A stretch of DNA of 64,000 nucleotides from NCBI GenBank assembly GCA_913058185.1, contig CAJXQX010000007.1, forward strand, positions 1-64,000, given 5' to 3'. Origin of the DNA: an uncultured Verrucomicrobiota bacterium (lineage in GTDB: Bacteria > Verrucomicrobiota > Verrucomicrobiia > Opitutales > Opitutaceae). The position numbers and the translations under genes are program-made. The notes beneath the pieces are model-generated. The model ran no database searches. It saw nothing but the letters and a program-made list of their open reading frames with translations, and was not told the DNA's origin. Shown in pieces: positions 1-64,000 of this stretch. The stretch's first letter is position 1. Each line of letters starts with the position of its first letter.

Positions 1-570
1 TACGCACCGTGTCCGAGTTGTGAGGGAAAACGGTTTAATCGTGAGACCCTAGAAGTGCTCTTTCACGGCCACTCGATTGCCGATGTATTGGACATGACGG
101 TGCGGGATGCGATGCAGCTGTTTCGCAACATTCCGAAGGTTATGGATAAACTCGAAACAATGGCGGCGGTGGGACTGGGTTACCTTAAATTGGGCCAGTC
201 TGCGACCACGCTTTCTGGTGGCGAATCGCAGCGATTGAAACTCTCCCTCGAACTATCTAAACGTCAGAATGGCGAAGTCTTGTATGTGCTCGATGAACCG
301 ACGACGGGGCTGCATTGGGTGGATATTCAACACCTCATGGACTTGCTGTTCAAATTGCGCGATGCGGGGAACACCGTGATCGTGATCGAGCACAATCTTG
401 ATGTGATCAACTTGGCCGACTGGATCATCGATCTCGGACCTGGCGGCGGCAACGGCGGCGGAGAATTAATCTACGCAGGTGATCGCCCGGGCATCGAAAA
501 AGAAGAACGCAGCCTAACCGGGACTGCGCTCAAACGATGGGCTGAACCGGCCGCGCTGCGCGCGAAGTGA
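1..570 (+). CDS. uvrA: UvrA excinuclease ABC subunit A, C-terminal part (5' truncated by window edge)
   Basis: C-terminal end of UvrA, the ATP-driven damage sensor of nucleotide excision repair that loads UvrB. The reading frame is open from base 1. It shows half of the last zinc module (CPSCEGKRF), then the ABC signature [17 protein letters not shown], the Walker B and D-loop [12 protein letters not shown] and the H-loop [11 protein letters not shown], followed by the usual [11 protein letters not shown] tail. Only about 190 residues are inside the window. The start and the first ATPase lie upstream. Order and spacing of motifs are normal for UvrA, so this is an intact gene cut by the window edge rather than a broken one. 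Confidence 0.96.
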
Positions 571-610
571 CGGCGGAGTGGGGACGATGAGTCCGGGTGC
601 GGGGTTAACC

Positions 611-693
611 ACGAAACACCCGAAAGCCGTCAGCATGTTGGATTGCCTACGAAACACACGAAATGGCACGAAATCCGTCAGCGTGTTGGATTG
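611..693. repeat. Short imperfect tandem duplication behind uvrA
   Basis: Two related units stand side by side. Each has ACGAAACAC-x-CGAAA (611-623 and 649-661) followed by CCGTCAGCxTGTTGGATTG (627-645 and 675-693, differing at one base). The second unit carries about ten extra bases between the two parts. The rest of the 571-776 gap holds a CGCGCTCGGCGCG palindrome near 738-750. No gene is seen. It looks like a dispersed intergenic repeat, not a regulatory site. Confidence 0.5.
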
Positions 694-776
694 TAGATTG
701 GTCCACTTGTTATTTGGAACTTGATACCTGATACTTCGCGCTCGGCGCGTTTGTTACTTGTCACTTCGAGGCCTGC

Positions 777-1388
777 TCAGGCCGAGTTGAATGCCTCGTG
801 GATGACGACGGTTTCGTCGGGGAGGCGGGGGCCGCGGTCCCAGGCGGGTTGGGTTTGTTTTCCGACGGGGATCATGAAGCTGAGGATGTGACTCTCGGGG
901 AGATTGATGATCTTGGCGACCGCTGCGGCGTCGAATCCGATCATGGGGCAGGAATCGTAACCCATGTCGTGGGCGGCGAGCATGAGCGTCATCCCGGCTA
1001 GGCCCGTGGAACGGATGGCTTCGTCGCGGATGAGCTGATCTTTTCCTTCGTAGAATGGCTTGATCATGGGACCGAGAATGTCCTGCACGGGCTGAGGTGC
1101 GTGAGCCCAGTAGGTCGCTGGATCGGTGAGGTGAGACGTGATGTCGGCACACATGATGAAGAGCGCGCTGGACTCTTCGACGTGGGCTTGATCCCACGCG
1201 GCGGCGCGGACCTGTTTTTGACGCTCTTTGTCGCGAATTACTACCAGACGATAGTTCTGCATGTTGAACGACGAGGGGGCCAATTTTGTCAGACGGATGA
1301 GCTCGGCGAGATCTGCCTCGGGCATCACGTGGTTGGGGTCGAAGTGTTTGACGGAGCGACGGCTCTCGATGGTTTCTGTGGTGGTCAT
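777..1388 (-). CDS. Nitroreductase family protein
   Basis: 203-residue flavoprotein of the nitroreductase superfamily, expected to bind FMN as a homodimer and reduce nitro-aromatics, quinones or similar compounds with NAD(P)H. The N-terminus carries the FMN-phosphate binding pattern ESRRSVKHFDPNH, followed by LAPSSFNMQNYRLVVIRD, typical of the family. A second FMN-contact region (YDSCPMIGFD) and the closing strand ILSFMIPVGK are present. Length is usual. It stands alone, convergent with uvrA and divergent from the hydrolase that follows. The substrate cannot be told from the sequence. Confidence 0.9.
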   Translation of the reverse strand: MTTTETIESRRSVKHFDPNHVMPEADLAELIRLTKLAPSSFNMQNYRLVVIRDKERQKQVRAAAWDQAHVEESSALFIMCADITSHLTDPATYWAHAPQPVQDILGPMIKPFYEGKDQLIRDEAIRSTGLAGMTLMLAAHDMGYDSCPMIGFDAAAVAKIINLPESHILSFMIPVGKQTQPAWDRGPRLPDETVVIHEAFNSA

Positions 1389-1469
1389 AAAAATAGTGGG
1401 TTAAGTAAGGGGCAGAGAACCGATGGAAGGGTGACCGTCAACCGGTAGAACTCAATAGGCGGTTCTTAT

Positions 1470-2349
1470 GTGAACTCGTTTGGAATATTATGGATGGAAT
1501 GGGTTCCTGCGGGAGTGCGTTTCGCCCCGGGTATCTTCTCTTTCTTATTTGGTGGTCTCAGCCTTGTTTTGCCGATTGCGGGGCAGAGGGAGCTGACGGA
1601 AATCAAAGTTGCGGATATTCCATTCGGGGACGGAGCACTACGAATTGCTCAAAACGGAACCAACCAAGGTCCACTCGTTTTGATGATTCACGGCACTCCT
1701 GATAGGTGGATGAATTCTGAAGTATTTCTCAATAATGAGCAGCTTACGAGCCGTGCGCTCGTGGTTTCAATGGATCGGCTGGGCTGGGGTGGGTCCCAGT
1801 CGGGTGGTGACGTGGTGACCGATCTGAGGCAACAAGCTCGAGCGGCAGCGGCGGTGTTGAAGCATTTTGGCGACCGGAGACCAGCGACATTGGTGGGGCA
1901 CTCGTTGGGCGGCACGATTGTCGTGCAGGCGGTGCTGGATCACCCCGCGTTGATTGATGGTGCCCTCATCGTATCAGCCTCCTTGGATCCGGCGGTGGAG
2001 AAGACCACGTGGTATCAAGCCATCGGTCGCTGGAAGATTGTGCGATGGGCTCTATCCCAGAAACTGATCGCGGCTGATCAAGAGATCGAAGCGTTGCCGG
2101 ATCAGTTGCGGGTGATGTCAGCGGGTTGGCCGGCGGTCTCGACTCCGCTGATTGTGTTGCAGGGGGAAAAAGGACAAATTGGTGCCAATCGCGCATGCGG
2201 AATATCCATCACGCCTGGCTCCAACCGCCTTGCTGGATACGATTCGCCTGCCTAAGCAGGGACATTTTGTGCCGTGGGAACAGCCGCAGGTGATGGTTGA
2301 TGCGATTGTTCGCCTGTTGGATCACGCGACCACGAACGCAGGCCACTGA
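1470..2349 (+). pseudogene. Alpha/beta hydrolase, split by a +1 frameshift in a homopolymer
   Basis: A roughly 292-residue alpha/beta-hydrolase-fold protein with a hydrophobic N-terminal signal or anchor, the oxyanion-hole segment MIHGTPDRW, the nucleophile elbow VGHSLGG and the catalytic-His region QGHFVPWEQP. The His lies in a different frame from the Ser. The frame changes in the run of five G and five A at 2162-2171. With one A fewer the protein reads through as LQGEKDKLVPIAHAEY, exactly what the family requires. The start is a GTG at 1470, with an alternative ATG at 1494. It is either a recent pseudogene or a base-calling error in a homopolymer. The substrate is unknown. Confidence 0.75.
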
Positions 2350-2410
2350 ATCTTTTTTGAATTCTCGGCGAACCGAATGCGTCAGAGATAGTCGAATGCA
2401 TCATCCAACC

Positions 2411-2779
2411 ATGAAATCGCTCAGTCTCTTTTTTATCGTCTCACTTTATCTCGCGGGTTGTTCCGCTCCCGGCACGCATGAACGGCGGGGAACCGAACTC
2501 GGGGCCGTAACCGGAGCCATTATTGGTGGTATCATCGGTCACCAATCGGGTGAAACCGCGGCGGGTGTGGCCCTTGGCGCGGTGGTCGGAGGCACCGCCG
2601 GAGCAGCGGCGGGTGCGTCAAAAGATCGGACAGAGGATCGTCGATACGAACGCGGCGCGGTCCGGGCTCAGCCCGCTGTCGACGAATTTGGTTATAATAT
2701 GGCCGACTATTTCGAGCTCATGACGGTGGATGAGATGGAAATTCTCCAAGCCCGTTCCGATGCTCGAACCGAAGTGTAA
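2411..2779 (+). CDS. Glycine-zipper lipoprotein
   Basis: 122-residue predicted outer-envelope lipoprotein. A short signal peptide ends in the lipobox LAGC (Cys17). Next comes a glycine-zipper domain (GAVTGAIIGGIIG, then GVALGAVVGGTAGAAAGA), as in the SmpA/OmlA, Rick_17kDa and YMGG-like families, and then an acidic tail. The start was chosen at 2411 because it puts the signal peptide at residue 1. Upstream ATGs (2297, 2396) only add non-signal sequence. The stop TAA is followed directly, in the same frame, by a further 25 codons starting ATG (2780-2857) with protein-like composition, so the gene may once have been longer. Function unknown beyond envelope association. Confidence 0.8.
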   Translation: MKSLSLFFIVSLYLAGCSAPGTHERRGTELGAVTGAIIGGIIGHQSGETAAGVALGAVVGGTAGAAAGASKDRTEDRRYERGAVRAQPAVDEFGYNMADYFELMTVDEMEILQARSDARTEV

Positions 2780-2934
2780 ATGGGCGTGTTGCTCAAGGAA
2801 TCAGAAAAAGCGAACCTGCGTCTTCGTGCGGCGGGTAATCAAGAGATCGGGCGCTGATCGAAAACCACGAGTCGGCGGCATTTGGCCCGAGTCCGGTGCT
2901 TGCCGATATGGGATAGGTGGGTTTGGCTGGGCCC

Positions 2935-3798
2935 ATGAGCGCGTTCCTAGAGAATCAATCCGGTACGGATTTAAACGATACTCAGATCACCCGGCGTGGG
3001 GCGATGGGGCGGCTGGCCACGTTGCTTGCGATGGGCGCTTGGCCGGGACTCACGGGATGTCTGGCCCCATCGGGAAAACGGAGTCCGGTCAGTTCGATTC
3101 GATTCGTGGTCACCAACGATTTTCATCACGAGGAAGATGCCTGCGATCCGTGGATGCGGGCGCTTTTTTCCCAAGTGGGCGAAACCGAAGGTGCGGCATT
3201 TTGTTTTGCCTTAGGAGACCTAGCGAACAGCGGGAAACGCTCCAGTCTAGAGCGCATGCGTGATCATTTACGCCTGACCGAAGTGCCCACTTACACCACT
3301 CCGGGAAACCACGACCTCGATGTGTCTCCCGTCGAAGGTTTATATGAAGAGATCTTCCCGGGTCGCCGAAACTACCATTTCACCCAGAATGGTTGGCAGT
3401 TTGTGGTGGTCGACACGACGGAAGGCACGGCCTGGAAGGATGTGACCATATCTCCAGATACGATGGCGTGGCTGGATGAGAATATGCCGAATTTGGATCC
3501 GCAGGCACCGACGGTTTTAGCGACTCATTTCCCCATCGCGTCGACCGTGCGGATGTGTCCGTTCAATGCGGAGGATTTACTCGAAAGATTCGTGGGTTTC
3601 AATCTGCGGGGCACGTTTTCAGGACATTTCCACGGACAGACGAAGGCTATGCGCGGCGAAGCCGAGATGGTTGTGTGCGTTGCTCGGGTGCGCGGTAACC
3701 ACGACGGCACCGACTTCAAAGGCTATTGGGTGTGTGATGGAGCTGCTGATGGCACGCTCCGACGCACATTCGTGGCGTTTGTCGGCCCGATTGCTTGA
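2935..3798 (+). CDS. Secreted calcineurin-like metallophosphoesterase
   Basis: 287-residue phosphoesterase of the calcineurin superfamily. Metal-binding motifs appear in order: TNDFHH (motif I, usually D-x-H, here reading NDFHH), ALGDLANS (GD), TPGNHDLD (GNHD), ATHFPI (the H before the last pair) and SGHFHGQ (GHxH). The N-terminus has a twin-arginine-like stretch (ITRRGAMGRL) and then LTGC, which could be a lipobox, so it is probably exported and lipid-anchored. The ATG at 2935 was chosen. A GTG at 2917 would add six residues. Substrate unknown. Several Verrucomicrobia have exported enzymes of this type near polysaccharide genes, but nothing here shows its target. Confidence 0.87.
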   Translation: MSAFLENQSGTDLNDTQITRRGAMGRLATLLAMGAWPGLTGCLAPSGKRSPVSSIRFVVTNDFHHEEDACDPWMRALFSQVGETEGAAFCFALGDLANSGKRSSLERMRDHLRLTEVPTYTTPGNHDLDVSPVEGLYEEIFPGRRNYHFTQNGWQFVVVDTTEGTAWKDVTISPDTMAWLDENMPNLDPQAPTVLATHFPIASTVRMCPFNAEDLLERFVGFNLRGTFSGHFHGQTKAMRGEAEMVVCVARVRGNHDGTDFKGYWVCDGAADGTLRRTFVAFVGPIA

Positions 3799-3812
3799 GG
3801 GGACGCAGCCCT

Positions 3813-4271
3813 TCAGCGCGAAATACCATCGATGTTACTGTCCTTGTCGGTGGATCGGCTCCAGGAAACCACCCGATCCCGCACCACAATGATTTCAGTC
3901 ACCTCATTGGTGTAGGTGACCTCCGCCGACATGATCGGTTCGGGTATGGAGATCGTCTGCTTCGTATCTGGGTCGTAATAACGGACGTCACGGGTTCCTG
4001 ACAATACCATGCGGGACTCGGAACCGATTTTCCGTTCGTAGACCCAAACCATGGCTTCGACGGAGTATTCAGCCACGGGGTGTATATCGTCCGGTTCGCC
4101 GAGGTTTGCGATTAATTCGGCGCTCAGTGTTCCGCGTTTTATGGAGAACGGTTCAGTCAGATTCTCCGATTTTTTAGGAGTCGCTTTGGTGGATTCACAG
4201 CCGGTCGCGAGCAGGGTGGCACCACCTAAGAGGACAGCGGCCAGTTGGCGAAAAGTTAATATGGAAGGCAT
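3813..4271 (-). CDS. Small lipoprotein of unknown function
   Basis: 152-residue predicted lipoprotein. A signal peptide runs to LLATGC, followed by a short polar linker and a globular part (about residues 40-150) that looks like a small beta-rich domain: [17 protein letters not shown] is reminiscent of the SmpA/OmlA (BamE-like) pattern in which a GEP motif follows a helix. The start at 4271 was chosen because it begins the signal peptide. The longer open frame upstream runs antisense into the helicase leader. It is convergent with the metallophosphoesterase and divergent from the helicase. The assignment to BamE-like folds is only a suggestion. Confidence 0.72.
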
Positions 4272-4412
4272 GGTCTGTCTAGTGACCGGAGAACAAGGGG
4301 TTTGTTCGACGGCTCGATGATATTGCAGCAAAATTTCGAACAATCTCATCAACTTTCGGGCCAAGACCGTTGTGGTGTTGCCAGGTGGCAGGGAGGCCGC
4401 CGTGCTGCGGAT

Positions 4413-6950
4413 ATGAGCGAAACAACCCCAAACTCCGACCACCCATTGCGTCCGCTGCCGGGCGCATTTGATGCGGATGCGGTGTTGGATCGTTTCTTGA
4501 GTGTGATGGCGGAGCGTGGACTAGAACTTTATCCGGAGCAGGAAGAAGCCATCCTAGAGTTTTTTGCTGGCAGTAATGTGGTGTTAAATACGCCGACTGG
4601 ATCGGGTAAGTCGCTCGTCGCGTCGGCAGCGCATTTCAAAGCGCTGTGTGCGGGAGAGACCTCGGTTTATACCTGTCCGATTAAAGCGCTGGTGAATGAG
4701 AAGTTTTTGTCTATGTGTCGCGATTTTGGGCCGGAAAATGTGGGCATGATGACCGGTGATGCCTCGGTGAATCCGCAGGCGCCGATCCTGTGTTGCACGG
4801 CCGAAATTCTGGCGAATATCGCGCTCGCGCGGGGGGCTGATGCCGACTTACGGACCGTCGTGATGGACGAATTTCATTACTATGGTGATCCCGAGCGGGG
4901 ATACGCTTGGCAGACCCCGTTGCTGGCATTACCGCAATGCCGATTCTTACTGATGTCAGCGACCTTGGGCGACACGTCGTTCTACGAGCGGGAAATGACT
5001 CGATTGACCGGCGCGCCTTCATTGACGGTGCGCAGTGATCGGCGACCCGTGCCTTTGACGTTCGAGTATTCGGAGACGCCGCTGACCGAACGCGTGGCGG
5101 CTTTGGTCGAAACAGATAAAGCGCCCATCTATCTCGTGTATTTCACCCAACGATCCGCGTCGGAGTCGGCGCAGGGTTGGTTGAGTCTCAATCTGTCGAG
5201 CAAGGAGGAGAAGGCCGCCCTATCAGAGGCATTGAAGGACGAGAAATTCAACAGTCCCTACGGCAAGGATATGAAGCGATGGCTGCGGCATGGAGTCGGA
5301 GTGCATCACGCGGGGTTGTTGCCCAAGTATCGAATTTTGGTAGAACGGCTAGCCCAGCAAGGCTTGCTCAAAATCATCTGCGGCACGGATACGCTAGGCG
5401 TGGGAATCAACGTGCCGATTCGCACGGTCGTCTTTACGCAACTTTGGAAATATGACGGACGTAAATCCGCGGTGCTTTCGGTGCGTGATTTTCGACAAGT
5501 TGCCGGACGGGCCGGGCGCCGCGGTTACGATGACGAAGGCCTGGTCGTGGCTCAGGCGCCGGAACACATTATCGACAACAAACGAGCCACGGAGAAAGCG
5601 GCCGGTGGGAGTGGTAAGAAGAAGAAAGTCGTCAAACGCACGGCTCCCCCCGGTGCAGTGGTCTGGGATGAGAAGACATTCACCAAACTGCAGACGGCTC
5701 CATGCGAGGAACTTTCCTCTGAGTTCACGCTGTCACATGGGACGCTGTTGCTCGTGCTATCGCGACCCGGAGACGTTTGTCGGGCGGTGAGGGAACTTGT
5801 GGCCACCTCGCACGAAACGGATCATCGCAAGAATCAACTACGCCGCCGGGCCTGGCAGTTGTTTCGCGGGTTACTGGATCGGAAAATCGTAGACTGGATT
5901 CCTGAGACGGCAGCAGGCAAGAAGCTGCGGGTGAATATCGAGCTACAGGATGATTTTTCGCTGCATAATGCGCTCTCGCTTTACCTGTTGGATACGCTGC
6001 CGAAGTTGCCGGATGATGCGGCGGATCACGCCCTCAATGTGCTCACCTTGTGTGAGGCGATTGTGGAGGATCCGGAGATCATTTTACGCAAACAGGTGGA
6101 TCGTTTGAAGACGGATGCGATGACGGAGATGAAGGCCGATGGCGTCGCCTACGAGGAACGGATCGATAAGCTCGATACGATCGAGCATCCGAAACCGTTA
6201 CGCGAATTCCTCTACGACTCATTCAACGCATTTGCGGCGGCTCATCCGTGGGTTGAGCAGGAAAATGTGCGGCCGAAGTCAATTTTGCGGGAGATGTTCG
6301 AGCGTTACGATTCGTTTTCGGATTACGTGAAGCGGTATGGATTACAACGTAGCGAAGGGTTGTTGTTAAGACACCTGAGTCAGACTTGGAAAGTATTGAG
6401 TCAAACCGTGCCCCAGAAGTTGAAAACTGAGGAAATGATCGAGCTCGAAACTTATTTCCGAGAGCTGATTCGGGGGATTGATTCCAGTCTGTTGGAAGAA
6501 TGGGAGCGGATGCAGGATCCAGATTACGCGGCGGAAGAAATTTGCGAAAAACCGGCCCGGCCGAGTTTTTCAGATATCACGCGAGATACCAAAGAGTTTA
6601 CCCGGCTCGTCCGGTTCGCAGTGCACAGTATCTTGCAGGATGCGATGGCTCGCGATTCGGAGGCGATCGTGGATCGGGTCGGAGGCGATTTGCGGGCGGT
6701 GAGTGATGCGTTTGACCACTATGTCGATGAGCGAGGATGGTTCCGACTGGATCCAGAGGGACGCTCGGCCAAACACACACACATTGAAGAAGAGGGCGAG
6801 ATTTGGACCGTCGCGCAGGTGCTCGTCGATTACGAAGATCTGAACGACTGGGAGTTGAGAGTGGAGGTCGACTTGGCCGCGTCAAGGGAGCAGGGCACGG
6901 TGGTCCTGCGGTGGGTGGGGCTGGGGCTAATCGGTAAATTGGATGGATAG
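4413..6950 (+). CDS. Ski2-like DEAD/DEAH-box helicase with C-terminal DUF3516-type region
   Basis: 845-residue superfamily 2 helicase. Motif I TPTGSGKS is at about 60-67, motif II DEFH at about 152-155 and motif III SAT at about 182-184. The second RecA lobe has [27 protein letters not shown] and motif [12 protein letters not shown], the Ski2/Mtr4/Brr2 type arrangement. The C-terminal half lacks further helicase motifs and ends with [16 protein letters not shown], matching my memory of DUF3516 proteins. An RNA or DNA unwinding role is likely. A run of Lys (KKKKVVK) follows the second lobe. The start at 4413 is the first ATG giving a sensible N-terminus. A longer frame from 4302 is not needed. 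It stands alone. Confidence 0.88.
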
Positions 6951-7368
6951 TGAAGTTGGCCGGGAAGCCTCGCGTATCAGGATCGGTATCAAGGTGCTTG
7001 AGGTAGGGACGGACCGCTGGGCCGTCCGCAGCTTGATAGGAATTCCGAAGTATGCATCGAAACCATTTTGCAGCGGCAAAAACGCTCGCTGATCGCCCAG
7101 GTCAAAATGATCGTTGGTCGTTTAGATAAAACTTCCAAATCGGGATGAAGTATCGTTATCAACTCCCCTCCGAATCAAATCGGAACAATTGAATTTCCTA
7201 TTAACTTGCGAAATACTGCCGATGTCGTGAGACCCACCGAAAAAACCAAAACTGGAGATCATTAGTATGAGAAAGTCGGTAGGACTTCATCACTCCAAAA
7301 ATAGCAGTTTAATATAATTAATTATGAGAGAAATTAAAATCAGGCATGGTATGCCAACAGGGACTAGC
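6951..7368. other. 418-bp gap behind the helicase; REP-like hairpin, otherwise AT-rich and empty
   Basis: No convincing gene is seen. Just after the helicase, GGACGG (7007-7012) and CCGTCC (7022-7027) form a hairpin inside AGGGACGGACCGCTGGG. It has no T run, so it is a REP-like palindrome rather than a terminator. From about 7090 the sequence becomes clearly AT-richer than its surroundings (for example TTTAATATAATTAATT near 7308-7323), which fits a promoter region or eroded DNA in front of the pseudogene that follows. Confidence 0.4.
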
Positions 7369-7874
<506 letters not shown>

Positions 7875-7953
7875 GGACAGTCGATTTTGCGGATCTCGGC
7901 TTGCGCTGATTCCCAAACTTCCTGATTTGAGTGCAGCGAAGCGCTCTGCTATC

Positions 7954-8517
7954 ATGCCGATTTACGAATTTTTCTGTCCGGACAATAACACGGTTTACCA
8001 ATTTTACGCGAAATCTGTAGCCCAAGGAGAAACCATCCCGCGGTGTCCGGATAACCCGAAATTTCGACTGCAGAAGATGGTGTCTGGATTCGCGATCACC
8101 AAAGGCGGTAGCTCGGATGAACCACCACCGGCCGCCAGTCCCGCGGCGGGAGCGGAAGACGATCCCAAGATGGAGGCCGCGATGGCAGCCATGGAGGGAG
8201 AGTTTTCCAATGTGGATGAGAACGATCCCAAAGCGATGGGCCGCATGATGCGACGCATGGCCGAAATGACGGGTGAAAAACTCAACGGTGAGATGGAAGA
8301 AGTCGTGCGCAAACTTGAGGAGGGCGCGGATCCTGAGTCGTTGGAGGAATCCTTAGGAGGAGACCTGGACGGCATGGAGGATCCTTCCGGCAACCCGATG
8401 GGAGGCATGGGTGGTCCCGGGGAGGGCGAGCCCGTCGATCCGAAGGAACCGCGCCATCGTTTTAAGAAACGTTACGTGGCTCCAGTCCGTGACCCACAGC
8501 TATACGATTACGAATAA
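7954..8517 (+). CDS. FmdB-type zinc-ribbon-like protein with long acidic tail
   Basis: 187 residues. The N-terminus MPIYEFFCPDNNTVYQFYAK and the following PRCPDNPKFRLQKMVSGF match the FmdB regulatory-protein family (PF09723), but the second half of the zinc ribbon is degenerate: only single Cys residues remain where CxxC pairs are usual. Residues 60-150 are a Met/Glu/Gly-rich acidic region (MEAAMAAMEGEF, MGGMGGPGEGE), then a basic end (RHRFKKRY). The start at 7954 was chosen because it begins the FmdB domain. The frame is open further upstream through the pseudogene. Function unknown. Confidence 0.75.
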   Translation: MPIYEFFCPDNNTVYQFYAKSVAQGETIPRCPDNPKFRLQKMVSGFAITKGGSSDEPPPAASPAAGAEDDPKMEAAMAAMEGEFSNVDENDPKAMGRMMRRMAEMTGEKLNGEMEEVVRKLEEGADPESLEESLGGDLDGMEDPSGNPMGGMGGPGEGEPVDPKEPRHRFKKRYVAPVRDPQLYDYE

Positions 8518-8568
8518 TTACTCTGCGCGCCGGTTTTTTAATGCCACGGGGGATGGGAGCGTGTGAGG

Positions 8569-9396
8569 ATGGACCCAATGTCCATCCCGACCGAAGCATC
8601 TGCCCTCGATAAACGAATCACCGCGGCCTGTAAGGCGGTGCTGAGCCAAACCGATCGCCTCGAGTCCGACCTAGGCAACGTGAAGAGCGAATGGAAGACG
8701 GATGGCAGCCGGATTACCGAAACTGACATCGCAATATCTGAGGCCATCCTAGGCCAGCTGGCGGAAGCATTTCCGGAGGATCAGGGTTTCAGTGAGGAAC
8801 TGATGACGGGAGACCCGATCGATGTGACGAGCCGTTACACCTGGATGCTCGATCCGATTGATGGGACCAATAATTTTGCGGCGGGATTGACGCAGTGTGC
8901 GATTTCGTTGGCCCTACTCGAGGATGGGGAGCCGGTCTATGGCGTGATTTATGATGTGTCTCGTAGGCGTCTTATGCAGGGAGGAGTCGGGCGCGGCATG
9001 TGGGACGGACCCGATCAGGTGCAGGTCAGGCAAAGTCGTCTCACGCGTTCAGCGTCCGTCGGGTTTCATAGTCCGCGGGATGAGGGGAAATATCCCGGTC
9101 ATGGCGAGGCGATCGTGACGCAGTGCAAGGTGCGCGCGATCGGCAGCAGTGCGCTCCACTTGGCTTATGTCGCAGCCGGAATGCTGGATGGGGTAGTCGA
9201 TCATAACGTAAAACTGTGGGATATTGCGGCAGCGGTAGCGATGGTGCGCGCGGCAGGAGGCGAGGTGCGATTTTTAGCCAATAATCCCACCCCTTTACGG
9301 CGTTTTGACTTGGGGATGCCACGTATCTTCTACGTCGCGGGGGCCACCGCGATGTGTGACGATCTCATGGCCGTTCTGCCCGGGGTAGAAACCTGA
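8569..9396 (+). CDS. Inositol monophosphatase family phosphatase
   Basis: 275-residue Mg-dependent sugar-phosphate phosphatase (inositol-1-phosphatase, histidinol-phosphatase or 3'-phosphoadenosine-phosphatase type). It shows the metal-binding Glu in FSEE, the first signature WMLDPIDGTNNFAAG and the second signature KLWDIAAAVAMVRAAGG. Both signatures are complete, so it should be active. Length is normal. Possible starts are GTG 8563, ATG 8569 and ATG 8578. GGGAG at 8555-8559 best fits 8569. Which phosphate ester it uses cannot be said from the sequence. Confidence 0.88.
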   Translation: MDPMSIPTEASALDKRITAACKAVLSQTDRLESDLGNVKSEWKTDGSRITETDIAISEAILGQLAEAFPEDQGFSEELMTGDPIDVTSRYTWMLDPIDGTNNFAAGLTQCAISLALLEDGEPVYGVIYDVSRRRLMQGGVGRGMWDGPDQVQVRQSRLTRSASVGFHSPRDEGKYPGHGEAIVTQCKVRAIGSSALHLAYVAAGMLDGVVDHNVKLWDIAAAVAMVRAAGGEVRFLANNPTPLRRFDLGMPRIFYVAGATAMCDDLMAVLPGVET

Positions 9397-9530
9397 GTGT
9401 TGTGAAACGGTTCGATTAGGAAAAATATGCAATTATTCGGTCTGAGCAGTTTTGCATTGCTAGGCACCACCTCGAACCGATTGCGTAGTGGTTCCTCCTT
9501 CTTTTGTAGTTCCCTCGCCAATACCCAGCC

Positions 9531-9953
9531 ATGGCTAAAAAAGCTTCCCGTCCTGCTTCTCCTCTGACCTTCGACCTGCCGGTTTCGTTGATCGAAAAGA
9601 TCACCACCGCGCAAACCAAGCTCGGCTTGGCATCCACCAGTGAGGTGGTTCGTCTCGCCCTGGCTAAGTTCAATTTCGATCGGTTCGAGTCTTCCCGTGA
9701 AGAACATCGTCAGATCTCCGTGCGTCTTCCGGCCGATATGAAGACCCTCCTTTCGCGCCAATCACGGAAGAAAAAGGTCAGTGTTGGCGAGCTGCTTCGC
9801 GCATCGCTCGACGAATTGTCCACGGCCAAGCCCGTCGCTAGGCCTAAAGTGGCCAAGGGTAAGAAGAAGGTGAAGCCAGCGGCCAAGAAGCCAGCCAAGA
9901 GAGCCGTTAAAAAGGTGGTCAAGAAGACCGCCAAAAAAGCCAAACGCAGATAA
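9531..9953 (+). CDS. Tandem ribbon-helix-helix DNA-binding protein with histone-H1-like Lys/Ala tail
   Basis: 140 residues in three parts. Residues about 11-50 (LTFDLPVSLIEKI, TSEVVRLALAKF) look like one ribbon-helix-helix unit, and residues about 60-95 (QISVRLPADMKTLLSR, VSVGELLRASLDEL) like a second, so one chain may form the whole RHH pair. Residues about 97-140 are almost only Lys, Ala, Val, Pro and Arg, with repeated AKK and KKVVKK motifs as in eukaryotic H1 and bacterial H1-like proteins. This suggests a nucleoid-associated protein or an unusual regulator. It has its own strong terminators and no close partner. The RHH reading is pattern recognition, not a search result. Confidence 0.75.
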   Translation: MAKKASRPASPLTFDLPVSLIEKITTAQTKLGLASTSEVVRLALAKFNFDRFESSREEHRQISVRLPADMKTLLSRQSRKKKVSVGELLRASLDELSTAKPVARPKVAKGKKKVKPAAKKPAKRAVKKVVKKTAKKAKRR

Positions 9954-9968
9954 GCGGTTCCAAAATCG

Positions 9969-9995
9969 CCCCGGTGAACGGGGTCTGATTTTTAA
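9969..9995 (+). terminator. First terminator behind the RHH/H1-like gene
   Basis: Stem CCCCG (9969-9973) with CGGGG (9979-9983), five-base loop, followed by TCTGATTTTT. A short but T-tailed intrinsic terminator. Confidence 0.6.
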
Positions 9996-9998
9996 TTC

Positions 9999-10038
9999 AA
10001 AGCAAGCTACCGTCCAGCGGGGCTTGCTTTTCGTTTTT
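9999..10038 (+). terminator. Second, stronger terminator behind the RHH/H1-like gene
   Basis: Stem AAAGCAAGC (9999-10007) with GCTTGCTTT (10022-10030), 14-base loop, then TCGTTTTT. Because both arms carry the A/T ends, it could work in both directions. Two terminators in a row isolate this gene from the aminotransferase behind it. Confidence 0.75.
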
Positions 10039-10067
10039 GAGGGGACTTAGGTCGACTCGTTTTGACT

Positions 10068-11255
10068 ATGAGCCAAGTACCTGCGTCACTCTCTTCCTGG
10101 GCCCTTAACGTATCGACATCTCCCACGTTGGCGGTTGATGCCAAAGCCAAGGCACTTAAAGCCGCCGGCGAGGACGTTTGCGGATTCGCCGCTGGTGAAC
10201 CCGATTTCGATACGCCGGCCCACATCAAGGCCGCCGCGGTGCAGGCCTTGGGTGCCGGAAAGACGAAATACGCCCCGACTCCGGGTATCCCGCCGTTGCG
10301 TGAAGCGCTGGCCGCGAAGTACACTGACACTTATGGCCTGCCGACCACGGCGGCTCAGGTGGTGGTGAGCCCCGGCGGCAAATTCTCATGCTATCTCACG
10401 GTATTGGCGATTTGCTCGCCAGGGGACGAAGTGATCGTGCCGGCACCTTACTGGGTGAGCTATCCTGAGATGGTTAAGTTGGCTGGGGCGACGCCGAAGA
10501 CGGTCCTCGCGACCGATGCGACGGGATTTAAACTCACTCCGGAAATGCTGGAAGCGGCGATCACGCCGAAATCGAAGCTCTTGATTCTCAATTCACCGTC
10601 CAACCCAACCGGAGCGGTTTATACCGCGGCTGAATTGGGGACACTCACGGCCGTAGCGGTGAAGCATAATCTCTACATTATGTCCGACGAGATCTATGAG
10701 CATTTGCTCTATGACGGCGTGAAACATGTTTCTCCGGCGTCATTCTCGGATGAGGCGCGTGAGCGCACGATCATCGTATCGGGTTTTGCCAAGACCTTCG
10801 CGATGACCGGCTGGCGTCTGGGCACCATCGTGGCTGCGGAACCGATCGCCAAAGCGGTGGCCAAGTTGCAGAGCCAAACGACCTCCAATGCGACGACGTT
10901 TGCTCAGTGGGGCTCGTTGGCGGCTTACACCGAAGCCGATAAGACCAAGGTCGCACTCGACGAGATGTTAGTCGCATTCGACCGCCGTCGTAAGTTGGTG
11001 CACTCAGGCCTCAACGCCATTGACGGCATCGAGTGTCTGTTGGCGCAGGGCGCGTTCTACCTCTTTCCGAATATTTCGAGCTTCGGCCTCGACGATCTCA
11101 CTTTCTGCGAACGGCTGCTCGATGAGCAAAAGGTCGCAGCCGTGCCGGGCTCCGCGTTTGGTGCGCCAGGATTTATGCGCATCAGTTATGCGACTGCCGA
11201 TGAGACCTTGAACAAAGGACTCGATCGACTCGGGAAGTTCTGCGCCGGGCTTTAA
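10068..11255 (+). CDS. Aspartate aminotransferase-type class I/II aminotransferase
   Basis: 395-residue PLP enzyme of fold type I, subgroup I-gamma by motifs. It would transfer the amino group between aspartate (or a related amino acid) and 2-oxoglutarate. It shows the substrate-loop [12 protein letters not shown], the [11 protein letters not shown] segment, the PLP-ring Asp/Tyr region [12 protein letters not shown] and the Schiff-base Lys in [16 protein letters not shown]. The C-terminal Arg of FMRISYAT binds the alpha-carboxylate. ATG 10068 is chosen over the in-frame TTG two codons upstream. Exact specificity (aspartate, aromatic or prephenate) is not decided by what I can see. Confidence 0.9.
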
Positions 11256-11274
11256 TGACCCTCGGTTCAATGCT

Positions 11275-11294
11275 GACTGAGTAATCACTCAGTC
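11275..11294. terminator. Perfect hairpin between two convergent genes
   Basis: GACTGAGT (11275-11282) and ACTCAGTC (11287-11294) pair perfectly around AATC. It sits between the ends of the aminotransferase and the FMN reductase and overlaps the latter's stop codon. There is no T run, so it may block both transcripts only weakly or serve as an mRNA end. Confidence 0.4.
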
Positions 11295-11816
11295 GCTGCG
11301 TTGCCGGGTCAGTTCGGCCGTAGCGAGAGCACAAGCGGCTACGCGATCGCGGACGCCATCGTTACTGATGCCAGTGTCGTCGAAGTCTGCGGGCGTCGCG
11401 TAAACGAATCGTGGCACGATGACGCAGCGGAAATCCAGCATGAGGCTATTGGCGACGGCCATGACTGACATGTAGGAGGAGTGGCCCCCGGCGGAATTGA
11501 GAAATGCGACGGTCTTGTTCGCCCAGGCACCTTTGCCGGTGAGTTCGATGAGATTCTTCAGCGCAGCGTTGACGTCGAAGTTGTAGATCGGGCTCGCGAT
11601 AATGATGCCATCGGCGGCTTTAATGATTTCGCCCGCCTTTGCCGTGTTGGGGTGCCCATAGGCTGCGCCACCGTCACAGAGCGGCAGGGGGAGGTCCCGC
11701 AAGTCCAAGGTCGTGTGCTCCACTCCCTCAGTGGTGAGGGCGGCGGAAGCAGCTTCGGCCAGCAGGCGACTTTTGCTGCCAGGATTCAGACTGGTGCATA
11801 GGATAAGGAGATTCAT
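11289..11816 (-). CDS. NAD(P)H-dependent FMN reductase (flavodoxin fold)
   Basis: 175-residue protein of the NADPH-dependent FMN reductase family (PF03358). It shows the N-terminal phosphate-binding strand-loop LLILCTSLNPGSKSRLLAE, the strand-turn GIIIASPIYNFDVNAALKNLIE that is the family signature (usually SPIYNGSVPGALKN), and AFLNSAGGHSSY for the flavin ring. It would reduce FMN or quinones in the cytosol. It lies downstream of coaD on the same strand with a gap of about 30 bases, so the two may be co-transcribed. Confidence 0.87.
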   Translation of the reverse strand: MNLLILCTSLNPGSKSRLLAEAASAALTTEGVEHTTLDLRDLPLPLCDGGAAYGHPNTAKAGEIIKAADGIIIASPIYNFDVNAALKNLIELTGKGAWANKTVAFLNSAGGHSSYMSVMAVANSLMLDFRCVIVPRFVYATPADFDDTGISNDGVRDRVAACALATAELTRQRSD

Positions 11817-11847
11817 GCGAACGAATAGAGGGTCGGACAGACTGCGA

Positions 11848-12330
11848 TTAAGGGGACACGGAAGCTTCGGTTAGAGCGGCCGCCACATTTGGCGGGACAA
11901 ATTTGGCCACATCGCCGCCGTAGCGAGCCACCTGTTTCATGAGGTGTGAGCTGGTGTAGCTGTAGGCCTCGGCCGGCATGACGAAGATGGTCTCGATGGA
12001 GGCATTGAGATGCCGATTCATCAGGGCCATATTGAATTCGAATTCAAAATCAGAGAGGGCGCGCAGGCCGCGAATAATGGCGTCGGCCTTTTGCTCGACG
12101 GCGAAATCCACCAAGAGCCCGGAGAACGTCGTGATCTCGACGTTGGCATGTTGGGCGATGTTGGGCTTGATCAGCTCGACCCGTTCCTCGGGTGAGAACA
12201 TCGGACTTTTACCGGGGTTGTGTGCGATCGCGAGGGTGACGCGATCGAATAGTTTGACGGCTCGAGCAAGCACGTCGAGGTGGCCATAAGTGATGGGATC
12301 GAACGTGCCGGGATAGATGCAATGGCGCAT
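11848..12330 (-). CDS. coaD: Phosphopantetheine adenylyltransferase
   Basis: 160-residue enzyme for the fourth step of coenzyme A synthesis, joining 4'-phosphopantetheine to AMP from ATP. The nucleotidyl-transferase motif appears as YPGTFDPITYGHLDV (T/HxGH type), with RGLRALSDFEFEFNMALMN and the C-terminal SSHLMKQVARYGGD, all diagnostic of CoaD rather than other HIGH-type transferases. Length is exactly normal. It is divergent from pgsA. Confidence 0.96.
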   Translation of the reverse strand: MRHCIYPGTFDPITYGHLDVLARAVKLFDRVTLAIAHNPGKSPMFSPEERVELIKPNIAQHANVEITTFSGLLVDFAVEQKADAIIRGLRALSDFEFEFNMALMNRHLNASIETIFVMPAEAYSYTSSHLMKQVARYGGDVAKFVPPNVAAALTEASVSP

Positions 12331-12429
12331 AACAGAACGACTAGACGGGAAGCCATAATCGGGCGCGAGTTCAAATCGTGGCGTTTACGGTGTTGCCAGC
12401 GCCGGGTAAGCCGGGCGTGAATCGCGCCA

Positions 12430-13032
12430 GTGCGCTGGAATTTGCCCAATATTCTTACGATTTCACGAGTCCCGATGTTATTCATCGTGGTGGGGCTGAT
12501 GTATTCGGAGTGGGCCTGGGCCGCGACCTGGGCCTTCTGGCTGTTTGTCGGCGCGGCACTAACGGACTGGCTCGATGGCTACATCGCGCGTAAATCCAAC
12601 CAGGTTTCCATTTTTGGCCGTTTCATGGATGCGGTCATCGATAAGGTCATGGTGCTGGGCATCATGATCGTGTTGGTGAATGCGGACTTCTTTGGAAAAT
12701 TGACCATGGCCGCAATGTTGGCGCTCTTATGTGTCCTGACCCGAGAGTTTGCGATTTCCGGGCTACGGATGGTGGCGGCTTCGAAAGGAGTCGTGATGGA
12801 GGCGGACAACAGCGGAAAACTTAAGACTTTTGCGCAGATGAATGCGATCGGTTGGTTGCTCGGAGCGAAGATGTTTCGCATCGATTTTGGGCATCTTTTC
12901 CCGGCTGAGGATTTTATCATATTCGAATCCGTCCACTGGGTAGGTATCGGTCTGTATTTTCTTTCGATGCTACTCACGATCACCTCGGGAGCGACTTACT
13001 TCAAACGTCACGCTCACGTGATGGCGGACTAA
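12430..13032 (+). CDS. pgsA: CDP-diacylglycerol-glycerol-3-phosphate 3-phosphatidyltransferase
   Basis: 200-residue integral membrane enzyme making phosphatidylglycerol phosphate. The CDP-alcohol phosphatidyltransferase motif is complete: DWLDGYIAR, then GRFMDAVIDK with the catalytic Asp residues (D-G-x2-A-R-x8-G-x3-D-x3-D). About five or six hydrophobic segments follow. The start is GTG at 12430 (MRWNLPNILTISR), the usual N-terminus of PgsA. It is followed three bases later by pgpA, which performs the next step, so the pair forms a phosphatidylglycerol operon. Confidence 0.94.
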   Translation: MRWNLPNILTISRVPMLFIVVGLMYSEWAWAATWAFWLFVGAALTDWLDGYIARKSNQVSIFGRFMDAVIDKVMVLGIMIVLVNADFFGKLTMAAMLALLCVLTREFAISGLRMVAASKGVVMEADNSGKLKTFAQMNAIGWLLGAKMFRIDFGHLFPAEDFIIFESVHWVGIGLYFLSMLLTITSGATYFKRHAHVMAD

Positions 13033-13035
13033 GCG

Positions 13036-13560
13036 ATGCAACTTCGCCAACCGATATGGCCGCGCTTCTTGCCGCGGCAAATGGTGCTCAATTTTGCTAC
13101 CCTGGGTCCGATTGGATTAATTCGCAAAGCACCCGGCACCTGGGGCTCCGTGGCAGGGCTACTCTACTTTACGCTATTCTTCTACCAGCTGGACGTGTTC
13201 TTCACGCTCCTGTTTGGCGCGGTCGGCATTTACGTCGCCGTCGCCCTGTGTGGCGAAGCAGAGTTCCGCTTGGGGAAGCGTGATCCGGGCGAGATCGTAT
13301 TGGATGAATTTGTCGCGATCCCATTTTGTTTTTTGGGTTGGTATCAATTGACTGCCGTCGCGCCACCTTGGGCGATTTTCTTGGCCGGATTTGGTTTGTT
13401 CCGGCTCTTCGATATCTGGAAACCGCTGTGGATCGGGAAACTCCAAAGTCTACCCGATGGGTGGGGCGTGGTGATGGATGATATCGCAGCCGCAATAGCG
13501 ACGTGTTTGACGCTTCATATCATCGGAGCGGTCATGGTGCGGACCGGTGGGTCGTTCTAG
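13036..13560 (+). CDS. pgpA: Phosphatidylglycerophosphatase A
   Basis: 174-residue membrane phosphatase that turns phosphatidylglycerol phosphate into phosphatidylglycerol. Family features: GPIGLIRKAPGTWGSVAGLL near residue 30, RDPGEIVLDEFVAIP in the middle (the acidic catalytic region) and FRLFDIWKPLWIGKLQ followed by GVVMDDIAAA. All are typical of PgpA. It begins three bases behind pgsA. Confidence 0.94.
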   Translation: MQLRQPIWPRFLPRQMVLNFATLGPIGLIRKAPGTWGSVAGLLYFTLFFYQLDVFFTLLFGAVGIYVAVALCGEAEFRLGKRDPGEIVLDEFVAIPFCFLGWYQLTAVAPPWAIFLAGFGLFRLFDIWKPLWIGKLQSLPDGWGVVMDDIAAAIATCLTLHIIGAVMVRTGGSF

Positions 13561-13628
13561 GCGCTTGAAAGTGCAGGTCGGGTCAGGTGCTACAAAATAT
13601 TCCGTAGGAAGACTGGCATAAGGTATAA

Positions 13629-13651
13629 ACTATAACCAATATGGTTAAAGT
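13629..13651. promoter_or_regulatory. Palindromic operator-like site, copy 1
   Basis: ACTATAACC (13629-13637), spacer AATAT, GGTTAAAGT (13643-13651). One mismatch between the arms. Same form as the two copies below, with centre-to-centre spacing of 68 and 64 bp. Confidence 0.6.
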
Positions 13652-13696
13652 CTGTTGTAAGCAGTGCGTATCACTGGGAATTGAATGCAGGGGGCG

Positions 13697-13719
13697 TCTT
13701 TAACCCCATTGGTTAAAGT
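13697..13719. promoter_or_regulatory. Palindromic operator-like site, copy 2
   Basis: TCTTTAACC (13697-13705), spacer CCATT, GGTTAAAGT (13711-13719). Eight of nine arm positions are complementary. Confidence 0.6.
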
Positions 13720-13760
13720 TAGTCTGGAACGGAGGTTGGTATGGGAAATGGAAACAATGG

Positions 13761-13783
13761 ACTTTAACCTTATTGGTTAAAGT
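13761..13783. promoter_or_regulatory. Palindromic operator-like site, copy 3 (perfect)
   Basis: ACTTTAACC (13761-13769), spacer TTATT, GGTTAAAGT (13775-13783). The arms are perfectly complementary, so this copy defines the consensus. The three sites are most simply binding sites of one dimeric regulator acting on the GH10-like gene. Confidence 0.65.
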
Positions 13784-13855
13784 CGTGGAGAGTTGCCTCT
13801 CCCGAGGCTAAGTAGTTTTAAGTGGGGTTCCGAAATTACCGATCCTTGCTCGGAA

Positions 13856-13876
13856 TTGTCACGTATGACGTGACAA
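13856..13876. promoter_or_regulatory. Second kind of palindrome upstream of the GH10-like gene
   Basis: TTGTCACG (13856-13863), spacer TATGA, CGTGACAA (13869-13876). The 8-bp arms are perfect, with the same 5-bp spacer as the other sites but an unrelated sequence, suggesting a different regulator. It lies about 210 bp before the chosen start. Confidence 0.5.
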
Positions 13877-14085
13877 ACCCACTGGGCGGAGCGATCCGGC
13901 GGGTGCCGGTGATGGGTATCTTGGTTTGCGGGGTGATTTTGAGGAGCGTTTTGCGCACGAAAATGAGTTCTTAATATTCTCGTAAAATATAGTTAATTAG
14001 AGTTGTAGTGATCTTTTTATGCATGAATAAGAGAAAATTTAGTGAGGCTGTAACTTGCGTCGAAGCGAAGCGTCACAATTCTTCT

Positions 14086-15378
14086 ATGAAGAAAAACACC
14101 TCACTATTTTTGCTAGGGTCTTGCCTGATTTTCGGGGCCAATTGTTATGCGGCGGATGCGGCGTGGTGGACCGAAGCAGATAAACGGATCGAAGAATACC
14201 GCAAAGCACCACTGCACGTAACGGTGATCGATCAACAGGGGAAAAAAGTTGCGGGTGCCGAGGTTCGCGTGGCGATGACTCGGCATGCGTTTGAATTTGG
14301 TTCGGCAGTCAAGGTCGCCGCCATCAACGATCCGAAGCAGGAGGACTATCGCCAAAAAATTCTTGAGCTTTTCAATTCCGGCACGTTCGAAAATGCCCTG
14401 AAAGTTAAGGCATGGAGTGGTGATTTTGGCCCCGCCGTTGGCCCGGAATCTACGGTGCAAGCTTTGCATTGGACGCATGAGAATAGAATCAAAATTCGGG
14501 GACATGCCATGACGGGAAATAGCATACGTCGCTCTTCCAAAGCCTTCGTCAAACTCCATGAAGAGGGCGGGAAACCTGCGATAATGGAGGCCGTGATGAA
14601 GTCGATCGACGATAAGGCGGCTCAGACTGGGTTTGCGATCGACGAGTGGGATGTGGTGAACCATCCGGTGGGAATACAGCGCCCCGGACGTGAAGCAGCG
14701 GGAGCGGGTAATTCTCAGCCTTCAGGGCAGGTGTTCGGAATCGAGGAATCTATCGGTTGGTTTGAACGGTCGCGGGCAAACCTTCCTGAAGGTAGACTGT
14801 ATCTTAATGAGTCGGGTGTCCTGCCTTCGCCAGAGGATGATTCTCCTCAGGTTCAAAAATATCTCACCTGGATAAATCACGTAAATGCATCCGGATTGCT
14901 GGATGGCGTCGGCCTGCAGGCCCATTTTCGAGGTGATCCAGATATTATCAGTATCGAAGGTCGATTGAACAAAATCGCCGCGGTGGGCCTGCCCATTCGC
15001 ATCACCGAATTCACTTTGAATGGAAGTGATGAGGAGAAACAGGGGCAGTTTACCCGCGAATTTATGACGCTGGTCTTTAGCCACCCTTCGGTGGTGGGGT
15101 TTCAGTGTTGGGGCTTTTGGGAAGGCGCCATTTTCCAGCCGGAAGTCGCGATGTTTCGGAAAGACTGGTCGGCTAAACCCAACGGTGTCGTTTATCAGGA
15201 TTTAGTTTTCGAGAAATGGTGGACCGATGAAAGCGGTCGAACCGATCGGGCTGGTGATTATCAAACGTCGGCCTTCCTCGGTGAATATGAGATCTCGGTA
15301 TCGACTGGAGGAAAGACCGTCATGAAGACCCATATCTTGGACAAAACGGGCGAGACGTTGGTAATCCAGTTGGATTAA
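14086..15378 (+). CDS. Secreted GH10-like protein (endo-xylanase fold) with altered acid/base residue
   Basis: 430 residues with a signal peptide (cut near CYAADA), a short beta domain (TVIDQQGKKVAGAEVRV) and a GH10 (beta/alpha)8 barrel. The nucleophile region is RITEFT (Glu308 by my count) and the barrel end GFQCWGFWEG fits GH10. At the acid/base position, where active enzymes have WDVVNE, this protein has WDVVNHP (His193). The early strand reads KIRGHAMTGN instead of RGHTLVWH. It may be inactive, use another acid, or belong to a GH10-related subfamily. The start at 14086 was chosen for the signal peptide. The palindromes upstream suggest regulated expression. Confidence 0.8.
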   Translation: MKKNTSLFLLGSCLIFGANCYAADAAWWTEADKRIEEYRKAPLHVTVIDQQGKKVAGAEVRVAMTRHAFEFGSAVKVAAINDPKQEDYRQKILELFNSGTFENALKVKAWSGDFGPAVGPESTVQALHWTHENRIKIRGHAMTGNSIRRSSKAFVKLHEEGGKPAIMEAVMKSIDDKAAQTGFAIDEWDVVNHPVGIQRPGREAAGAGNSQPSGQVFGIEESIGWFERSRANLPEGRLYLNESGVLPSPEDDSPQVQKYLTWINHVNASGLLDGVGLQAHFRGDPDIISIEGRLNKIAAVGLPIRITEFTLNGSDEEKQGQFTREFMTLVFSHPSVVGFQCWGFWEGAIFQPEVAMFRKDWSAKPNGVVYQDLVFEKWWTDESGRTDRAGDYQTSAFLGEYEISVSTGGKTVMKTHILDKTGETLVIQLD

Positions 15379-15430
15379 CGAACAATCGCACCAGGAGTTA
15401 TTCTCATGCTTGGCGGGCCGAGCGAGGGGT

Positions 15431-16093
15431 CTACTTCCCGCGGGTGGCACTGACTAGGTTCACGGGGGGATCAATCCAACCGGCTCCGCAGGTCAGGACT
15501 TCAGCGTGTTTGGCTGCGCTCCATTTGTGGAGCGATTTGTGGGAGGCATACAGTTCTTCGGCCGCTTTCTGACCCTTCATGGCGAGTAAGCGTCCGCCCA
15601 CGCGGGCATGAGGCATGCACCAAGGAATGAGTTTTTTAAGCGGAGCCACGGCTCTTGAAGTTACGATGTCCGCCTGTTGCGGAGGCACATTTTCGGCGCG
15701 CTCCCAAACGACGGTTACGCGGTCCTTGAGTTCAAATTGCTCGATCATCTCGGACAGGAAGTCGCAGCGTCTTTGGAGAGGCTCGATGAGGACGACTTGA
15801 ATGTCGGATCGGACGAGGGCGAGCACGAGGCCGGGGAGGCCAGCGCCGGTGCCGATGTCGACGATCCGAGCATCGGGCTCGACCGCTTCAGCCATGGCGG
15901 CGCAATTCAGCAAGTGACGGTCCCATATGATGGGGACTTCGCGTGGGCCGATCAGGCCGCGGACTACACCATAACTGGCGAGGGCTTCACCGTAGGCGGT
16001 GAGGCGTTGGATTGCCTCGGCGTCGAGACGGACTGCCGCGTGCTCGGGAACCGGAGGGAGCGGCTCCATGGGAATGGGTTCTTCTTCGCTCAT
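15431..16093 (-). CDS. rsmG: 16S rRNA (guanine527-N7)-methyltransferase RsmG
   Basis: 220-residue Rossmann-fold methyltransferase (formerly GidB) that modifies G527 of 16S rRNA with SAM. It shows HLLNCAAMAE, the SAM-binding glycine motif VDIGTGAGLPGLVLAL, LIEPLQRRCDFL and TSRAVAPLKKLIPWC, all typical. It is the last gene of aroQ-nusG paralogue-rsmG. Its ATG overlaps the stop of the gene before by four bases, implying coupled translation. Confidence 0.94.
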   Translation of the reverse strand: MSEEEPIPMEPLPPVPEHAAVRLDAEAIQRLTAYGEALASYGVVRGLIGPREVPIIWDRHLLNCAAMAEAVEPDARIVDIGTGAGLPGLVLALVRSDIQVVLIEPLQRRCDFLSEMIEQFELKDRVTVVWERAENVPPQQADIVTSRAVAPLKKLIPWCMPHARVGGRLLAMKGQKAAEELYASHKSLHKWSAAKHAEVLTCGAGWIDPPVNLVSATRGK

Positions 16094-16626
16094 CGGGAAA
16101 GTAATTTGAGATCCGTCATCGGAATAGCGATGTGAAGGCCCTGCTGAAGCACATCAACTTCGACGATAATGCCGGAGGGATTTTCGGGATCATCGATTAC
16201 GCCTTCGAGGCCTTTCAGGGCCCCAGCGGTTACGAGCACGGGAGAACCCTTTTTATAAAGAGGATGGAGGGTGGTTTCGAGTCCGGAGCTGACGATGCGT
16301 TGCACGTCGGCGAGTTGGCGCAACAATCCTGATTCATCCTCAACCGGGATTGCGCGAGCCAGCAGGTCCAATTGATAGATGCGCGGTTTGCTCCCATCGG
16401 GCACCCGGGCGAAGACGTAACTCGCAAACAGCGGCGAGGTGTGGGTGCGCTTCCGGTTGCCGTAGGTTTTGGTGCTGGTGACGACCGGCAGATAGTGAGC
16501 CATGCGCTCAGCACTGAGCAGCGTGGCAAATTTCTTTTCGCAACGAGGCTTAGTGTGGCAAACCCACCACGATTCGCCTTCGGCGGATGCGAAGGCGTTG
16601 AAAGAATTCGATTCGTCGGAGCTCAA
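16090..16626 (-). CDS. NusG/RfaH-like transcription elongation factor paralogue
   Basis: 178 residues. The N-terminal NGN domain begins WWVCHTKPRCEKKFATLL, followed by PLFASYVFARV, the hallmark of NusG, RfaH and UpxY proteins. The C-terminal KOW domain reads GSPVLVTAGALKGLEGVI. A true housekeeping NusG normally sits with secE and rplK. This one sits between aroQ and rsmG, so it is more likely a specialised paralogue acting on particular operons. It overlaps both neighbours by four bases. Its target genes are not visible here. Confidence 0.85.
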   Translation of the reverse strand: MSSDESNSFNAFASAEGESWWVCHTKPRCEKKFATLLSAERMAHYLPVVTSTKTYGNRKRTHTSPLFASYVFARVPDGSKPRIYQLDLLARAIPVEDESGLLRQLADVQRIVSSGLETTLHPLYKKGSPVLVTAGALKGLEGVIDDPENPSGIIVEVDVLQQGLHIAIPMTDLKLLSR

Positions 16627-17051
16627 TCGAGAAGCAGGTATCGAATCGCAGCGGAGTAACCCTCGAGCCCGAGTCCGGTAATAATGCCTTCGCAGGCGGG
16701 ACCGGTGAGGGATTTGTGGCGAAACTCTTCGCGGCGATAAATATTGGAAATGTGGACTTCGACCGCCCGCAGTTGCGAACCGAGGAGCGCATCGCGCAAG
16801 GCTACACTGGTGTGAGTGAGGGCGGCGCCATTGATCACGATGCCTTGGATACCATCTTCGGCCAATGCCGAGATGTGATCAACCAACGCACCTTCGTGGT
16901 TGCTCTGAAAAAAGGTGAGCTCGGCCTGATCAGCGAAGTCGGTGGTGAGCTTGGCTTCCAAGCCGGCCAAAGTGGTGGAGCCGTAGATCTCGGGTTCGCG
17001 TTTACCGAGGCGATCGAGGTTGGGACCGTTGAGGATGGCGATGCGTTTCAT
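16623..17051 (-). CDS. aroQ: Type II 3-dehydroquinate dehydratase
   Basis: 142-residue shikimate-pathway enzyme that dehydrates 3-dehydroquinate. It shows the N-terminal LNGPNLDRLGKREPEIYG (with the catalytic Arg and Tyr), FQSNHEGALVDHI, the INGAALTHTSVALRDAL loop (INPGAYTHTS in most homologues) and VEVHISNIYRREEFRHKS. All catalytic residues appear present. First gene of the aroQ-nusG paralogue-rsmG cluster. Confidence 0.95.
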   Translation of the reverse strand: MKRIAILNGPNLDRLGKREPEIYGSTTLAGLEAKLTTDFADQAELTFFQSNHEGALVDHISALAEDGIQGIVINGAALTHTSVALRDALLGSQLRAVEVHISNIYRREEFRHKSLTGPACEGIITGLGLEGYSAAIRYLLLD

Positions 17052-17172
17052 GGTTTAGAGGAGTCGGGAAGCGAGGAAGATAAAGATACGGACAAAGATA
17101 AAGAGAAAGATCCGTCGTCGTCCTGCGAGACTGGACACTGGCGAGACTTGCAACGAGAACGATTTCTGGGGC

Positions 17173-17925
17173 CTAAAGGGGGTTTTCGGTTTTGATGAAT
17201 TCCCAGGGAAGATCGAATTTGGCGGAGACCTCGGCGGCCAGGGCTTGGACGGCGTGGACTTCGGTGGCGTAGTGGCCACAGAGAAAGACGTTGATACCGC
17301 GCTCCTGGGCGACGTTGAACCACTCTTCGCGGAGTTCGCCGGTGACCATCGTATCGATGCCGGTCTTGATGAGTTCCTTCATCGCGCTGTTACCACTACC
17401 GCTGCAGAAGGCGATGCGCTGGGGGCGATCAGATCCGCAGGCGACGGGAACGACGCGTTCGTAGAGGGCCTCGAGGGCGGTTTGGAGGTCAGCGCGTGAT
17501 TTGGTCCACGGGGCGGAACAACCGACGGGTTCACCAGCAATAAGCATGAAAGGTTGATCGGGCGTGAGATCGAGTTGGGCCGCAAGCAGGGCGTTGTTGC
17601 CGATCTCGGGGTGGCCGTCGAGAGGCAGGTGGTTTGAATAGAGGGCGCAGTTGCTCGAGATTAGCGTTTTGACCCGTTCGTATACCGGGCCGGTGAGCAA
17701 TTGGGGCATGTCCCAGTACATGCCGTGGTGCACAATGAGGAAATCCACCCCCGCCTCCTTCGCTTTTTCGAAGGGCACGAGACCGGAGTCGACAGCCGCT
17801 CCGATACGGGTGACTTCACCGTTGTTGGCGACCTGCAGACCGTTGCGAGCACCGGGTGCGTCGGTGAAAGCGGTGAGCCGGGTGCGTTCGTTGCAGTATG
17901 CGACAAGTTCGTCGAGAGAAGCCAT
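17173..17925 (-). CDS. NIF3 family dinuclear-metal protein
   Basis: 250 residues of the NIF3/YbgI (GTP cyclohydrolase I type 2 homologue) family, which binds two metal ions in a hexameric ring; its true reaction is unsettled. It shows VDFLIVHHGMYWD (metal-binding HH), YSNHLPLDGHPEIGNN, then FCSGSGNSAMKELI and the C-terminal CGHYATEVHAVQALA with the last metal ligands. The start at 17925 begins the family's usual N-terminus. The longer upstream frame is antisense to the dCMP deaminase. The gap to aroQ (17052-17172) holds only an AAAGATA-rich stretch. Confidence 0.9.
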   Translation of the reverse strand: MASLDELVAYCNERTRLTAFTDAPGARNGLQVANNGEVTRIGAAVDSGLVPFEKAKEAGVDFLIVHHGMYWDMPQLLTGPVYERVKTLISSNCALYSNHLPLDGHPEIGNNALLAAQLDLTPDQPFMLIAGEPVGCSAPWTKSRADLQTALEALYERVVPVACGSDRPQRIAFCSGSGNSAMKELIKTGIDTMVTGELREEWFNVAQERGINVFLCGHYATEVHAVQALAAEVSAKFDLPWEFIKTENPL

Positions 17926-17998
17926 GTCCGTAAGAAAGAGGAATTTCGGCGCGCTTTCGAGGTGGATTTTTCGAGCAAGTCGATTAGCCGTTGAAGCA

Positions 17999-18508
17999 AT
18001 GGAATCTGTGTCCACTGATATTGAGCTCAATTCCCCGGTGGATCTGATTGCCGAGGCGACGGAGCGTTTTCCGGGGCGACCGTCCTGGGATGAGTATTTT
18101 ATGGCGACGGCGGTGTTGCTTTCGACCCGATCACCCTGTGAACGGCTCCATGTCGGTTGCGTCATGGTGAGTGGCGGGGCCCGACCCAATCGATTGGTGG
18201 CGGCGGGATACAATGGGTATTTACCGGGTGGGACTCACACGTCACGCGTTCGTGATGGACACGAGCAAGCCACGGTGCACGCGGAGCAAAACGCGGTGGC
18301 GGAAGCCGCCCGACGGGGAAACCCGCTCGAGGGGTGCGTGGCCTACGTGACTCATTATCCGTGCATCAATTGCGCGAAGGTTTTGGCCGCGGCGGGAATC
18401 GGAGAGATTCGCTACCGCCTCGATTATCACAACGACGAGATCGCCGCCGAGTTATTGTCTGACGCCGGTGTGACGGTGACCCAGCTACCCATTAAGGCGC
18501 AGGCCTAA
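17999..18508 (+). CDS. Deoxycytidylate deaminase
   Basis: 169-residue zinc-dependent deaminase of the dCMP/ComEB type, converting dCMP to dUMP for thymidylate synthesis. It shows RPSWDEYFMATAVLLSTRS at the N-terminus, GYNGYLPGG (substrate loop), the zinc and proton-shuttle motif VHAEQNAVAEA and THYPCINCAKVLAAAGI with the two Cys ligands. The start at 17999 was chosen. The frame stays open upstream but runs antisense into nif3. Divergent from nif3, followed nine bases later by yqgE. Confidence 0.92.
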   Translation: MESVSTDIELNSPVDLIAEATERFPGRPSWDEYFMATAVLLSTRSPCERLHVGCVMVSGGARPNRLVAAGYNGYLPGGTHTSRVRDGHEQATVHAEQNAVAEAARRGNPLEGCVAYVTHYPCINCAKVLAAAGIGEIRYRLDYHNDEIAAELLSDAGVTVTQLPIKAQA

Positions 18509-18517
18509 CCTTATCGC

Positions 18518-19081
18518 ATGCGGAATCGGCAACCTAATTCTGACAGTCTGGCGGGATCACTTTTGCTGGCGCATCCCGCCATGCAGGACCCTAATTTTCA
18601 TCGGGCCGTCGTTTTGCTTTCGGCTCATGACGATGAGGGTGCATTGGGCGTGGTGCTCAACCGTCCAATGGACCAGGAACTGAGCGATCTGGATGAATCA
18701 TTTGGAATCAGCAACCTCGGGGCTGTGCCGGTTTATGAAGGCGGTCCCGTGCAGACGGATCGGTTGTTGATATGTGGAGTCAGCATGCACTCAGGCGGAG
18801 AAGGATTGCGGCTGCACTTTGGAATTGAACCGGCTGCGGCCAAGGATCTGCTGGCCGAGCATGGTGAGATGATCGAACTCCGAGCCTTTCTGGGCCACTC
18901 AGGTTGGAGCGCCGGTCAGCTCGAAAACGAACTTGAGCAAAATACGTGGGCGGTGAGCGAAATTCCGGGCGACTTGTTACAACGTGATCCGGACGAATCG
19001 TTGTGGCGCGGGGTGATCTCGATGGTGAGCCCCGAATGGCGACTGCTGGCGGAAGAGCCGGATGAACCGGAACGGAATTAG
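18518..19081 (+). CDS. YqgE/AlgH family protein (UPF0301)
   Basis: 187-residue protein of the YqgE/AlgH family. It shows the start GSLLLAHPAMQDPNFHRAVV, the core GALGVVLNRPM, VYEGGPVQTDRL and LRAFLGHSGWSAGQLENEL, all conserved. Its molecular role is not established. In some bacteria it is linked to alginate regulation, but this is not general. It follows the dCMP deaminase closely and is probably co-transcribed with it. Confidence 0.92.
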   Translation: MRNRQPNSDSLAGSLLLAHPAMQDPNFHRAVVLLSAHDDEGALGVVLNRPMDQELSDLDESFGISNLGAVPVYEGGPVQTDRLLICGVSMHSGGEGLRLHFGIEPAAAKDLLAEHGEMIELRAFLGHSGWSAGQLENELEQNTWAVSEIPGDLLQRDPDESLWRGVISMVSPEWRLLAEEPDEPERN

Positions 19082-19137
19082 ACGCGGGTGAGGTCTCGAT
19101 TCGGATGGGGCAGCGGATCGAGAAAGATAATGATCCG

Positions 19138-20286
19138 TTAGAGGCCGAGTGCCGTGCGGTAGATTCGGGGGACGCGTTTGGTGACGCTGCAGAGGGTTTC
19201 CCAGGGGATGGTATTATCCCAGTCACTGAATTCAGCCACGCCGATTTCAGCACTTTCTTGCCGCCCGATCAGGGTTACCCGATCTCCCGGCGATACGTTG
19301 GGTAGATCAGTCACATCGACGATGGTTTGATCCATGGTGACTCGGCCGAGAATGGGGCAGCGTCGCCCTGCGATTAGGACTTCCCCCTTGTTGCTCAAGG
19401 CCCGGGGAATGCCATCGCCGTATCCGGCGGTGAGGACAGCTACTTTGGAATTGCGGGTGAGACGATGCGTCTTGCCATAGCTGATCGCGGTGTCCGCGGG
19501 CAGAATCTTCACGAGGCCCACCCGAGTGTAAAAACTGAAAACGGGATCGGGCTTCACGTCGGCGAGTAGCGAGCCGCGATGAGGTAGAACACCAAATTGG
19601 AGGAGGCCGATGCGGACGGCGTTGAAGGGGCCGGCTCGTTCGATGGTCTCGAGCCCGGCGCTGTTTTCGGCGTGGATCAGGAGGGCGCTAAGATCGAGGT
19701 CGGTGAATTGATAGAGGGCCGCGCGGAATCGGGTTCGCTGGGTGGCGGTGAATTCCGGATCATCGTCCGAACTGGAATAATGGGTGTAGATACCGACCAG
19801 ATCCAAAGAGTCGGATTCCCGAATCGCATCAAACACGGTTTTGGCGTCTTCATGCCAGATGCCGGAACGACCCATGCCCGTGTCAATTTTGAGGTGAACT
19901 TTGATGGCCTTTTTAGCAGCAGCAGCCGCGGCGGAAAAGCGACTTACTTCATCGAGGCTCGAAACGGTGACCGCCACATCGTGACTTAAAATTAAGGCGT
20001 CTTCTTCGGGCACCAAAGGACTGAGCAATAGGATCGGCCAACCGGGCCCCAATTCACGGAGTGCTGCCGCTTCGGAGAGGGTTGCAACCGCGAACAGATC
20101 CGCCCCGGCATGCATGAGGCGGGCGGCCACTTGATGGAGGCCGTGACCGTAGGCGTCGGCCTTCACCACCGCGACGTAGCGCATGTGTTCGGGCAGGGAT
20201 GCGCGGATGCGGCGGAGGTTGCGTTCGAGCGCGCCGAGATCGATTTCGGCCCAACAACGGAGCGGCAGTTGGTGGTGTTGGCTCAT
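19138..20286 (-). CDS. alr: Alanine racemase
   Basis: 382-residue PLP enzyme supplying D-alanine for peptidoglycan. It shows the Schiff-base Lys in VAVVKADAYGHG, HLKIDTGMGRSG, the catalytic Tyr region SYGKTHRLTRNS and LTAGYGDGIPR, and LGRVTMDQTIVD. The start at 20286 overlaps the tsaB-like gene's stop (ATGA), giving a tsaB-alr pair. Upstream Mets would run deeper into tsaB. An inverted repeat (CGGATC at 19114-19119, GATCCG at 19132-19137) lies right behind the stop but lacks a T run. Confidence 0.95.
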   Translation of the reverse strand: MSQHHQLPLRCWAEIDLGALERNLRRIRASLPEHMRYVAVVKADAYGHGLHQVAARLMHAGADLFAVATLSEAAALRELGPGWPILLLSPLVPEEDALILSHDVAVTVSSLDEVSRFSAAAAAAKKAIKVHLKIDTGMGRSGIWHEDAKTVFDAIRESDSLDLVGIYTHYSSSDDDPEFTATQRTRFRAALYQFTDLDLSALLIHAENSAGLETIERAGPFNAVRIGLLQFGVLPHRGSLLADVKPDPVFSFYTRVGLVKILPADTAISYGKTHRLTRNSKVAVLTAGYGDGIPRALSNKGEVLIAGRRCPILGRVTMDQTIVDVTDLPNVSPGDRVTLIGRQESAEIGVAEFSDWDNTIPWETLCSVTKRVPRIYRTALGL

Positions 20287-20942
20287 GATTTGGGCGGAGG
20301 TGACTGATGCACCTTGGGAGTCCACCGGGCGTAGCTCGGCGGTTCGGGTTGGAACGCGTCGGGCTCGGTAGATACGGCGAAAATATCTGAATCCGCTAGT
20401 TTGGTCGAGAGCTGGGTCGGGTCGTAGGGGACCGTCTCGGGCGGTGGTGTAGGCAATTCGGTCCAGGTGCGAAACCCCGATGGAATGAACAAATTATCGG
20501 AGGGGAGTTCGCCTTCGGGGATCCGTTGCAGGGGTTGGGCTTGGCCTGCGGAATCGAGGGTGAGGGCGTGCCAACTGCGTCGTCGGGCGTCGGTAATGAA
20601 CGTGGCTCCGGGCCGCCCCTCCGTGTGCACCAGTAAATCCAAACTGCGGTAGCTGAAGATCGGGCGAGGGGTGAGCGCGACCCAGGTTCGCAGGGCGGTG
20701 GCCACCGTGCGGATCCCGAGCATTGACCCAGGACCTTCGCAAAAGGCGAACGCGCCGGCCTCTTTGGGCGACAGTCCCGCTTGTTCGAGCAGGATATAAA
20801 GTCCGGTGCCGGCTTCGCGCTCGATCGAGATCCATTCCGCCGGTTGATCCCGGCGCAACCATCCCACGTGAATCACTTGGGAGCTCGCATCGATGAGGAG
20901 CAGCGATTGGTGGTCGGCGAGAATGGTGGTCAGCGAAGTCAC
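20283..20942 (-). CDS. tsaB: TsaB-like tRNA threonylcarbamoyladenosine protein
   Basis: 219-residue ASKHA-fold protein, partner of TsaD in making the t6A modification of tRNA. The N-terminal half shows LLLIDASSQVIHVGWL, FAFCEGPGSMLGIRTVATALR (the TsaB hallmark, usually GPGSFTGLR) and YRSLDLL. The second half is divergent and Pro-rich at the end. It is shorter and less conserved than E. coli TsaB, so the call rests on the first 120 residues. tsaD is elsewhere in the window (52712-53740). Confidence 0.8.
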   Translation of the reverse strand: MTSLTTILADHQSLLLIDASSQVIHVGWLRRDQPAEWISIEREAGTGLYILLEQAGLSPKEAGAFAFCEGPGSMLGIRTVATALRTWVALTPRPIFSYRSLDLLVHTEGRPGATFITDARRRSWHALTLDSAGQAQPLQRIPEGELPSDNLFIPSGFRTWTELPTPPPETVPYDPTQLSTKLADSDIFAVSTEPDAFQPEPPSYARWTPKVHQSPPPKS

Positions 20943-21083
20943 GGGAGAAGGAAACCGCGACGAAATGAGAGCACTGCGGTCGGCGCAAGAGTGGACCTAT
21001 CAGTAATCCGGCATTGACCGGGCGGATCGTGGATCCGTAGGTTCGCAGATTCTCTCAATAAAACCATCATTATAGATCCGGTT

Positions 21084-22409
21084 GTGAACATCGAAACCCA
21101 AGACATTTCCGACACGCGCAAGAGCATCGTGGCCACCTTAGAAGCTGACGAAGTCGCCACTGAATATCAGGCGATCATCAAAGAGTTCGTCAAAATGGCG
21201 AAGATCCCAGGTTTTCGGCCCGGTAAAGCGCCCGCCAACATGGTGCAGATGCGCTACCAGAAGGATATCACCGAGGAGTTTCGCAAAAAGATCATGACCA
21301 AGGCTTACCAGTCCTCTATCGAGGAATCGAAGCTAGAGGTTCTGAACGTCGTCGACGTTAAAGAGGGCGACATCACGCCTGACACGGCTGCCACCATCAC
21401 AGTGACGGTTGACGTGCATCCTGAGTTCGAGATGCCGGAGTGGGCCGGATTGGCGACCACGACTGAGAGCACCGAGGCGTCTGATGAAGAGGTCGAAAAA
21501 ACTCTCGAGAACATGCGAACCGAGCGCGCGGACTTCAAAGTCGTTGAGCGTGAAGCTCAGAAGAGCGATTACGTGAAGCTGTCCTACGAAGGCACGCTCG
21601 ACGGTAAGCCAATTCTCGAAGTCGTTCCTGATAAACAAATTTATGGCAAAGTCCCGCAGACGTGGGAAGAGGTCGAAGGCGAGAACGAGGGATTGATCCC
21701 CGGCCTCGGTAAGTCTCTCTCCGGGATGAAGGTCGGCGATAATAAGGACGTTAATGTTACGTTCCCGGCTGAATTCAGTGCGGCCGAAGCTCTCGCTGGT
21801 AAGGATGCGGTCTACGCGGTCGAGGTTCTCGAAGTGCGCGAGCGCGTTCTCCCTGAAATTGATGAAGAATTTCTCAAGGCCCATCAAGCTGACGATCTCG
21901 ACAGTCTGAAGACCAACATTCGTAACAACATCCAGCAGCAGAAAGATGGGCGCAATCGTTCCGAGCAACGTCGTCAAGTGACGGAAGCGTTGATTGAGAA
22001 GGTAACTTTCCACGCGCCAGAATCATTGGTCGAAAACGAGACCCAAAGCGTTCTGCGCCAATTCGTGGACCAAAACATGCGCCAAGGTGTGACGCAGGAG
22101 CAGCTCGAAGGTGACAAAGAAGCGCTCTACGCGAACGCTCGTAAAGCCGGTGAAGCTCGAGTCGTGAGCCAACTCATTCTCGCGAAAATCGCTGAGGCCG
22201 AGAAGGTGACCGTCGAAGAGGCGGACATGAACCAATACATCTACCAACAAGCGATGCGCAGTGGTCAGGCTCCGGATAAGTTCATCAAGGAGATTGCAAA
22301 AAACCGCGAGCAGTTGCGTTCCATTCAACAGTCGATCCTGTTGGACAAGACCCTCGATCTGGTGGTTTCAAAATCCACCGTGACCGAGACTGCTGCCAAG
22401 TCGGAATAA
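21084..22409 (+). CDS. tig: Trigger factor (ribosome-associated chaperone, peptidyl-prolyl isomerase)
   Basis: 441 residues. The ribosome-binding domain carries IPGFRPGKAPANMV (the FRxGKxP signature), followed by the FKBP-type PPIase domain (DYVKLSYEG, LIPGLGKSLSGMKVGDNK) and the helical C-terminal chaperone domain. The start is GTG 21084, with no other start near the conserved N-terminus. First of tig-clpP-clpX, the usual order in many bacteria, linking folding of new chains to proteolysis. Confidence 0.95.
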   Translation: MNIETQDISDTRKSIVATLEADEVATEYQAIIKEFVKMAKIPGFRPGKAPANMVQMRYQKDITEEFRKKIMTKAYQSSIEESKLEVLNVVDVKEGDITPDTAATITVTVDVHPEFEMPEWAGLATTTESTEASDEEVEKTLENMRTERADFKVVEREAQKSDYVKLSYEGTLDGKPILEVVPDKQIYGKVPQTWEEVEGENEGLIPGLGKSLSGMKVGDNKDVNVTFPAEFSAAEALAGKDAVYAVEVLEVRERVLPEIDEEFLKAHQADDLDSLKTNIRNNIQQQKDGRNRSEQRRQVTEALIEKVTFHAPESLVENETQSVLRQFVDQNMRQGVTQEQLEGDKEALYANARKAGEARVVSQLILAKIAEAEKVTVEEADMNQYIYQQAMRSGQAPDKFIKEIAKNREQLRSIQQSILLDKTLDLVVSKSTVTETAAKSE

Positions 22410-22444
22410 CCCGTCCGCAGCTCGAACTGATCGTTTAATTTCCT

Positions 22445-23068
22445 GTGAGCTCTTACTACGTTCCATACGTCATCGAAAACACCGGCCGCGGAGAGCGGTC
22501 GATGGATATCTATAGCCGTCTCCTCAAGGATCGGATCATTTTCATCGGCACGCCGATTGACGATGGCGTGACCAACAGTGTGATCGCTCAGCTGTTATTC
22601 TTGCAGATGGAAGATCCGAAGAAGGACATCCACCTCTACATCAATTCCCCTGGGGGGGTGGTGACCGGTGGTATGGCTATCTACGATACGATCAACTTCC
22701 TTCAGTGCGACGTGGTGACTTATTGCATCGGCATGGCCGCCTCGATGGCGACCGTGCTCCTTGCTGCTGGCACCAAGGGTAAGCGTTTCGCGCTGCCGAA
22801 TAGCCGCGTGATGATTCACCAGCCATCGGGTGGAGCCGGCGGACAAACTGCCGATATCACGATTGCCGCTAAGGAAATCCTCCGCTGGAGCAGGACGCTC
22901 AATGAGACGATTGCCCGGCACAGCAACAAGACGGCTGAAGAGGTCGGTAAAGACTCTGATCGCGATTACTACCTGAGTGCACCTGAGGCCAAGGAATACG
23001 GACTCGTTGATCATGTGGTATCGTCCACGGCCGACGCGAAAACCCTCTCGACTCCGGCATCCGCCTAA
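22445..23068 (+). CDS. clpP: ATP-dependent Clp protease proteolytic subunit
   Basis: 207-residue serine protease of the ClpP family. It shows [30 protein letters not shown], the active-site Ser in [19 protein letters not shown], His in [10 protein letters not shown] and Asp in [20 protein letters not shown]. All three catalytic residues are present. The start is GTG 22445, giving the usual [21 protein letters not shown]-terminal loop region. It lies between tig and clpX. Confidence 0.96.
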
Positions 23069-23072
23069 GGGG

Positions 23073-23149
23073 AACCGGGGTCAGCGACCCCGCCTACCCG
23101 TTACTCTAGAGGGGCGACTTCGCCGTAGGCGAGGTCGCTGACCTCGGTT
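23073..23149. repeat. Composite inverted repeat between clpP and clpX
   Basis: The 25-base arm at 23073-23097 and that at 23125-23149 are complementary at 23 of 25 positions, the other two being G-T pairs. Each arm is itself a palindrome (GGGGTCAGCGACCCC and GAGGTCGCTGACCTC), and the loop contains a third one (GGCGACTTCGCC). A short T run follows at 23148-23152. It could be a terminator or attenuator of tig-clpP, but its modular form suggests a REP/BIME-like repeated element. Confidence 0.55.
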
Positions 23150-23164
23150 TTTAATCGGCTATTC

Positions 23165-23185
23165 GTCGCACGGTTGTCGTGCGAC
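23165..23185 (+). promoter_or_regulatory. Hairpin in the clpX leader
   Basis: GTCGCACG (23165-23172) and CGTGCGAC (23178-23185) pair perfectly with a five-base loop, about 50 bases before the clpX start. It would fold in the clpX leader RNA and could separate clpX expression from clpP. No T run. Confidence 0.35.
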
Positions 23186-23236
23186 AATCGGGTTTCTCCC
23201 CTCGACATAGGGGTATTCCCGGGTATCGGTGTTGCC

Positions 23237-24523
23237 ATGGCTAAATCGTCCCGGATGACGCTCTGTTCGTTTTGTGGTAAATCTCAGACTGAGGTGAAGA
23301 AAATCATCGCGGGTCCTGGGGTCTATATTTGCGACTCCTGCGTCAACGTCTGTAAGACGATTATCGACCGTGAGGCCAAGCAGAGCCCGATCGATTCGAA
23401 GCCGGATTTCTGTCTCCTCAAGCCGGCCAAGATCAAGGCAACGCTCGACGAACACGTCATTGGGCAGGAGCACGCTAAGAAGGTGCTCTCGGTGGCGGTC
23501 TACAATCACTACAAACGCCTCGCTTTTGACAATGGTCACGCGTTTGCGTCGTCGGGAAATGCGCTCGTGCCGGAGTTTGATGGGGTGGAAATCGAAAAGA
23601 GCAATATTTTGCTAACGGGACCCACTGGATCAGGTAAAACATTGTTAGCTAGGACTTTGGCTAGAATTTTGGATGTGCCGTTTGCGATTGCCGATGCCAC
23701 GACGCTCACGGAGGCGGGGTATGTGGGCGAAGACGTGGAGAACGTGATTCTCCGTCTGCTGCAGGCGGCCAATAACGATGTAGCGAAAGCCGAACGGGGT
23801 ATCATCTACGTCGACGAGATCGATAAAGTGCGGCGCACCACGGAAAATGTTTCCATCACCCGCGACGTGTCCGGTGAGGGGGTGCAGCAGGCATTGCTGA
23901 AGATTTTGGAAGGCAGCGTGTGTAATGTGCCGCCCCAAGGCGGACGCAAACACCCGAATCAGGAGTATATTCAGGTAAATACGGCCAATATCTTGTTTAT
24001 CTGCGGTGGTGCCTTCGTCGGTCTCGACGAAATCATCAAAAAGCGGATGGGCGCCAATTCGCTCGGTTTCCATCGCGATGAAGGTAAGACGCTCACGGCT
24101 GAGGAGATGATGCACCAAATCGCCCCCGAGGATCTGGTAAGATTTGGGATGATCCCCGAGTTTATCGGCCGCTTGCCGGTGATCTCGTTGCTTGATGAAC
24201 TGAAGATCGTGGACTTACAGAAAATTTTGCTGCAAACGAAGAACGCGATGGTGAAGCAATACTCCAAGTTGTTCGCCATGGACGGGGTGCGGTTGCGATT
24301 CACCAATGATGCGGTGAAAGCGATTGCCCAGAAGGCCATCGAATTGAAGACCGGAGCCCGGGCGCTGCGCTCGATCATGGAAAAACTGATGCTGGATGTC
24401 ATGTATGAGCTGCCTCAGCGCACGGATGTGGCCGAAGTCGTGGTCGATGCCGGAGTAGTGGCGGGGCGCAAACGTCCTACTTTGCGTCGACGACCCAAGA
24501 CTGAGTCCAAAAACGCGGCCTAG
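23237..24523 (+). CDS. clpX: ATP-dependent Clp protease ATP-binding subunit ClpX
   Basis: 428-residue AAA+ unfoldase. It shows the N-terminal zinc-binding domain CSFCGKS and CDSCVNVC, Walker A GPTGSGKT, pore loop GYVGEDVEN, Walker [10 protein letters not shown], the pore-2 region [14 protein letters not shown], the ClpP-docking loop with LGF ([10 protein letters not shown]) and sensor-2 GARALRS. The start at 23237 gives the normal N-terminus. Upstream in-frame codons run through the intergenic hairpins. This is the canonical copy. A zinc-finger-less paralogue is at 59185-60819. Confidence 0.96.
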
Positions 24524-24689
24524 TCCGCTAATGGTGCGGTGTTTAGTATATGCTAAATGCTAATAAGCGACAGCGTCGTGACCACGTGGACCCGCTAATA
24601 GTTTCCTCGCGTCAAGGGATTGGGGAGATTTTGTTTTACTTTGGATTTTGCGACCGGTTGCTTTGGGCGTTCGTGACCAACAAACAACC

Positions 24690-24875
24690 GTGAGCCAGCA
24701 ACATACTCGTAAGTCATTTTTCGGCCGTACCGGAGCGCTTTTTGCCGCTTCGCTAGCCGCGCCTAAATTATTCGCTAAGTCCGCTGGTAAAGCGGTGGCG
24801 CATCCAAACCAAGGAACTCGGTTCCAACTCAAGCCCGACGGCCGTGCGATAGCACGTGACGCGGACTCACTCTGA
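24690..24875 (+). CDS. Small Tat-signal-like protein in front of the respiratory operon
   Basis: 61 residues from GTG 24690. The N-terminal part TRKSFFGRTGALFAASLAAP looks like a twin-arginine or Sec signal (R-K-S-F-F, then a hydrophobic stretch). The rest (LFAKSAGKAVAHPNQGTRFQ) is polar. I do not recognise it. Its frame is open and its start lies in a plausible leader 32 bases before the actA start region. It may be a small subunit or accessory of complex III, but could also be a non-coding leader. Confidence 0.4.
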   Translation: MSQQHTRKSFFGRTGALFAASLAAPKLFAKSAGKAVAHPNQGTRFQLKPDGRAIARDADSL

Positions 24876-24907
24876 GCGCCCTTCGAGCCCTGTAGAAATC
24901 CAGGTAA

Positions 24908-25564
24908 ATGTCGCATCTATTCCCAAAATTGGCCAACCGCTTGCCGCTCCAGATCATCATCTTTCTCGTCGTCGCTGGCGGGATCGTGACGGCAGCAGTC
25001 AACTATTACGCTACACCCAAATACACCCGGGTAGGCTACGCACCCATTCAGCCGGTGCCGTTCAGCCATGCGCTGCACAATGGCGACCTCGGCATCGACT
25101 GTCGTTTCTGCCACTCCACCGTGGAAAAAGCGGGTCACGCGGCAGTCCCCACGTCTCAGACGTGTATGAACTGCCACAGCCAGGTGAAGAACCAGAGTGC
25201 GCTACTCGCGCCGATCCGCGCCAGTTACGAATCCGGTGATTCGGTCGAGTGGGTGAGAGTTCACCAAGCGCCTGATTACGTCTATTTCGACCATGCGGTT
25301 CACGTGAATCGTGGTGTCTCCTGTGTGGAGTGTCACGGTCAGGTCAACGAGATGGAGGTCGTCACCCACAGCAAACCACTCTCCATGGGCTTCTGTTTGG
25401 ATTGCCACCGCGATCCCGCCCCGAGCCTTCGCGACCCGAAGCTCGTGACCCAACTCGATTGGGAACATCCTGAGGGTAAGGCCGGCCAACGCGCCGACGG
25501 CGAAAAGTTCATTCACGACTGGAATATCAATCCTCCCCAGAGCTGCACTGGCTGCCACCGATGA
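24908..25564 (+). CDS. actA: Alternative complex III subunit ActA, pentahaem cytochrome c
   Basis: 218-residue membrane-anchored cytochrome. One N-terminal transmembrane segment (residues about 15-35) is followed by five CxxCH haem sites: CRFCH, CMNCH, CVECH, CLDCH and CTGCH. Five haems is the number known for ActA of alternative complex III, which oxidises quinol and passes electrons to periplasmic carriers. It overlaps actB by four bases (ATGA at 25561). First certain gene of the operon 24908-35986. Confidence 0.92.
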   Translation: MSHLFPKLANRLPLQIIIFLVVAGGIVTAAVNYYATPKYTRVGYAPIQPVPFSHALHNGDLGIDCRFCHSTVEKAGHAAVPTSQTCMNCHSQVKNQSALLAPIRASYESGDSVEWVRVHQAPDYVYFDHAVHVNRGVSCVECHGQVNEMEVVTHSKPLSMGFCLDCHRDPAPSLRDPKLVTQLDWEHPEGKAGQRADGEKFIHDWNINPPQSCTGCHR

Positions 25565-28500
25565 AACGCAAAGTTGAACATCCCGAACCCTCCGCCCGTG
25601 AGCTGAGTGGTCCCCGCTACTGGCGCAGCCTCGATGAATTGGTGGAAACTCCCGGTTTTCAGGCAAAGATCGCCAAAGAATTCCCAACGGGTGCTGACAA
25701 CCTGAATGGCGTCGACCGTCGTTCGTTTTTCAAGCTGATGGCCGCTTCCTTTGCCTTGGGTGGCATGGGTCTCGCCACCGGTTGCCGTCGTCCCGAAGCC
25801 AATATCCTGCCTTACGGCAAATCGGTTGAAGGTGTCATCCCCGGCATGCCGCAATATTTCGCAACATCGTTCCCATTGCGTGGTGCGGCGCTGCCGCTTT
25901 TGGCCGAGACTCATTCAGGACGTCCGACCAAACTCGAGGGTAACCCTTCCTACACTCCATACGGAGGATCATCTTCCTTAGTCGCTCAGGCCTCTTTGTT
26001 GGATCTCTACGATCCGGACCGTGCTACCACGCACACCGTCGACGGAGCTGCCGTTACATCAGCGATCATCCGCGATCAACTCGCTGCGATTCACTCCGCA
26101 GCCAAAGGGATGCGCGGTGCGGGTCTGGCCATCTTGGCCGAGACCTCTTCTTCGCCAAGTCGGGCCCGTCTCGTCAAAGCGCTGAAGCAGAAACTGCCGC
26201 AAGCTATCTGGGCCGAATACGACGCCGTAAACGACACCCCTCCCGCCGCTGCCGCCGAGGCTGCCTTTGGCCGGAACGTTAAACCCCTTTATCATTTCGA
26301 CAAAGCCTCCCGGGTTGTCGCGATTGATGCTGATTTCTTCCACGCCGAATCCGGCGCCTTAGGTTACGCTCGCGATTTCGCGAAGGGCCGCAAGGTGATG
26401 AAGAAGGACGATCCTATGAACCGCCTCTACTCGGTAGAGAGCACGTTCACGCTGACCGGATCGATGGCGGATCACCGCCTCCGTCTCGCCAGTAGCCACA
26501 TGTTGGCCTTCGTCGCCGCTTTGGGTCAGAAATTGACCGGGGATTCCCGCTTCGCTCAATTCTCCAAAGGTCTCGAGTTTAAGGATCAGGACGCTTGGGT
26601 CTCAGCCTGTGCCGAGGATCTCAAGAACCACCGCGGCGATTGTGTTCTCGTTGCTGGCTCCCATCTCCCGGCTGAAGTCCACGCGATCGTTTACGTCTTG
26701 AATCTGTTCCTCGAGAACGTGGGCACGACCGTCGATTTCGTGGAAATTCCAGAGAACAACTCTGCTTCACTCGCCGATCTCGCCGCCGCAGCTAAGTCCG
26801 GTAAAGTCGATACCCTCGTGGTGCTCGGCGGAAACCCGGTTTACAACGCCCCCGCTGATCTCGATTTCGCAGGAATCGCCGGAGCGGTCGATAACGTGGT
26901 TCGCTACGGTTATTATGTCGATGAGACCTCGGCCCTGGCTTCGACCAACATCGCCGCCACGCATTACCTCGAATCTTGGGGTGATGCTCGCACCGCAGAT
27001 GGCACCGTCGTTCCGGTGCAACCCATGATTTTGCCGCTCTTCGACGGTTTGACCGAACTCGAAGTCGTGGCGCACCTTGCTGGTGAATCGACGACCGATC
27101 CTTATACGATCTCACTTGAAACCATCGGCAAGATTGGTCGAGGCGACGCCGAGGCGACGTTCCGCAAATTCCTGCATGACGGCATCCTTGCCGGTTCAGC
27201 TTACCGCGCGACCAAAGTAAAATATAACGAGAGCGGATTGATTAGTCTCCTTGGTAACAGCTCGAGCCCGAGCGGTCTTTCCAAGGATAATCTCGAGGTT
27301 CGCTTCACCATCGATCACAAGATCGACGACGGTCGCTTCGCCAACAACGGTTGGCTCCAAGAGTGTCCCGACCCGATCACCAAGATCTCATGGGATAACG
27401 CCATTTTGGTCAGCCCACGTCTCGGTGCTGCACTCGGTATCGATCCCGATGGAGCTGCTATCCAAGTGGCCCGCAAAGAGCTCGCCAATTACCCGCAGGG
27501 TAAAGAGGCCGCCCACATCGGTGAACTCACCGTCAACGGCATCACGGTCAAGGGACCGATGCACATCCAACCTGGACTCTCCAACTGGACGGTTGTTCTG
27601 CCCCTTGGATACGGTCGCGAAGTTAGCGGCCGGGTAGGGCAGGGAGCTGGACACAATTTTTATCCGGCCCGCACGACGGGTGGTTTCGATGTCGCCACCG
27701 GTGCGACCCTCAAAACAACCGGAGAGATCTTCCTCCTCGCGAATCAACAAGAGCATTGGTCGATGGAGGGCCGCGACATCGTTCGTGAAGCCAACTATTC
27801 GGGCAAAGACAGTTACCAAGAGAATCCCAACTTCGTGGATTCCTTCGGTATCGAATCGCATGCCCCGTCCAATCTAGGACCGGACAGCGATATGTCGTTG
27901 GCTGACATCGCATCGACTACTCCTCGGGGTAATTCGCTTTACGAGACTCCAGATTTTAAAGGCATTCACCAATGGGGAATGTCGATCGACTTGAACACCT
28001 GCATCGGCTGCAACGCCTGTGTGATCGCGTGTCAGGCTGAGAACAATATCCCGATCGTGGGCAAGGAACAGGTCATGCGCGGTCGCGAGATGCACTGGAT
28101 CCGGCTCGATCGTTATTACTCCGACGGAAAGATTTCGGCTGGAGCATTCGGTGGCCCTGATAACAAGACCATCCCCGAGGATCCGCAGGCATCTCTCATG
28201 CCGGTGGCTTGCGCCCAATGTGAGCTCGCCCCGTGTGAAACCGTTTGCCCGGTCAACGCCACGGTGCATGACGAAGAAGGTCTCAACACCATGGCTTACA
28301 ACCGTTGTATCGGCACGCGTTACTGCGCGAATAACTGCCCTTACAAGGTTCGCCGCTTCAACTTCTTTGACTGGAACGACCGTTCTCTAGATGAGCTCTA
28401 TATGGGACCTCTTAGCGAGAAGGGTATGCCTGAACTCGTCGCGATGTCGAAGAATCCAGATGTCACCGTCCGGATGCGGGGTGTGATGGAAAAGTGCACC

Positions 28501-28962
28501 TACTGCACGCAGCGGATTCAGCAGGCCAAGATTTCTCAAAAGGTGAAAGCCCGTGACTCAGCCGATGTGGTGATCCCCGATGGCACCATCAAGGTCGCTT
28601 GTCAGCAGGTCTGCCCGGTTGATGCGATTGAGTTCGGTAACATCAAGGATCCTGAAAGCGCCGTTTCGAAGGCGAAGGCCCGCGAACAAGATTACGCATT
28701 GTTGGGTTACCTCAATATTCGCCCTCGCACCACTTACCTCGGCAAGCTTCGGAATCCAAATCCGAAGATGCCGGACTACGCAGCGCTGCCTCTCAGCCGC
28801 GTTGAGTATAACACTAAGAACCATCCCGCCGGCCATGACAGTGGCCACGGAGATTCGCATGGCGACAGTCATGATGATTCCCACGGCGACGATCGCCACG
28901 GTGAATCTGAAGGCCACACCTCGATCATGAAGAACGCCCTGCGCACAGGAGGGTTGAGCTAA
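25561..28962 (+). CDS. actB: Alternative complex III subunit ActB, molybdopterin-oxidoreductase-like/Fe-S fusion
   Basis: 1133 residues. It starts with a short conserved motif ([12 protein letters not shown]), then a Tat-like signal [16 protein letters not shown] and a lipobox-like ATGC, then a long domain related to molybdopterin oxidoreductases (ActB proteins bind no molybdenum), and last a ferredoxin domain with clusters built by [44 protein letters not shown] and CQQVCPVD. The C-terminus has a His/Asp/Gly-rich stretch ([16 protein letters not shown]), possibly metal-binding. It overlaps actC by one base (TAATG). Confidence 0.93.
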
Positions 28963-30383
28963 TGTCACACTCTGATTCCAGCGGGGCACAGCCCGCCATC
29001 CTCAGTGAAGTAGATCCTATCGATTTCCCTCGGGCGACCTTGGTCGAGAACGATCGCAGTTTCGATTGGATCACCGATAAGATCTGCGGAATTATCGAAG
29101 GTAAGACTCCCACTTGGTGGTGGGTTTGTTTCGCCCTCGCTTGTTTCGTCGCCACCTGGACGGTCGCTGGCATCACCTATCTGGTCGCCACCGGCGTCGG
29201 AGTTTGGGGCCACGCGAATCCGGTTAACTGGGCGTGGGATATCGTCAACTTCGTGTTCTGGATTGGTATCGGTCACGCCGGCACCTTGATCTCAGCGATT
29301 CTCTGTTTGCTCCGTCAAAAATGGCGGACGTCGATTAATCGCGCAGCGGAAGCGATGACGATTTTCGCGGTTGTTTGTGCCGGTATTTTCCCGGTGTTCC
29401 ATGTCGGTCGCGTTTGGTTCGCTTGGTATCTCTTTCCCATCCCGAATTCCAACTACCTGTGGCAGAACTTTCGTTCACCGCTCGAATGGGATGTGTTTGC
29501 GGTTTCGACCTACGGCACCGTTTCGGTGCTCTTCTGGTATGTCGGTTTGATTCCTGATTTGGCGATCCTTCGCGATCGTTTCTACAAGGCAGGCAATAAA
29601 ACCCGCTCCTTCCTTTACGGCTTCTTCGCCATGGGCTGGCGGGGCGCCAATCGCCACTGGAGTAACTACGAGATGGCCTACTTGATACTCGCGGGTGTCT
29701 CCACGCCACTCGTGCTATCGGTGCATACCATCGTTTCGTTCGACTTTGCGGTGTCTCTCCTCCCGGGGTGGCACACCACGATCTTCCCGCCTTACTTTGT
29801 GGCCGGTGCGATCTTCTCCGGCTTCGGCATGGTGCTCACGCTCATGTTGCCGCTGCGGGCAATCTACAAGTTGGAGGATCTGATCACGCAGTATCACATC
29901 GACTGCATGTGTAAGATCACTTTGGCGACGGGAACCATCGTGGGTTATGCCTACGGCATGGAGTTCTTCATCGCTTGGTATGGCTCCAATCCTTACGAGG
30001 GTTTCGCCTTCATCAACCGGGCATTTGGTCACTACGCCTGGGCTTACTGGATCATGATTTCCTGTAACGTGATCACGCCGCAGTTCTTCTGGTTCAAGGC
30101 GGTCCGCGAAAACACTGCGTTCGTTTGGATCCTCTCGATTTTCGTGAACGTCGGCATGTGGTTCGAACGCTTCGTGATTATCGTCACTTCACTGGCCCGT
30201 GACTTCCTGCCTTCCAGCTGGGGTTACTACAGCCCGTCCATTGTGGAAATCTTCACGTTCTTCGGCACCTTTGGGGTGTTCAGCGTGTTGTTCCTCCTCT
30301 TCATCCGTTTCTTGCCCATCATGCCGATGGCGGAAATCAAGGCGGTTACTCCCCAAGGTGATCCGCATCACGGCGCTCACTAA
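28962..30383 (+). CDS. actC: Alternative complex III subunit ActC, NrfD-type quinol-binding membrane protein
   Basis: 473-residue integral membrane protein with about ten transmembrane segments of the NrfD/PsrC family. It is expected to hold the quinol site and proton path. Typical segments are [40 protein letters not shown] and [19 protein letters not shown]. Coupled to actB by an overlapping start. ActF later in the operon is its homologue. Confidence 0.93.
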
Positions 30384-30410
30384 GCAACCCGGAACCCAAC
30401 TATTTCGAAC

Positions 30411-30938
30411 ATGGCTGCTTCAACACATGGCTTAATTGCTACCTTCGATACTGCTGCTGATATCTATCACGCGGCGGAGAAGGTGCGCGATGCTGGCTTC
30501 ACTAACTGGGACTGCATCACGCCGTGCCCCGTGCACGGTCTGGACGGTGCAATGGGCGTAAAGCGTTCTAAAGTTCCTCGTATATCTCTCGCGGGTGGCA
30601 TCACTGGTTTCATCACCGGTATGTCGATGATCTATTTCACCGGCGCGGTGGACTACCCCCTCATCGTCGGCGGCAAGCCACTCTTCAGTCCGATGTTTGC
30701 GTTTCCCGTCGCTTACGAGTTGACCATTCTTTTTACGGCGTTCGCTACCATTGGTGGTATGCTCATTCTGAACGGACTGCCGATGCACTACCATCCGGTG
30801 CTTAAGACCGACCACATTCACCGTGGTTTGGACGATAAGTTCCTGATCGTGATCGAGTCTTCCGATCCGAATTACGACAGTGCGAAAGCACTGCTCGAAT
30901 CCGCCGGCGGCACTGAAATCACCGAAATCGAGTCCTAG
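30411..30938 (+). CDS. actD: Alternative complex III subunit ActD (DUF3341)
   Basis: 175-residue membrane protein with two transmembrane segments. It matches DUF3341: GLIATFDTAADIYHAAEKVRD at the start, WDCITPCPVHGLDGAMG, then two hydrophobic hairpins (ISLAGGITGFITGMSMIY; YELTILFTAFATIGGMLI) and the C-terminal ferredoxin-like FLIVIESSDPNYDSAKALLE. It stabilises the complex in known structures. Gap of 27 bases behind actC. Confidence 0.92.
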   Translation: MAASTHGLIATFDTAADIYHAAEKVRDAGFTNWDCITPCPVHGLDGAMGVKRSKVPRISLAGGITGFITGMSMIYFTGAVDYPLIVGGKPLFSPMFAFPVAYELTILFTAFATIGGMLILNGLPMHYHPVLKTDHIHRGLDDKFLIVIESSDPNYDSAKALLESAGGTEITEIES

Positions 30939-30942
30939 CCCG

Positions 30943-31557
30943 ATGCGTTACGTATATCTCGTTCTCTTCTTTGTCGCGGTCTTGGCCGTTGGAGCCCTTG
31001 GGTTCCGTGGCTCCATTTCCACGCGACCACCTTTGGAGGTCTTTCCGGACATGGATCGCCAGTCCAAGTATCTTCCTCAAGCAGCCTCTTCGTTCTTTGC
31101 AGACGGACGCACTGACCGTCCGATCCCAGCCGGCACGGTTGCTCGTGGAAATCTCCGATCAGATGCTCACCTAAATTTCGGCCGAGGCCCGGAGGGCGAA
31201 TTTGCCCCAGGGTTTCCTGATGGATTGACGATTGATCGTCAGTTCTTCGACCGTGGTCGCGAGCGCTACGAAATCTACTGTGCTCCTTGTCACGGTAAGT
31301 TGGCCAATGGTCGTGGTATCGTCACCCAATACGGGTGGGGTGGACCGGCCAATATGCACCAGGATTTGATCCGTGATCAATCCAATGGCGAACTATTCAA
31401 TACCATCACCAACGGTAAGAACACGATGTTCCCGTTGAGTGATAAAATCGGTGCGGAAGATCGTTGGGCGGTTATCGCTTACGTCCGCGCTCTCCAGCGT
31501 TCCCAAAACGGCCGCATGCAAGACGTGCCGGCTTCACATCAAGGGGAGTTGAACTGA
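30943..31557 (+). CDS. actE: Alternative complex III subunit ActE, monohaem cytochrome c
   Basis: 204-residue membrane-bound cytochrome. N-terminal anchor (residues 2-20), then a conserved PPLEVFPDMDRQSKYLPQ and one haem site CAPCH with a probable Met ligand in NTMFPLSDKI. The start at 30943 is four bases behind the actD stop. It serves as electron exit towards other c haems, presumably the CcoO-like and CcoP-like cytochromes further down. Confidence 0.92.
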   Translation: MRYVYLVLFFVAVLAVGALGFRGSISTRPPLEVFPDMDRQSKYLPQAASSFFADGRTDRPIPAGTVARGNLRSDAHLNFGRGPEGEFAPGFPDGLTIDRQFFDRGRERYEIYCAPCHGKLANGRGIVTQYGWGGPANMHQDLIRDQSNGELFNTITNGKNTMFPLSDKIGAEDRWAVIAYVRALQRSQNGRMQDVPASHQGELN

Positions 31558-31559
31558 CC

Positions 31560-32831
31560 ATGGCATCCTCCACGACTGCAAATTCCGCTACGGCGGCTCC
31601 TAGCAATCCGGCGGGCAAGGCCCTCACCATCGGAATCGTCGGCATTGTGCTTACGATCTTAGGCATCTTTGTTTCCGGAGGTGACAAGGTCGCTTTCGCT
31701 TGGCTCACGGCCATGACGTTTTGGACTGGATTGGCGATCGGCATGCTGATGCTGATCATGATTCACCACATCGTTGATGCGAATTGGTCGACGGTGATTC
31801 GTCGCCAGTTTGAGCACGGTATCGCTGCCTTCAAATGGTTAGCACTGCTCTTTGTCCCTCTGATTGTGGCATCCATCATTGAGCCCAGTATCCTGTGGAA
31901 GTATTTTGATCCTTCCTTTGATTTATCTAGGGTGGGCGGTCACGGCACGGTGGCCAGTGATGTGCTTTGGCAAAAGAAATCGGGATTGTTGAGCTTCGAG
32001 TTTTTCATGGTTCTGACCACGATTTCATTCGGTGGTTGGATGCTGCTATCCAATCGCTTTCGCCGCTGCTCGTTCTCTCAAGATATGGACGGAGATATCA
32101 AGTGGACGCGGAAGAGCCGTTTTTGGTCGGCCATCGGTTTGCCGTTTATGGCCGTCACGCTTTCTCTTTGTGTGATCCTTTGGGTTAAAGCCCTCGATTA
32201 TCACTGGTTCTCTACGATGTTCGGCGTCTGGTATTTCGCTGAGTGTGTCCGCGGCGCTTTGGCTGTTGGTGTCTTGATGATGTGCTGGCTCACCACCCGG
32301 GGGGATTACCAGGGTGTGCTCACGAAAAACCATTGGTATTCCATCGGTATGCTCTCGTTCGCCTTCACGGTGTTCTGGGCCTACGTCACGTTCTCCCAAT
32401 ATTTCCTGATCTGGAATGCGAATATCCCGGAAGAAACCTTCTGGTATAACATCCGCGAAATTCAAAACAGCAGCGGTGAGCCCAACCAATGGAAGTGGGT
32501 CGGCATGCTGCTTCTCTTCGGTCATTTCTTCGTCCCATTTTTCGGCCTCATCAGCTATCCAGCTAAGATCAGCAAGTGGTGGATGAAGCTCATGGCTTCG
32601 TGGATCATCTTAATCATTCTGATCGACATCATCTACAACGTCTGGCCGTCCAAAAAGGATTCATTGGGTGATCCGATTGCCTTTGCCGGCCTGCACATGA
32701 TTTGGACCCTGACCGCCGTAATCGGCGTCGGAGGCATCTGCGCTTGGGCCTACTTTAAAAGTTTCCCCACCGCTAAACTCATCCCGATTCGCGATCCTCG
32801 CATCGGAGAATCTCTGACTTACCATGAGTAA
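31560..32831 (+). CDS. actF: Alternative complex III subunit ActF, second NrfD-like membrane protein
   Basis: 423-residue membrane protein with about ten transmembrane segments, homologous to ActC but shorter, as known for complex III. Segments include FWTGLAIGMLMLIMIHHIVD and LFGHFFVPFFGLISYPAKIS. The start at 31560 is directly behind the actE stop. The next gene overlaps its last eight bases. Confidence 0.9.
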   Translation: MASSTTANSATAAPSNPAGKALTIGIVGIVLTILGIFVSGGDKVAFAWLTAMTFWTGLAIGMLMLIMIHHIVDANWSTVIRRQFEHGIAAFKWLALLFVPLIVASIIEPSILWKYFDPSFDLSRVGGHGTVASDVLWQKKSGLLSFEFFMVLTTISFGGWMLLSNRFRRCSFSQDMDGDIKWTRKSRFWSAIGLPFMAVTLSLCVILWVKALDYHWFSTMFGVWYFAECVRGALAVGVLMMCWLTTRGDYQGVLTKNHWYSIGMLSFAFTVFWAYVTFSQYFLIWNANIPEETFWYNIREIQNSSGEPNQWKWVGMLLLFGHFFVPFFGLISYPAKISKWWMKLMASWIILIILIDIIYNVWPSKKDSLGDPIAFAGLHMIWTLTAVIGVGGICAWAYFKSFPTAKLIPIRDPRIGESLTYHE

Positions 32832-33144
32832 TTCCTCTTCAGCTCCTCAACCTGTGCTGTGGCCATTGATAGTGGCGGTCATGGGCGTTTTCGCGATCTT
32901 TTTGGTGATTGTGAATCTTGCGCGCACTCCGGTCACGCCCATCACCGCAGCCGTCAATGTTCCCGAGGAAGAGCAATGGAAACTGAGCTCTACCACGCGC
33001 CAAGAACGACGCGCCGAACTTGAAGGGGAGGCCAAATCCGCTGCTACCAGCTACGGCTGGATTAATCAAAATGACGGTATCGTCCGTCTGCCAGTCGAGC
33101 GCGCCATCGAATTAACGTTGGCTGACATTAACGCTGATCGCTGA
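32824..33144 (+). CDS. Small membrane protein linking complex III and oxidase-like genes
   Basis: 106 residues: one transmembrane segment (residues about 12-32), a charged coiled-coil-like middle (QERRAELEGEAKSAA), and the C-terminal YGWINQNDGIVRLPVERAIE. That last motif occurs in many small proteins beside quinol-oxidising complexes and cytochrome oxidases, usually as YGWVDxxxGIVRIPIDRAM. It overlaps actF by eight bases, so it is part of the operon. It may correspond to the small extra subunit or assembly factor of complex III. I cannot tell which. Confidence 0.75.
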   Translation: MSNSSSAPQPVLWPLIVAVMGVFAIFLVIVNLARTPVTPITAAVNVPEEEQWKLSSTTRQERRAELEGEAKSAATSYGWINQNDGIVRLPVERAIELTLADINADR

Positions 33145-33196
33145 ACAATTGATCATTTGCCGGCATTCTTCGCCGGTCACTTTGCCGTAAACCACG

Positions 33197-34663
33197 ATGG
33201 ATTCAAATTCCAGTAACACCCCAGCCACCGCCGAACGTCCAGATTCGGCGGTCATTGACGCCTCTATTAAAGTGCCGGTGCTTTTCTTCCTCTACGCCGC
33301 TGCGGCGTGGTTGGTCACCGCCTCCGTGCTCGGTTTCATCGCCGCGGCGCAGTTGGTTCAACCCGCATTTCTCGCTGATTACGCTTGGACGACCCACGGT
33401 CGCATCGTGCCACTGGCGCGGAACGCCCTCATTTATGGTTGGGGATTTAATGCCGCTTTTGCGGTGTTGATCTGGATGGTGGCCCGACTCTGCCGAACGC
33501 CTGCCCCGAAGTGGGGCACGACTTTGGTCGGAGGCCTATTCTGGAATGTCGGAATTAAATTAGGCCTGACCGGAATCATCATCGGACAATCGACCGGGCA
33601 CGTCCTGCTAGAGATGCCTGGTTATGCGGCCGCCGTCATGTTTGTTTCCTACGGAATCATTGGAGCCGGGGTTGCCATCATCTTTTCGCGTCGCCGCGAG
33701 GGCAGTATGTTTGCCAGCCAATGGTATGGTCTGACCGCTTTGTTTTGGTTCCCTTGGTTGTTCACCATTGCGCAATACACCTTGGTCTTTGGCTCGATGC
33801 GCGGAACCGCGCAAGCGGTGGCCTCTGCATGGTATGGTCATAATATTTACGCCTTGTTCCTCGGCCCCATCGCGTTGGGAGCCCTCTACTATCTTATCCC
33901 GAAGCGGGTAGGGCGCCCGATCACCAACTATCCGTTGGCTCAAATCGGCTTTTGGTCGTTCGTATTTTTCGGATCCTTCGGAGGTCTCGCGACTCTCGTC
34001 GGAAGTCCAGTGCCCGCCTGGGTGCAGACCGTGGGAGTTTCTTCGAATTTCATGCTTTTGATTCCGTTGTTCGCCATCGCCGTCAATCTTGGCGGAGCGC
34101 TGCTCGGTGGAACAAAGGCTGGGGGCTCGGGACCGGCGCTGAAGTTCTTCAAGTTATCCTTGGTTTCCTTCATTATCGTGGGACTGCTTACGGTCGTGCT
34201 TTCGCTGCCATCGTTCAGCCACACGATCGGATTAACTTTCGTGGGTGAAGCCTTAGACATCCTCCACTGGTATGCCTTTGTTTCCTTCGCATTCTTCGGC
34301 GCGATTTACTTCATGCTGCCCCGTTTGATTGTTCAACCTTGGCCATCAGGCGCGCTGATTACCGCTCACTTCTGGGCCACGGTAGCCGGCACGATCATCG
34401 TGATTTCCAGTCTCTTCTTGGCGGGCTTCGCGCAGGGGGCGGCGCTTAACGATATCGAAAACTACGCCACCTTTGCCGACGTGATGGGAGCTTTTTCAGG
34501 ATACCTCGTCGCCCTCGCGTTTGGTTATCTTACTTTGCTGGTCGGTAGCCTCGCATTTTTCGTGAATGTGGTGATGGCGATTTACCAAGCTTGTTTCTCT
34601 AAATCGACCGCATCGGCCGATACCGTTTTTGGCTCTCCCGCAGCCATGGAGGTGAACTCATGA
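33197..34663 (+). CDS. CcoN-like haem-copper oxidase subunit I homologue lacking haem and copper ligands
   Basis: 488-residue protein with about twelve transmembrane segments, clearly related to CcoN of cbb3 oxidases along its length: WTTHGRIVPLARNALIYGWG, SAWYGHNIYALFLGP, YYLIPKRVGRPITNYPL and FFGAIYFMLPRLI. By comparison with remembered CcoN sequences, the haem b ligand in PLHTNA is PLARNA (Ala74), the copper pair GPHHLHY is LATLVG (Ala265, Thr266), and the HVH pair holding both haems has become ALDILH. Only WYGHN (His215) is kept. It probably binds no haem or Cu and cannot reduce oxygen. It may be a scaffold for the cytochromes encoded next. The next gene overlaps by four bases. Confidence 0.85.
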   Translation: MDSNSSNTPATAERPDSAVIDASIKVPVLFFLYAAAAWLVTASVLGFIAAAQLVQPAFLADYAWTTHGRIVPLARNALIYGWGFNAAFAVLIWMVARLCRTPAPKWGTTLVGGLFWNVGIKLGLTGIIIGQSTGHVLLEMPGYAAAVMFVSYGIIGAGVAIIFSRRREGSMFASQWYGLTALFWFPWLFTIAQYTLVFGSMRGTAQAVASAWYGHNIYALFLGPIALGALYYLIPKRVGRPITNYPLAQIGFWSFVFFGSFGGLATLVGSPVPAWVQTVGVSSNFMLLIPLFAIAVNLGGALLGGTKAGGSGPALKFFKLSLVSFIIVGLLTVVLSLPSFSHTIGLTFVGEALDILHWYAFVSFAFFGAIYFMLPRLIVQPWPSGALITAHFWATVAGTIIVISSLFLAGFAQGAALNDIENYATFADVMGAFSGYLVALAFGYLTLLVGSLAFFVNVVMAIYQACFSKSTASADTVFGSPAAMEVNS

Positions 34664-35313
34664 ACCGTGGACCGTATCTTTTTCTCGGCGCTTTCGCGAT
34701 CCTCGCCTTCTCCTGGACGGCAGCGATCCTAGCCAACCAACTTGGTTATGGTGCGGTGACCCCGCACTACGATTCCCTGGCGGGACAAGCGTTTCCAGCC
34801 AAGCATCCCGGCATCGTCGAACGGGGTGCGCAAGTCTACACCGATCTCGGTTGTGTGACCTGCCACACCCAGCAGGTGCGCCGGGCGGACATAGGTAGTG
34901 ATCTCGCCCGCGGGTGGGGTGAACGCGCCAGTGTTGGCCGTGATTACATGCACGAAAGCACGGTTCAGCTCGGCTCCAATCGTTTCGGTCCGGACCTTCG
35001 TAATGTGGGCGCTCGGATTGAAGACCCCAACGTTTTCTACCAGATGTTATACGCGCCAGCTGAAGACTCCGCGATGCCCGCTTACCGATTCCTTTTCGAT
35101 GAGGTTAAGGTTGTTGGCCAAGTCTCCGATGACGCGCTGAATCTCGATGCGCCGACGGGATATCAGATCGTGCCAACCGAACGAGCGCGTTCCTTGGTTG
35201 CTTACCTCGCTTACCGGAACGACACCTACGCCTATCCGGAAACCAATTTTGTTCCAACCGAGCCCGAAGCTGAATCCGACGATGAAGCTGCGGAAACGGA
35301 GGAAGGGCACTAA
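34660..35313 (+). CDS. CcoO-like membrane-anchored monohaem cytochrome c
   Basis: 217 residues. An N-terminal transmembrane anchor is followed by a CcoO-type domain with GAQVYTDLGCVTCHTQQVRR (haem site CVTCH), GWGERASVGRDYM, RFGPDLRNVGAR and the Met ligand in SAMPAYRFLF. The acidic tail (DDEAAETEEGH) is unusual. In cbb3 oxidases CcoO feeds electrons to CcoN. Here its CcoN-like partner appears to lack redox centres. The ATGA overlap with the previous gene argues for a fixed partnership. Confidence 0.88.
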   Translation: MNRGPYLFLGAFAILAFSWTAAILANQLGYGAVTPHYDSLAGQAFPAKHPGIVERGAQVYTDLGCVTCHTQQVRRADIGSDLARGWGERASVGRDYMHESTVQLGSNRFGPDLRNVGARIEDPNVFYQMLYAPAEDSAMPAYRFLFDEVKVVGQVSDDALNLDAPTGYQIVPTERARSLVAYLAYRNDTYAYPETNFVPTEPEAESDDEAAETEEGH

Positions 35314-35314
35314 G

Positions 35315-35986
35315 ATGAGCCAAGACGCCAATTCCGATCCACGTCTGGAAGTTTCCGCTGCTTCCGACCAAGACATTCAAGCCGTGCATGCTTCATTGCT
35401 GCACGACCAAAAGGAACCCAAGGAGGGCTTTTCTTTGATGCCCCTATTTGTCTTGGGCTTCGTTTCGTCCATGATCTTTGTGGTCGCGATTTACTTTATC
35501 CACAACCGCGCTGGCTTGTCCGATGGACTCGCGTTGGCGACCACGATTCATCACCCCGGATACGATCCCCAAGTTCATGGTGCCGGAGATGAAGAAGTTG
35601 AAATCGATGTGTTTGCCGTTGGTCAGAGTCTCTACGGACAAGCTTGTATTGCCTGCCACCAGGTTAACGGCCAAGGCATCCCCTCGGCCTTTCCTCCGTT
35701 GGCTAGTTCAGACTGGGTGACTGGCGACGAAGAAAGACTCATCAAGCTAGTTTTACATGGCTTGCAAGGACCACTCGAGGTGAATGGGGCGCAGTATAAT
35801 GGAATCATGCCCGCGTTTGGACCTTCTGGAATCTACCAGTGGAGTGATGAAAAGATCGCCTACGTGCTTACCTATATCCGCCAAGAGTGGGGTAATGAAG
35901 CTGGGGAAATCACCCCTGACCAAGTGACCGCAGTTAAGGAAGCCACCGCTTCTCAAACCGGAGCTTACACGGCGGCCGATCTGTAA
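35315..35986 (+). CDS. Membrane-bound class I cytochrome c (CcoP-like position)
   Basis: 223 residues: an N-terminal cytosolic part, one transmembrane segment (FVLGFVSSMIFVVAIYFI), then one cytochrome c domain with CIACHQVNGQGIPSAFPPL and the Met ligand in NGIMPAFGPSG. It takes the place of ccoP but has one haem rather than two. Start 35315 lies one base behind the stop of the ccoO-like gene. It is the last gene before the terminator at 36014. It could hand electrons to an oxidase encoded elsewhere. Confidence 0.88.
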   Translation: MSQDANSDPRLEVSAASDQDIQAVHASLLHDQKEPKEGFSLMPLFVLGFVSSMIFVVAIYFIHNRAGLSDGLALATTIHHPGYDPQVHGAGDEEVEIDVFAVGQSLYGQACIACHQVNGQGIPSAFPPLASSDWVTGDEERLIKLVLHGLQGPLEVNGAQYNGIMPAFGPSGIYQWSDEKIAYVLTYIRQEWGNEAGEITPDQVTAVKEATASQTGAYTAADL

Positions 35987-36013
35987 GATCGAGAATTCCA
36001 GCTTCTACCGTTC

Positions 36014-36044
36014 AAAACCGCCGACAGTGTTTGGCGGTTTTTTT
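36014..36044 (+). terminator. Intrinsic terminator of the respiratory operon
   Basis: AAAACCGCC (36014-36022) pairs with GGCGGTTTT (36033-36041), ten-base loop, T run to 36044. The A-rich left arm also allows termination of proC coming from the other side. Confidence 0.85.
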
Positions 36045-36056
36045 ATGGCGGCGCGG

Positions 36057-36863
36057 TTAAGCCCCGTTCGCTAACTCCTCGGATCGGGCTTTGGCGGCGG
36101 CGACTACGGCTTTCATCGTGTCACGAAAGTTCGCTTTCTCCAAAACTTGCAGGCCAGCGTGGGTTGTCCCGTTGGGAGAAGTGACTTCGTTACGGAGGTC
36201 TTCCGGAGATTTATCGGATCGAGCCATGAGCCGGGCAGAACCGAGCACCGTTTCTACGGCGAGTTGTTCGGCTTCTTCCGAAGTCAGTCCTCCCGCGATG
36301 CCGGCGTCACGAAGTGCGCCGGTGAATTCGAATACATATGCAGGACCACATCCACTGACACCCATCAGCGCGTCGATCTTAGTTTCGGGAACTTCGATTT
36401 CGCGACCGATTGAGCCGAGGAGTTGAATCACTTGTTTCCTATCTTCGGCCGTCAGTTCACTGCGGGCGGTCCATCCCGTGATACCTGCACCGATGGAGCT
36501 GGGCGTATTGGGCATGGTGCGAACGATGTTGCGAGCGTGAGGGAATACCCGGGCCAAATGGTCGAGGGTTTTTGCGGCCAGAATTGAGAGCACGATTTTA
36601 CCCCGAGTGAGTTCGGCCAGCCGTGAGTCCGCCGAGCCCAAGTGCTGTGGTTTGAAAGCGATCACCACGAGATCGGCATTTTCGAGCAGTTCAGGTAGGT
36701 CGGATACGTGAACAATCTGGGTCCGAGCGGCGAGAGCTGCCGCACTGATTCCACTGGCGCTGTAGCAGGCGATTTCGGAGCCCTGTTTGGGGTTGTTGGC
36801 AACGAGGCCATCGACGATGGCGGACGCCATGCGTCCTGCCCCAATAAATGCGATTTTAGACAC
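36057..36863 (-). CDS. proC: Pyrroline-5-carboxylate reductase
   Basis: 268-residue NAD(P)H enzyme for the last step of proline synthesis. It shows IAFIGAGRMASAIVDGLV (dinucleotide loop), FKPQHL, RTMPNTPSSIGAGITGW, GCGPAYVFEFTGALRDAGI and ATVLGSARLM-like segments, and the C-terminal signature EVTSPNGTTHAGLQVLE. The start is GTG at 36863, overlapping by eight bases the stop of the two-component relic upstream, so translation was once coupled to it. Confidence 0.94.
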   Translation of the reverse strand: MSKIAFIGAGRMASAIVDGLVANNPKQGSEIACYSASGISAAALAARTQIVHVSDLPELLENADLVVIAFKPQHLGSADSRLAELTRGKIVLSILAAKTLDHLARVFPHARNIVRTMPNTPSSIGAGITGWTARSELTAEDRKQVIQLLGSIGREIEVPETKIDALMGVSGCGPAYVFEFTGALRDAGIAGGLTSEEAEQLAVETVLGSARLMARSDKSPEDLRNEVTSPNGTTHAGLQVLEKANFRDTMKAVVAAAKARSEELANGA

Positions 36864-37075
36864 CGGTAGAGATGGAGTTAATAAGATGTTTGGCGATAGC
36901 TACGGTTCCGCCACCGGGTCGATCTTCCAGGATGAGATCGCCCCCGAGAGACCGCAGCGCGTGCCGGGCCACCGTCAGACCCATGCCGACTCCTACCGTG
37001 TCTCTCGAGCTTTCGCTTGAGCAGCTGGACGTTGATCAGCTGATTGTCTACGACGAGGATACGCGGGACAGACAT
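36856..37075 (-). pseudogene. Relic of a receiver-histidine kinase gene with its middle deleted
   Basis: From 37075 the frame reads MSVPRILVVDNQLINVQLLK, the start of a receiver domain, for about 27 residues. In another frame, up to the stop at 36856-36858, it reads VGVGMGLTVARHALRSLGG, then LEDRPGGGTVAI, the G2 box and end of a histidine-kinase ATPase domain. The join lies near 36990-37000. The simplest origin is one large internal deletion in a REC-kinase gene that once stood before proC. Not functional. Confidence 0.7.
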
Positions 37076-37125
37076 AATGAGTTCAGAGTGGGGTGAGTTG
37101 TAAGCGGGAGCCCTCTTGGGCCGGG

Positions 37126-37995
37126 CTAGGTGTTGAGTCGGTGGGCTTTGATGGTGTTCTTCATCAGCATTGCAACCGTCATGGGACCGACTCCCCCGGG
37201 AACTGGGGTGATCTTGGAAGTCAAAGGAGCGACCGCATCGAAGTCGACATCGCCGACCAAACGGGTGCCGGATTTGCGGGTTTCGTCTGGAATTCGGTTG
37301 ATCCCCACATCGATGACCACCGCTCCGGGTTTGATCATATCCTTGGTCACGAAACGAGGGCGACCGATGGCTGCGATCAAGACATCGGCCAAGCGGGTGA
37401 TAGCAGGGAGATCTTGGGTTGCAGAATGACAGATCGTCACGGTGCCGTTGGCTCCGGCTTTCTTTTGCAGGGCCAGAAGTGCGATCGGTTTGCCAACGAT
37501 TAACGAGCGGCCAACTACGACGACGTGTTTGCCCCGAAGATCAACATCACTTCGTGCGAGCATTTCCATGATGCCGGCGGGCGTGCAAGAGGCGAAGCCG
37601 GTATCATCCTCTTGGGCGATCTTTCCCAAGTTGAGGGTGTGAAAACCATCGACATCCTTGTCGGGGGAAACGCGGCGAAAAATGGCCAGTTCGTCGAGAT
37701 CACCGGGTAGCGGTGATTGCACCAGGATGCCGTCTACTTCGGGATCCGCATTGAGATCATCGATCAGGGTTTCGAGCTCGGTTTGAGTGATCGTCTCAGG
37801 AGGTAGAATGATGCGACTGGTCACGCCGATCTCGGCCGCGGTTTTCTCCTTCTTCTTAACGTAGGAAATCGAAGCTGGGTCGTCGCCGACCCGCACGAGT
37901 GCGAGGCAGGGAGCGCGACCCTCTAGTTTCGCGACTTCGGTCTTTAATTCAGCTACGATTGTGGCGGCGATTTGGTTTCCGCTGATAAGTTCCAT
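37126..37995 (-). CDS. folD: Bifunctional methylenetetrahydrofolate dehydrogenase/cyclohydrolase
   Basis: 289-residue one-carbon enzyme converting 5,10-methylene-THF to 10-formyl-THF. It shows [23 protein letters not shown] (with the catalytic Lys), [59 protein letters not shown] and the end [17 protein letters not shown]-like segment. The start at 37995 was chosen. The frame extends to 38022, into the end of the SH3-like gene 23 bases upstream. Confidence 0.95.
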
Positions 37996-38018
37996 AGGGG
38001 AGTGAAGCGTTTGGGGGC

Positions 38019-38822
38019 TCAACGAAGTTGGAGAGACTCGACCGTAATGACAATGTCAGTGGTGTCCGGGATCGGGCGAGCGGTGCCGTAAACGACCACG
38101 CTGAGTCGCATGTAGTTTTCGACGGGGGTATTTAGTAAAATACGCTTGAGATCAAGGTAGGCAAAACGAGTGCCAGACTTGGTTTGGAGAGCGAAATCGT
38201 AGGGGCGTCGTGGACGCAGCGGAGAGCGCGTAGATACGAGGATGCCTTCGAATAACCGGGGCAGCGAAGCGAGGCTCTCGCGTTCCGCGGCGGTGCGGTT
38301 GATCGCTTTTCCAATCGTCGGCTTATCCACCGTCGTTGAGTTAGTATCACCGATGAAACCGTCGTGCAGGGTGGCGGCGGGGATTTCGGGAGCGGTCCGC
38401 ATCACGCGATCCGGAGTGGCCCCGAAGACGTATCCGGTCACCGGTTGCTCGAGTTGCAGCTGAGTCCATCGTCCTCTTAGCCCGGTAATCTTAACCTTAT
38501 CGTCCACCGTTGATTGGGTCAGGACCGGCGTGGAGGTCTTGGCTCCGAGGTGCAGGGGCGCTCCAGGCTTTACCTCGAGATCTTTGCCGATGTAGCGGTT
38601 TTCCACGAAAACGTCGTGAGGCCCGGCCAGCGCTACGGTGGTCCAACCGGATGCCGCAGTATTCTCTGAAACCGGATCGGGCAGGGTTTCGCCTGGTTTG
38701 ATGAGGCGAAGCACCGGCGAACCGGAATCAGGTCGCAAATGAACGGGGGTCGAGCGCTTCGCGACCTCGGCGAGGAGCGACGTGGCGAGAAGGGTGGTGA
38801 CGAAAAATAGCTTAACGAGCAT
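38019..38822 (-). CDS. Exported SH3-like domain protein
   Basis: 267 residues with a signal peptide ([18 protein letters not shown]). Two segments resemble bacterial SH3 repeats: [21 protein letters not shown] and [17 protein letters not shown] followed by [16 protein letters not shown]. The C-terminal half ([20 protein letters not shown], then [11 protein letters not shown]) forms a beta-rich domain of unknown kind. The start at 38822 overlaps the end of the pseudouridine synthase by eleven bases. Probably a periplasmic cell-wall or protein binder. Function unknown. Confidence 0.75.
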
Positions 38823-39609
38823 GAGACGATCGGGTGGGCTTAATAACAATGGCGTCATGATTGGGCATCGGGGCGGTAGGAGATTGGAACAAACGGTCGA
38901 TGTCTTTGCGAGAAAGTTGCTTCACCGCTCGCAAAGGAATTCCTCGAAGCGGAAGTCCCCCGATTTGATACCTCCGCAGGCGTTTTACGGGGAACCCGAT
39001 CGCGAGGAACAACTGACGAATCTCGCGCTTTTTGCCGTGGTGCATCCATACGTCCAGCTCGGTCGACTCTTCTTTGCGTGGATTTACCAGTGCAGCTCGT
39101 TCGACTCGGAACCACTCTTCTTCCATCTTCACGCCTCTGACGAGCAGGGGAAGGCGAGCCTGCGGGAAGGGAATGTCGAGACGGACCTGATACCGCTTCA
39201 CCACGACGTTGCGCGGGTGCATCAGTTTATTCGCCAAGTCTCCGTCGGTGGTGAGGATCACGAGACCCTCCGAATCCTTATCGAGCCGTCCGGCGCAGAA
39301 GAATCGACGATTTAGAAGTTGTTGAGGGAGTAGATCGAATACCGTACCGGGATTGTGAGGGTCGTCGTTGGAGCAGACCAAGCCACGAGGTTTGTGCACC
39401 GCAAGGGTCATAGGCTCGTGGCGGGGCGGACGGATGCGTTGGCCATCGACGGAAACTTCGTCGACTCCAGGCGTCACTTTTTGGCCGATTTTGGCAATTT
39501 TGCCGTTCACGCGAACGTCTTCGGCCTCGATCAACGTTTCCGCGGCCCGGCGGGAGCAGATCCCGGCGTCGGCGATAAATTTTTGGAGACGAATTTCGGC
39601 AGTTTTCAA
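38812..39609 (-). CDS. RsuA/RluB/RluE-family pseudouridine synthase
   Basis: 265 residues: an N-terminal S4 RNA-binding domain (RLQKFIADAGICSRRAAETLI) followed by the catalytic domain with VHKPRGLVCSNDD, GRLDKDSEGLVILTTDG (catalytic Asp) and ELDVWMHHGKKREIRQLFLAIG. The S4 domain and overall form fit RluB or RsuA. Which rRNA uridine it modifies is not shown. A basic tail follows. First gene of a minus-strand run with the SH3-like gene and folD. Confidence 0.9.
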   Translation of the reverse strand: MKTAEIRLQKFIADAGICSRRAAETLIEAEDVRVNGKIAKIGQKVTPGVDEVSVDGQRIRPPRHEPMTLAVHKPRGLVCSNDDPHNPGTVFDLLPQQLLNRRFFCAGRLDKDSEGLVILTTDGDLANKLMHPRNVVVKRYQVRLDIPFPQARLPLLVRGVKMEEEWFRVERAALVNPRKEESTELDVWMHHGKKREIRQLFLAIGFPVKRLRRYQIGGLPLRGIPLRAVKQLSRKDIDRLFQSPTAPMPNHDAIVIKPTRSSHAR

Positions 39610-39735
39610 AGCCCCGGCAGTTGGCTGGATTTGAGCAGGGGACGCAAGGATTGAGACGGAATCTTCCTGCTAAATTTTACTCGGCAAAGTAAGGCTTGCG
39701 CGGGGCGAGGTCCCAATTGATCAAATACTGGCTAC

Positions 39736-40908
39736 ATGTCCTCAGAAAACGCCGTATCTCTGTATTCCAAGACCAATCCTTTTCCTGCTCGGATTTCCGA
39801 GAATCGATTGCTCAATGCGCCCGGGTCTGCCAAGGAAACCCGCCACTTCATCGTCGACATCAATGGCAGTGGGCTGAGTTACACGGTGGGTGATTCGTTG
39901 GGCGTCTTTTCGGTGAACCGCACCGAAGAAGTCAACGAGTTGATCGCTGAGATTGGCGCTACCGGCGACGAATTGGTTTCACCGGCGATGCTCAAGTTGG
40001 AGACCCCGATCATCTTGCGTGAGGCTTGGACCAGCCGTCTAGCGCTGGCGGGTCCGACGCCCAAGCTGCTGAAGACTTTGGCGGAAAAGGTTACGGATGA
40101 GGCCGAGAAAGCTCAATTGGCCGATTTACTCGATCCCGAAAACAAGGACGCGCTCAGGCCCTGGCTCGAAGAACGGCACTACATCGACATCCTGCAGGCG
40201 TTTTCCAGCGCGAAGCTTTCCGCCCAAGAGCTGGTGGACTTGCAGCGCAGGTTGATGCCCAGACTTTATTCGATCGCTTCCTCTCCGCGGGTTTCGCCGC
40301 AATGCGTTCACCTCACGGTGGCTGTCGTGCGTTATGAAACCAACAACCGTGAGCGGGTGGGGGTTTGCTCAACCTTCATGGCTGATCGCGTCGAGGTGAA
40401 CGAAACACCGGTGCCGGTCTTTGTTTCCAATTCTCACTTCGGTCTGCCCGAAGATCATGCCGACCGCGACATCATCATGGTGGGACCTGGCACCGGTATC
40501 GCGCCGTTCCGCGCGTTTGTGCAGGAGCGAGCGGGTCAGTCGGGCCATGGTCGCAACTGGGTGTTCTTCGGCGATCAACACGAGGCCACCGATTTTCTTT
40601 ATGCCGACGAGTGGAAAAATTACGTGGCCGAGGGTGACGTGACTAAACTCGATCTCGCCTGGTCCCGCGACCAAGCTGAAAAAATCTATGTGCAGGACAA
40701 GATGCGTGAAAGCGGAGCCGAACTCTGGCAGTGGCTCGAAGGCGGCGCGATTTTCTATGTCTGCGGAGACGCCAAGCGCATGGCCAAGGACGTGGACAAA
40801 GCGCTTCACGACATCGCGGCCACACAGGGCGGCCTGTCCGAAGAAGGCGCCGTGGCGTTCGTGAAACAGCTCAAGAAAGACAAGCGCTACCAGCGCGATG
40901 TCTATTGA
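39736..40908 (+). CDS. CysJ/cytochrome P450 reductase-like flavoprotein without flavodoxin domain
   Basis: 390 residues. It begins with the connecting FAD domain (SLGVFSVNRTEEVNELI, then a helical insert), followed by the FAD motif RLYSIASSPRVSPQ, the NADP part VCSTFMAD, GPGTGIAPFRAFVQER, VFFGDQHEATDFLYADEW and the C-terminal IFYVCGDAKRMAKDVDKAL. This is the C-terminal part of sulfite reductase flavoprotein alone. The FMN domain is absent, as in the short sulfite reductase subunits of several bacteria. It may pair with a separate flavodoxin or hemoprotein. Neither is in the window. Confidence 0.88.
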   Translation: MSSENAVSLYSKTNPFPARISENRLLNAPGSAKETRHFIVDINGSGLSYTVGDSLGVFSVNRTEEVNELIAEIGATGDELVSPAMLKLETPIILREAWTSRLALAGPTPKLLKTLAEKVTDEAEKAQLADLLDPENKDALRPWLEERHYIDILQAFSSAKLSAQELVDLQRRLMPRLYSIASSPRVSPQCVHLTVAVVRYETNNRERVGVCSTFMADRVEVNETPVPVFVSNSHFGLPEDHADRDIIMVGPGTGIAPFRAFVQERAGQSGHGRNWVFFGDQHEATDFLYADEWKNYVAEGDVTKLDLAWSRDQAEKIYVQDKMRESGAELWQWLEGGAIFYVCGDAKRMAKDVDKALHDIAATQGGLSEEGAVAFVKQLKKDKRYQRDVY

Positions 40909-40926
40909 GGCCGATATTAATCGGCT
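40909..40926. terminator. Hairpin between two convergent genes
   Basis: GCCGAT (40910-40915) and ATCGGC (40920-40925) with loop ATTA, between the CysJ-like gene and the symporter. No T run on either strand, so only a weak candidate. Confidence 0.35.
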
Positions 40927-40929
40927 GAA

Positions 40930-42855
40930 CTAATTCGAGGCTTTCAGGAAGAGCCCGCCCATGGCGAAGAGGATGGCCGCAAGGGTGAGGTAAGCAAAGG
41001 CGTGCGCCCCTGCGTAGAGCACCAGGAAGACCAACGGCACCACGGCGAGTCCGATGGCGCTCCAACCGATAATACGATTGGGACGGCCGCCTTCGGTGTC
41101 TTCGCCCACTTCAGCTAGCACGTCGACGGGCCGCTTAATACGCTCGTAAAACTCAGCGGTTCGGGCAGGTAAAGCGGTGATATCTTTACCGTAAAGTGGG
41201 GTAAAAACGAAACTGAGCCCGGCCAGACCGACTGCGGTGAGGCCAAGCCAGAGAACGCTGCCCTCACCACCCAGGGCGCGCGCGGCCACTTCGCCGGTAA
41301 TGGAGTAGGTGGAGACCAGCCCCAGCGACATAAAGACGATCGCGCCCAGCCCCGCACATGCCAGAGCGGCATGTCCGCGACTGCGATTATGGAGCCCTCC
41401 CAGCCACCGGGAGAGCATCAGAACGGAGAAGGATGTAATCACCACACAGATGTATTGTGGGCCCAGGGCCCAATTGAAGTCGAATCGGGTGAGAGAGGCC
41501 ACGGCGATGCCGCTGATAATCGAAGGGATGGCCGCCCACGTGGAGGGGATCTTTGTGACCACCCCAACCATCAGAGGCACGGTCACGGGAATACCCACCA
41601 ACCCCAGCACAATGTTGGCGAAGGTGAAGAGTCCCCATGAACTGTTCACAATGATCTCCGCCATAATGATGGCGGCGAACGCCAGGCAGACCACCACCGA
41701 CCGACCCACCCAGAGCAGTTCTTTTTGAGAGGCCTGCTTGCGGAAGTGCCCCTTGTAGAGGTCAATCGAGACAATGGAAGAGAGGGTGTTCCACACACTA
41801 TCAAGGGCCGACATGGAGGCCGCGATCATGGCGGCGATGAACAAGCCAATGACGCCGGCGGGGAGGTAATGCACCACCACCGCGATGAAGATGGATTCAT
41901 CGGCTTTGGCGCTGCCCGCGAATGCGGCCAGTTGACTGACCTCGGGCCAGAGCATCTTGCCCACCAGCGGTGGCAGACCGAACAAGAAAGGGGAGAGGCA
42001 GTAGAGGGCGATGGTCACATAGCCCGTGCGTTTGGCGGCTTTTTCGTCCTTCACCAGGAAGAAACGCTGCGCCTTGTCACCCACCACGGTGCCGAAGATG
42101 GCCTGGGCGACCAGACCGATCATGAACCAAGGTGAATAGAAGGCGCCGTTAGGTAGGTGGTGTTCGAACGTCAGGGGAGGCAGCCCTGCCCGTAATTGCG
42201 TTAGCGAGATGGCGTTCTCGCCGAAAAAGACGATGATGAGTAGGACCACGCACACCGAGAGCAGCACGATGAACTGGAGCACATCGGTCATACTCACGGC
42301 CCAGATGCCTCCGGCCACCGAGTAGAGCAGCACGAAGAAACCAAAAAAGATAATCAAACCATCCACCGCCCACGGCACATCGGGGAACAGGGCTGGAGCT
42401 GAGATGCGGGCAACGGCTGCGAGATGCTGCCCCGGCCAATAAAGCATGCTGATACATAGCACCACGCCGATCACCAGACGCGTGGTGTGGTTGTATCGCT
42501 CCTCCACATATTCCACCGGCGACGAGATGCGCGCTCGCCGCCACTTCACGGCGGAGAACAGGAAGCCGATCACAAACCCGATGGGGTTGGCCACGAAGAA
42601 TAAGAGGCCAAACCAACCGGTGTTATAGACAAAACTGGCCGCTCCCGTAAACATCCAGGCCGAGAAGGTCGACATGTAGAGTGATACCCCCGCCGCCCAC
42701 CAGGGGATGCGATTACCCCCGACGAAGAAGTCCTTGCCGGTTTTGTTATTCTTGGTGAAGAGGAAACCGGCCGCAAAAACGGCGATCAAATACAACACCA
42801 CCACGAAGTAGTCGGCCTGGGAGAGTCCGGAAAATTCTGGAGTCGATTGGTTCAT
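40930..42855 (-). CDS. Sodium/solute symporter family transporter
   Basis: 641-residue membrane transporter of the SSS family with about fourteen hydrophobic segments. Recognisable parts are DYFVVVLYLIAVFAAGFLF at the start, GGNRIPWWAAGVSLYMSTFS (the conserved first-helix region), SPVEYVEERYN, the LYSVAGGIWAVSMTDVLQF segment typical of the family, and SALDSVWNTLSSIVSIDLYK. The C-terminal extension contains two further helices. The substrate (sugar, amino acid, urea or other) is not shown by sequence. Divergent from a metallophosphoesterase. Confidence 0.9.
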   Translation of the reverse strand: MNQSTPEFSGLSQADYFVVVLYLIAVFAAGFLFTKNNKTGKDFFVGGNRIPWWAAGVSLYMSTFSAWMFTGAASFVYNTGWFGLLFFVANPIGFVIGFLFSAVKWRRARISSPVEYVEERYNHTTRLVIGVVLCISMLYWPGQHLAAVARISAPALFPDVPWAVDGLIIFFGFFVLLYSVAGGIWAVSMTDVLQFIVLLSVCVVLLIIVFFGENAISLTQLRAGLPPLTFEHHLPNGAFYSPWFMIGLVAQAIFGTVVGDKAQRFFLVKDEKAAKRTGYVTIALYCLSPFLFGLPPLVGKMLWPEVSQLAAFAGSAKADESIFIAVVVHYLPAGVIGLFIAAMIAASMSALDSVWNTLSSIVSIDLYKGHFRKQASQKELLWVGRSVVVCLAFAAIIMAEIIVNSSWGLFTFANIVLGLVGIPVTVPLMVGVVTKIPSTWAAIPSIISGIAVASLTRFDFNWALGPQYICVVITSFSVLMLSRWLGGLHNRSRGHAALACAGLGAIVFMSLGLVSTYSITGEVAARALGGEGSVLWLGLTAVGLAGLSFVFTPLYGKDITALPARTAEFYERIKRPVDVLAEVGEDTEGGRPNRIIGWSAIGLAVVPLVFLVLYAGAHAFAYLTLAAILFAMGGLFLKASN

Positions 42856-42959
42856 TCGAGAAACAGGGCAAGAGTGATGGAGATGAACTCAACCCCAAAA
42901 AGTAGGGGTGGAGATGTGCTCGAGTTCGATGCTTATACGAATGATCCTAAAAAATCTGC

Positions 42960-43907
42960 ATGAATAATTCTGAAAATTACGAAAGTTGGTCATTCGTTTT
43001 CGCGACGGATATACATATCGGCTCACTTCGGTCTTACCGATTTCAACCGGCTTGGAACGAAAATTGGAAGACTGCTCGGTCTCAGATTCAGCAGCGGAGA
43101 CCCGATTTGGTGTTGGTGGGTGGAGATATGACTCGTGATGGCAGCACCCACGTGGAGGAGTTGGTCGAATCAAAGCACGATTTGGAAACGATGGGTATGC
43201 CGGTTCATGTGATTCCGGGAAATCATGAAGTGGGCAATAAGTGGTCCCCGGATTCGTCGGTGGCGATTAGGTCAGAATACCTGCACCGCTACCAAGAGGT
43301 CTATGGGGCGAGCGAGTGGTCATTTGTCCAGGGGACGGGGCCGAACACGGTCCGCTTCACCGGATTGAACGCGTTTCTACTCGGTAGCGGTCTACCGGAA
43401 GAGGCTCTGCTTCGGGCGTGGCTGGATGGTCTGGAGCGCGACTCGAGGGCGGCGCATCATGTTTGGATGATTCATCCATCGATGTTTGTGGATCGGTTTG
43501 ATGAGGCGGATTTTGATTCCGTCACGGATCGGGTGCCGTGGTATTTTGGGCTGAATCAAGTGGACCGAGAATACCTCTGGGACGTGATGCGTCGAACGGG
43601 CGTTACTCAGGTTCTCAGCGGGCACATTCATTGCCGGCGCCACGTCCGCCATGCCGGGGTGGATTTCTATTTAGGCCCGGCCACCGCGTTTCCGCAATGG
43701 GGCGAACGTTGGCCGGACGGTGATGCGACTCTCGGCTTTATGGAGTTCACCGTCTCGGAGGGTGCAATCACACCCGAGTTCGTGCCGTTGGATCGAGTTT
43801 CCGATCAAGTTGGTTATGGCCCGGGTGGGAACCCGCCGATTGAAGGGCGCGACTATTCGGTCGCGCGGGAGCAGCCCGCTTTCAAACCGTGCCGGGACGA
43901 GGACTAA
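42960..43907 (+). CDS. Cytosolic metallophosphoesterase, calcineurin type
   Basis: 315 residues without a signal peptide. Metal motifs in order: FATDIHIG (D-x-H), VLVGGDMTRDG (GGD), VIPGNHEVGN (GNHE), MIHPSM (the single H) and LSGHIHCRRH (GHxH). All ligands are present, so it should be an active phosphodiesterase or phosphatase. Different in sequence from the exported one at 2935-3798. Substrate unknown. Behind it begins the first MITE-like element. Confidence 0.87.
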   Translation: MNNSENYESWSFVFATDIHIGSLRSYRFQPAWNENWKTARSQIQQRRPDLVLVGGDMTRDGSTHVEELVESKHDLETMGMPVHVIPGNHEVGNKWSPDSSVAIRSEYLHRYQEVYGASEWSFVQGTGPNTVRFTGLNAFLLGSGLPEEALLRAWLDGLERDSRAAHHVWMIHPSMFVDRFDEADFDSVTDRVPWYFGLNQVDREYLWDVMRRTGVTQVLSGHIHCRRHVRHAGVDFYLGPATAFPQWGERWPDGDATLGFMEFTVSEGAITPEFVPLDRVSDQVGYGPGGNPPIEGRDYSVAREQPAFKPCRDED

Positions 43908-43920
43908 CTGCTGAATTCGA

Positions 43921-44266
43921 TGTCGGGCTTTATGGGCCAGATGACAGCAGATGCAGAACACTTTTGGGCTTACTGGATGGCGCGCTCGGCGAGCACGCCC
44001 TACCTCATATTTACCTATTCATGCATGTAAATGGGTAGGGTGGTTTCACCGAAACCGCCGTTTCATCCCGCACACTCGGAGGAGAGCAGGAGGCCGATTC
44101 CACCAATCAAAATCTGTTGGCCGAATCCCCTTTAGATACCTCTCCAGCCCTTTTGCTCCTTTTGCAGGTCTACTGTTCCGCATCATGTGTCATCTGGCCC
44201 ATAAAGCCCGACCCGCACGAGGATTACGTATCCGATTTGTGGGTCCGGCTTTATGACCGACATGTT
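43921..44266. mobile_element. MITE-like element, copy A (non-coding, long terminal inverted repeats)
   Basis: The left end 43922-43960 and right end 44174-44212 are inverted repeats: 35 of 39 positions match, the outer 25 perfectly, beginning GTCGGGCTTTATGGGCC. A third, degraded terminus of the same family lies just outside at 44243-44263 (GTCCGGCTTTATGACCGAC). Inside are a 29-bp block (43979-44007, GCGCTCGGCGAGCACGCC core) and a GTAGGGTGGTTTCACCGA block. No open frame of note. Copy B at 62693-63057 shares ends and both blocks. It sits between two convergent genes and fills the 43908-44288 gap. No clear target-site duplication. Confidence 0.7.
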
Positions 44267-44288
44267 GCGTCTTTTCTCGTCCCGCTCT

Positions 44289-45925
44289 TCACGGTTCGAG
44301 CAAAGCTTCGCGGAGTGGGTAGGTGTTGAGCATGTTATCGGTCCAATTCTTCACCTCGGGCCGGATCAGATACTTGTTGGTGTAGTGATATATCGGAGCG
44401 ATGGGCATCTCCTCAAATAGGAGCTCTTCCATGGTTGTGAAAATCTCCCACCTCTTTGTGGGCTCCACTTCCTCAAGCGATGCGGTCAGCAGTCGGTCAT
44501 ATCCGGCATTTGACCACCCGGCGACGTTGAAGCCGTGGCCGGTGCGTGTGCTCTCGAGGAACCGGGTCGGATCGTCGGGCGCGACGATGTAGGCGTTGCG
44601 CGCTATATCGAAATTCCCGAGGTGGATACTGTCCAAGTAAACCTTCCACTCCTGATTCTCCAGCTGGATGTCCACGCCCAGTTCCTTCTGCCACATTTGT
44701 TGCACCGCTTCGGCAATCACGCGGTGGTTTTCGGATGTATTGTAGAGCAGGGTGATGGTGGGGAAGCCTTCGCCGCCGGGGAAGCCAGCTTCGGCCAATA
44801 GCTCCCGAGCTCTCTCGCGGTTGAGCGATACCCCTGGAACGGTTGAGACGTATCCGCTGATGCCATCAGGGGTGAAACGGTGGGCGGGGAGTTCTCCAGC
44901 GCGGGTGATCTCGTCCGTGATTCCTTTCCGGTCAATGGCCATGGCCAAGGCCTGTCGCACGCGGGCGTCATCGAGTGGAGGACGGGTGGTATTGAACGAA
45001 TAGTAGTAGGTCCCCGAGAACGGTGATATCCGAAGCTCGTCGGGCCTTTCCTTGCGGTAGGTTTCGATCTTAGTGACCGGCACGCCGTAAGTGCGATGGA
45101 GCTGAACCGCGCGATAGGCTGCATCCTCGAAGGTCTCGCTCTCGATCGGAAAAAATTTGATGTGATCGAGATTAACATTATCGCGATCCCAATAGGTCGA
45201 ACTACGGGATACTTGGATGAATTGATTTTGTTTCCATTCGGTCAATACGTAGGGACCGTTACTCACGATGTTCTCCAGTCGAGTCCACTGAGTGCCTTTG
45301 CGATGCATTCCCCCGTGTTGCTTGAGCACATGGACAGGTATCGGGAACCATGTCCGAGCAGACATCATCCGCAGGAGAAAAGGGGTGGGGCGGGCCGCGC
45401 GGATTTCGAGGGTGCGATCATCAATTGCGCGGCAACCGACCGTGCTGAAATCAGCGGATCGACCTTGATTGAAGTCAGTGGCACCAGCCATGAAATAGAG
45501 CGCTTCGGAGTTTTCGGAAGCAATCTCAGGGGGAGGATGCGCTCGGAAGAACTTACAAAATCATGAGCAGTGACGGACACGCCGTCCTACCATTTCGCAT
45601 CAGCGCGAAGATGAAAGGTGTAGGTGACGTCGTCTTCCGCTAGTTCCCAGCTTTCGGCTACACCGGGGAGCGGATCGAGGGTGACAGGGTCGTATCGCAC
45701 CAGCCCTTCGAATAATGCCAGGACCAATGCCGACTCCGGACTACCGGTAACAATTTGCGGATCGAGATCCGCCGGTTCGGTGCCGTTGGCGAGTAACAAG
45801 GTATTGGATGCGTTGGCTTGTTGGACCAGCGTCGTGCGGTCGCGGCAGCCCGGGCTCAACCCGATTAGGCCAATCGCCACAATATAGAAAAATGAGCTAG
45901 GGGGGCGAAGGGGCAGGGGAAGCAT
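44289..45925 (-). pseudogene. OppA-like peptide ABC transporter substrate-binding protein, inactivated
   Basis: A gene for a secreted SBP family 5 protein, about 540 residues if repaired. The first part has a lipoprotein signal (IVAIGLIGLSPGC), NGTEPADLDPQIV and LRADAKW. An in-frame TAG stands where WSDG is expected (one change from TCG, near 45588). The frame then runs DGVSVTAHDFVSS until a CCCCC run near 45530, where one base is missing, and resumes as MAGATDFNQGR, NGPYVLTEWKQNQF, RVRQALAMAIDRK and YNTSENHRVIAEAVQQMW to the end. Two independent lesions make sequencing error less likely than for the hydrolase. No permease or ATPase genes are nearby. Confidence 0.8.
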
Positions 45926-46051
45926 GACCAGGGAGGTTTGCGTGCCCGGTGCTGGGGTTGAAGATAATTCGCAGCCGCCGAGGGACTCGCCGGTGGATGC
46001 GAATTTTCTCCTCGCTACGTCTCCAAATAGTTCCGCTATATTCGGGTTCGT

Positions 46052-46792
46052 ATGACATTTACTGATCGCACCGCCTTGGTCACCGGCGCAGGCCGGGGAA
46101 TTGGCAAGGCCATTGCCGAAAATCTCGCCGCTAAAGGCGTGAAGCTCATCTGTGTCTCCAGGAATCCCGCCAGTTGTGGTGGAGTGGCTGATGCCATCAA
46201 CGCCGCCGGTGGAACCGCCGTCGCCCGTGCCGTGGATGTTTCCGACGGGCCAGCGGTGGCCGCGGCCGCGGCTGAGCTGCTCGAGGAATTCAAAAAGATC
46301 GATATCCTCGTAAATAATGCCGGTATCACTCGCGATGGACTGCTCGCCCGCATGTCTGAGGATGATTGGAACGCCGTGATTCAAACGAATCTTTCGAGCG
46401 CATTCCATTGGACGAAGGCCATCGGTTGGCCGATGTGTCGCAATCGGTGGGGGCGCATCGTAAATATTTCATCGGTATCCGGTATCATCGGGAATGCTGG
46501 TCAGGCTAATTACTCCGCCGCCAAGGCCGGTCTGATAGGGTTTTCCAAGACCACGGCAAAGGAATTCGCCCGCCGCAACGTCACCGTAAACGTTGTCGCC
46601 CCAGGATTTATTGAGACCGATATGACTGCCAAACTGAGCGAAGAAGTTCAAAAGGGAGTTACGGATTTCATCCCTATGCGCCGATTTGGGCAAGCTGCCG
46701 ATATCGCTCACGCCACATCCTTCCTCTGCAGCGAGGAAGCGTCCTATATGACGGGACAGGTTTTTACCGTTGACGGCGGTATGGCGATGTGA
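46052..46792 (+). CDS. fabG: 3-oxoacyl-[acyl-carrier-protein] reductase
   Basis: 246-residue short-chain dehydrogenase for the first reduction of fatty-acid elongation, using NADPH. It shows the cofactor loop TGAGRGIGKAIAENL, LVNNAGITRDGLLARM, the catalytic Ser in NISSVSG, Tyr-Lys in QANYSAAKAGLIGFSK and NVVAPGFIETDMT. The pattern and the neighbours acpP and fabF confirm FabG over other SDRs. ATG 46052 is chosen. Confidence 0.94.
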   Translation: MTFTDRTALVTGAGRGIGKAIAENLAAKGVKLICVSRNPASCGGVADAINAAGGTAVARAVDVSDGPAVAAAAAELLEEFKKIDILVNNAGITRDGLLARMSEDDWNAVIQTNLSSAFHWTKAIGWPMCRNRWGRIVNISSVSGIIGNAGQANYSAAKAGLIGFSKTTAKEFARRNVTVNVVAPGFIETDMTAKLSEEVQKGVTDFIPMRRFGQAADIAHATSFLCSEEASYMTGQVFTVDGGMAM

Positions 46793-46820
46793 AGCCTCCT
46801 CACCTTAGTAGCACTTCCAC

Positions 46821-47084
46821 ATGTCTGACCAAAAAACCATAGATCAACGGGTTAAAGAAATCATCGTTAACCAACTCAACGTCAACGAGGAACAAATTAC
46901 GCCTGAGGCGTCGTTCCTCGATGATCTCGGAGCCGACTCACTCGACACGGTCGAGCTGATCATGGCCTTCGAGGAAGAATTCAAGGACGATTTAAAGGGA
47001 GAAATCCCTGAGTCAGACGCCGAGAAGCTCCAGACCGTCGGTCAAGTGATCGAATATATTAAGGGTAAATCTGGCGACAGCTGA
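46821..47084 (+). CDS. acpP: Acyl carrier protein
   Basis: 87-residue acidic four-helix carrier. The phosphopantetheine Ser is in [21 protein letters not shown], the standard signature. Residues 1-12 are the usual charged start. It carries growing acyl chains for FabG and FabF, which flank it. Followed by its own terminator. Confidence 0.97.
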
Positions 47085-47104
47085 TCCTTACGACTTTATT
47101 TTTT

Positions 47105-47153
47105 GGGCGTTCTACCCGGTCTCGTAAGAGTCTGTTGGTAGGGCGCCCTTTTT
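47105..47153 (+). terminator. Terminator behind acpP
   Basis: GGGCGTTCTACC (47105-47116) pairs with GGTAGGGCGCCC (47137-47148), with two G-T pairs, followed by TTTTTA. fabF behind it may therefore be partly uncoupled from acpP. Confidence 0.7.
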
Positions 47154-47180
47154 ATTTAACCCTCCTCTACGTATTGCTCG

Positions 47181-48434
47181 ATGTCTTCGTCACTACCTGA
47201 TTCGCAACGCGTTGTCGTAACTGGCTTGGGCGCCGTGCATGGCCTCGGCCACGATCCGGAAACCTTTTGGTCCAGTCTCAAGGCGGGTAAACCTGGGGTG
47301 GATCGAGTCAGTCTATTCGATCCCGAACCTTATGCCTGCCATATTGGATCCGAGGTTCGTGATTGGGATGTCAACGAGCACATGGACGCGAAAGACGCGC
47401 GTCGTAACGATCGTTTCACCCACTTTGGCTTCGTGGCCGCGAAACAAGCGGTGACCGACTCCGGCCTGGATATGGATAAAGAGAATCCAGACGAGATCGG
47501 CGTATTGGTCGGCTCGGGCATTGGCGGCATGCTCACCTACGAGCTTCAATTGCGACGTCTCGTCGACGGTGGTCCACGGAAGGTGTCGCCTTTCACCATT
47601 CCGGCACTCATCGGCAACATCTGTTCCGGCATGGTTGCTATCCACTACGGGGTGCGGGGACCAAACTTTGGCATAGTCTCGGCCTGTGCGACTGCTACGC
47701 ATGCGATCGGCGAAGCGATGCACATGATTCGTCGAGGCGATGCTCGCGTAATGATTGCCGGTGGCGCAGAGGCAGCGGTGACTCCGTTCGCCTATGCAAG
47801 TTTTTGCTCAATGAAGGCAATGAGCACGCGTAACGATGATCCTCAGACGGCTAGCCGTCCGTTTTCGATGGGCCGTAATGGATTTGTGATGGGCGAGGGC
47901 GCAGGAGTTCTCGTGCTCGAGGCACTGGATCATGCTAAGGCGCGTGGGGCAAAGATTTACGGTGAAGTAGCCGGCTATGCGGCTACGGCTGATGCCCACC
48001 ACATCACGATGCCTGACCCAGAGGGTAAAGGATTGGGTATGGCGATGACTCGCGCGATCCGCAATGCTGAGCAAACGACGGATGACGTTGATTACATCAA
48101 CGCTCATGGCACTTCCACGCCATACAACGACAAGTTTGAGACCTTTGCGATTAAGCGCCGGTTTGGTGACCGCGCTGCTCGTCTTCCGATCTCATCCACG
48201 AAATCCATGACCGGCCACCTACTGGGTGCCGCCGGAGGAATCGAAGCAGTGGCCAGCCTTATGGCGATCCGAGATCGCGTCATACCGCCTACCATCAATT
48301 TGCACGAGCCAGATCCGGAATGTGATCTGGACTATGTCCCCAATGTAGCGCGCGACGCCAAGGTTGATGTGGTCCTCAGTAATAATCTCGGTTTTGGCGG
48401 GCAGAATGCGGCCATCGTATTCCGCCGCGTCTGA
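47181..48434 (+). CDS. fabF: 3-oxoacyl-[acyl-carrier-protein] synthase II
   Basis: 417-residue condensing enzyme that extends acyl-ACP with malonyl-ACP. It shows the active Cys in VSACATATHAIGEAMHMIRR, the first His in NAHGTSTPYND, Lys and second His in SSTKSMTGHLLGAAGG, and the C-terminal SNNLGFGGQNAAIVFRR. The N-terminal VVVTGLGAVHGLGHD replaces the common VVVTGMGVVSPLG, a small variation. All catalytic residues are present. Confidence 0.95.
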   Translation: MSSSLPDSQRVVVTGLGAVHGLGHDPETFWSSLKAGKPGVDRVSLFDPEPYACHIGSEVRDWDVNEHMDAKDARRNDRFTHFGFVAAKQAVTDSGLDMDKENPDEIGVLVGSGIGGMLTYELQLRRLVDGGPRKVSPFTIPALIGNICSGMVAIHYGVRGPNFGIVSACATATHAIGEAMHMIRRGDARVMIAGGAEAAVTPFAYASFCSMKAMSTRNDDPQTASRPFSMGRNGFVMGEGAGVLVLEALDHAKARGAKIYGEVAGYAATADAHHITMPDPEGKGLGMAMTRAIRNAEQTTDDVDYINAHGTSTPYNDKFETFAIKRRFGDRAARLPISSTKSMTGHLLGAAGGIEAVASLMAIRDRVIPPTINLHEPDPECDLDYVPNVARDAKVDVVLSNNLGFGGQNAAIVFRRV

Positions 48435-48527
48435 TTCGATCCGTCCGTTCAACTGCCAAACGGCGCGGAAGCGACGGCAGGTAACTTGAGAGTCGTGCCG
48501 CCATACGGATACGATTCGCCGGGTGCT

Positions 48528-48603
48528 GGCGAGTGACCATCTAAATGCCCTGCCAGTTTGCGATAACGTGACCGTAGGGAAATTGCGCTATTACTGTCCA
48601 GCG
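48528..48603. repeat. Direct repeat A of the fabF-rpmB island
   Basis: About 74 bases, repeated in the same orientation at 49766-49841 with five differences. It contains GCCAGTTTGCGATAACGTGA unchanged and a small stem (CCCTGC with GTAGGG here, CCTGC with GCAGG in the other copy), so pairing is kept although the bases differ. It begins about 90 bases behind fabF and ends at the 3' end of the first orphan gene. Confidence 0.65.
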
Positions 48604-48605
48604 AT

Positions 48606-49034
48606 TCAGGTTAGACGCGGAGGCCGTGCAACGGCCTGCGTTGTCTCGACCGGCTGGTTGGGTTTTTTCATAAGCTTCAGTCCAATGAAGATGGCGATTA
48701 CATAGAATGCTGTCATCTTCGCTAAATCTAGGGCAGCTCCTTTTTCTTCGAGAATACTGAGAGTAGAACCTACCTCCTGAGTAACTCTAATCTTCAGGTT
48801 TGCGGGGAATACCAGATAACGTGCGTAAAACGCTAGCGTATCCCTTTTTCTTTCACCGTGAGATATCAGAAACTTCACATTTCCTGGATGACGCTTCGAA
48901 ATTTCAGCATAAGCTTCCGGCCAGATTGGTCGGATGAGCTCAATAATGGGTATCTGTGGAAAGAGGGCAGCAAAAGCGAAGAGAGCTGCGAGGCTCATGG
49001 TGATAATACCTTTTCTGAAACTAGGAAACATCAT
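48606..49034 (-). CDS. Orphan membrane protein of unknown function
   Basis: 142 residues, not recognised. A hydrophobic N-terminal segment (ITMSLAALFAFAALFPQIPI) and a C-terminal one (MTAFYVIAIFIGLKLM) enclose a polar loop with LKIRVTQEVGSTLSILEEKG. Predicted to sit in the membrane with the loop on the outside. Weak ribosome site. It lies in the accessory island between direct repeats. Base composition is more AT-rich than fabF next to it. Possibly a cassette-borne gene. Confidence 0.55.
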   Translation of the reverse strand: MMFPSFRKGIITMSLAALFAFAALFPQIPIIELIRPIWPEAYAEISKRHPGNVKFLISHGERKRDTLAFYARYLVFPANLKIRVTQEVGSTLSILEEKGAALDLAKMTAFYVIAIFIGLKLMKKPNQPVETTQAVARPPRLT

Positions 49035-49108
49035 GTAATTCCCAACGCTTGAGGTCAGAAACGGCCACTTGTGGCCGTTGTCTGCGCCGACTGGTTCGAC
49101 TATTTGTT

Positions 49109-49396
49109 TTATGATGGCTCATTGAGATCTAGCGAATGTTTTTCCCCGATGGCGATCTTCTGAGCGACCTCCAACGAGAACTGTGTCCACCATTCTTTCC
49201 CATCTGGAGCGTGGTAGGAAAACGTGAATTCCTGTTCGGTAGCGTCGTATCCTCCACTGTAGGATCCGCGCTGATACATGTCGTCCGACTCAATCTTGTC
49301 CCACTCGGCCGTAGTTTTACTCTCCGCCACAATCTCAATGCATATTGCTCGAATGTCTTCGTTCGCTCGAACTTTAGGCGGATGATGCATTTCCAT
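49109..49396 (-). CDS. Orphan small soluble protein
   Basis: 95 residues, not recognised. Acidic and soluble, with a central DDMYQRGSYSGGYDATEQEF and FSYHAPDGKEWWTQFSLEVA. Such small single-domain proteins are common in cassettes and immunity loci, but no family is claimed. No good ribosome-binding site is seen. It precedes the membrane orphan on the same strand with a gap of 74 bases that contains a perfect hairpin, so the two may be separate units. Confidence 0.5.
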   Translation of the reverse strand: MEMHHPPKVRANEDIRAICIEIVAESKTTAEWDKIESDDMYQRGSYSGGYDATEQEFTFSYHAPDGKEWWTQFSLEVAQKIAIGEKHSLDLNEPS

Positions 49397-49533
49397 TTCT
49401 GTGTCGAACAGTGTTATTGAGCATCAAAAAGTGAATGATATCGCGGAATCCGAATCAGTCTATTTTTGAGAAATATGTTACTCATCTTCCTATCGTCTAA
49501 TATTTAGCGCGAATCTGTGCAAAAATTTAGGCG

Positions 49534-49590
49534 TGATATCATTTCGCAAAAAGCGACAACCGAAATGTCTGTTTTTGCGAAATGATATCA
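49534..49590. repeat. Perfect 19-bp inverted repeat with 19-base loop
   Basis: TGATATCATTTCGCAAAAA (49534-49552) and its exact complement (49572-49590) around a 19-base loop. The T run is within the stem, so it is not a normal terminator. Such a perfect hairpin in an AT-rich island suggests a recognition site for an element-encoded protein or a recent palindromic insertion. Confidence 0.7.
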
Positions 49591-49765
49591 AATGAAGATC
49601 TGATGCATTAAAGACCGTTTGACCGCTATTCGAGCCACTTTGACGCATTTTCAATTCAAACCAGCGAAAACGAATTTCGAGGGCATCTGAAATCAGCGAA
49701 GGCTTCGACCCGTCAGGGTCGGATTCGGACTTGTTGGGAATTAAGAAAGGAGGCCAAACACTCAT

Positions 49766-49841
49766 GGCGAGTGACGATCTAAACGCCCTGCCAGTTTGCG
49801 ATAACGTGACCGCAGGAAAATTGCGCTATTGCTGTCCAGAA
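49766..49841. repeat. Direct repeat B of the fabF-rpmB island
   Basis: Second copy of the 74-base repeat at 48528-48603, same orientation, five differences. The two copies enclose 1.16 kb with both orphan genes. Differences are spread along the repeat, so the duplication is not very recent. Confidence 0.65.
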
Positions 49842-50056
49842 GACATCTAAATGCGCAAGTCACCAGATGCACCCGGGTGACTGCACTTTTCCAGGAAACG
49901 GTTGAAGGCGGCCCAGCTTTAGGGCGCTACTCCTGTGGAATGATCGAAAATCAGCTTCGTTCCCGTGCTCAGATGTATCGGCACATGACCCAAATCGCTA
50001 ACCGTGGCCTCTACGCATAAGTGCGTAATTCTGGGTTGATCCCTGACCCTAGGCCC

Positions 50057-50088
50057 AAAAAAACCGCCACTCGAGAGTGACGGTTTTT
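50057..50088. terminator. Bidirectional terminator behind rpmB
   Basis: AAAAACCG-C-CACTC, loop GA, GAGTG-A-CGGTTTTT: 13 pairs with one mismatch, A run on the left and T run on the right, so it can end transcripts from both sides. Confidence 0.8.
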
Positions 50089-50104
50089 GAAAGTGAGAGA
50101 ATGC

Positions 50105-50356
50105 TCAGGAGGTTCTGGCTACTTTGATCACCTTATGAACCAAGCCGGCTTTGATGGCCTTAACGGACACCCACATGCGTTTGATGGTGCCGTTGGGCAG
50201 TTTAACGCGGATGCGTTGCACGTTAGGCTTAAAACGACGTTTCGTCGTCTTGGTCACGTGAGTGCCAATACCGCCGCTTTTTTTGGCGACACCTTTACGG
50301 TGAATGATGCTCCCGGTGGTCGGGCGTTTTCCAGTGATGGCACAGATTCGAGACAT
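50105..50356 (-). CDS. rpmB: 50S ribosomal protein L28
   Basis: 83-residue basic ribosomal protein. It starts MSRICAITGKRPTTG, has HVTKTTKRRFKPNVQRIRV and ends VHKVIKVARTS, all typical of L28. ATG 50356 was chosen. The open frame continues upstream to 50467 into the methyltransferase region but has no L28 sequence. The CxxC zinc motif of some L28 proteins is absent, as in the zinc-free form. Confidence 0.95.
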   Translation of the reverse strand: MSRICAITGKRPTTGSIIHRKGVAKKSGGIGTHVTKTTKRRFKPNVQRIRVKLPNGTIKRMWVSVKAIKAGLVHKVIKVARTS

Positions 50357-50420
50357 GGTGTTTCTTTCGTTAAAAGGACCAGAAATAAGAGTTTGGACGT
50401 AGTTGGGGCAAGGGGGAATT

Positions 50421-51416
50421 TCAGGAATCGTCTCGCCAAGCGCTAAAAACTTGAAACTTTTGCCCAAGTGCCGATGGATGAAGCAGTTGAAGGAGTCCTG
50501 ATTTTCGAGTGCTCATGTGCTTTGCTTCTTCTTGCATGATCCGAGCGAGGGTTTTGGCCGCATTTTTTACCAAGAACGCTTCTTGGGATGCTACGGGATC
50601 GATCGAAAAGTGGTGTTTTTGGAGACTTTCACCGATCCAGTCCCAGCAAACGTGGCAGGTGAGGTCCTGTTCTCCGACGCGAGCGAGTAGATCGTTGCTC
50701 TGTTGGTGGTTATGGTAAGCCCGCACGGTGCCTTGGGGGGTGGCTTCACTCATCTCGCGCCAGGATTTGCCGTAGTCGAAGGCTAGAAATAATCCGTCCC
50801 AGGAGTGTGAACCGATTTCTGCGGCGAGAGCTGCGGCCTTCTCCGGCAAGTCCAAATGATAACCTTCTGGCGACTCTGGCGGCAGAACGTCAGGCGGATT
50901 GATGGCATCACGTTCTGCCTCCTGGGGGTTGTTTTCGATAATTTCTACGCCGATTTCCCGCCAGCTATCCCCTCGGCGCACAAAACGGCGGCAAGGTTGC
51001 GCGTCAAAAAGTTCGTTCGAGAAAACAATACACGAACCGTTCAGCTCATATTTTTGGCCCACTTGGACGGTGACTAGCTCCGCAAAAGGATGATCTATCC
51101 CGTCGAGCACGCTCTGGCCGTTCTCCGCCCCAAATTCGACGAATTTGGTGTCGGCCGGGTTCCGGTCACCCAAGCGATGCAGACACGCGGCTATGATTAA
51201 CTCCCCGAAAACGGGCCCCAGTGAACTTGCGGTGAAGAAGTCAGCCCGTTGGTCGAGTCCGACGCGGGGCTTTTCGCGGCAATAGTAACCCGCTGCCGGA
51301 TGGTAGAGGGCGATCTCCATAAATACGTCGAAGGGGATGAAGCCGTTGACGTCTGCTGCCTCCTGGAGGGCGGCGAGCAGTGGTGCAGAGATTGGCGTGG
51401 AATGTGATGAACCCAT
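50421..51416 (-). CDS. MidA-family SAM-dependent methyltransferase
   Basis: 331 residues of the MidA/NDUFAF7 family (DUF185). It shows MEIALYHPAAGYYCREKPRVG, DFFTASSLGPVFGELI, VEFGAENGQSVLDGI (SAM loop, usually EFGAGxG), FSNELFDAQPCRRFVRRG and LFLAFDYGKSWREM, in family order. The human homologue methylates an arginine of complex I. The bacterial substrate is not known. It lies upstream of rpmB on the same strand and is divergent from ctpA. Confidence 0.86.
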   Translation of the reverse strand: MGSSHSTPISAPLLAALQEAADVNGFIPFDVFMEIALYHPAAGYYCREKPRVGLDQRADFFTASSLGPVFGELIIAACLHRLGDRNPADTKFVEFGAENGQSVLDGIDHPFAELVTVQVGQKYELNGSCIVFSNELFDAQPCRRFVRRGDSWREIGVEIIENNPQEAERDAINPPDVLPPESPEGYHLDLPEKAAALAAEIGSHSWDGLFLAFDYGKSWREMSEATPQGTVRAYHNHQQSNDLLARVGEQDLTCHVCWDWIGESLQKHHFSIDPVASQEAFLVKNAAKTLARIMQEEAKHMSTRKSGLLQLLHPSALGQKFQVFSAWRDDS

Positions 51417-51449
51417 TTACAACTGCGATGCAATGGGCACAGTCCCAAA

Positions 51450-52715
51450 GTGCTCAAACGGATTCTCACTCTTTCGACCGGTATGATCTTAGGCAGCTTG
51501 CTCGCAATGGGCTTGGTGCACCTAGTTCAGTTGATTGGACTTTGGGGGGATCGGGATGCAACCAAGTCTGCCGATTATTACCGGAAGGTTTTGGCCGAAG
51601 TGCGGGAGCGTTATGTCGATCCAGACAAGGTCGAGTCGGAAGAACTCACCCGCGAGGCGTTGAAAGGGATGTTACGTTCGCTGGATCCGTATTCAGATTT
51701 CATGCGCGCGCCGGATTACGATAGCTTGCAAGAAGACATCGATAGCAAGTTCGGCGGAATCGGGGTTCAAATCGAATTTAGGGAGAGTTGGGTCGTGGTG
51801 ATCGCGCCCATGTCGGGAACTCCGGGCGAACGTGCGGGGATTTTACGCGGTGATCGGATTTTGGAAGTTGATGACGAATCAATGAGAGGTCTTTCGATCA
51901 ACCAGGTCGTGTCTCGGATGCGCGGTGATCCGGGGGAATCGGTTGATATCGTTTTGGCCCGCGAGAGCGAGGACGACCCCGTCGAGGTGTCCATTGTGCG
52001 GGAGATTATTAAAGTCGAGAGTGTCACGAATGTGGCGCTGGTGCAGCCGACCATTGGCTACTTACGCATCGCTCAATTTTCGGCGCCGACCGCGAGCGAG
52101 ATGCGAGCGGCGGTGACGGATCTACGAGCGCGAGGGATGACGTCTTTGATCATTGATGTGCGAAACAATCCCGGTGGTTTACTCTCATCGGCGAAGGAAG
52201 TGTTGAAACCCTTTTTTGCGGCAGGCGAATTGATGGTCTATACGGAGGGGCGTAATGCAGATGATCGCCGAGAGTTTCTCTCCAGTCATGAAGGTGAGTT
52301 GTGGGACTTCCCGCTCGTGGTATTAATTAATAACGGCTCGGCGAGCGCCTCCGAAATTTTGGCCGGGGCACTCAAGGATACCTCCAAGGCCCGGATCATT
52401 GGCGAAACTTCGTTTGGCAAAGGATCGGTGCAGAGTGTGATTGGTTTACCAAATGGTGAAGGATTACGACTCACGACAGGTCGCTACTATACGCCCAGCG
52501 GAGTCACGGTGAACGAAGTGGGGGTATCGCCGGATGAAGAGATTGTGATGAGTCCGGAAGATGATTTAAATGTGACGCTGCAACGCAGACGTCCGGATAT
52601 TTCTGATCCGACGGTTTTCGAAGAACGCTTTGGTTTCGCGCCGATTACTGATCGTCAACTGGAGGCCGCGATCGCGTATCTCCAGGGCGGATCAAGGGAG
52701 GAGACGGAGGAATGA
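51450..52715 (+). CDS. C-terminal processing protease, S41 family
   Basis: 421 residues. N-terminal anchor (LSTGMILGSLLAMGLVHLV), an N-terminal helical part with VRERYVDPDKV and MLRSLDPYSDFM, a PDZ domain (GGIGVQIEF, GDRILEVDDESMRGLS) and the S41 protease core with IDVRNNPGGLL, the catalytic Ser in NNGSASASEILAGALKD and Lys in GETSFGKGSVQ. It acts in the periplasm, cutting proteins at C-termini. The start is GTG 51450. Overlaps tsaD by four bases. Confidence 0.93.
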   Translation: MLKRILTLSTGMILGSLLAMGLVHLVQLIGLWGDRDATKSADYYRKVLAEVRERYVDPDKVESEELTREALKGMLRSLDPYSDFMRAPDYDSLQEDIDSKFGGIGVQIEFRESWVVVIAPMSGTPGERAGILRGDRILEVDDESMRGLSINQVVSRMRGDPGESVDIVLARESEDDPVEVSIVREIIKVESVTNVALVQPTIGYLRIAQFSAPTASEMRAAVTDLRARGMTSLIIDVRNNPGGLLSSAKEVLKPFFAAGELMVYTEGRNADDRREFLSSHEGELWDFPLVVLINNGSASASEILAGALKDTSKARIIGETSFGKGSVQSVIGLPNGEGLRLTTGRYYTPSGVTVNEVGVSPDEEIVMSPEDDLNVTLQRRRPDISDPTVFEERFGFAPITDRQLEAAIAYLQGGSREETEE

Positions 52716-53740
52716 TTCTGGCGATCGAGAGTTCATGCGATGAAAGCGCGCTGGCCCTGTTTGATCCCATTGATGGACTGGTCGGGGAGTGGGTTCATAG
52801 CCAAATGGAGTTGCACGGAGACTACGGGGGAGTGGTGCCCGATTTGGCGACCCGCGAGCACTTGAAAACGCTCGGACCGATGCTGGCTCGAGCCGGTCGG
52901 GAGCATGATCTTTCCAAAGTTAACCGGGTTGCCGTCACGCAAGGTCCGGGTCTAGCCGGGTGCTTGGCGATTGGAACCGCCGCCGCCAAGGCGCTCGTGG
53001 CCGATTGGGGCGTGGAACTCGTCGGAATTAATCACCTGAAAGGCCACGCCTTTTCGCCCTTCATTTCTCTACAGTCTAACTCGCCGGAGCGCTTCGATCA
53101 AAACTTGGCTGCCCTGCTGCCCCATCTTGGTTTGGTTGTTTCGGGCGGGAATACCCTACTATTTCGACTCGACAAATCACGGCACATTGAAGTCTTAGCT
53201 TCCACCCGAGACGATGCTGCAGGTGAAGCGTTGGACAAAGGCGCCAAGCTGTTGGGGCTTGGTTATCCGGGCGGACCATTGGTCGAGAAACTGGCTGCAT
53301 CCGGTGATCCTGCTGCCTACGATTTTCCCCGGGGGATTGGGAACCGGGCTGAGCTCGATTTCAGTTTCTCGGGACTGAAAACCTCCCTGCGTTACCGCTT
53401 GGAGAAAATGACAGTCGATGAGATCGCCGCTGCGCGCGCTGACTTGTGTGCGAGTTATCAGCAGGCAGTGATTGATGCGCTCGTGCGCAAATCCCGGCTG
53501 GCCCTCAAAACGGACGATTACCGCAGCGTAGGTTTATCGGGCGGAGTCGCCAATAATCGCACGCTGCGCGAGACCATGCACAGCATGGCCACGCGGCGTT
53601 CGCTTAAGTTTCTGGCTGCCGAACCGCGGCACACCGGCGATAACGCTGGTATGATCGCTTTTGCGGCTTGGGTGGACCCAGCGGTGGTCGTGCAGTCCCC
53701 GGCTGAATTAGAAATCAAGCCGGGGCTCGCTCTGGCTTAG
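52712..53740 (+). CDS. tsaD: tRNA N6-adenosine threonylcarbamoyltransferase
   Basis: 342-residue ASKHA enzyme that transfers the threonylcarbamoyl group to A37 of tRNAs, together with TsaB and TsaE. It shows LAIESSCDESALALFD, GGVVPDLATREHLKTL, VTQGPGLAGCLAIGTAAAKAL, the iron-binding HLKGHAFSPF, LVVSGGNTLLF, LDFSFSGLKTSLRY and GGVANNRTLRE. Complete. Its stop overlaps the stop of the convergent sulfatase. Confidence 0.95.
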   Translation: MILAIESSCDESALALFDPIDGLVGEWVHSQMELHGDYGGVVPDLATREHLKTLGPMLARAGREHDLSKVNRVAVTQGPGLAGCLAIGTAAAKALVADWGVELVGINHLKGHAFSPFISLQSNSPERFDQNLAALLPHLGLVVSGGNTLLFRLDKSRHIEVLASTRDDAAGEALDKGAKLLGLGYPGGPLVEKLAASGDPAAYDFPRGIGNRAELDFSFSGLKTSLRYRLEKMTVDEIAAARADLCASYQQAVIDALVRKSRLALKTDDYRSVGLSGGVANNRTLRETMHSMATRRSLKFLAAEPRHTGDNAGMIAFAAWVDPAVVVQSPAELEIKPGLALA

Positions 53741-55287
53741 TTGGCGTTTTTATTAATCGCCTCCGGCACCACAAGAGGGGCGGGGAAATCGGATGCGTTG
53801 CGGCCAAATCGAGTTTCGAGGCGTTTATTTTGCGAATTACCGGCCGGTGCATTGAGGGGGATTTCCATTCCACCTAGATCGTCCATTTTGGCGTAGAGAC
53901 GGGTCTGGAGATCTTTGACGATATCCGCGAAGCCATCGGTGTAGAGCAGGTTGGTGGTCTCCTCGGGATCATTCTGCAAATCGTAAAGTTCATCGGCATC
54001 CCACAGGCCGTAGTAGTTGATCAGCTTGTAGCGATCGGTGCGTAGCGCGAATACGGTGGGGGATTGAGGGAAGTTCTTCTCCCAATAATAAACGTAGAGA
54101 AATTCGTCGCGCCATGGGATGTCTTTGCCTTGAGCGAGAGGCAGGAAGTTTTCGCCATCCATGTGGGCAGGAGTCTGTAGGCCCATGGCGTTCATCACCG
54201 TGGGTCCGATATCGATATTTGCGACCACCTCATCCACCACGGTGCCACCAGCGAAAAGTTCCGGGCAACGCATCAGCAGTGGCACGCGAATGGAGGTGTC
54301 ATAGGCGACTCGTTTGTCGATGAGACCGTGTTCGCCGAACATGAATCCATTGTCGCCCATGTAGATGACGAGTGTTTCGTCAGCGATGCCCATGGACTCG
54401 AGTTGCTTCATCACCAGGGCGACACTGTCGTCCACGCTACGTAGCGATTCGCAGTAGCGTTTGTAGTATTGCTCGATGTCGAGGTCACTGTGGTAAGGGA
54501 AATCCACGCCGTGCCAGCTGTTGCGCTGGTCGCGTAACCAGCGGGGACGATTGGCGTAATTTTCGTCGGTATTCGCCTCGGTGGAGGGACGGATGTAAGG
54601 CCGATCAGCGAGGGAGTCTTCGTATTTATCTTCGGGGGTGAAGTTTGCGTGCACCGCCTTATGCGAAAGGTAGAGGAAGAAGGGTTGGTCGGAATCTCGC
54701 TGAGTCTCGAGCCAGTCGGTTGCGTAGTCAGTCAGCTCGGTCGTGATGTAGCCTTTTTGAGGGACGTCTTTGCCGTCTACGTTGAGCGTATTGCCGGTGG
54801 GTAGGTATTGGCCTTGGCCCTGGAAGCTCACCCAATGATCAAAACCAGGGCGCGGATCGTCGTTGTGGGAACCCATGTGCCACTTGCCGATGTAGGCCGT
54901 GGAGTATCCCGCTTTCTGGAGGTATTGGGGAAAATACAAGGTGCCTTCAGGAACGGCTCTCTGATTGTCGATCACGCGGTGGCGGAACGTATAGAGGCCG
55001 GTTAGAATCGAGGCGCGACTCGGTGAACAAAGCGATGTGCTGACGAAAGCGTTTTTAAGATGCACGCCTTCTTTGGCCAAGGCATCCATGTGAGGCGTTA
55101 CGGCGAGGGGATGTCCCATGAAACCCATCGCATCAAATCGATGATCGTCGGATAGAATGAAGACGACATTCCGAGGTTTGGCATCGGGGATGGTCTCCGG
55201 ATTAACTGAATTCGGCACGGGCACAACTGCGGCTGAAGAGGAGAGGGCCGGGAGTAGAAGGGCGGCGAGGCAGGGTAATATTCGCAT
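53737..55287 (-). CDS. Secreted type I sulfatase
   Basis: 516 residues with signal peptide (LPCLAALLLPALSSSAA). Metal-site start VVFILSDDHRFDAMG, the formylglycine motif LCSPSRASILTGLY (the Cys is the residue to be modified by a formylglycine-generating enzyme), YIGKWHMG, DQPFFLYLSHKAVHANFTP and TLVIYMGDNGFMFGEHGLIDKR. All sulfatase signatures are intact. It likely removes sulfate from a polysaccharide or ester outside the cytoplasm. Start 55287 was chosen for the signal peptide. Marine Verrucomicrobia carry many such enzymes. This one has no partner glycosidase beside it. Confidence 0.92.
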   Translation of the reverse strand: MRILPCLAALLLPALSSSAAVVPVPNSVNPETIPDAKPRNVVFILSDDHRFDAMGFMGHPLAVTPHMDALAKEGVHLKNAFVSTSLCSPSRASILTGLYTFRHRVIDNQRAVPEGTLYFPQYLQKAGYSTAYIGKWHMGSHNDDPRPGFDHWVSFQGQGQYLPTGNTLNVDGKDVPQKGYITTELTDYATDWLETQRDSDQPFFLYLSHKAVHANFTPEDKYEDSLADRPYIRPSTEANTDENYANRPRWLRDQRNSWHGVDFPYHSDLDIEQYYKRYCESLRSVDDSVALVMKQLESMGIADETLVIYMGDNGFMFGEHGLIDKRVAYDTSIRVPLLMRCPELFAGGTVVDEVVANIDIGPTVMNAMGLQTPAHMDGENFLPLAQGKDIPWRDEFLYVYYWEKNFPQSPTVFALRTDRYKLINYYGLWDADELYDLQNDPEETTNLLYTDGFADIVKDLQTRLYAKMDDLGGMEIPLNAPAGNSQNKRLETRFGRNASDFPAPLVVPEAINKNAN

Positions 55288-55357
55288 AGTGAGGTGGGGT
55301 TGGAGGAGGGGGAAAAAGGAGAAGAGACTCTCACTTTCAATAGATTTCGAATTCAAT

Positions 55358-56824
55358 TCAGGTGTATTCGCGTCGCAGATTACTGGGCAATAGTCCGAGC
55401 TCTTCGCGATACTTCGCCACGGTTCTACGGGCGATTTTGATGCCCTTTTCCTGCAGCTTTTTGACCAGGTCCTGATCGCTGTAGGGACGGCTTTTGTCTT
55501 CGAGAGCTACGATATTGTTGATCATCTCCTTCACGCTCGTATTGGAGACTGATTTACCGCCGTCGGATTGGTAACCCGGGGTGAAGAAGAACTTGAAGTC
55601 GAATACTCCGTGGGGCGTGCGCACAAATTTATTGGCGATCGCTCGACTGACGGTGGTTTCGTGCACGCCGACCGTATCGGCGATTTGCGCCATGGTCAGC
55701 GGCTGGAGTTTGGCAACACCTTCATCGAAGAAGGGCTCTTGCACCTTGATGATCTCTCGCGTGATTCGCTCGATAGTTTGCTGGCGCTGTTCGATGGAGT
55801 TGATCAGAAATCGTCCCGAGCGCATGCGTTCTCGAATGTATTCTCGCTCTTGGCTATTTAGTGATCCCTTCGCGATCAGTTCTTTATACGTATTGGATAT
55901 CCGGAGCCGGGGAATGTAGTCGCTGTTGAGCGAGATTTTCCATTCGTCTTCATCGCGTTCGATCGTGACGTCAGGCACGACGACGCGATTGCTGTCTTCG
56001 GCAAATTTCCGACCGGGTGCGGGGTCCAGTTTCCCGATTTCCGCAATGGCGGTCTGCACCTCTTCGAGGTTTGCCGCCGACTTACGAGAGATGTCCGGGA
56101 TGCGTCGACCGATCAGAAGTTCGTAGTGATTGCGCACGATTCGAGCGGCCAGTGATTCGCCGCGCCCTAGGGCTACGAGTTGAAGCGTCAGGCACTCTTT
56201 GAGGTCTTTCGCGCCGATTCCGGCGGGTTCAAATGTCTGCAGTAGGGCATGGGCATTTTGCACCGATTCCAAAGGCAGTGCCATTTGCAGCGCGATGTCG
56301 GAAGAGGTCTGGGTGAGGAAACCGCGATCATCCAAACTGCCGACCAAGAAGCGCATCGCTTCCAAGGTGTCGGAGGAAAGGTCGGACATTTCCGCCTGAC
56401 TCATGAGATGCTCCTGGAGTGAGGTTTCACTGACGAGGGAGTTGAGGAAGTGCTCACGCTTCTCGTCATCTTCGCTCGTTTGAGGCTGATTGCCTCCGGC
56501 GTTGGCCATGTGGTCTTTCCAGTCTTGGTCGAGCTTGGTCAGAATTTCGAATTCCTTGGAGAAACCGAGTTCATCGCTTCTTGGATCGGAATGGTCATCC
56601 GGTGAGGATTCGTCGGTATTTTCGGTCGATTCGCGATCCAAACTTACCCCCTCCATGGGTAGCTCTTCCAAGGTGGGGTTACTTTGTAACTCCTCCTGAA
56701 TCACAGTGCGTAAATCCAGTGCGGCGACCTGAAGAATCTTCAGCGAATGCCGCAGTTGGGGGGCGAGAACAAGCGACTGCGTCTGCCGCTGGCTCAGGCT
56801 TTGAGAGAAACCGGGACCGGCCAT
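55358..56824 (-). CDS. rpoN: RNA polymerase sigma-54 factor
   Basis: 488 residues in the normal three regions. Region I is Gln/Leu-rich (SQSLSQRQTQSLVLAPQLRH, LKILQVAALDL), region II acidic (TENTDESSPDDHSDPRSDEL), and region III has the core-binding part, helix-turn-helix (MAQIADTVGVHETTVSRAI) and the RpoN box ARRTVAKYREELGLLPS. It recognises -24/-12 promoters with AAA+ activators. It lies 24 bases behind a Ser/Thr kinase gene on the same strand, an unusual pairing. Confidence 0.96.
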   Translation of the reverse strand: MAGPGFSQSLSQRQTQSLVLAPQLRHSLKILQVAALDLRTVIQEELQSNPTLEELPMEGVSLDRESTENTDESSPDDHSDPRSDELGFSKEFEILTKLDQDWKDHMANAGGNQPQTSEDDEKREHFLNSLVSETSLQEHLMSQAEMSDLSSDTLEAMRFLVGSLDDRGFLTQTSSDIALQMALPLESVQNAHALLQTFEPAGIGAKDLKECLTLQLVALGRGESLAARIVRNHYELLIGRRIPDISRKSAANLEEVQTAIAEIGKLDPAPGRKFAEDSNRVVVPDVTIERDEDEWKISLNSDYIPRLRISNTYKELIAKGSLNSQEREYIRERMRSGRFLINSIEQRQQTIERITREIIKVQEPFFDEGVAKLQPLTMAQIADTVGVHETTVSRAIANKFVRTPHGVFDFKFFFTPGYQSDGGKSVSNTSVKEMINNIVALEDKSRPYSDQDLVKKLQEKGIKIARRTVAKYREELGLLPSNLRREYT

Positions 56825-56848
56825 GTAATACGACTCCTGAAGAGTTGT

Positions 56849-57832
56849 TTATCCCGTTTGTCCGGGATTAATCGGCACGGACAAGGGAGACCGGGTGCCT
56901 GGAGCAGCGTAGCCCATCAGCTCCCGCAAGTAGACGCCAAGTTTCTCATTTGTCGGACCATAACCGTCGGAGTAAAGGTAGAATTCGAGCTCGGTCAGAA
57001 CCTCGTAGGCCGTTTGGAAGCGGCGATCGCGGTCCCGTGTGAGCAGTCGCTGAATGATGGCTTCAAGCTTCTCGTCGATTTCGACTCGCAATCCAGCGAA
57101 CTGGGGGATCTCCATGGTGAGAATATTGCGTCGTGAATCGAGCCGATCTGTGGCCCGGAAAATATTACGCGAGAGCAATAGTTCTGTCAGCACGATACCG
57201 AGGCCGAAAAGATCAGCGCGACCATCGGTGACCGCGTAACTGGCCTGTTCAGGGGAGAGATATTCGTCTTTTCCGGCGATTACTTTGCCTTCCTCATTAT
57301 ACATGAGGTCGAGGGCCTTCGCGATTCCGAAGTCGGTCAGTTTTACGTCACCTTCCCAAGTGAGCATGATATTTTTAGGTCCGATGTCGCGATGCACGAT
57401 GCCGAGCAAGCGTCCCTTGGCGTCACATTTCTGGTGGGCGTAAGCCAGTCCACGGGCGACTCGTGAAATGATAAACACCGCAACCTCGATGGGAATGGGA
57501 CGGTTCAACTCCCGTTGTTTATCTAAAAACTGTTCCAGGTTCACGCCATCTACATATTCCATGACCATGAAATACTGATTATTCACCTCCCCCAAATGGT
57601 AGGTCTGAACGATGTTGGTATGAATGAGATCGGCCACCAGGCGGGCTTCACCGATGAAGTTCTTCTGGAATTCGGGAATCGCAGAGTATTCTTCGCGGAT
57701 CAGCTTGATCGCCACACTCTTGCTGAAGTTTCCGGCGCCTTTCTGAAGTGCTTCGTAAACGAGCCCCATGCCGCCGTCGGCGATTTTTCGCACCATTTCG
57801 TAAAGAACCTCGTTACTTAAGTTTTGGAGCAT
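56849..57832 (-). CDS. Hanks-type serine/threonine protein kinase, upstream of rpoN
   Basis: 327 residues, one kinase domain and no transmembrane segment, so cytosolic. It shows the glycine loop [13 protein letters not shown], Lys in [20 protein letters not shown], the catalytic loop [13 protein letters not shown] (Asp and Asn kept; Lys of HRDLKPxN replaced by Gly, with Lys two later), DFG in [11 protein letters not shown] and [23 protein letters not shown]. Start 57832 was chosen; the frame is open to 57880. With rpoN it forms an apparent operon, suggesting that it may act on sigma-54 or on co-regulated genes. That link is inference. Confidence 0.9.
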
Positions 57833-57954
57833 GCTCACGTCGTTAGCAAAACAGCTGGAAGTGAGCTGGCAAGAATTCAAAGTCTATCTAGCATGGAATC
57901 TGCTCCATGACGGTGGGATTTGACAGCAGAGCATAGCCGCTCACGTTTTTGGCA

Positions 57955-58272
57955 ATGATCACTTTATCGCCACGGGCCGCTCGGCAGATTGAAACCATGC
58001 ATTCGGACAACGACGCCGGCAGCAAGGTTCTGCGGGTGTTGGTGGAAACCGGAGGATGTTCCGGTTTCCAATATGGCATGTCATTTGACGATCCGAAGAC
58101 CGAGGATGAGCAACTCGAGTGCGAAGGGGTTTCGTTCGTCGTCGATCCTGCGAGTTATGCTTACCTTGATGGTTCAAACATCGACTTCGATGATGGATTA
58201 CAGGGTAAAGGCTTCGATATCCAAAACCCCAATGCGCAAAGCACCTGCGGTTGCGGCAAGTCGTTTAGCTAG
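57955..58272 (+). CDS. A-type iron-sulfur cluster carrier (HesB/IscA/ErpA)
   Basis: 105 residues. It shows ITLSPRAARQIETMHS at the start, VETGGCSGFQYGMSFDD with the first Cys, DPASYAYLDGSNIDFDDGLQGKGF and the C-terminal CGCGKSF with the other two. All three ligand Cys are present. It delivers Fe-S clusters to apo-proteins, such as ActB in this window. ATG 57955 is used. A TTG two codons earlier is possible. Confidence 0.92.
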   Translation: MITLSPRAARQIETMHSDNDAGSKVLRVLVETGGCSGFQYGMSFDDPKTEDEQLECEGVSFVVDPASYAYLDGSNIDFDDGLQGKGFDIQNPNAQSTCGCGKSFS

Positions 58273-58398
58273 TGCGCTCAGTTGCGGCGGATTTGGGTGC
58301 GGTTGCGACAAGGGACTGAGAAGGGGGCAAGTCGTGATTAAATTGCTGCGCAATGCGTCTACGACGTCGACCCCTGTCGTGGTCAGTTCTTGCCTGCC

Positions 58399-58414
58399 CG
58401 CCAAAGCCTTGGCG
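58399..58414. repeat. REP-like hairpin near the ubiE end
   Basis: CGCCAA (58399-58404) and TTGGCG (58409-58414) with loop AGCC, in GCCTGCCCGCCAAAGCCTTG. No T run. It resembles dispersed intergenic palindromes rather than a terminator. Confidence 0.35.
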
Positions 58415-58422
58415 ACGGAGGG

Positions 58423-59148
58423 TTACCTGCTACTTGATACTTCCGCTGGAGGCGGCTTAAGACCGCCATGTAAAGCAACGATGCCGCCAGTGAGTCGTTG
58501 CACGGAATCGATTTCGAATCCGGCCGCTGCCATCTCGGTAGAGATCCCTTGGAAAGTAGGGAAGGACTCAATTGATCCGCCCAGATAGTCGTAGGCGCCC
58601 TTATCGCCGGTGACGACCGCCGCGATGTGAGGCAGAATATGGCGGAGATAGAAATAGTAAAAAGGACGCATCCATCCGCGCGGCTGCGAAAATTCCAACA
58701 CCCAAAGGTGTCCTCCGGGACGAATCACGCGGTGGAGTTCACTCAGGCATTTGTGACGATCCGCCATGTTGCGAAGACCGAACGAAATCGTGGCCGCATC
58801 GAACGACTCGTCTTCGCACGGCAGATTGAGTCCGTCGCCTTGGGCAAACCTGATGTGCTTGGATCGCGGCATATCGGGTTGTTTTTTTTCCGCCTCATCG
58901 AGCATGGGCTGACAGAAATCCATCCCGGTGATCGGGGTGCCGGGGGGGAGCTCCCGGGCGAGGGCAAATGCGACATCTCCACTACCCGTGGCGAGATCGA
59001 GCACATCTTGCGGTGATTTCGTGGCGACTGACTTGATCAGACGGCGACGCCACCACAGATCGATACCGCCACTCAAAAGCCGGTTAGCTCGATCGTAGCG
59101 CCCGGCGATGCGAGCGAACATGGAATTGACGGCGACGGGATCAGGCAT
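58423..59148 (-). CDS. ubiE: Menaquinone/ubiquinone C-methyltransferase UbiE/MenG
   Basis: 241-residue SAM-dependent enzyme for the last step of menaquinone synthesis. It shows MFARIAGRYDRANRLLSGGIDLWWRR at the start (signature I), VLDLATGSGDVAFALAREL (SAM loop), FDAATISFGLRNMADRHKCLSELHRVIRPGG (signature II region) and YYFYLRHILPHIAAVVTGDKGAYDYL near the end. It fits with the quinol-using complex III in this window. 36 bases behind a ClpX paralogue on the same strand. Confidence 0.93.
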   Translation of the reverse strand: MPDPVAVNSMFARIAGRYDRANRLLSGGIDLWWRRRLIKSVATKSPQDVLDLATGSGDVAFALARELPPGTPITGMDFCQPMLDEAEKKQPDMPRSKHIRFAQGDGLNLPCEDESFDAATISFGLRNMADRHKCLSELHRVIRPGGHLWVLEFSQPRGWMRPFYYFYLRHILPHIAAVVTGDKGAYDYLGGSIESFPTFQGISTEMAAAGFEIDSVQRLTGGIVALHGGLKPPPAEVSSSR

Positions 59149-59184
59149 GATGGGCGCAGAGTAGGGAGGCTACGGCGGGTTGAA

Positions 59185-60819
59185 TCAAGCCGAGGAATCG
59201 GAGTCTGTTTTCGATTTGGGCTGAACCGGTGCCGGCTCGGTCGGCGTGCGGAAACGCTCGACTACCCATTTCGAAATAGCCTTCTCGGGGTCGGCCACGA
59301 CCTCTGCGGTGATCTCGAACTTCCGATCGGGTTCGTCTTTGGAGAGAAGTAACAACCCGTGATGGAAGTTGTGAAACCGATCTTCGCAAAGCGCGCGGAT
59401 GGTTTTGTCGCGCTCCAAACTCTGTTCGATAAGGACTGTAATCGCTTCCTCGGAAAAGTTGAGTTCGAAGCCGTGGGTTTCCTTGAAGCGGTCGGCAAAG
59501 GTCTGCACCTCCGCTCGCAACACGTCACGTTGATCAGAGGCGTTTTCAGCTAGGAGAGTTCGCAGCGTTTGCTCCGGGTCTTTCACCGTCTCGGCATTGA
59601 TGCTGAACGATCGAATTCCCGTCGATGGTAGCTCGAATTTGAAATTCCGGAACGTTTGCTCGAGCACAGTCATCAAACCACGCGCGCCGGTGCTTTCTTC
59701 CTGGGCCCGACCAGCGACTTCAGTGACCGCGCCGGCGGTGATTTCGAAATCGATGTTATAGCCGGCGAAGTCAGCGCGGTATTGTTGCAGGATACTGCCT
59801 TCGCTGGTGAGCAGAATCTCTTCGAGATCATCGGAAGTAAGCGACTGGCATGCCACGCGCACCGGGAGACGGCCGACGAATTCGGGCTCCATGCCGTATT
59901 CGATAATGTCGCGAGACTGGGCGTGACGCAGGTAGTCGCTGTCTGGGGTGTCAACGTCGTCAAGGTTGGCGGCGAATCCAATCGAAGTGCTTTGCACCCG
60001 CTTCTTGATCGCAGTGGCCAGTTTATCGAATGCGCCTGAAACGATGAACAGAATATGGCGGGTATTGATCGTTTTCTTACGCGATTTGCCACCCCGTTGC
60101 ATATCCATCATCGCCTGCATCTGGGAAGCCATATCGGATTGGCTGGTGAGAGAGACATCGGTCTCTTCCATGAGCTTTAACAGATTAATCTGCACGCCTC
60201 GGCCCGAAACGTCCCGACTGCCGCCACTGTTACTCGATTGGGCGATCTTATCGATCTCGTCGATGTAGATGATACCGTATTGGGCGAGATCAGCGTCACC
60301 ATCGGCAGCCTTGAGTAGATCGCGCACGAGGTCTTCCACGTCTCCACCCATGTAACCCGTTTCGGAAAACTTAGTGGCGTCCGCGCGGACGAATGGAACG
60401 CCGATCATGCGGGCTATGCAGCGCATGAGATAAGTCTTCCCCACGCCAGTGGGGCCCAACAGCAGGATATTCTGTTTGGCGTAATCCTGTTCTTTGAGCG
60501 CCTCGTTTTCTAAACAACGACGGACGTGATTGTAGTGATCGCAAATGGCCACCGAGAGAACCTTCTTGGCCTCTCGCTGTTGGATCACAAATCGGTCGAG
60601 GTGATCTCGAATTTCGCGCGGTCTTAAATTGAAATTTCGGATACGTTCGAGGACCTCCTGATGGGCTTCATCATCCGAATCGGTGTCGGTTGGAGTGTCA
60701 GACGCGGCTCCGGAGGTGCCGTCTGGGGTGAATCCCTTTGAAAAAGGACTGTTTCGGAGAAGGTCGCGAAATTGCTTAGGTAGTTGATCCAGAGGATCTT
60801 TGGGAGTTTTATCGCTCAT
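59185..60819 (-). CDS. ClpX-like AAA+ ATPase without zinc finger, with C-terminal extension
   Basis: 544 residues. The N-terminus lacks the C4 zinc domain and is an acidic linker (TDTDSDDEAHQE). The AAA+ core is ClpX-type: LLGPTGVGKTYLMRC, pore loop GYMGGDVED, Walker B IIYIDEIDK, RDVSGRGVQINLLKLME, SIGFAANLDD at the place of the ClpP-docking IGF loop, and STGARGLMTVLEQTF (sensor 2). About 140 extra residues follow the usual end. It may work with ClpP on special substrates, or alone. The canonical ClpX is at 23237. Confidence 0.87.
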   Translation of the reverse strand: MSDKTPKDPLDQLPKQFRDLLRNSPFSKGFTPDGTSGAASDTPTDTDSDDEAHQEVLERIRNFNLRPREIRDHLDRFVIQQREAKKVLSVAICDHYNHVRRCLENEALKEQDYAKQNILLLGPTGVGKTYLMRCIARMIGVPFVRADATKFSETGYMGGDVEDLVRDLLKAADGDADLAQYGIIYIDEIDKIAQSSNSGGSRDVSGRGVQINLLKLMEETDVSLTSQSDMASQMQAMMDMQRGGKSRKKTINTRHILFIVSGAFDKLATAIKKRVQSTSIGFAANLDDVDTPDSDYLRHAQSRDIIEYGMEPEFVGRLPVRVACQSLTSDDLEEILLTSEGSILQQYRADFAGYNIDFEITAGAVTEVAGRAQEESTGARGLMTVLEQTFRNFKFELPSTGIRSFSINAETVKDPEQTLRTLLAENASDQRDVLRAEVQTFADRFKETHGFELNFSEEAITVLIEQSLERDKTIRALCEDRFHNFHHGLLLLSKDEPDRKFEITAEVVADPEKAISKWVVERFRTPTEPAPVQPKSKTDSDSSA

Positions 60820-60915
60820 GTGTGCAACTTGGTGGCGGCCAAAATGTTTGACCTAGGCCTAAGTTGAAACCAGCTTAAACACATAACCCAACGTAATTTC
60901 GAAAGGATCTGTCTC

Positions 60916-61236
60916 ATGCCCTCGAACCTCCCAAATCTAACTAAACGAGAAATAGTTCTACAAATCTACGAGAAGACCGGCTTCCCGCAGAAAGAAGTAG
61001 TTTCAACTGTCCAAATGACTTTGGACATCATCATGAATGCGCTGGCTGAAGGCCGCAACGTCGAGCTCCGGAATTTTGGAGTTCTCGAAGTGCAAAAGCG
61101 CAAGTCCCGCATCGGACGTAACCCGAATAAGCCAGCCGCTGAGGTTGTTATTCCGGAACGCGCAGTGGTGAAGTTCAAATCGGGTAAGATCCTAAAGCAG
61201 AAGCTGAAGGAACTCGATATTTCTACGATCAACTGA
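60916..61236 (+). CDS. HU/IHF family DNA-binding protein
   Basis: 106 residues. N-terminal helices LTKREIVLQIYEKTGFPQKE and VQMTLDIIMNALAEGRNVEL, then the beta arms NFGVLEVQKRKSRIGRNPNK (the Pro-containing tip NPxK that bends DNA) and VKFKSGKILKQKL. IHF or HU subtype is not decided. Good ribosome site AAAGGA before ATG 60916. Followed by a strong terminator, so it is transcribed alone. Confidence 0.93.
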   Translation: MPSNLPNLTKREIVLQIYEKTGFPQKEVVSTVQMTLDIIMNALAEGRNVELRNFGVLEVQKRKSRIGRNPNKPAAEVVIPERAVVKFKSGKILKQKLKELDISTIN

Positions 61237-61267
61237 GCGAATTTCGCTGATCGCCAAATTTCAAAAC

Positions 61268-61293
61268 CGGGTCCTGGTCGACCCGTTTTTTTT
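61268..61293 (+). terminator. Terminator behind the HU/IHF gene
   Basis: CGGGTC (61268-61273) and GACCCG (61280-61285), six-base loop, followed by eight T. Confidence 0.85.
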
Positions 61294-61361
61294 GGGTCCT
61301 GAAACCATCACTGAGTTTTCGCTTGGCGAGTGGCGGACTCACAGCCCACCTTCGCGATCTC

Positions 61362-62672
61362 ATGGCCTCCTTTAAATCACTGCCAGGTTTCCGCGACTTC
61401 TACCCTGAGGATTTAGCTCCGCGCACCCATCTCTTCCGTCAGTGGAGGCGATCGGCTCATGCTTACGGTTTTCAAGAATACGATGCGCCGGTGCTCGAGT
61501 CGCTCGATCTCTACAAAGCCAAGTCTGGTGACGAAATCGAAAATCAGTTATTTAGCTTCACCGATAAAGGTGGTCGTGAAGTCGCCTTGCGCCCTGAGAT
61601 GACGCCGACCGTGTGTCGGATGGTCGGGGCCAAAGCCAATGCGCTCAAGCGACCGATTAAGTGGTTTAGCATCGCTGATTTCTTTCGCTACGAACGTATG
61701 CAAAAGGGGCGGGGACGTTGTTTCGCCCAATTTAACGGGGATATTTTCGGCGAGGCCGGGCCGGAGGCAGAGATCGAACTGATCAGTCTACTCATCCAGT
61801 GCTTGCGGGGCCTAGGTCTCGCGGCGGATGACTTTTATGTGCGTCTCAGTGATCGGAACCTATGGTTCTACTATCTCGAAGCTCTCGGTCTAGGTGAAGA
61901 GCAAGTGCGCGGGATGTTAGGGGCAATCGACAAGTTTGAACGGCTTGGGGAGGCCGCATTTGAAATCTACACCAAAGCCCATGGCGAGATGCCGGAGACT
62001 TTAAAGACCGCGGTGCTACGTATGCTCGCGATCAAATCGCTATCGGACTTGGAGCGTTTGGTGACGGAACTCGACAACGAGCAGCTCACCAACCGTCTCG
62101 CTGATTGGCGCCAAGTCTTGGGCGGTCTTGATGCGATGGGGCTGAGTGACTTTGTGAGTGTGGATCTCGGCGTCGTGCGAGGACTCGCTTATTACACCGG
62201 ATTTGTGTTCGAGGCCTTCGACCGCAAGGGAGACTTACGCGCTCTGGCCGGAGGGGGACGTTACGACGACCTGGTGAAGAAACTCGGTGGCCCCGCACTT
62301 CCTGCCGTGGGGTTTGCGATCGGCGACATGACGATGGAGTTGCTGTTAAAAGAACGCGGACTCTTGCCTGAAGTGGCGTCGAAACCTGACGTCTATGTGG
62401 TCGTGGGGGGGGGCGCCGAACGCCTGGCAGCCTTTGGTGATATCGCCGCCCTGCGCGAAGTCGGCTATCGCGTTGATTACCCGATGAAAGATTTGGGTTT
62501 TGGTAAGCAGTTCAAGAATGCCACCGAATCGGGAGCGCGCCTCGCCCTCATTTACGGTGAGGATGAATTGGCCAAAGGCGTCGTGAAACTACGCGACCTA
62601 AGCCAGCGCGAAGAAGTCGAAGTGCCGCGTGATCAAGTTGCCGCGGCGGTGCGCGATTTCTTATCCGCTTAG
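61362..62672 (+). CDS. hisS: Histidyl-tRNA synthetase
   Basis: 436-residue class II synthetase. It shows GFRDFYPEDLAPRTHLFRQWR (motif 1 region), ALRPEMTPTVCRMV, FFRYERMQKGRGRCFAQFNGD-like motif 2 (split over 227 bases of the core), the histidine-binding GVVRGLAYYTGFVFEAF and LAGGGRYDDLVKKLGG (motif 3 region), then the anticodon-binding C-terminal domain. The start at 61362 gives the usual N-terminus. An upstream in-frame start at 61323 adds unrelated residues. Confidence 0.94.
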   Translation: MASFKSLPGFRDFYPEDLAPRTHLFRQWRRSAHAYGFQEYDAPVLESLDLYKAKSGDEIENQLFSFTDKGGREVALRPEMTPTVCRMVGAKANALKRPIKWFSIADFFRYERMQKGRGRCFAQFNGDIFGEAGPEAEIELISLLIQCLRGLGLAADDFYVRLSDRNLWFYYLEALGLGEEQVRGMLGAIDKFERLGEAAFEIYTKAHGEMPETLKTAVLRMLAIKSLSDLERLVTELDNEQLTNRLADWRQVLGGLDAMGLSDFVSVDLGVVRGLAYYTGFVFEAFDRKGDLRALAGGGRYDDLVKKLGGPALPAVGFAIGDMTMELLLKERGLLPEVASKPDVYVVVGGGAERLAAFGDIAALREVGYRVDYPMKDLGFGKQFKNATESGARLALIYGEDELAKGVVKLRDLSQREEVEVPRDQVAAAVRDFLSA

Positions 62673-62692
62673 CTCTAAGTCAAGAAGGTGAC

Positions 62693-63057
62693 TGTCGGGC
62701 ATAAAGGGCGAGGTGATGCAGAACACTTTTGGGCTGACTGAATATCAGCGAGCGGTCCGTTGCCGCAGGCCGATTCGCCTTCCGGTAGCACGGAAATTCA
62801 CCGCAACAGAGTGCGTTCGGCGCGGCGGTTTATATGGTAGGGCGGTTTCGCCGACGGAGTCCCGTTCTGCGGGACGGAGATGGCGTAGCAAACCAGCCGG
62901 TTGCGGTGGGAGAAATGTAACGGCGCGCTCGGCGAGCACGCCCTACCTCACAGGCAGGCTAGCTCAATCTCATCTAAGGCTCTCTGCGCATACTTCCCCA
63001 GCCTCAACGGTGCCCACCGTTCTGCATCTCCTGTCACCTCGCCCTTTACGCCCGACA
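62693..63057. mobile_element. MITE-like element, copy B (non-coding, long terminal inverted repeats)
   Basis: The left end 62694-62725 and right end 63019-63056 are inverted repeats: GTCGGGCxTAAAGGGCGAGG matches with one difference, then TGCAGAAC after a short gap. The right end matches the termini of copy A at 32 of 38 positions. Copies share GATGCAGAACACTTTTGGGC and the identical 29-bp block (here 62922-62950). The GTAGGGCGGTTTCGCCGA block precedes the 29-bp block here but follows it in copy A, so modules are shuffled. It fills the 62673-63089 gap between hisS and a convergent gene. No coding potential. Confidence 0.7.
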
Positions 63058-63089
63058 TCGACTTACTCTGGGGATCTTGCGCTCACGTT

Positions 63090-64000
63090 TTAAGCGAGGA
63101 TGGGTTTGACCACTTGGCCGTGCACATCGGTGAGGCGGTAGTGGCGACCTTGGAACTTGAAAGTCAGTTTCTTGTGATTGACCCCGAGTAGATGCATGAG
63201 GGTCGCGTGTAGATCATGCACGCTCACCGGATCCTTCACTACGTTGTAGGAATAATCATCCGTTTCTCCGTGGGAGATACCTCCTTTAACCCCACCTCCT
63301 GCTAGCCACATGCTGAAGCAGCGGGGGTGGTGATCTCGGCCATAGTTCTCCTCAGTCATCTCGCCCTGGTTGTAAACGGTGCGCCCAAATTCGCCGCCCC
63401 AGATGATCAAAGTGTCGTCCAGCATACCGCGGCGTTTCAGATCCCTGAGTAACCCAGCGGTGGCTTGGTCGGTGCTTTTGCACTGCCGTTTCAGTTGATT
63501 AGGTAGGTTATTATGAGTGTCCCAACCGCGATGGAAAAGCTGAACGAAGCGAACGCCACGTTCGGAAAGGCGACGAGCGAGTAGGCAGTTGTTGGCATAG
63601 GTGCCGGGCGTCTTAGCGTCCTCGCCGTAGAGATCGAAGGTGTCGTCAGATTCATTGGAGACATCGGTCAACTCCGGCACCGAAGTCTGCATGCGGAAGG
63701 CCATTTCATATTGGGCGATGCGCGCCTCGATCTCGGGGTCGCCGTAATCGTCGAACTTCATCTCGTTCATCGCGGCGATGTGGTCGAGGGTCTTACGGCG
63801 TAGCGACGAACTCATGCCCTCGGGATTGTTCAGATACAGCACGGGGTCTTTGCCTCCGCCGAATTTCACGCCTTGATGCTTTGAAGGTAAAAACCCTGCG
63901 CCCCAGAGGCGGTCGTAGAGCGGTTGGCCTCCACTGAAGGAGGTCATCGCGACGAAGGCGGGTAAGTTCTCATTCATGCTCCCGAGTCCGTAAGATAACC
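63090..64000 (-). CDS. DUF1501 family protein, C-terminal part (5' end beyond window)
   Basis: About 303 residues visible. The frame stays open past the ATG at 63977 to the window edge ([14 protein letters not shown]), so the start is outside. It is of the DUF1501/sulfatase-like type abundant in Planctomycetes and Verrucomicrobia: [27 protein letters not shown]-like core (with [11 protein letters not shown]), [38 protein letters not shown] and the C-terminal [18 protein letters not shown]. Usually exported by Tat and paired with a DUF1553 cytochrome-like protein upstream. That partner would lie outside the window. Function of the family is unknown. Confidence 0.92.

Follow-up and report, generated by a model that had tools for sequence, protein, structure and literature searches.

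The gene at 33197-34663 on the forward strand of the window (by which we mean the whole stretch of DNA analysed here, 64,000 nucleotides) encodes a whole oxidase core without metal ligands. Metal sites are what define a haem-copper oxidase core, and this one, a homologue of the cbb3 oxidase subunit CcoN, is part of an operon for alternative complex III (ACIII). We think it probable that the locus once encoded an ACIII-cbb3 oxidase and that its core is now a cofactor-free scaffold, holding two c cytochromes that relay electrons from ACIII to a caa3 oxidase. The fold and the operon are already known; what is new, as far as we found, is the selected and repeated loss of a catalytic core. The genes of the locus are as follows.

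24908-25564, forward: actA, multihaem cytochrome c of ACIII (Cytochrome_C7, 2.4e-13; QrcA-like, 2.1e-21)
25561-28962, forward: actB, molybdopterin-like and FeS subunit of ACIII (QrcC-like, 1.4e-50)
28962-30383, forward: actC, NrfD-like membrane subunit (NrfD, 8.1e-24)
30411-30938, forward: actD (ActD, 6.2e-61)
30943-31557, forward: actE, mono-haem cytochrome c (Cytochrome_CBB3, 2e-11; internal ATG start, longest ORF 30880-31557)
31560-32831, forward: actF (position and BLAST conservation; internal ATG start, longest ORF 31464-32831)
32824-33144, forward: small protein, distinct from ccoS, in which one hydrophobic stretch is visible by eye (no family match)
33145-33196, forward: 52-bp gap at the site of the ccoS-like gene of intact relatives, with none here (gap comparison)
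33197-34663, forward: ligand-less CcoN-like protein, a pseudo-oxidase core (Pfam, PDB matches, alignment, AF2)
34660-35313, forward: ccoO-like mono-haem cytochrome c, CxxCH present (FixO, 8.8e-14)
35315-35986, forward: mono-haem cytochrome c in the ccoP position (Cytochrom_C, 1.2e-12; internal ATG start, longest ORF 35147-35986)

A CcoN fold without its ligands

The reading frame at 33197-34663 runs from an ATG start over 488 amino acids with zero internal stops, and the start of the ccoO-like frame overlaps it by 4 bases. The ORF coordinates thereby confirm the intact 488-codon frame and the four-base overlap given in a preliminary description of this DNA. Residues 28-443 of the protein matched Pfam COX1 (E 5e-37) at 128 bits, against a cut-off of 34.8, and the top PDB sequence matches were both cbb3 CcoN (8smr_E, 4.3e-33; 3mk7_A, 1.8e-32). 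In the alignment with 3mk7 chain A, residues H60, H207, Y251, H257, H258, H345 and H347 correspond to A, H, G, A, T, L and I of the window protein. We take these seven to be the haem b, haem b3 and CuB ligands together with the cross-link Tyr. One of the six cofactor His is left (H215 in the window protein, equivalent to H207), and the cross-link Tyr is replaced by Gly.

Built on 64 aligned window and locus sequences, the AF2 model of the protein has a mean pLDDT of 91.0 and a pTM of 0.92. It superposed on 3mk7_D with a Z of 47.7 and an rmsd of 1.9 Å over 446 residues at 23% identity, and the first NorB (4xyd_A) fitted more poorly, with a Z of 41.8. The preliminary description had claimed homology to CcoN across the full length and near-total loss of haem and copper ligands. 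Both claims survived the comparison with 3mk7: the predicted structure is a CcoN fold, and in the sequence alignment five of the six His and the Tyr are missing, with H215 retained. One caveat is His H357, which lies two residues beyond the H347 position and is found in 4/4 sequences of the window clade. The ligand residues were paired from sequence alignments with 3mk7, and the superposition output carries no residue pairs; since the model superposes on 3mk7_D, a gross helix shift is not concealing the ligands, and a shifted alignment that masks them is disfavoured. A local sequence error was ruled out because three near relatives, 84, 69 and 67% identical to the window protein, share the ligand loss, and 110 further ligand-less rows lie beyond this clade.

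The protein thus has the CcoN fold of a catalytic cbb3 oxidase and lacks its six-His set and Tyr251. When the window protein alone was scored against TIGR00780, it reached 131.2 bits, under the equivalog cut-off of 583.15 bits. A nitric oxide reductase (cNOR) was also considered and dropped: the NorB-type haem and FeB ligand His are absent, the NorB fit is weaker, and intact relatives keep Tyr251. Judged from the ligand loss, the window protein presumably binds no haem b or copper, and a Pfam COX1 match, at 128 bits here, does not imply an oxidase.

The ACIII operon and its two cytochromes

The preliminary description placed the ligand-less core between ACIII and two c-type cytochromes, and the operon genes bear this out. 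All of actABCDEF precede it, ActF being recognised by position and BLAST since it gave zero Pfam or NCBIfam matches. The gene that follows encodes a CcoO-type mono-haem subunit by its FixO match and CxxCH. The cytochrome c at 35315-35986 has an N-terminal hydrophobic stretch (by eye) and one CxxCH rather than the two of a di-haem CcoP, and likewise one was found in 52/52 intact relatives. The small protein at 32824-33144 carries a C-terminal RLPVERAIELTL signature, and BLAST relatives of it precede ccoN in 20/37 intact loci and 60/87 ligand-less ones.

Intact and ligand-less relatives

CcoN-like matches were found in 71/103 genomes of the order at E<=1e-10 (in G076 only through a true CcoN) and, at E<=1e-45, in 92/100 genomes of the family and 89/387 of the phylum. 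A named genome set yielded 21 loci with such matches, including Cupriavidus and a deltaproteobacterial MAG, and viral contigs held no homologues of the window protein. We aligned part of these matches in 179 rows, comprising 1 reference, 7 true CcoN anchors, 57 intact rows and 114 ligand-less rows with the window among them. All seven residues are present in 57 of the 171 family rows and not in the other 114; these rows are related, so that row counts do not equal independent events. Ligand loss is shared by homologues (114/171 rows), and most of the 57 homologous rows with all ligands stand in the same operon type as the ligand-less ones.

In the ligand-less rows, the number of His kept of six is 0 in 37 rows, 1 in 69, 2 in 5, 3 in 2 and 4 in 1, and neither the CuB triad nor Tyr251 is kept in any of the 114. 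H60 is kept in the f29/f33 group. In L193 and L197 (family f31), the low-spin haem pair H60/H347 alone is kept of the six His, possibly as a one-haem intermediate; together with L004, L011 and L204, these partial cases look like intermediates.

The operon context is shared by both classes. Where 8.2 kb or more of upstream sequence is available, the full set of six act genes precedes ccoN in 34/37 intact loci and 86/87 ligand-less ones, the exceptions being ligand-less L204 (no ActA-D), L096 (no ActA match), and L050 and L219 (none of the six). Downstream, ccoO is found in 43/43 intact and 92/92 ligand-less loci, and the cytochrome c in 41/43 and 92/92. Every ActD-bearing genome of the order (68 of 103) has a CcoN-like match, some partial or with an in-frame stop; in this sample, ACIII is therefore never seen without a CcoN-like gene. 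Genome G024 carries a ligand-less copy in its ACIII operon (L218) and an intact cousin elsewhere (L219) that has a ccoS-like gene and lacks ACIII in its upstream region. Genome G463 has two intact CcoN-like copies, one of which (L084, 1483-4428) lies in an unusually long stop-to-stop frame and is possibly a fusion. The intact outgroup relatives are L050 (Cupriavidus basilensis), with no ACIII match upstream, and L051 (the deltaproteobacterial MAG), where only about 5 kb upstream are covered.

Haem c motifs persist in the partner subunits. CxxCH is present in CcoO of 110/111 ligand-less loci (the miss, L142, ends at a contig edge), in the cytochrome c of 109/109 and in ActE of 99/99, and the axial-type Met of the cytochrome c is kept in 107/109. 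In CcoO the axial-type Met is replaced by C, H, K or R in 23/110 ligand-less loci, replacements that are possibly changes of haem c ligand; with this Met lost in 23/110, the proposed electron relay is not uniformly preserved. A second CcoO Met is found in 93% of intact loci versus 10/110 ligand-less loci.

Loss of the ccoS-like gene

The ccoS-like gene disappears together with the cofactor ligands. Pfam FixS matched in 25/103 genomes of the order, each time just upstream of a CcoN-like gene; among classed genomes these were 23/30 with an intact row and 0/15 with ligand-less rows only, while G009 and G057 fall outside the classing. Seven of the 30 classed intact genomes are unmatched, and so are some true-CcoN genomes with all seven residues, e.g. 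G013 and G050, so that either the Pfam model overlooks some ccoS genes or ccoS is dispensable in places. With a profile made from four intact seeds, which matched 49/51 non-seed intact rows, a ccoS-like gene was found just upstream in 53/55 intact versus 2/109 ligand-less loci (Fisher p 5e-38, over related rows). The intact loci without a match are L050 and L051. The ligand-less loci with one are L176, where it has diverged, and L150 of the window's own genus, where the match is weak (E 5e-4).

The gap between the small gene and ccoN in the window clade measures 203 bp in L150, which has the ccoS-like frame, and 192 bp in L033, against 52 bp in the window and 47 bp in L031. The L033 gap is identical to that of L150 at 122/182 aligned bases, and is probably the remnant of a ccoS-like gene.

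Repeated loss within the family

The ligands were lost repeatedly within the family. Our careful ccoN tree was built with ligand columns removed from 59/171 family rows (9 intact, 50 ligand-less), without the very long rows L208, L209, L225, L226 and L227 and most rows >58% identical to a chosen row, and needs at least 4 state changes; its bootstrap had not settled. Forcing the 50 ligand-less rows to be monophyletic was rejected (AU p 0.002), and with it a single ancestral loss. In the same tree, ligand-less L173 is nested among intact relatives of its family (100/99).

The neighbouring genes give larger numbers. A FastTree of ActB, ActC and ActF for 130/170 loci, in which L031 and L150 represent the window clade (the window row and L033 being absent), shows 17 changes and groups L031 and L150 with their intact congeners L152 and L153 (support 100). 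On the assumptions that ccoN moves together with ACIII and that lost ligands never return, this tree implies 22 losses, or 14-15 once forks <95% are collapsed. The tree of CcoO and the cytochrome c shows 13 changes. The ccoN tree partly conflicts with that of ACIII, and we think that long branches pull the ligand-less ccoN rows together; the stem of the window clade carries 4.52 changes per column.

Part of this pattern might instead reflect module swapping, in which a few older ligand-less ccoN genes passed between ACIII operons. We consider swapping rather unlikely as the overall explanation and a live rival for part of the tree pattern. It draws on the ccoN tree, which asks for only 4 changes, and on the mixed set with all groups, where joining the window clade to its intact congener was rejected (AU p 0.013). 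It also draws on L117 and L127 (genus g63), whose ACIII groups with Opitutus-type operons and whose CcoN groups with the QQ group, a real discordance suggesting exchange within the operon. When ligand-less groups were placed one at a time among intact rows with FastTree, three of them (the window group, f29/f33 and the QQ group) came out basal, outside Opitutaceae, and L177 went elsewhere. Against swapping, 9/15 groups in these runs joined the relatives named by the ACIII tree with support >=90 at the fork where they join or the one after it; two further groups did so weakly. Under a mixture model with distant rows removed, the window clade fell inside intact Opitutaceae (SH-aLRT 95) and its union with intact congeners was not rejected (p 0.444); in this reduced set the four window-clade rows were the sole ligand-less rows, and intact L050, L051, L195, L200, L202 and L219 were left out. 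Because the rejection vanished without the other ligand-less rows, we ascribe the p of 0.013 to long branches, which is our reading and not a proof. The ccoS-like remnant in place in L150, and probably in L033, also speaks against a transferred gene, and a single loss is rejected regardless of swapping (p 0.002).

Residual redox or transport function

Another alternative is that the protein still carries one haem or metal at a rearranged site and itself transfers electrons. H215 and H357 are conserved in 4/4 sequences of the window clade, and H60/H347 persist in the two f31 rows and H60 in f29/f33, as would be expected of such a protein. However, 37 rows lack all six His. Across the columns aligned to the window protein, with weighting over the 114 ligand-less rows, a His frequency above 0.35 occurs at just two window residues, 391 (0.91, also His in intact rows) and 54 (0.69, Val in the window). 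We regard a residual redox role as unlikely.

A transport or channel function, in which the helical bundle conducts protons or another solute, would explain why the helical membrane body is retained; it strikes us as improbable. The positions of Y317, S240 and T215, which presumably line the K-type proton path, are most often F, A and A in ligand-less rows. The listed newly conserved positions include a single charged residue, the Arg at position 25 of the window protein, which is Lys in the window itself and lies close to the N terminus, and none inside the bundle. Since the polar K-path positions change along with the ligands, the proton channel offered in the preliminary description is disfavoured, and of the roles named there a scaffold fits best.

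Purifying selection

The gene is maintained, as had been proposed from its intact frame. Comparison of the window gene with its three kin gave an NG86 dN/dS of 0.036-0.12, with dS near saturation. The median is 0.157 over 79 ligand-less pairs versus 0.138 over 98 intact pairs; the pairs are not independent, and the intact pairs include true CcoN anchors. Among columns >=98% identical in the 57 intact rows, 59/93 non-cofactor columns and 0/7 cofactor columns are kept, that is, shared by at least half of the 114 ligand-less rows (Fisher p 0.0014). The lower diversity of the intact set (effective number 8 vs 50) inflates its conservation. Fifty positions are >=85% conserved in both classes. Also altered in ligand-less rows are E122, H337, R437, Y317, S240 and T215, which we take to be cofactor, calcium or proton-path residues. 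The pattern fits a protein released from redox chemistry and constrained for its fold and surfaces.

In-frame stops were found in the CcoN-like genes of two order genomes (G019, TAA; G086, TGA) and in no other CcoN-like row listed in the order, family and phylum searches. A decaying leftover, kept during slow decay solely by translational coupling to ccoO, would account for the missing cofactor sites and ccoS-like gene, the very long window-clade stem and these two stops, but is highly improbable given the dN/dS with the three kin (0.04-0.12) and over the ligand-less pairs, the 50 positions conserved in both classes and the absence of stops from the other listed rows.

Oxidases of the window's genome and a proposed electron route

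In the window's own genome (4.09 Mb, 99% complete), COX1 matches occur in three places. One is an intact CoxA-type gene whose neighbour encodes a COX2 protein carrying a cytochrome c domain (caa3); the others are the window gene itself and a fragment on contig C56. The C56 locus (9813-10838, reverse strand) has a mono-haem cytochrome c gene, a COX1 fragment covering the first 100 positions only, and then a sulfatase gene; by eye, we read it as presumably norC and a broken, shortened norB. The genome gave no Cyt_bd_oxida_I (bd), Cytochrome_B (bc1) or FixS/CcoS (PF03597) match, and no second CcoN with the window protein as query at E<=0.001. With caa3 present and no cytochrome b, bd or true cbb3 detected, the one visible route of quinol electrons to O2 is, on this evidence, ACIII to caa3.

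At least two COX1 matches were found in 67/67 classed ligand-less Opitutaceae genomes and in 19/20 intact ones, so that a further oxidase-type gene is at hand, as the relay model requires, but the count of second oxidases does not separate the classes. This count covers 87 (67 + 20) of the 100 family genomes, leaving out 8 without a CcoN-like match and the unclassed G477, G480, G503, G505 and G511. Two matches do not prove that ACIII has a second oxidase as its working partner, and a single gene may match twice in a draft genome.

Under the scaffold reading, the ancestral gene would have encoded the catalytic core of a cbb3-type oxygen reductase in a Verrucomicrobiota ACIII-cbb3 operon, with CcoN, CcoO and the mono-haem cytochrome c once physically part of ACIII. 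Another oxidase would then have assumed O2 reduction, leaving the metal sites dispensable. Here, and independently elsewhere, the locus would have lost the sites for haem b, haem b3, CuB and the cross-link Tyr, together with the ccoS-like gene; CcoO, the mono-haem cytochrome c and the helical body in the membrane would have been retained. We propose that the CcoN body is kept to hold the two cytochromes in position. The cofactor-free CcoN would dock CcoO and the cytochrome c against ACIII, and electrons would pass from menaquinol through ACIII (ActB/ActA/ActE) and the haems of CcoO and the cytochrome c to the cytochrome c domain of caa3, with the O2 chemistry at this separate oxidase. The loss of the ligands, its apparent repetition and the selection on the gene within the ACIII operon suggest that the protein is now a structural electron-wiring part, not an enzyme.

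A wider version may hold for the phylum, and we put it forward tentatively, as a near-even prospect. In it, more than ten independent strippings in Verrucomicrobiota would each have left the core an obligate cofactor-free subunit of ACIII, with the cytochromes c as a wire to another oxidase, as a recurrent ratchet.

Comparison with known systems

The window protein resembles cbb3 CcoN (3mk7, 8smr) in fold (Z 47.7), length and the adjoining CcoO-type mono-haem cytochrome c, but differs in its loss of five of six cofactor His and the cross-link Tyr and in its 23% identity; compared with a cbb3 operon, the locus has no ccoS nearby and a mono-haem third subunit. One report describes ACIII of Rhodothermus handing electrons directly to caa3, and ACIII clusters that often precede oxidase clusters (PMC5928083). 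The R. marinus ACIII-caa3 supercomplex described there is alike in that ACIII is coupled to an oxidase through c haems, but its partner oxidase is catalytic and the partner in the window operon has no metal ligands.

Two further reports state that active cbb3 needs CcoS (PMC7558416) and that R. capsulatus mutants without CcoS have a cbb3 that is fully assembled yet inactive (PMC5742617). By analogy, the latter would be a precedent for an apo-CcoN that still assembles; both systems lack CcoS, but the R. capsulatus case is a laboratory mutant and the window protein is naturally fixed. We found neither a ligand-less CcoN nor an ACIII operon with such a gene described in the open-access literature, a restriction that makes this weak evidence of absence.

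A large selected family without metal sites would be a pseudo-oxidase, and would show that oxidase subunits can be retained for architecture alone. Matched intact and ligand-less pairs within one genus would offer a natural test of why respiratory supercomplexes exist. A close comparison for the window is with the intact ACIII-linked relatives L152 and L153 of its genus, which have the same operon order, CcoO and mono-haem cytochrome c but, unlike the window, all six His, Tyr251 and a ccoS-like gene directly upstream. The window protein is 39-40% identical to these two.
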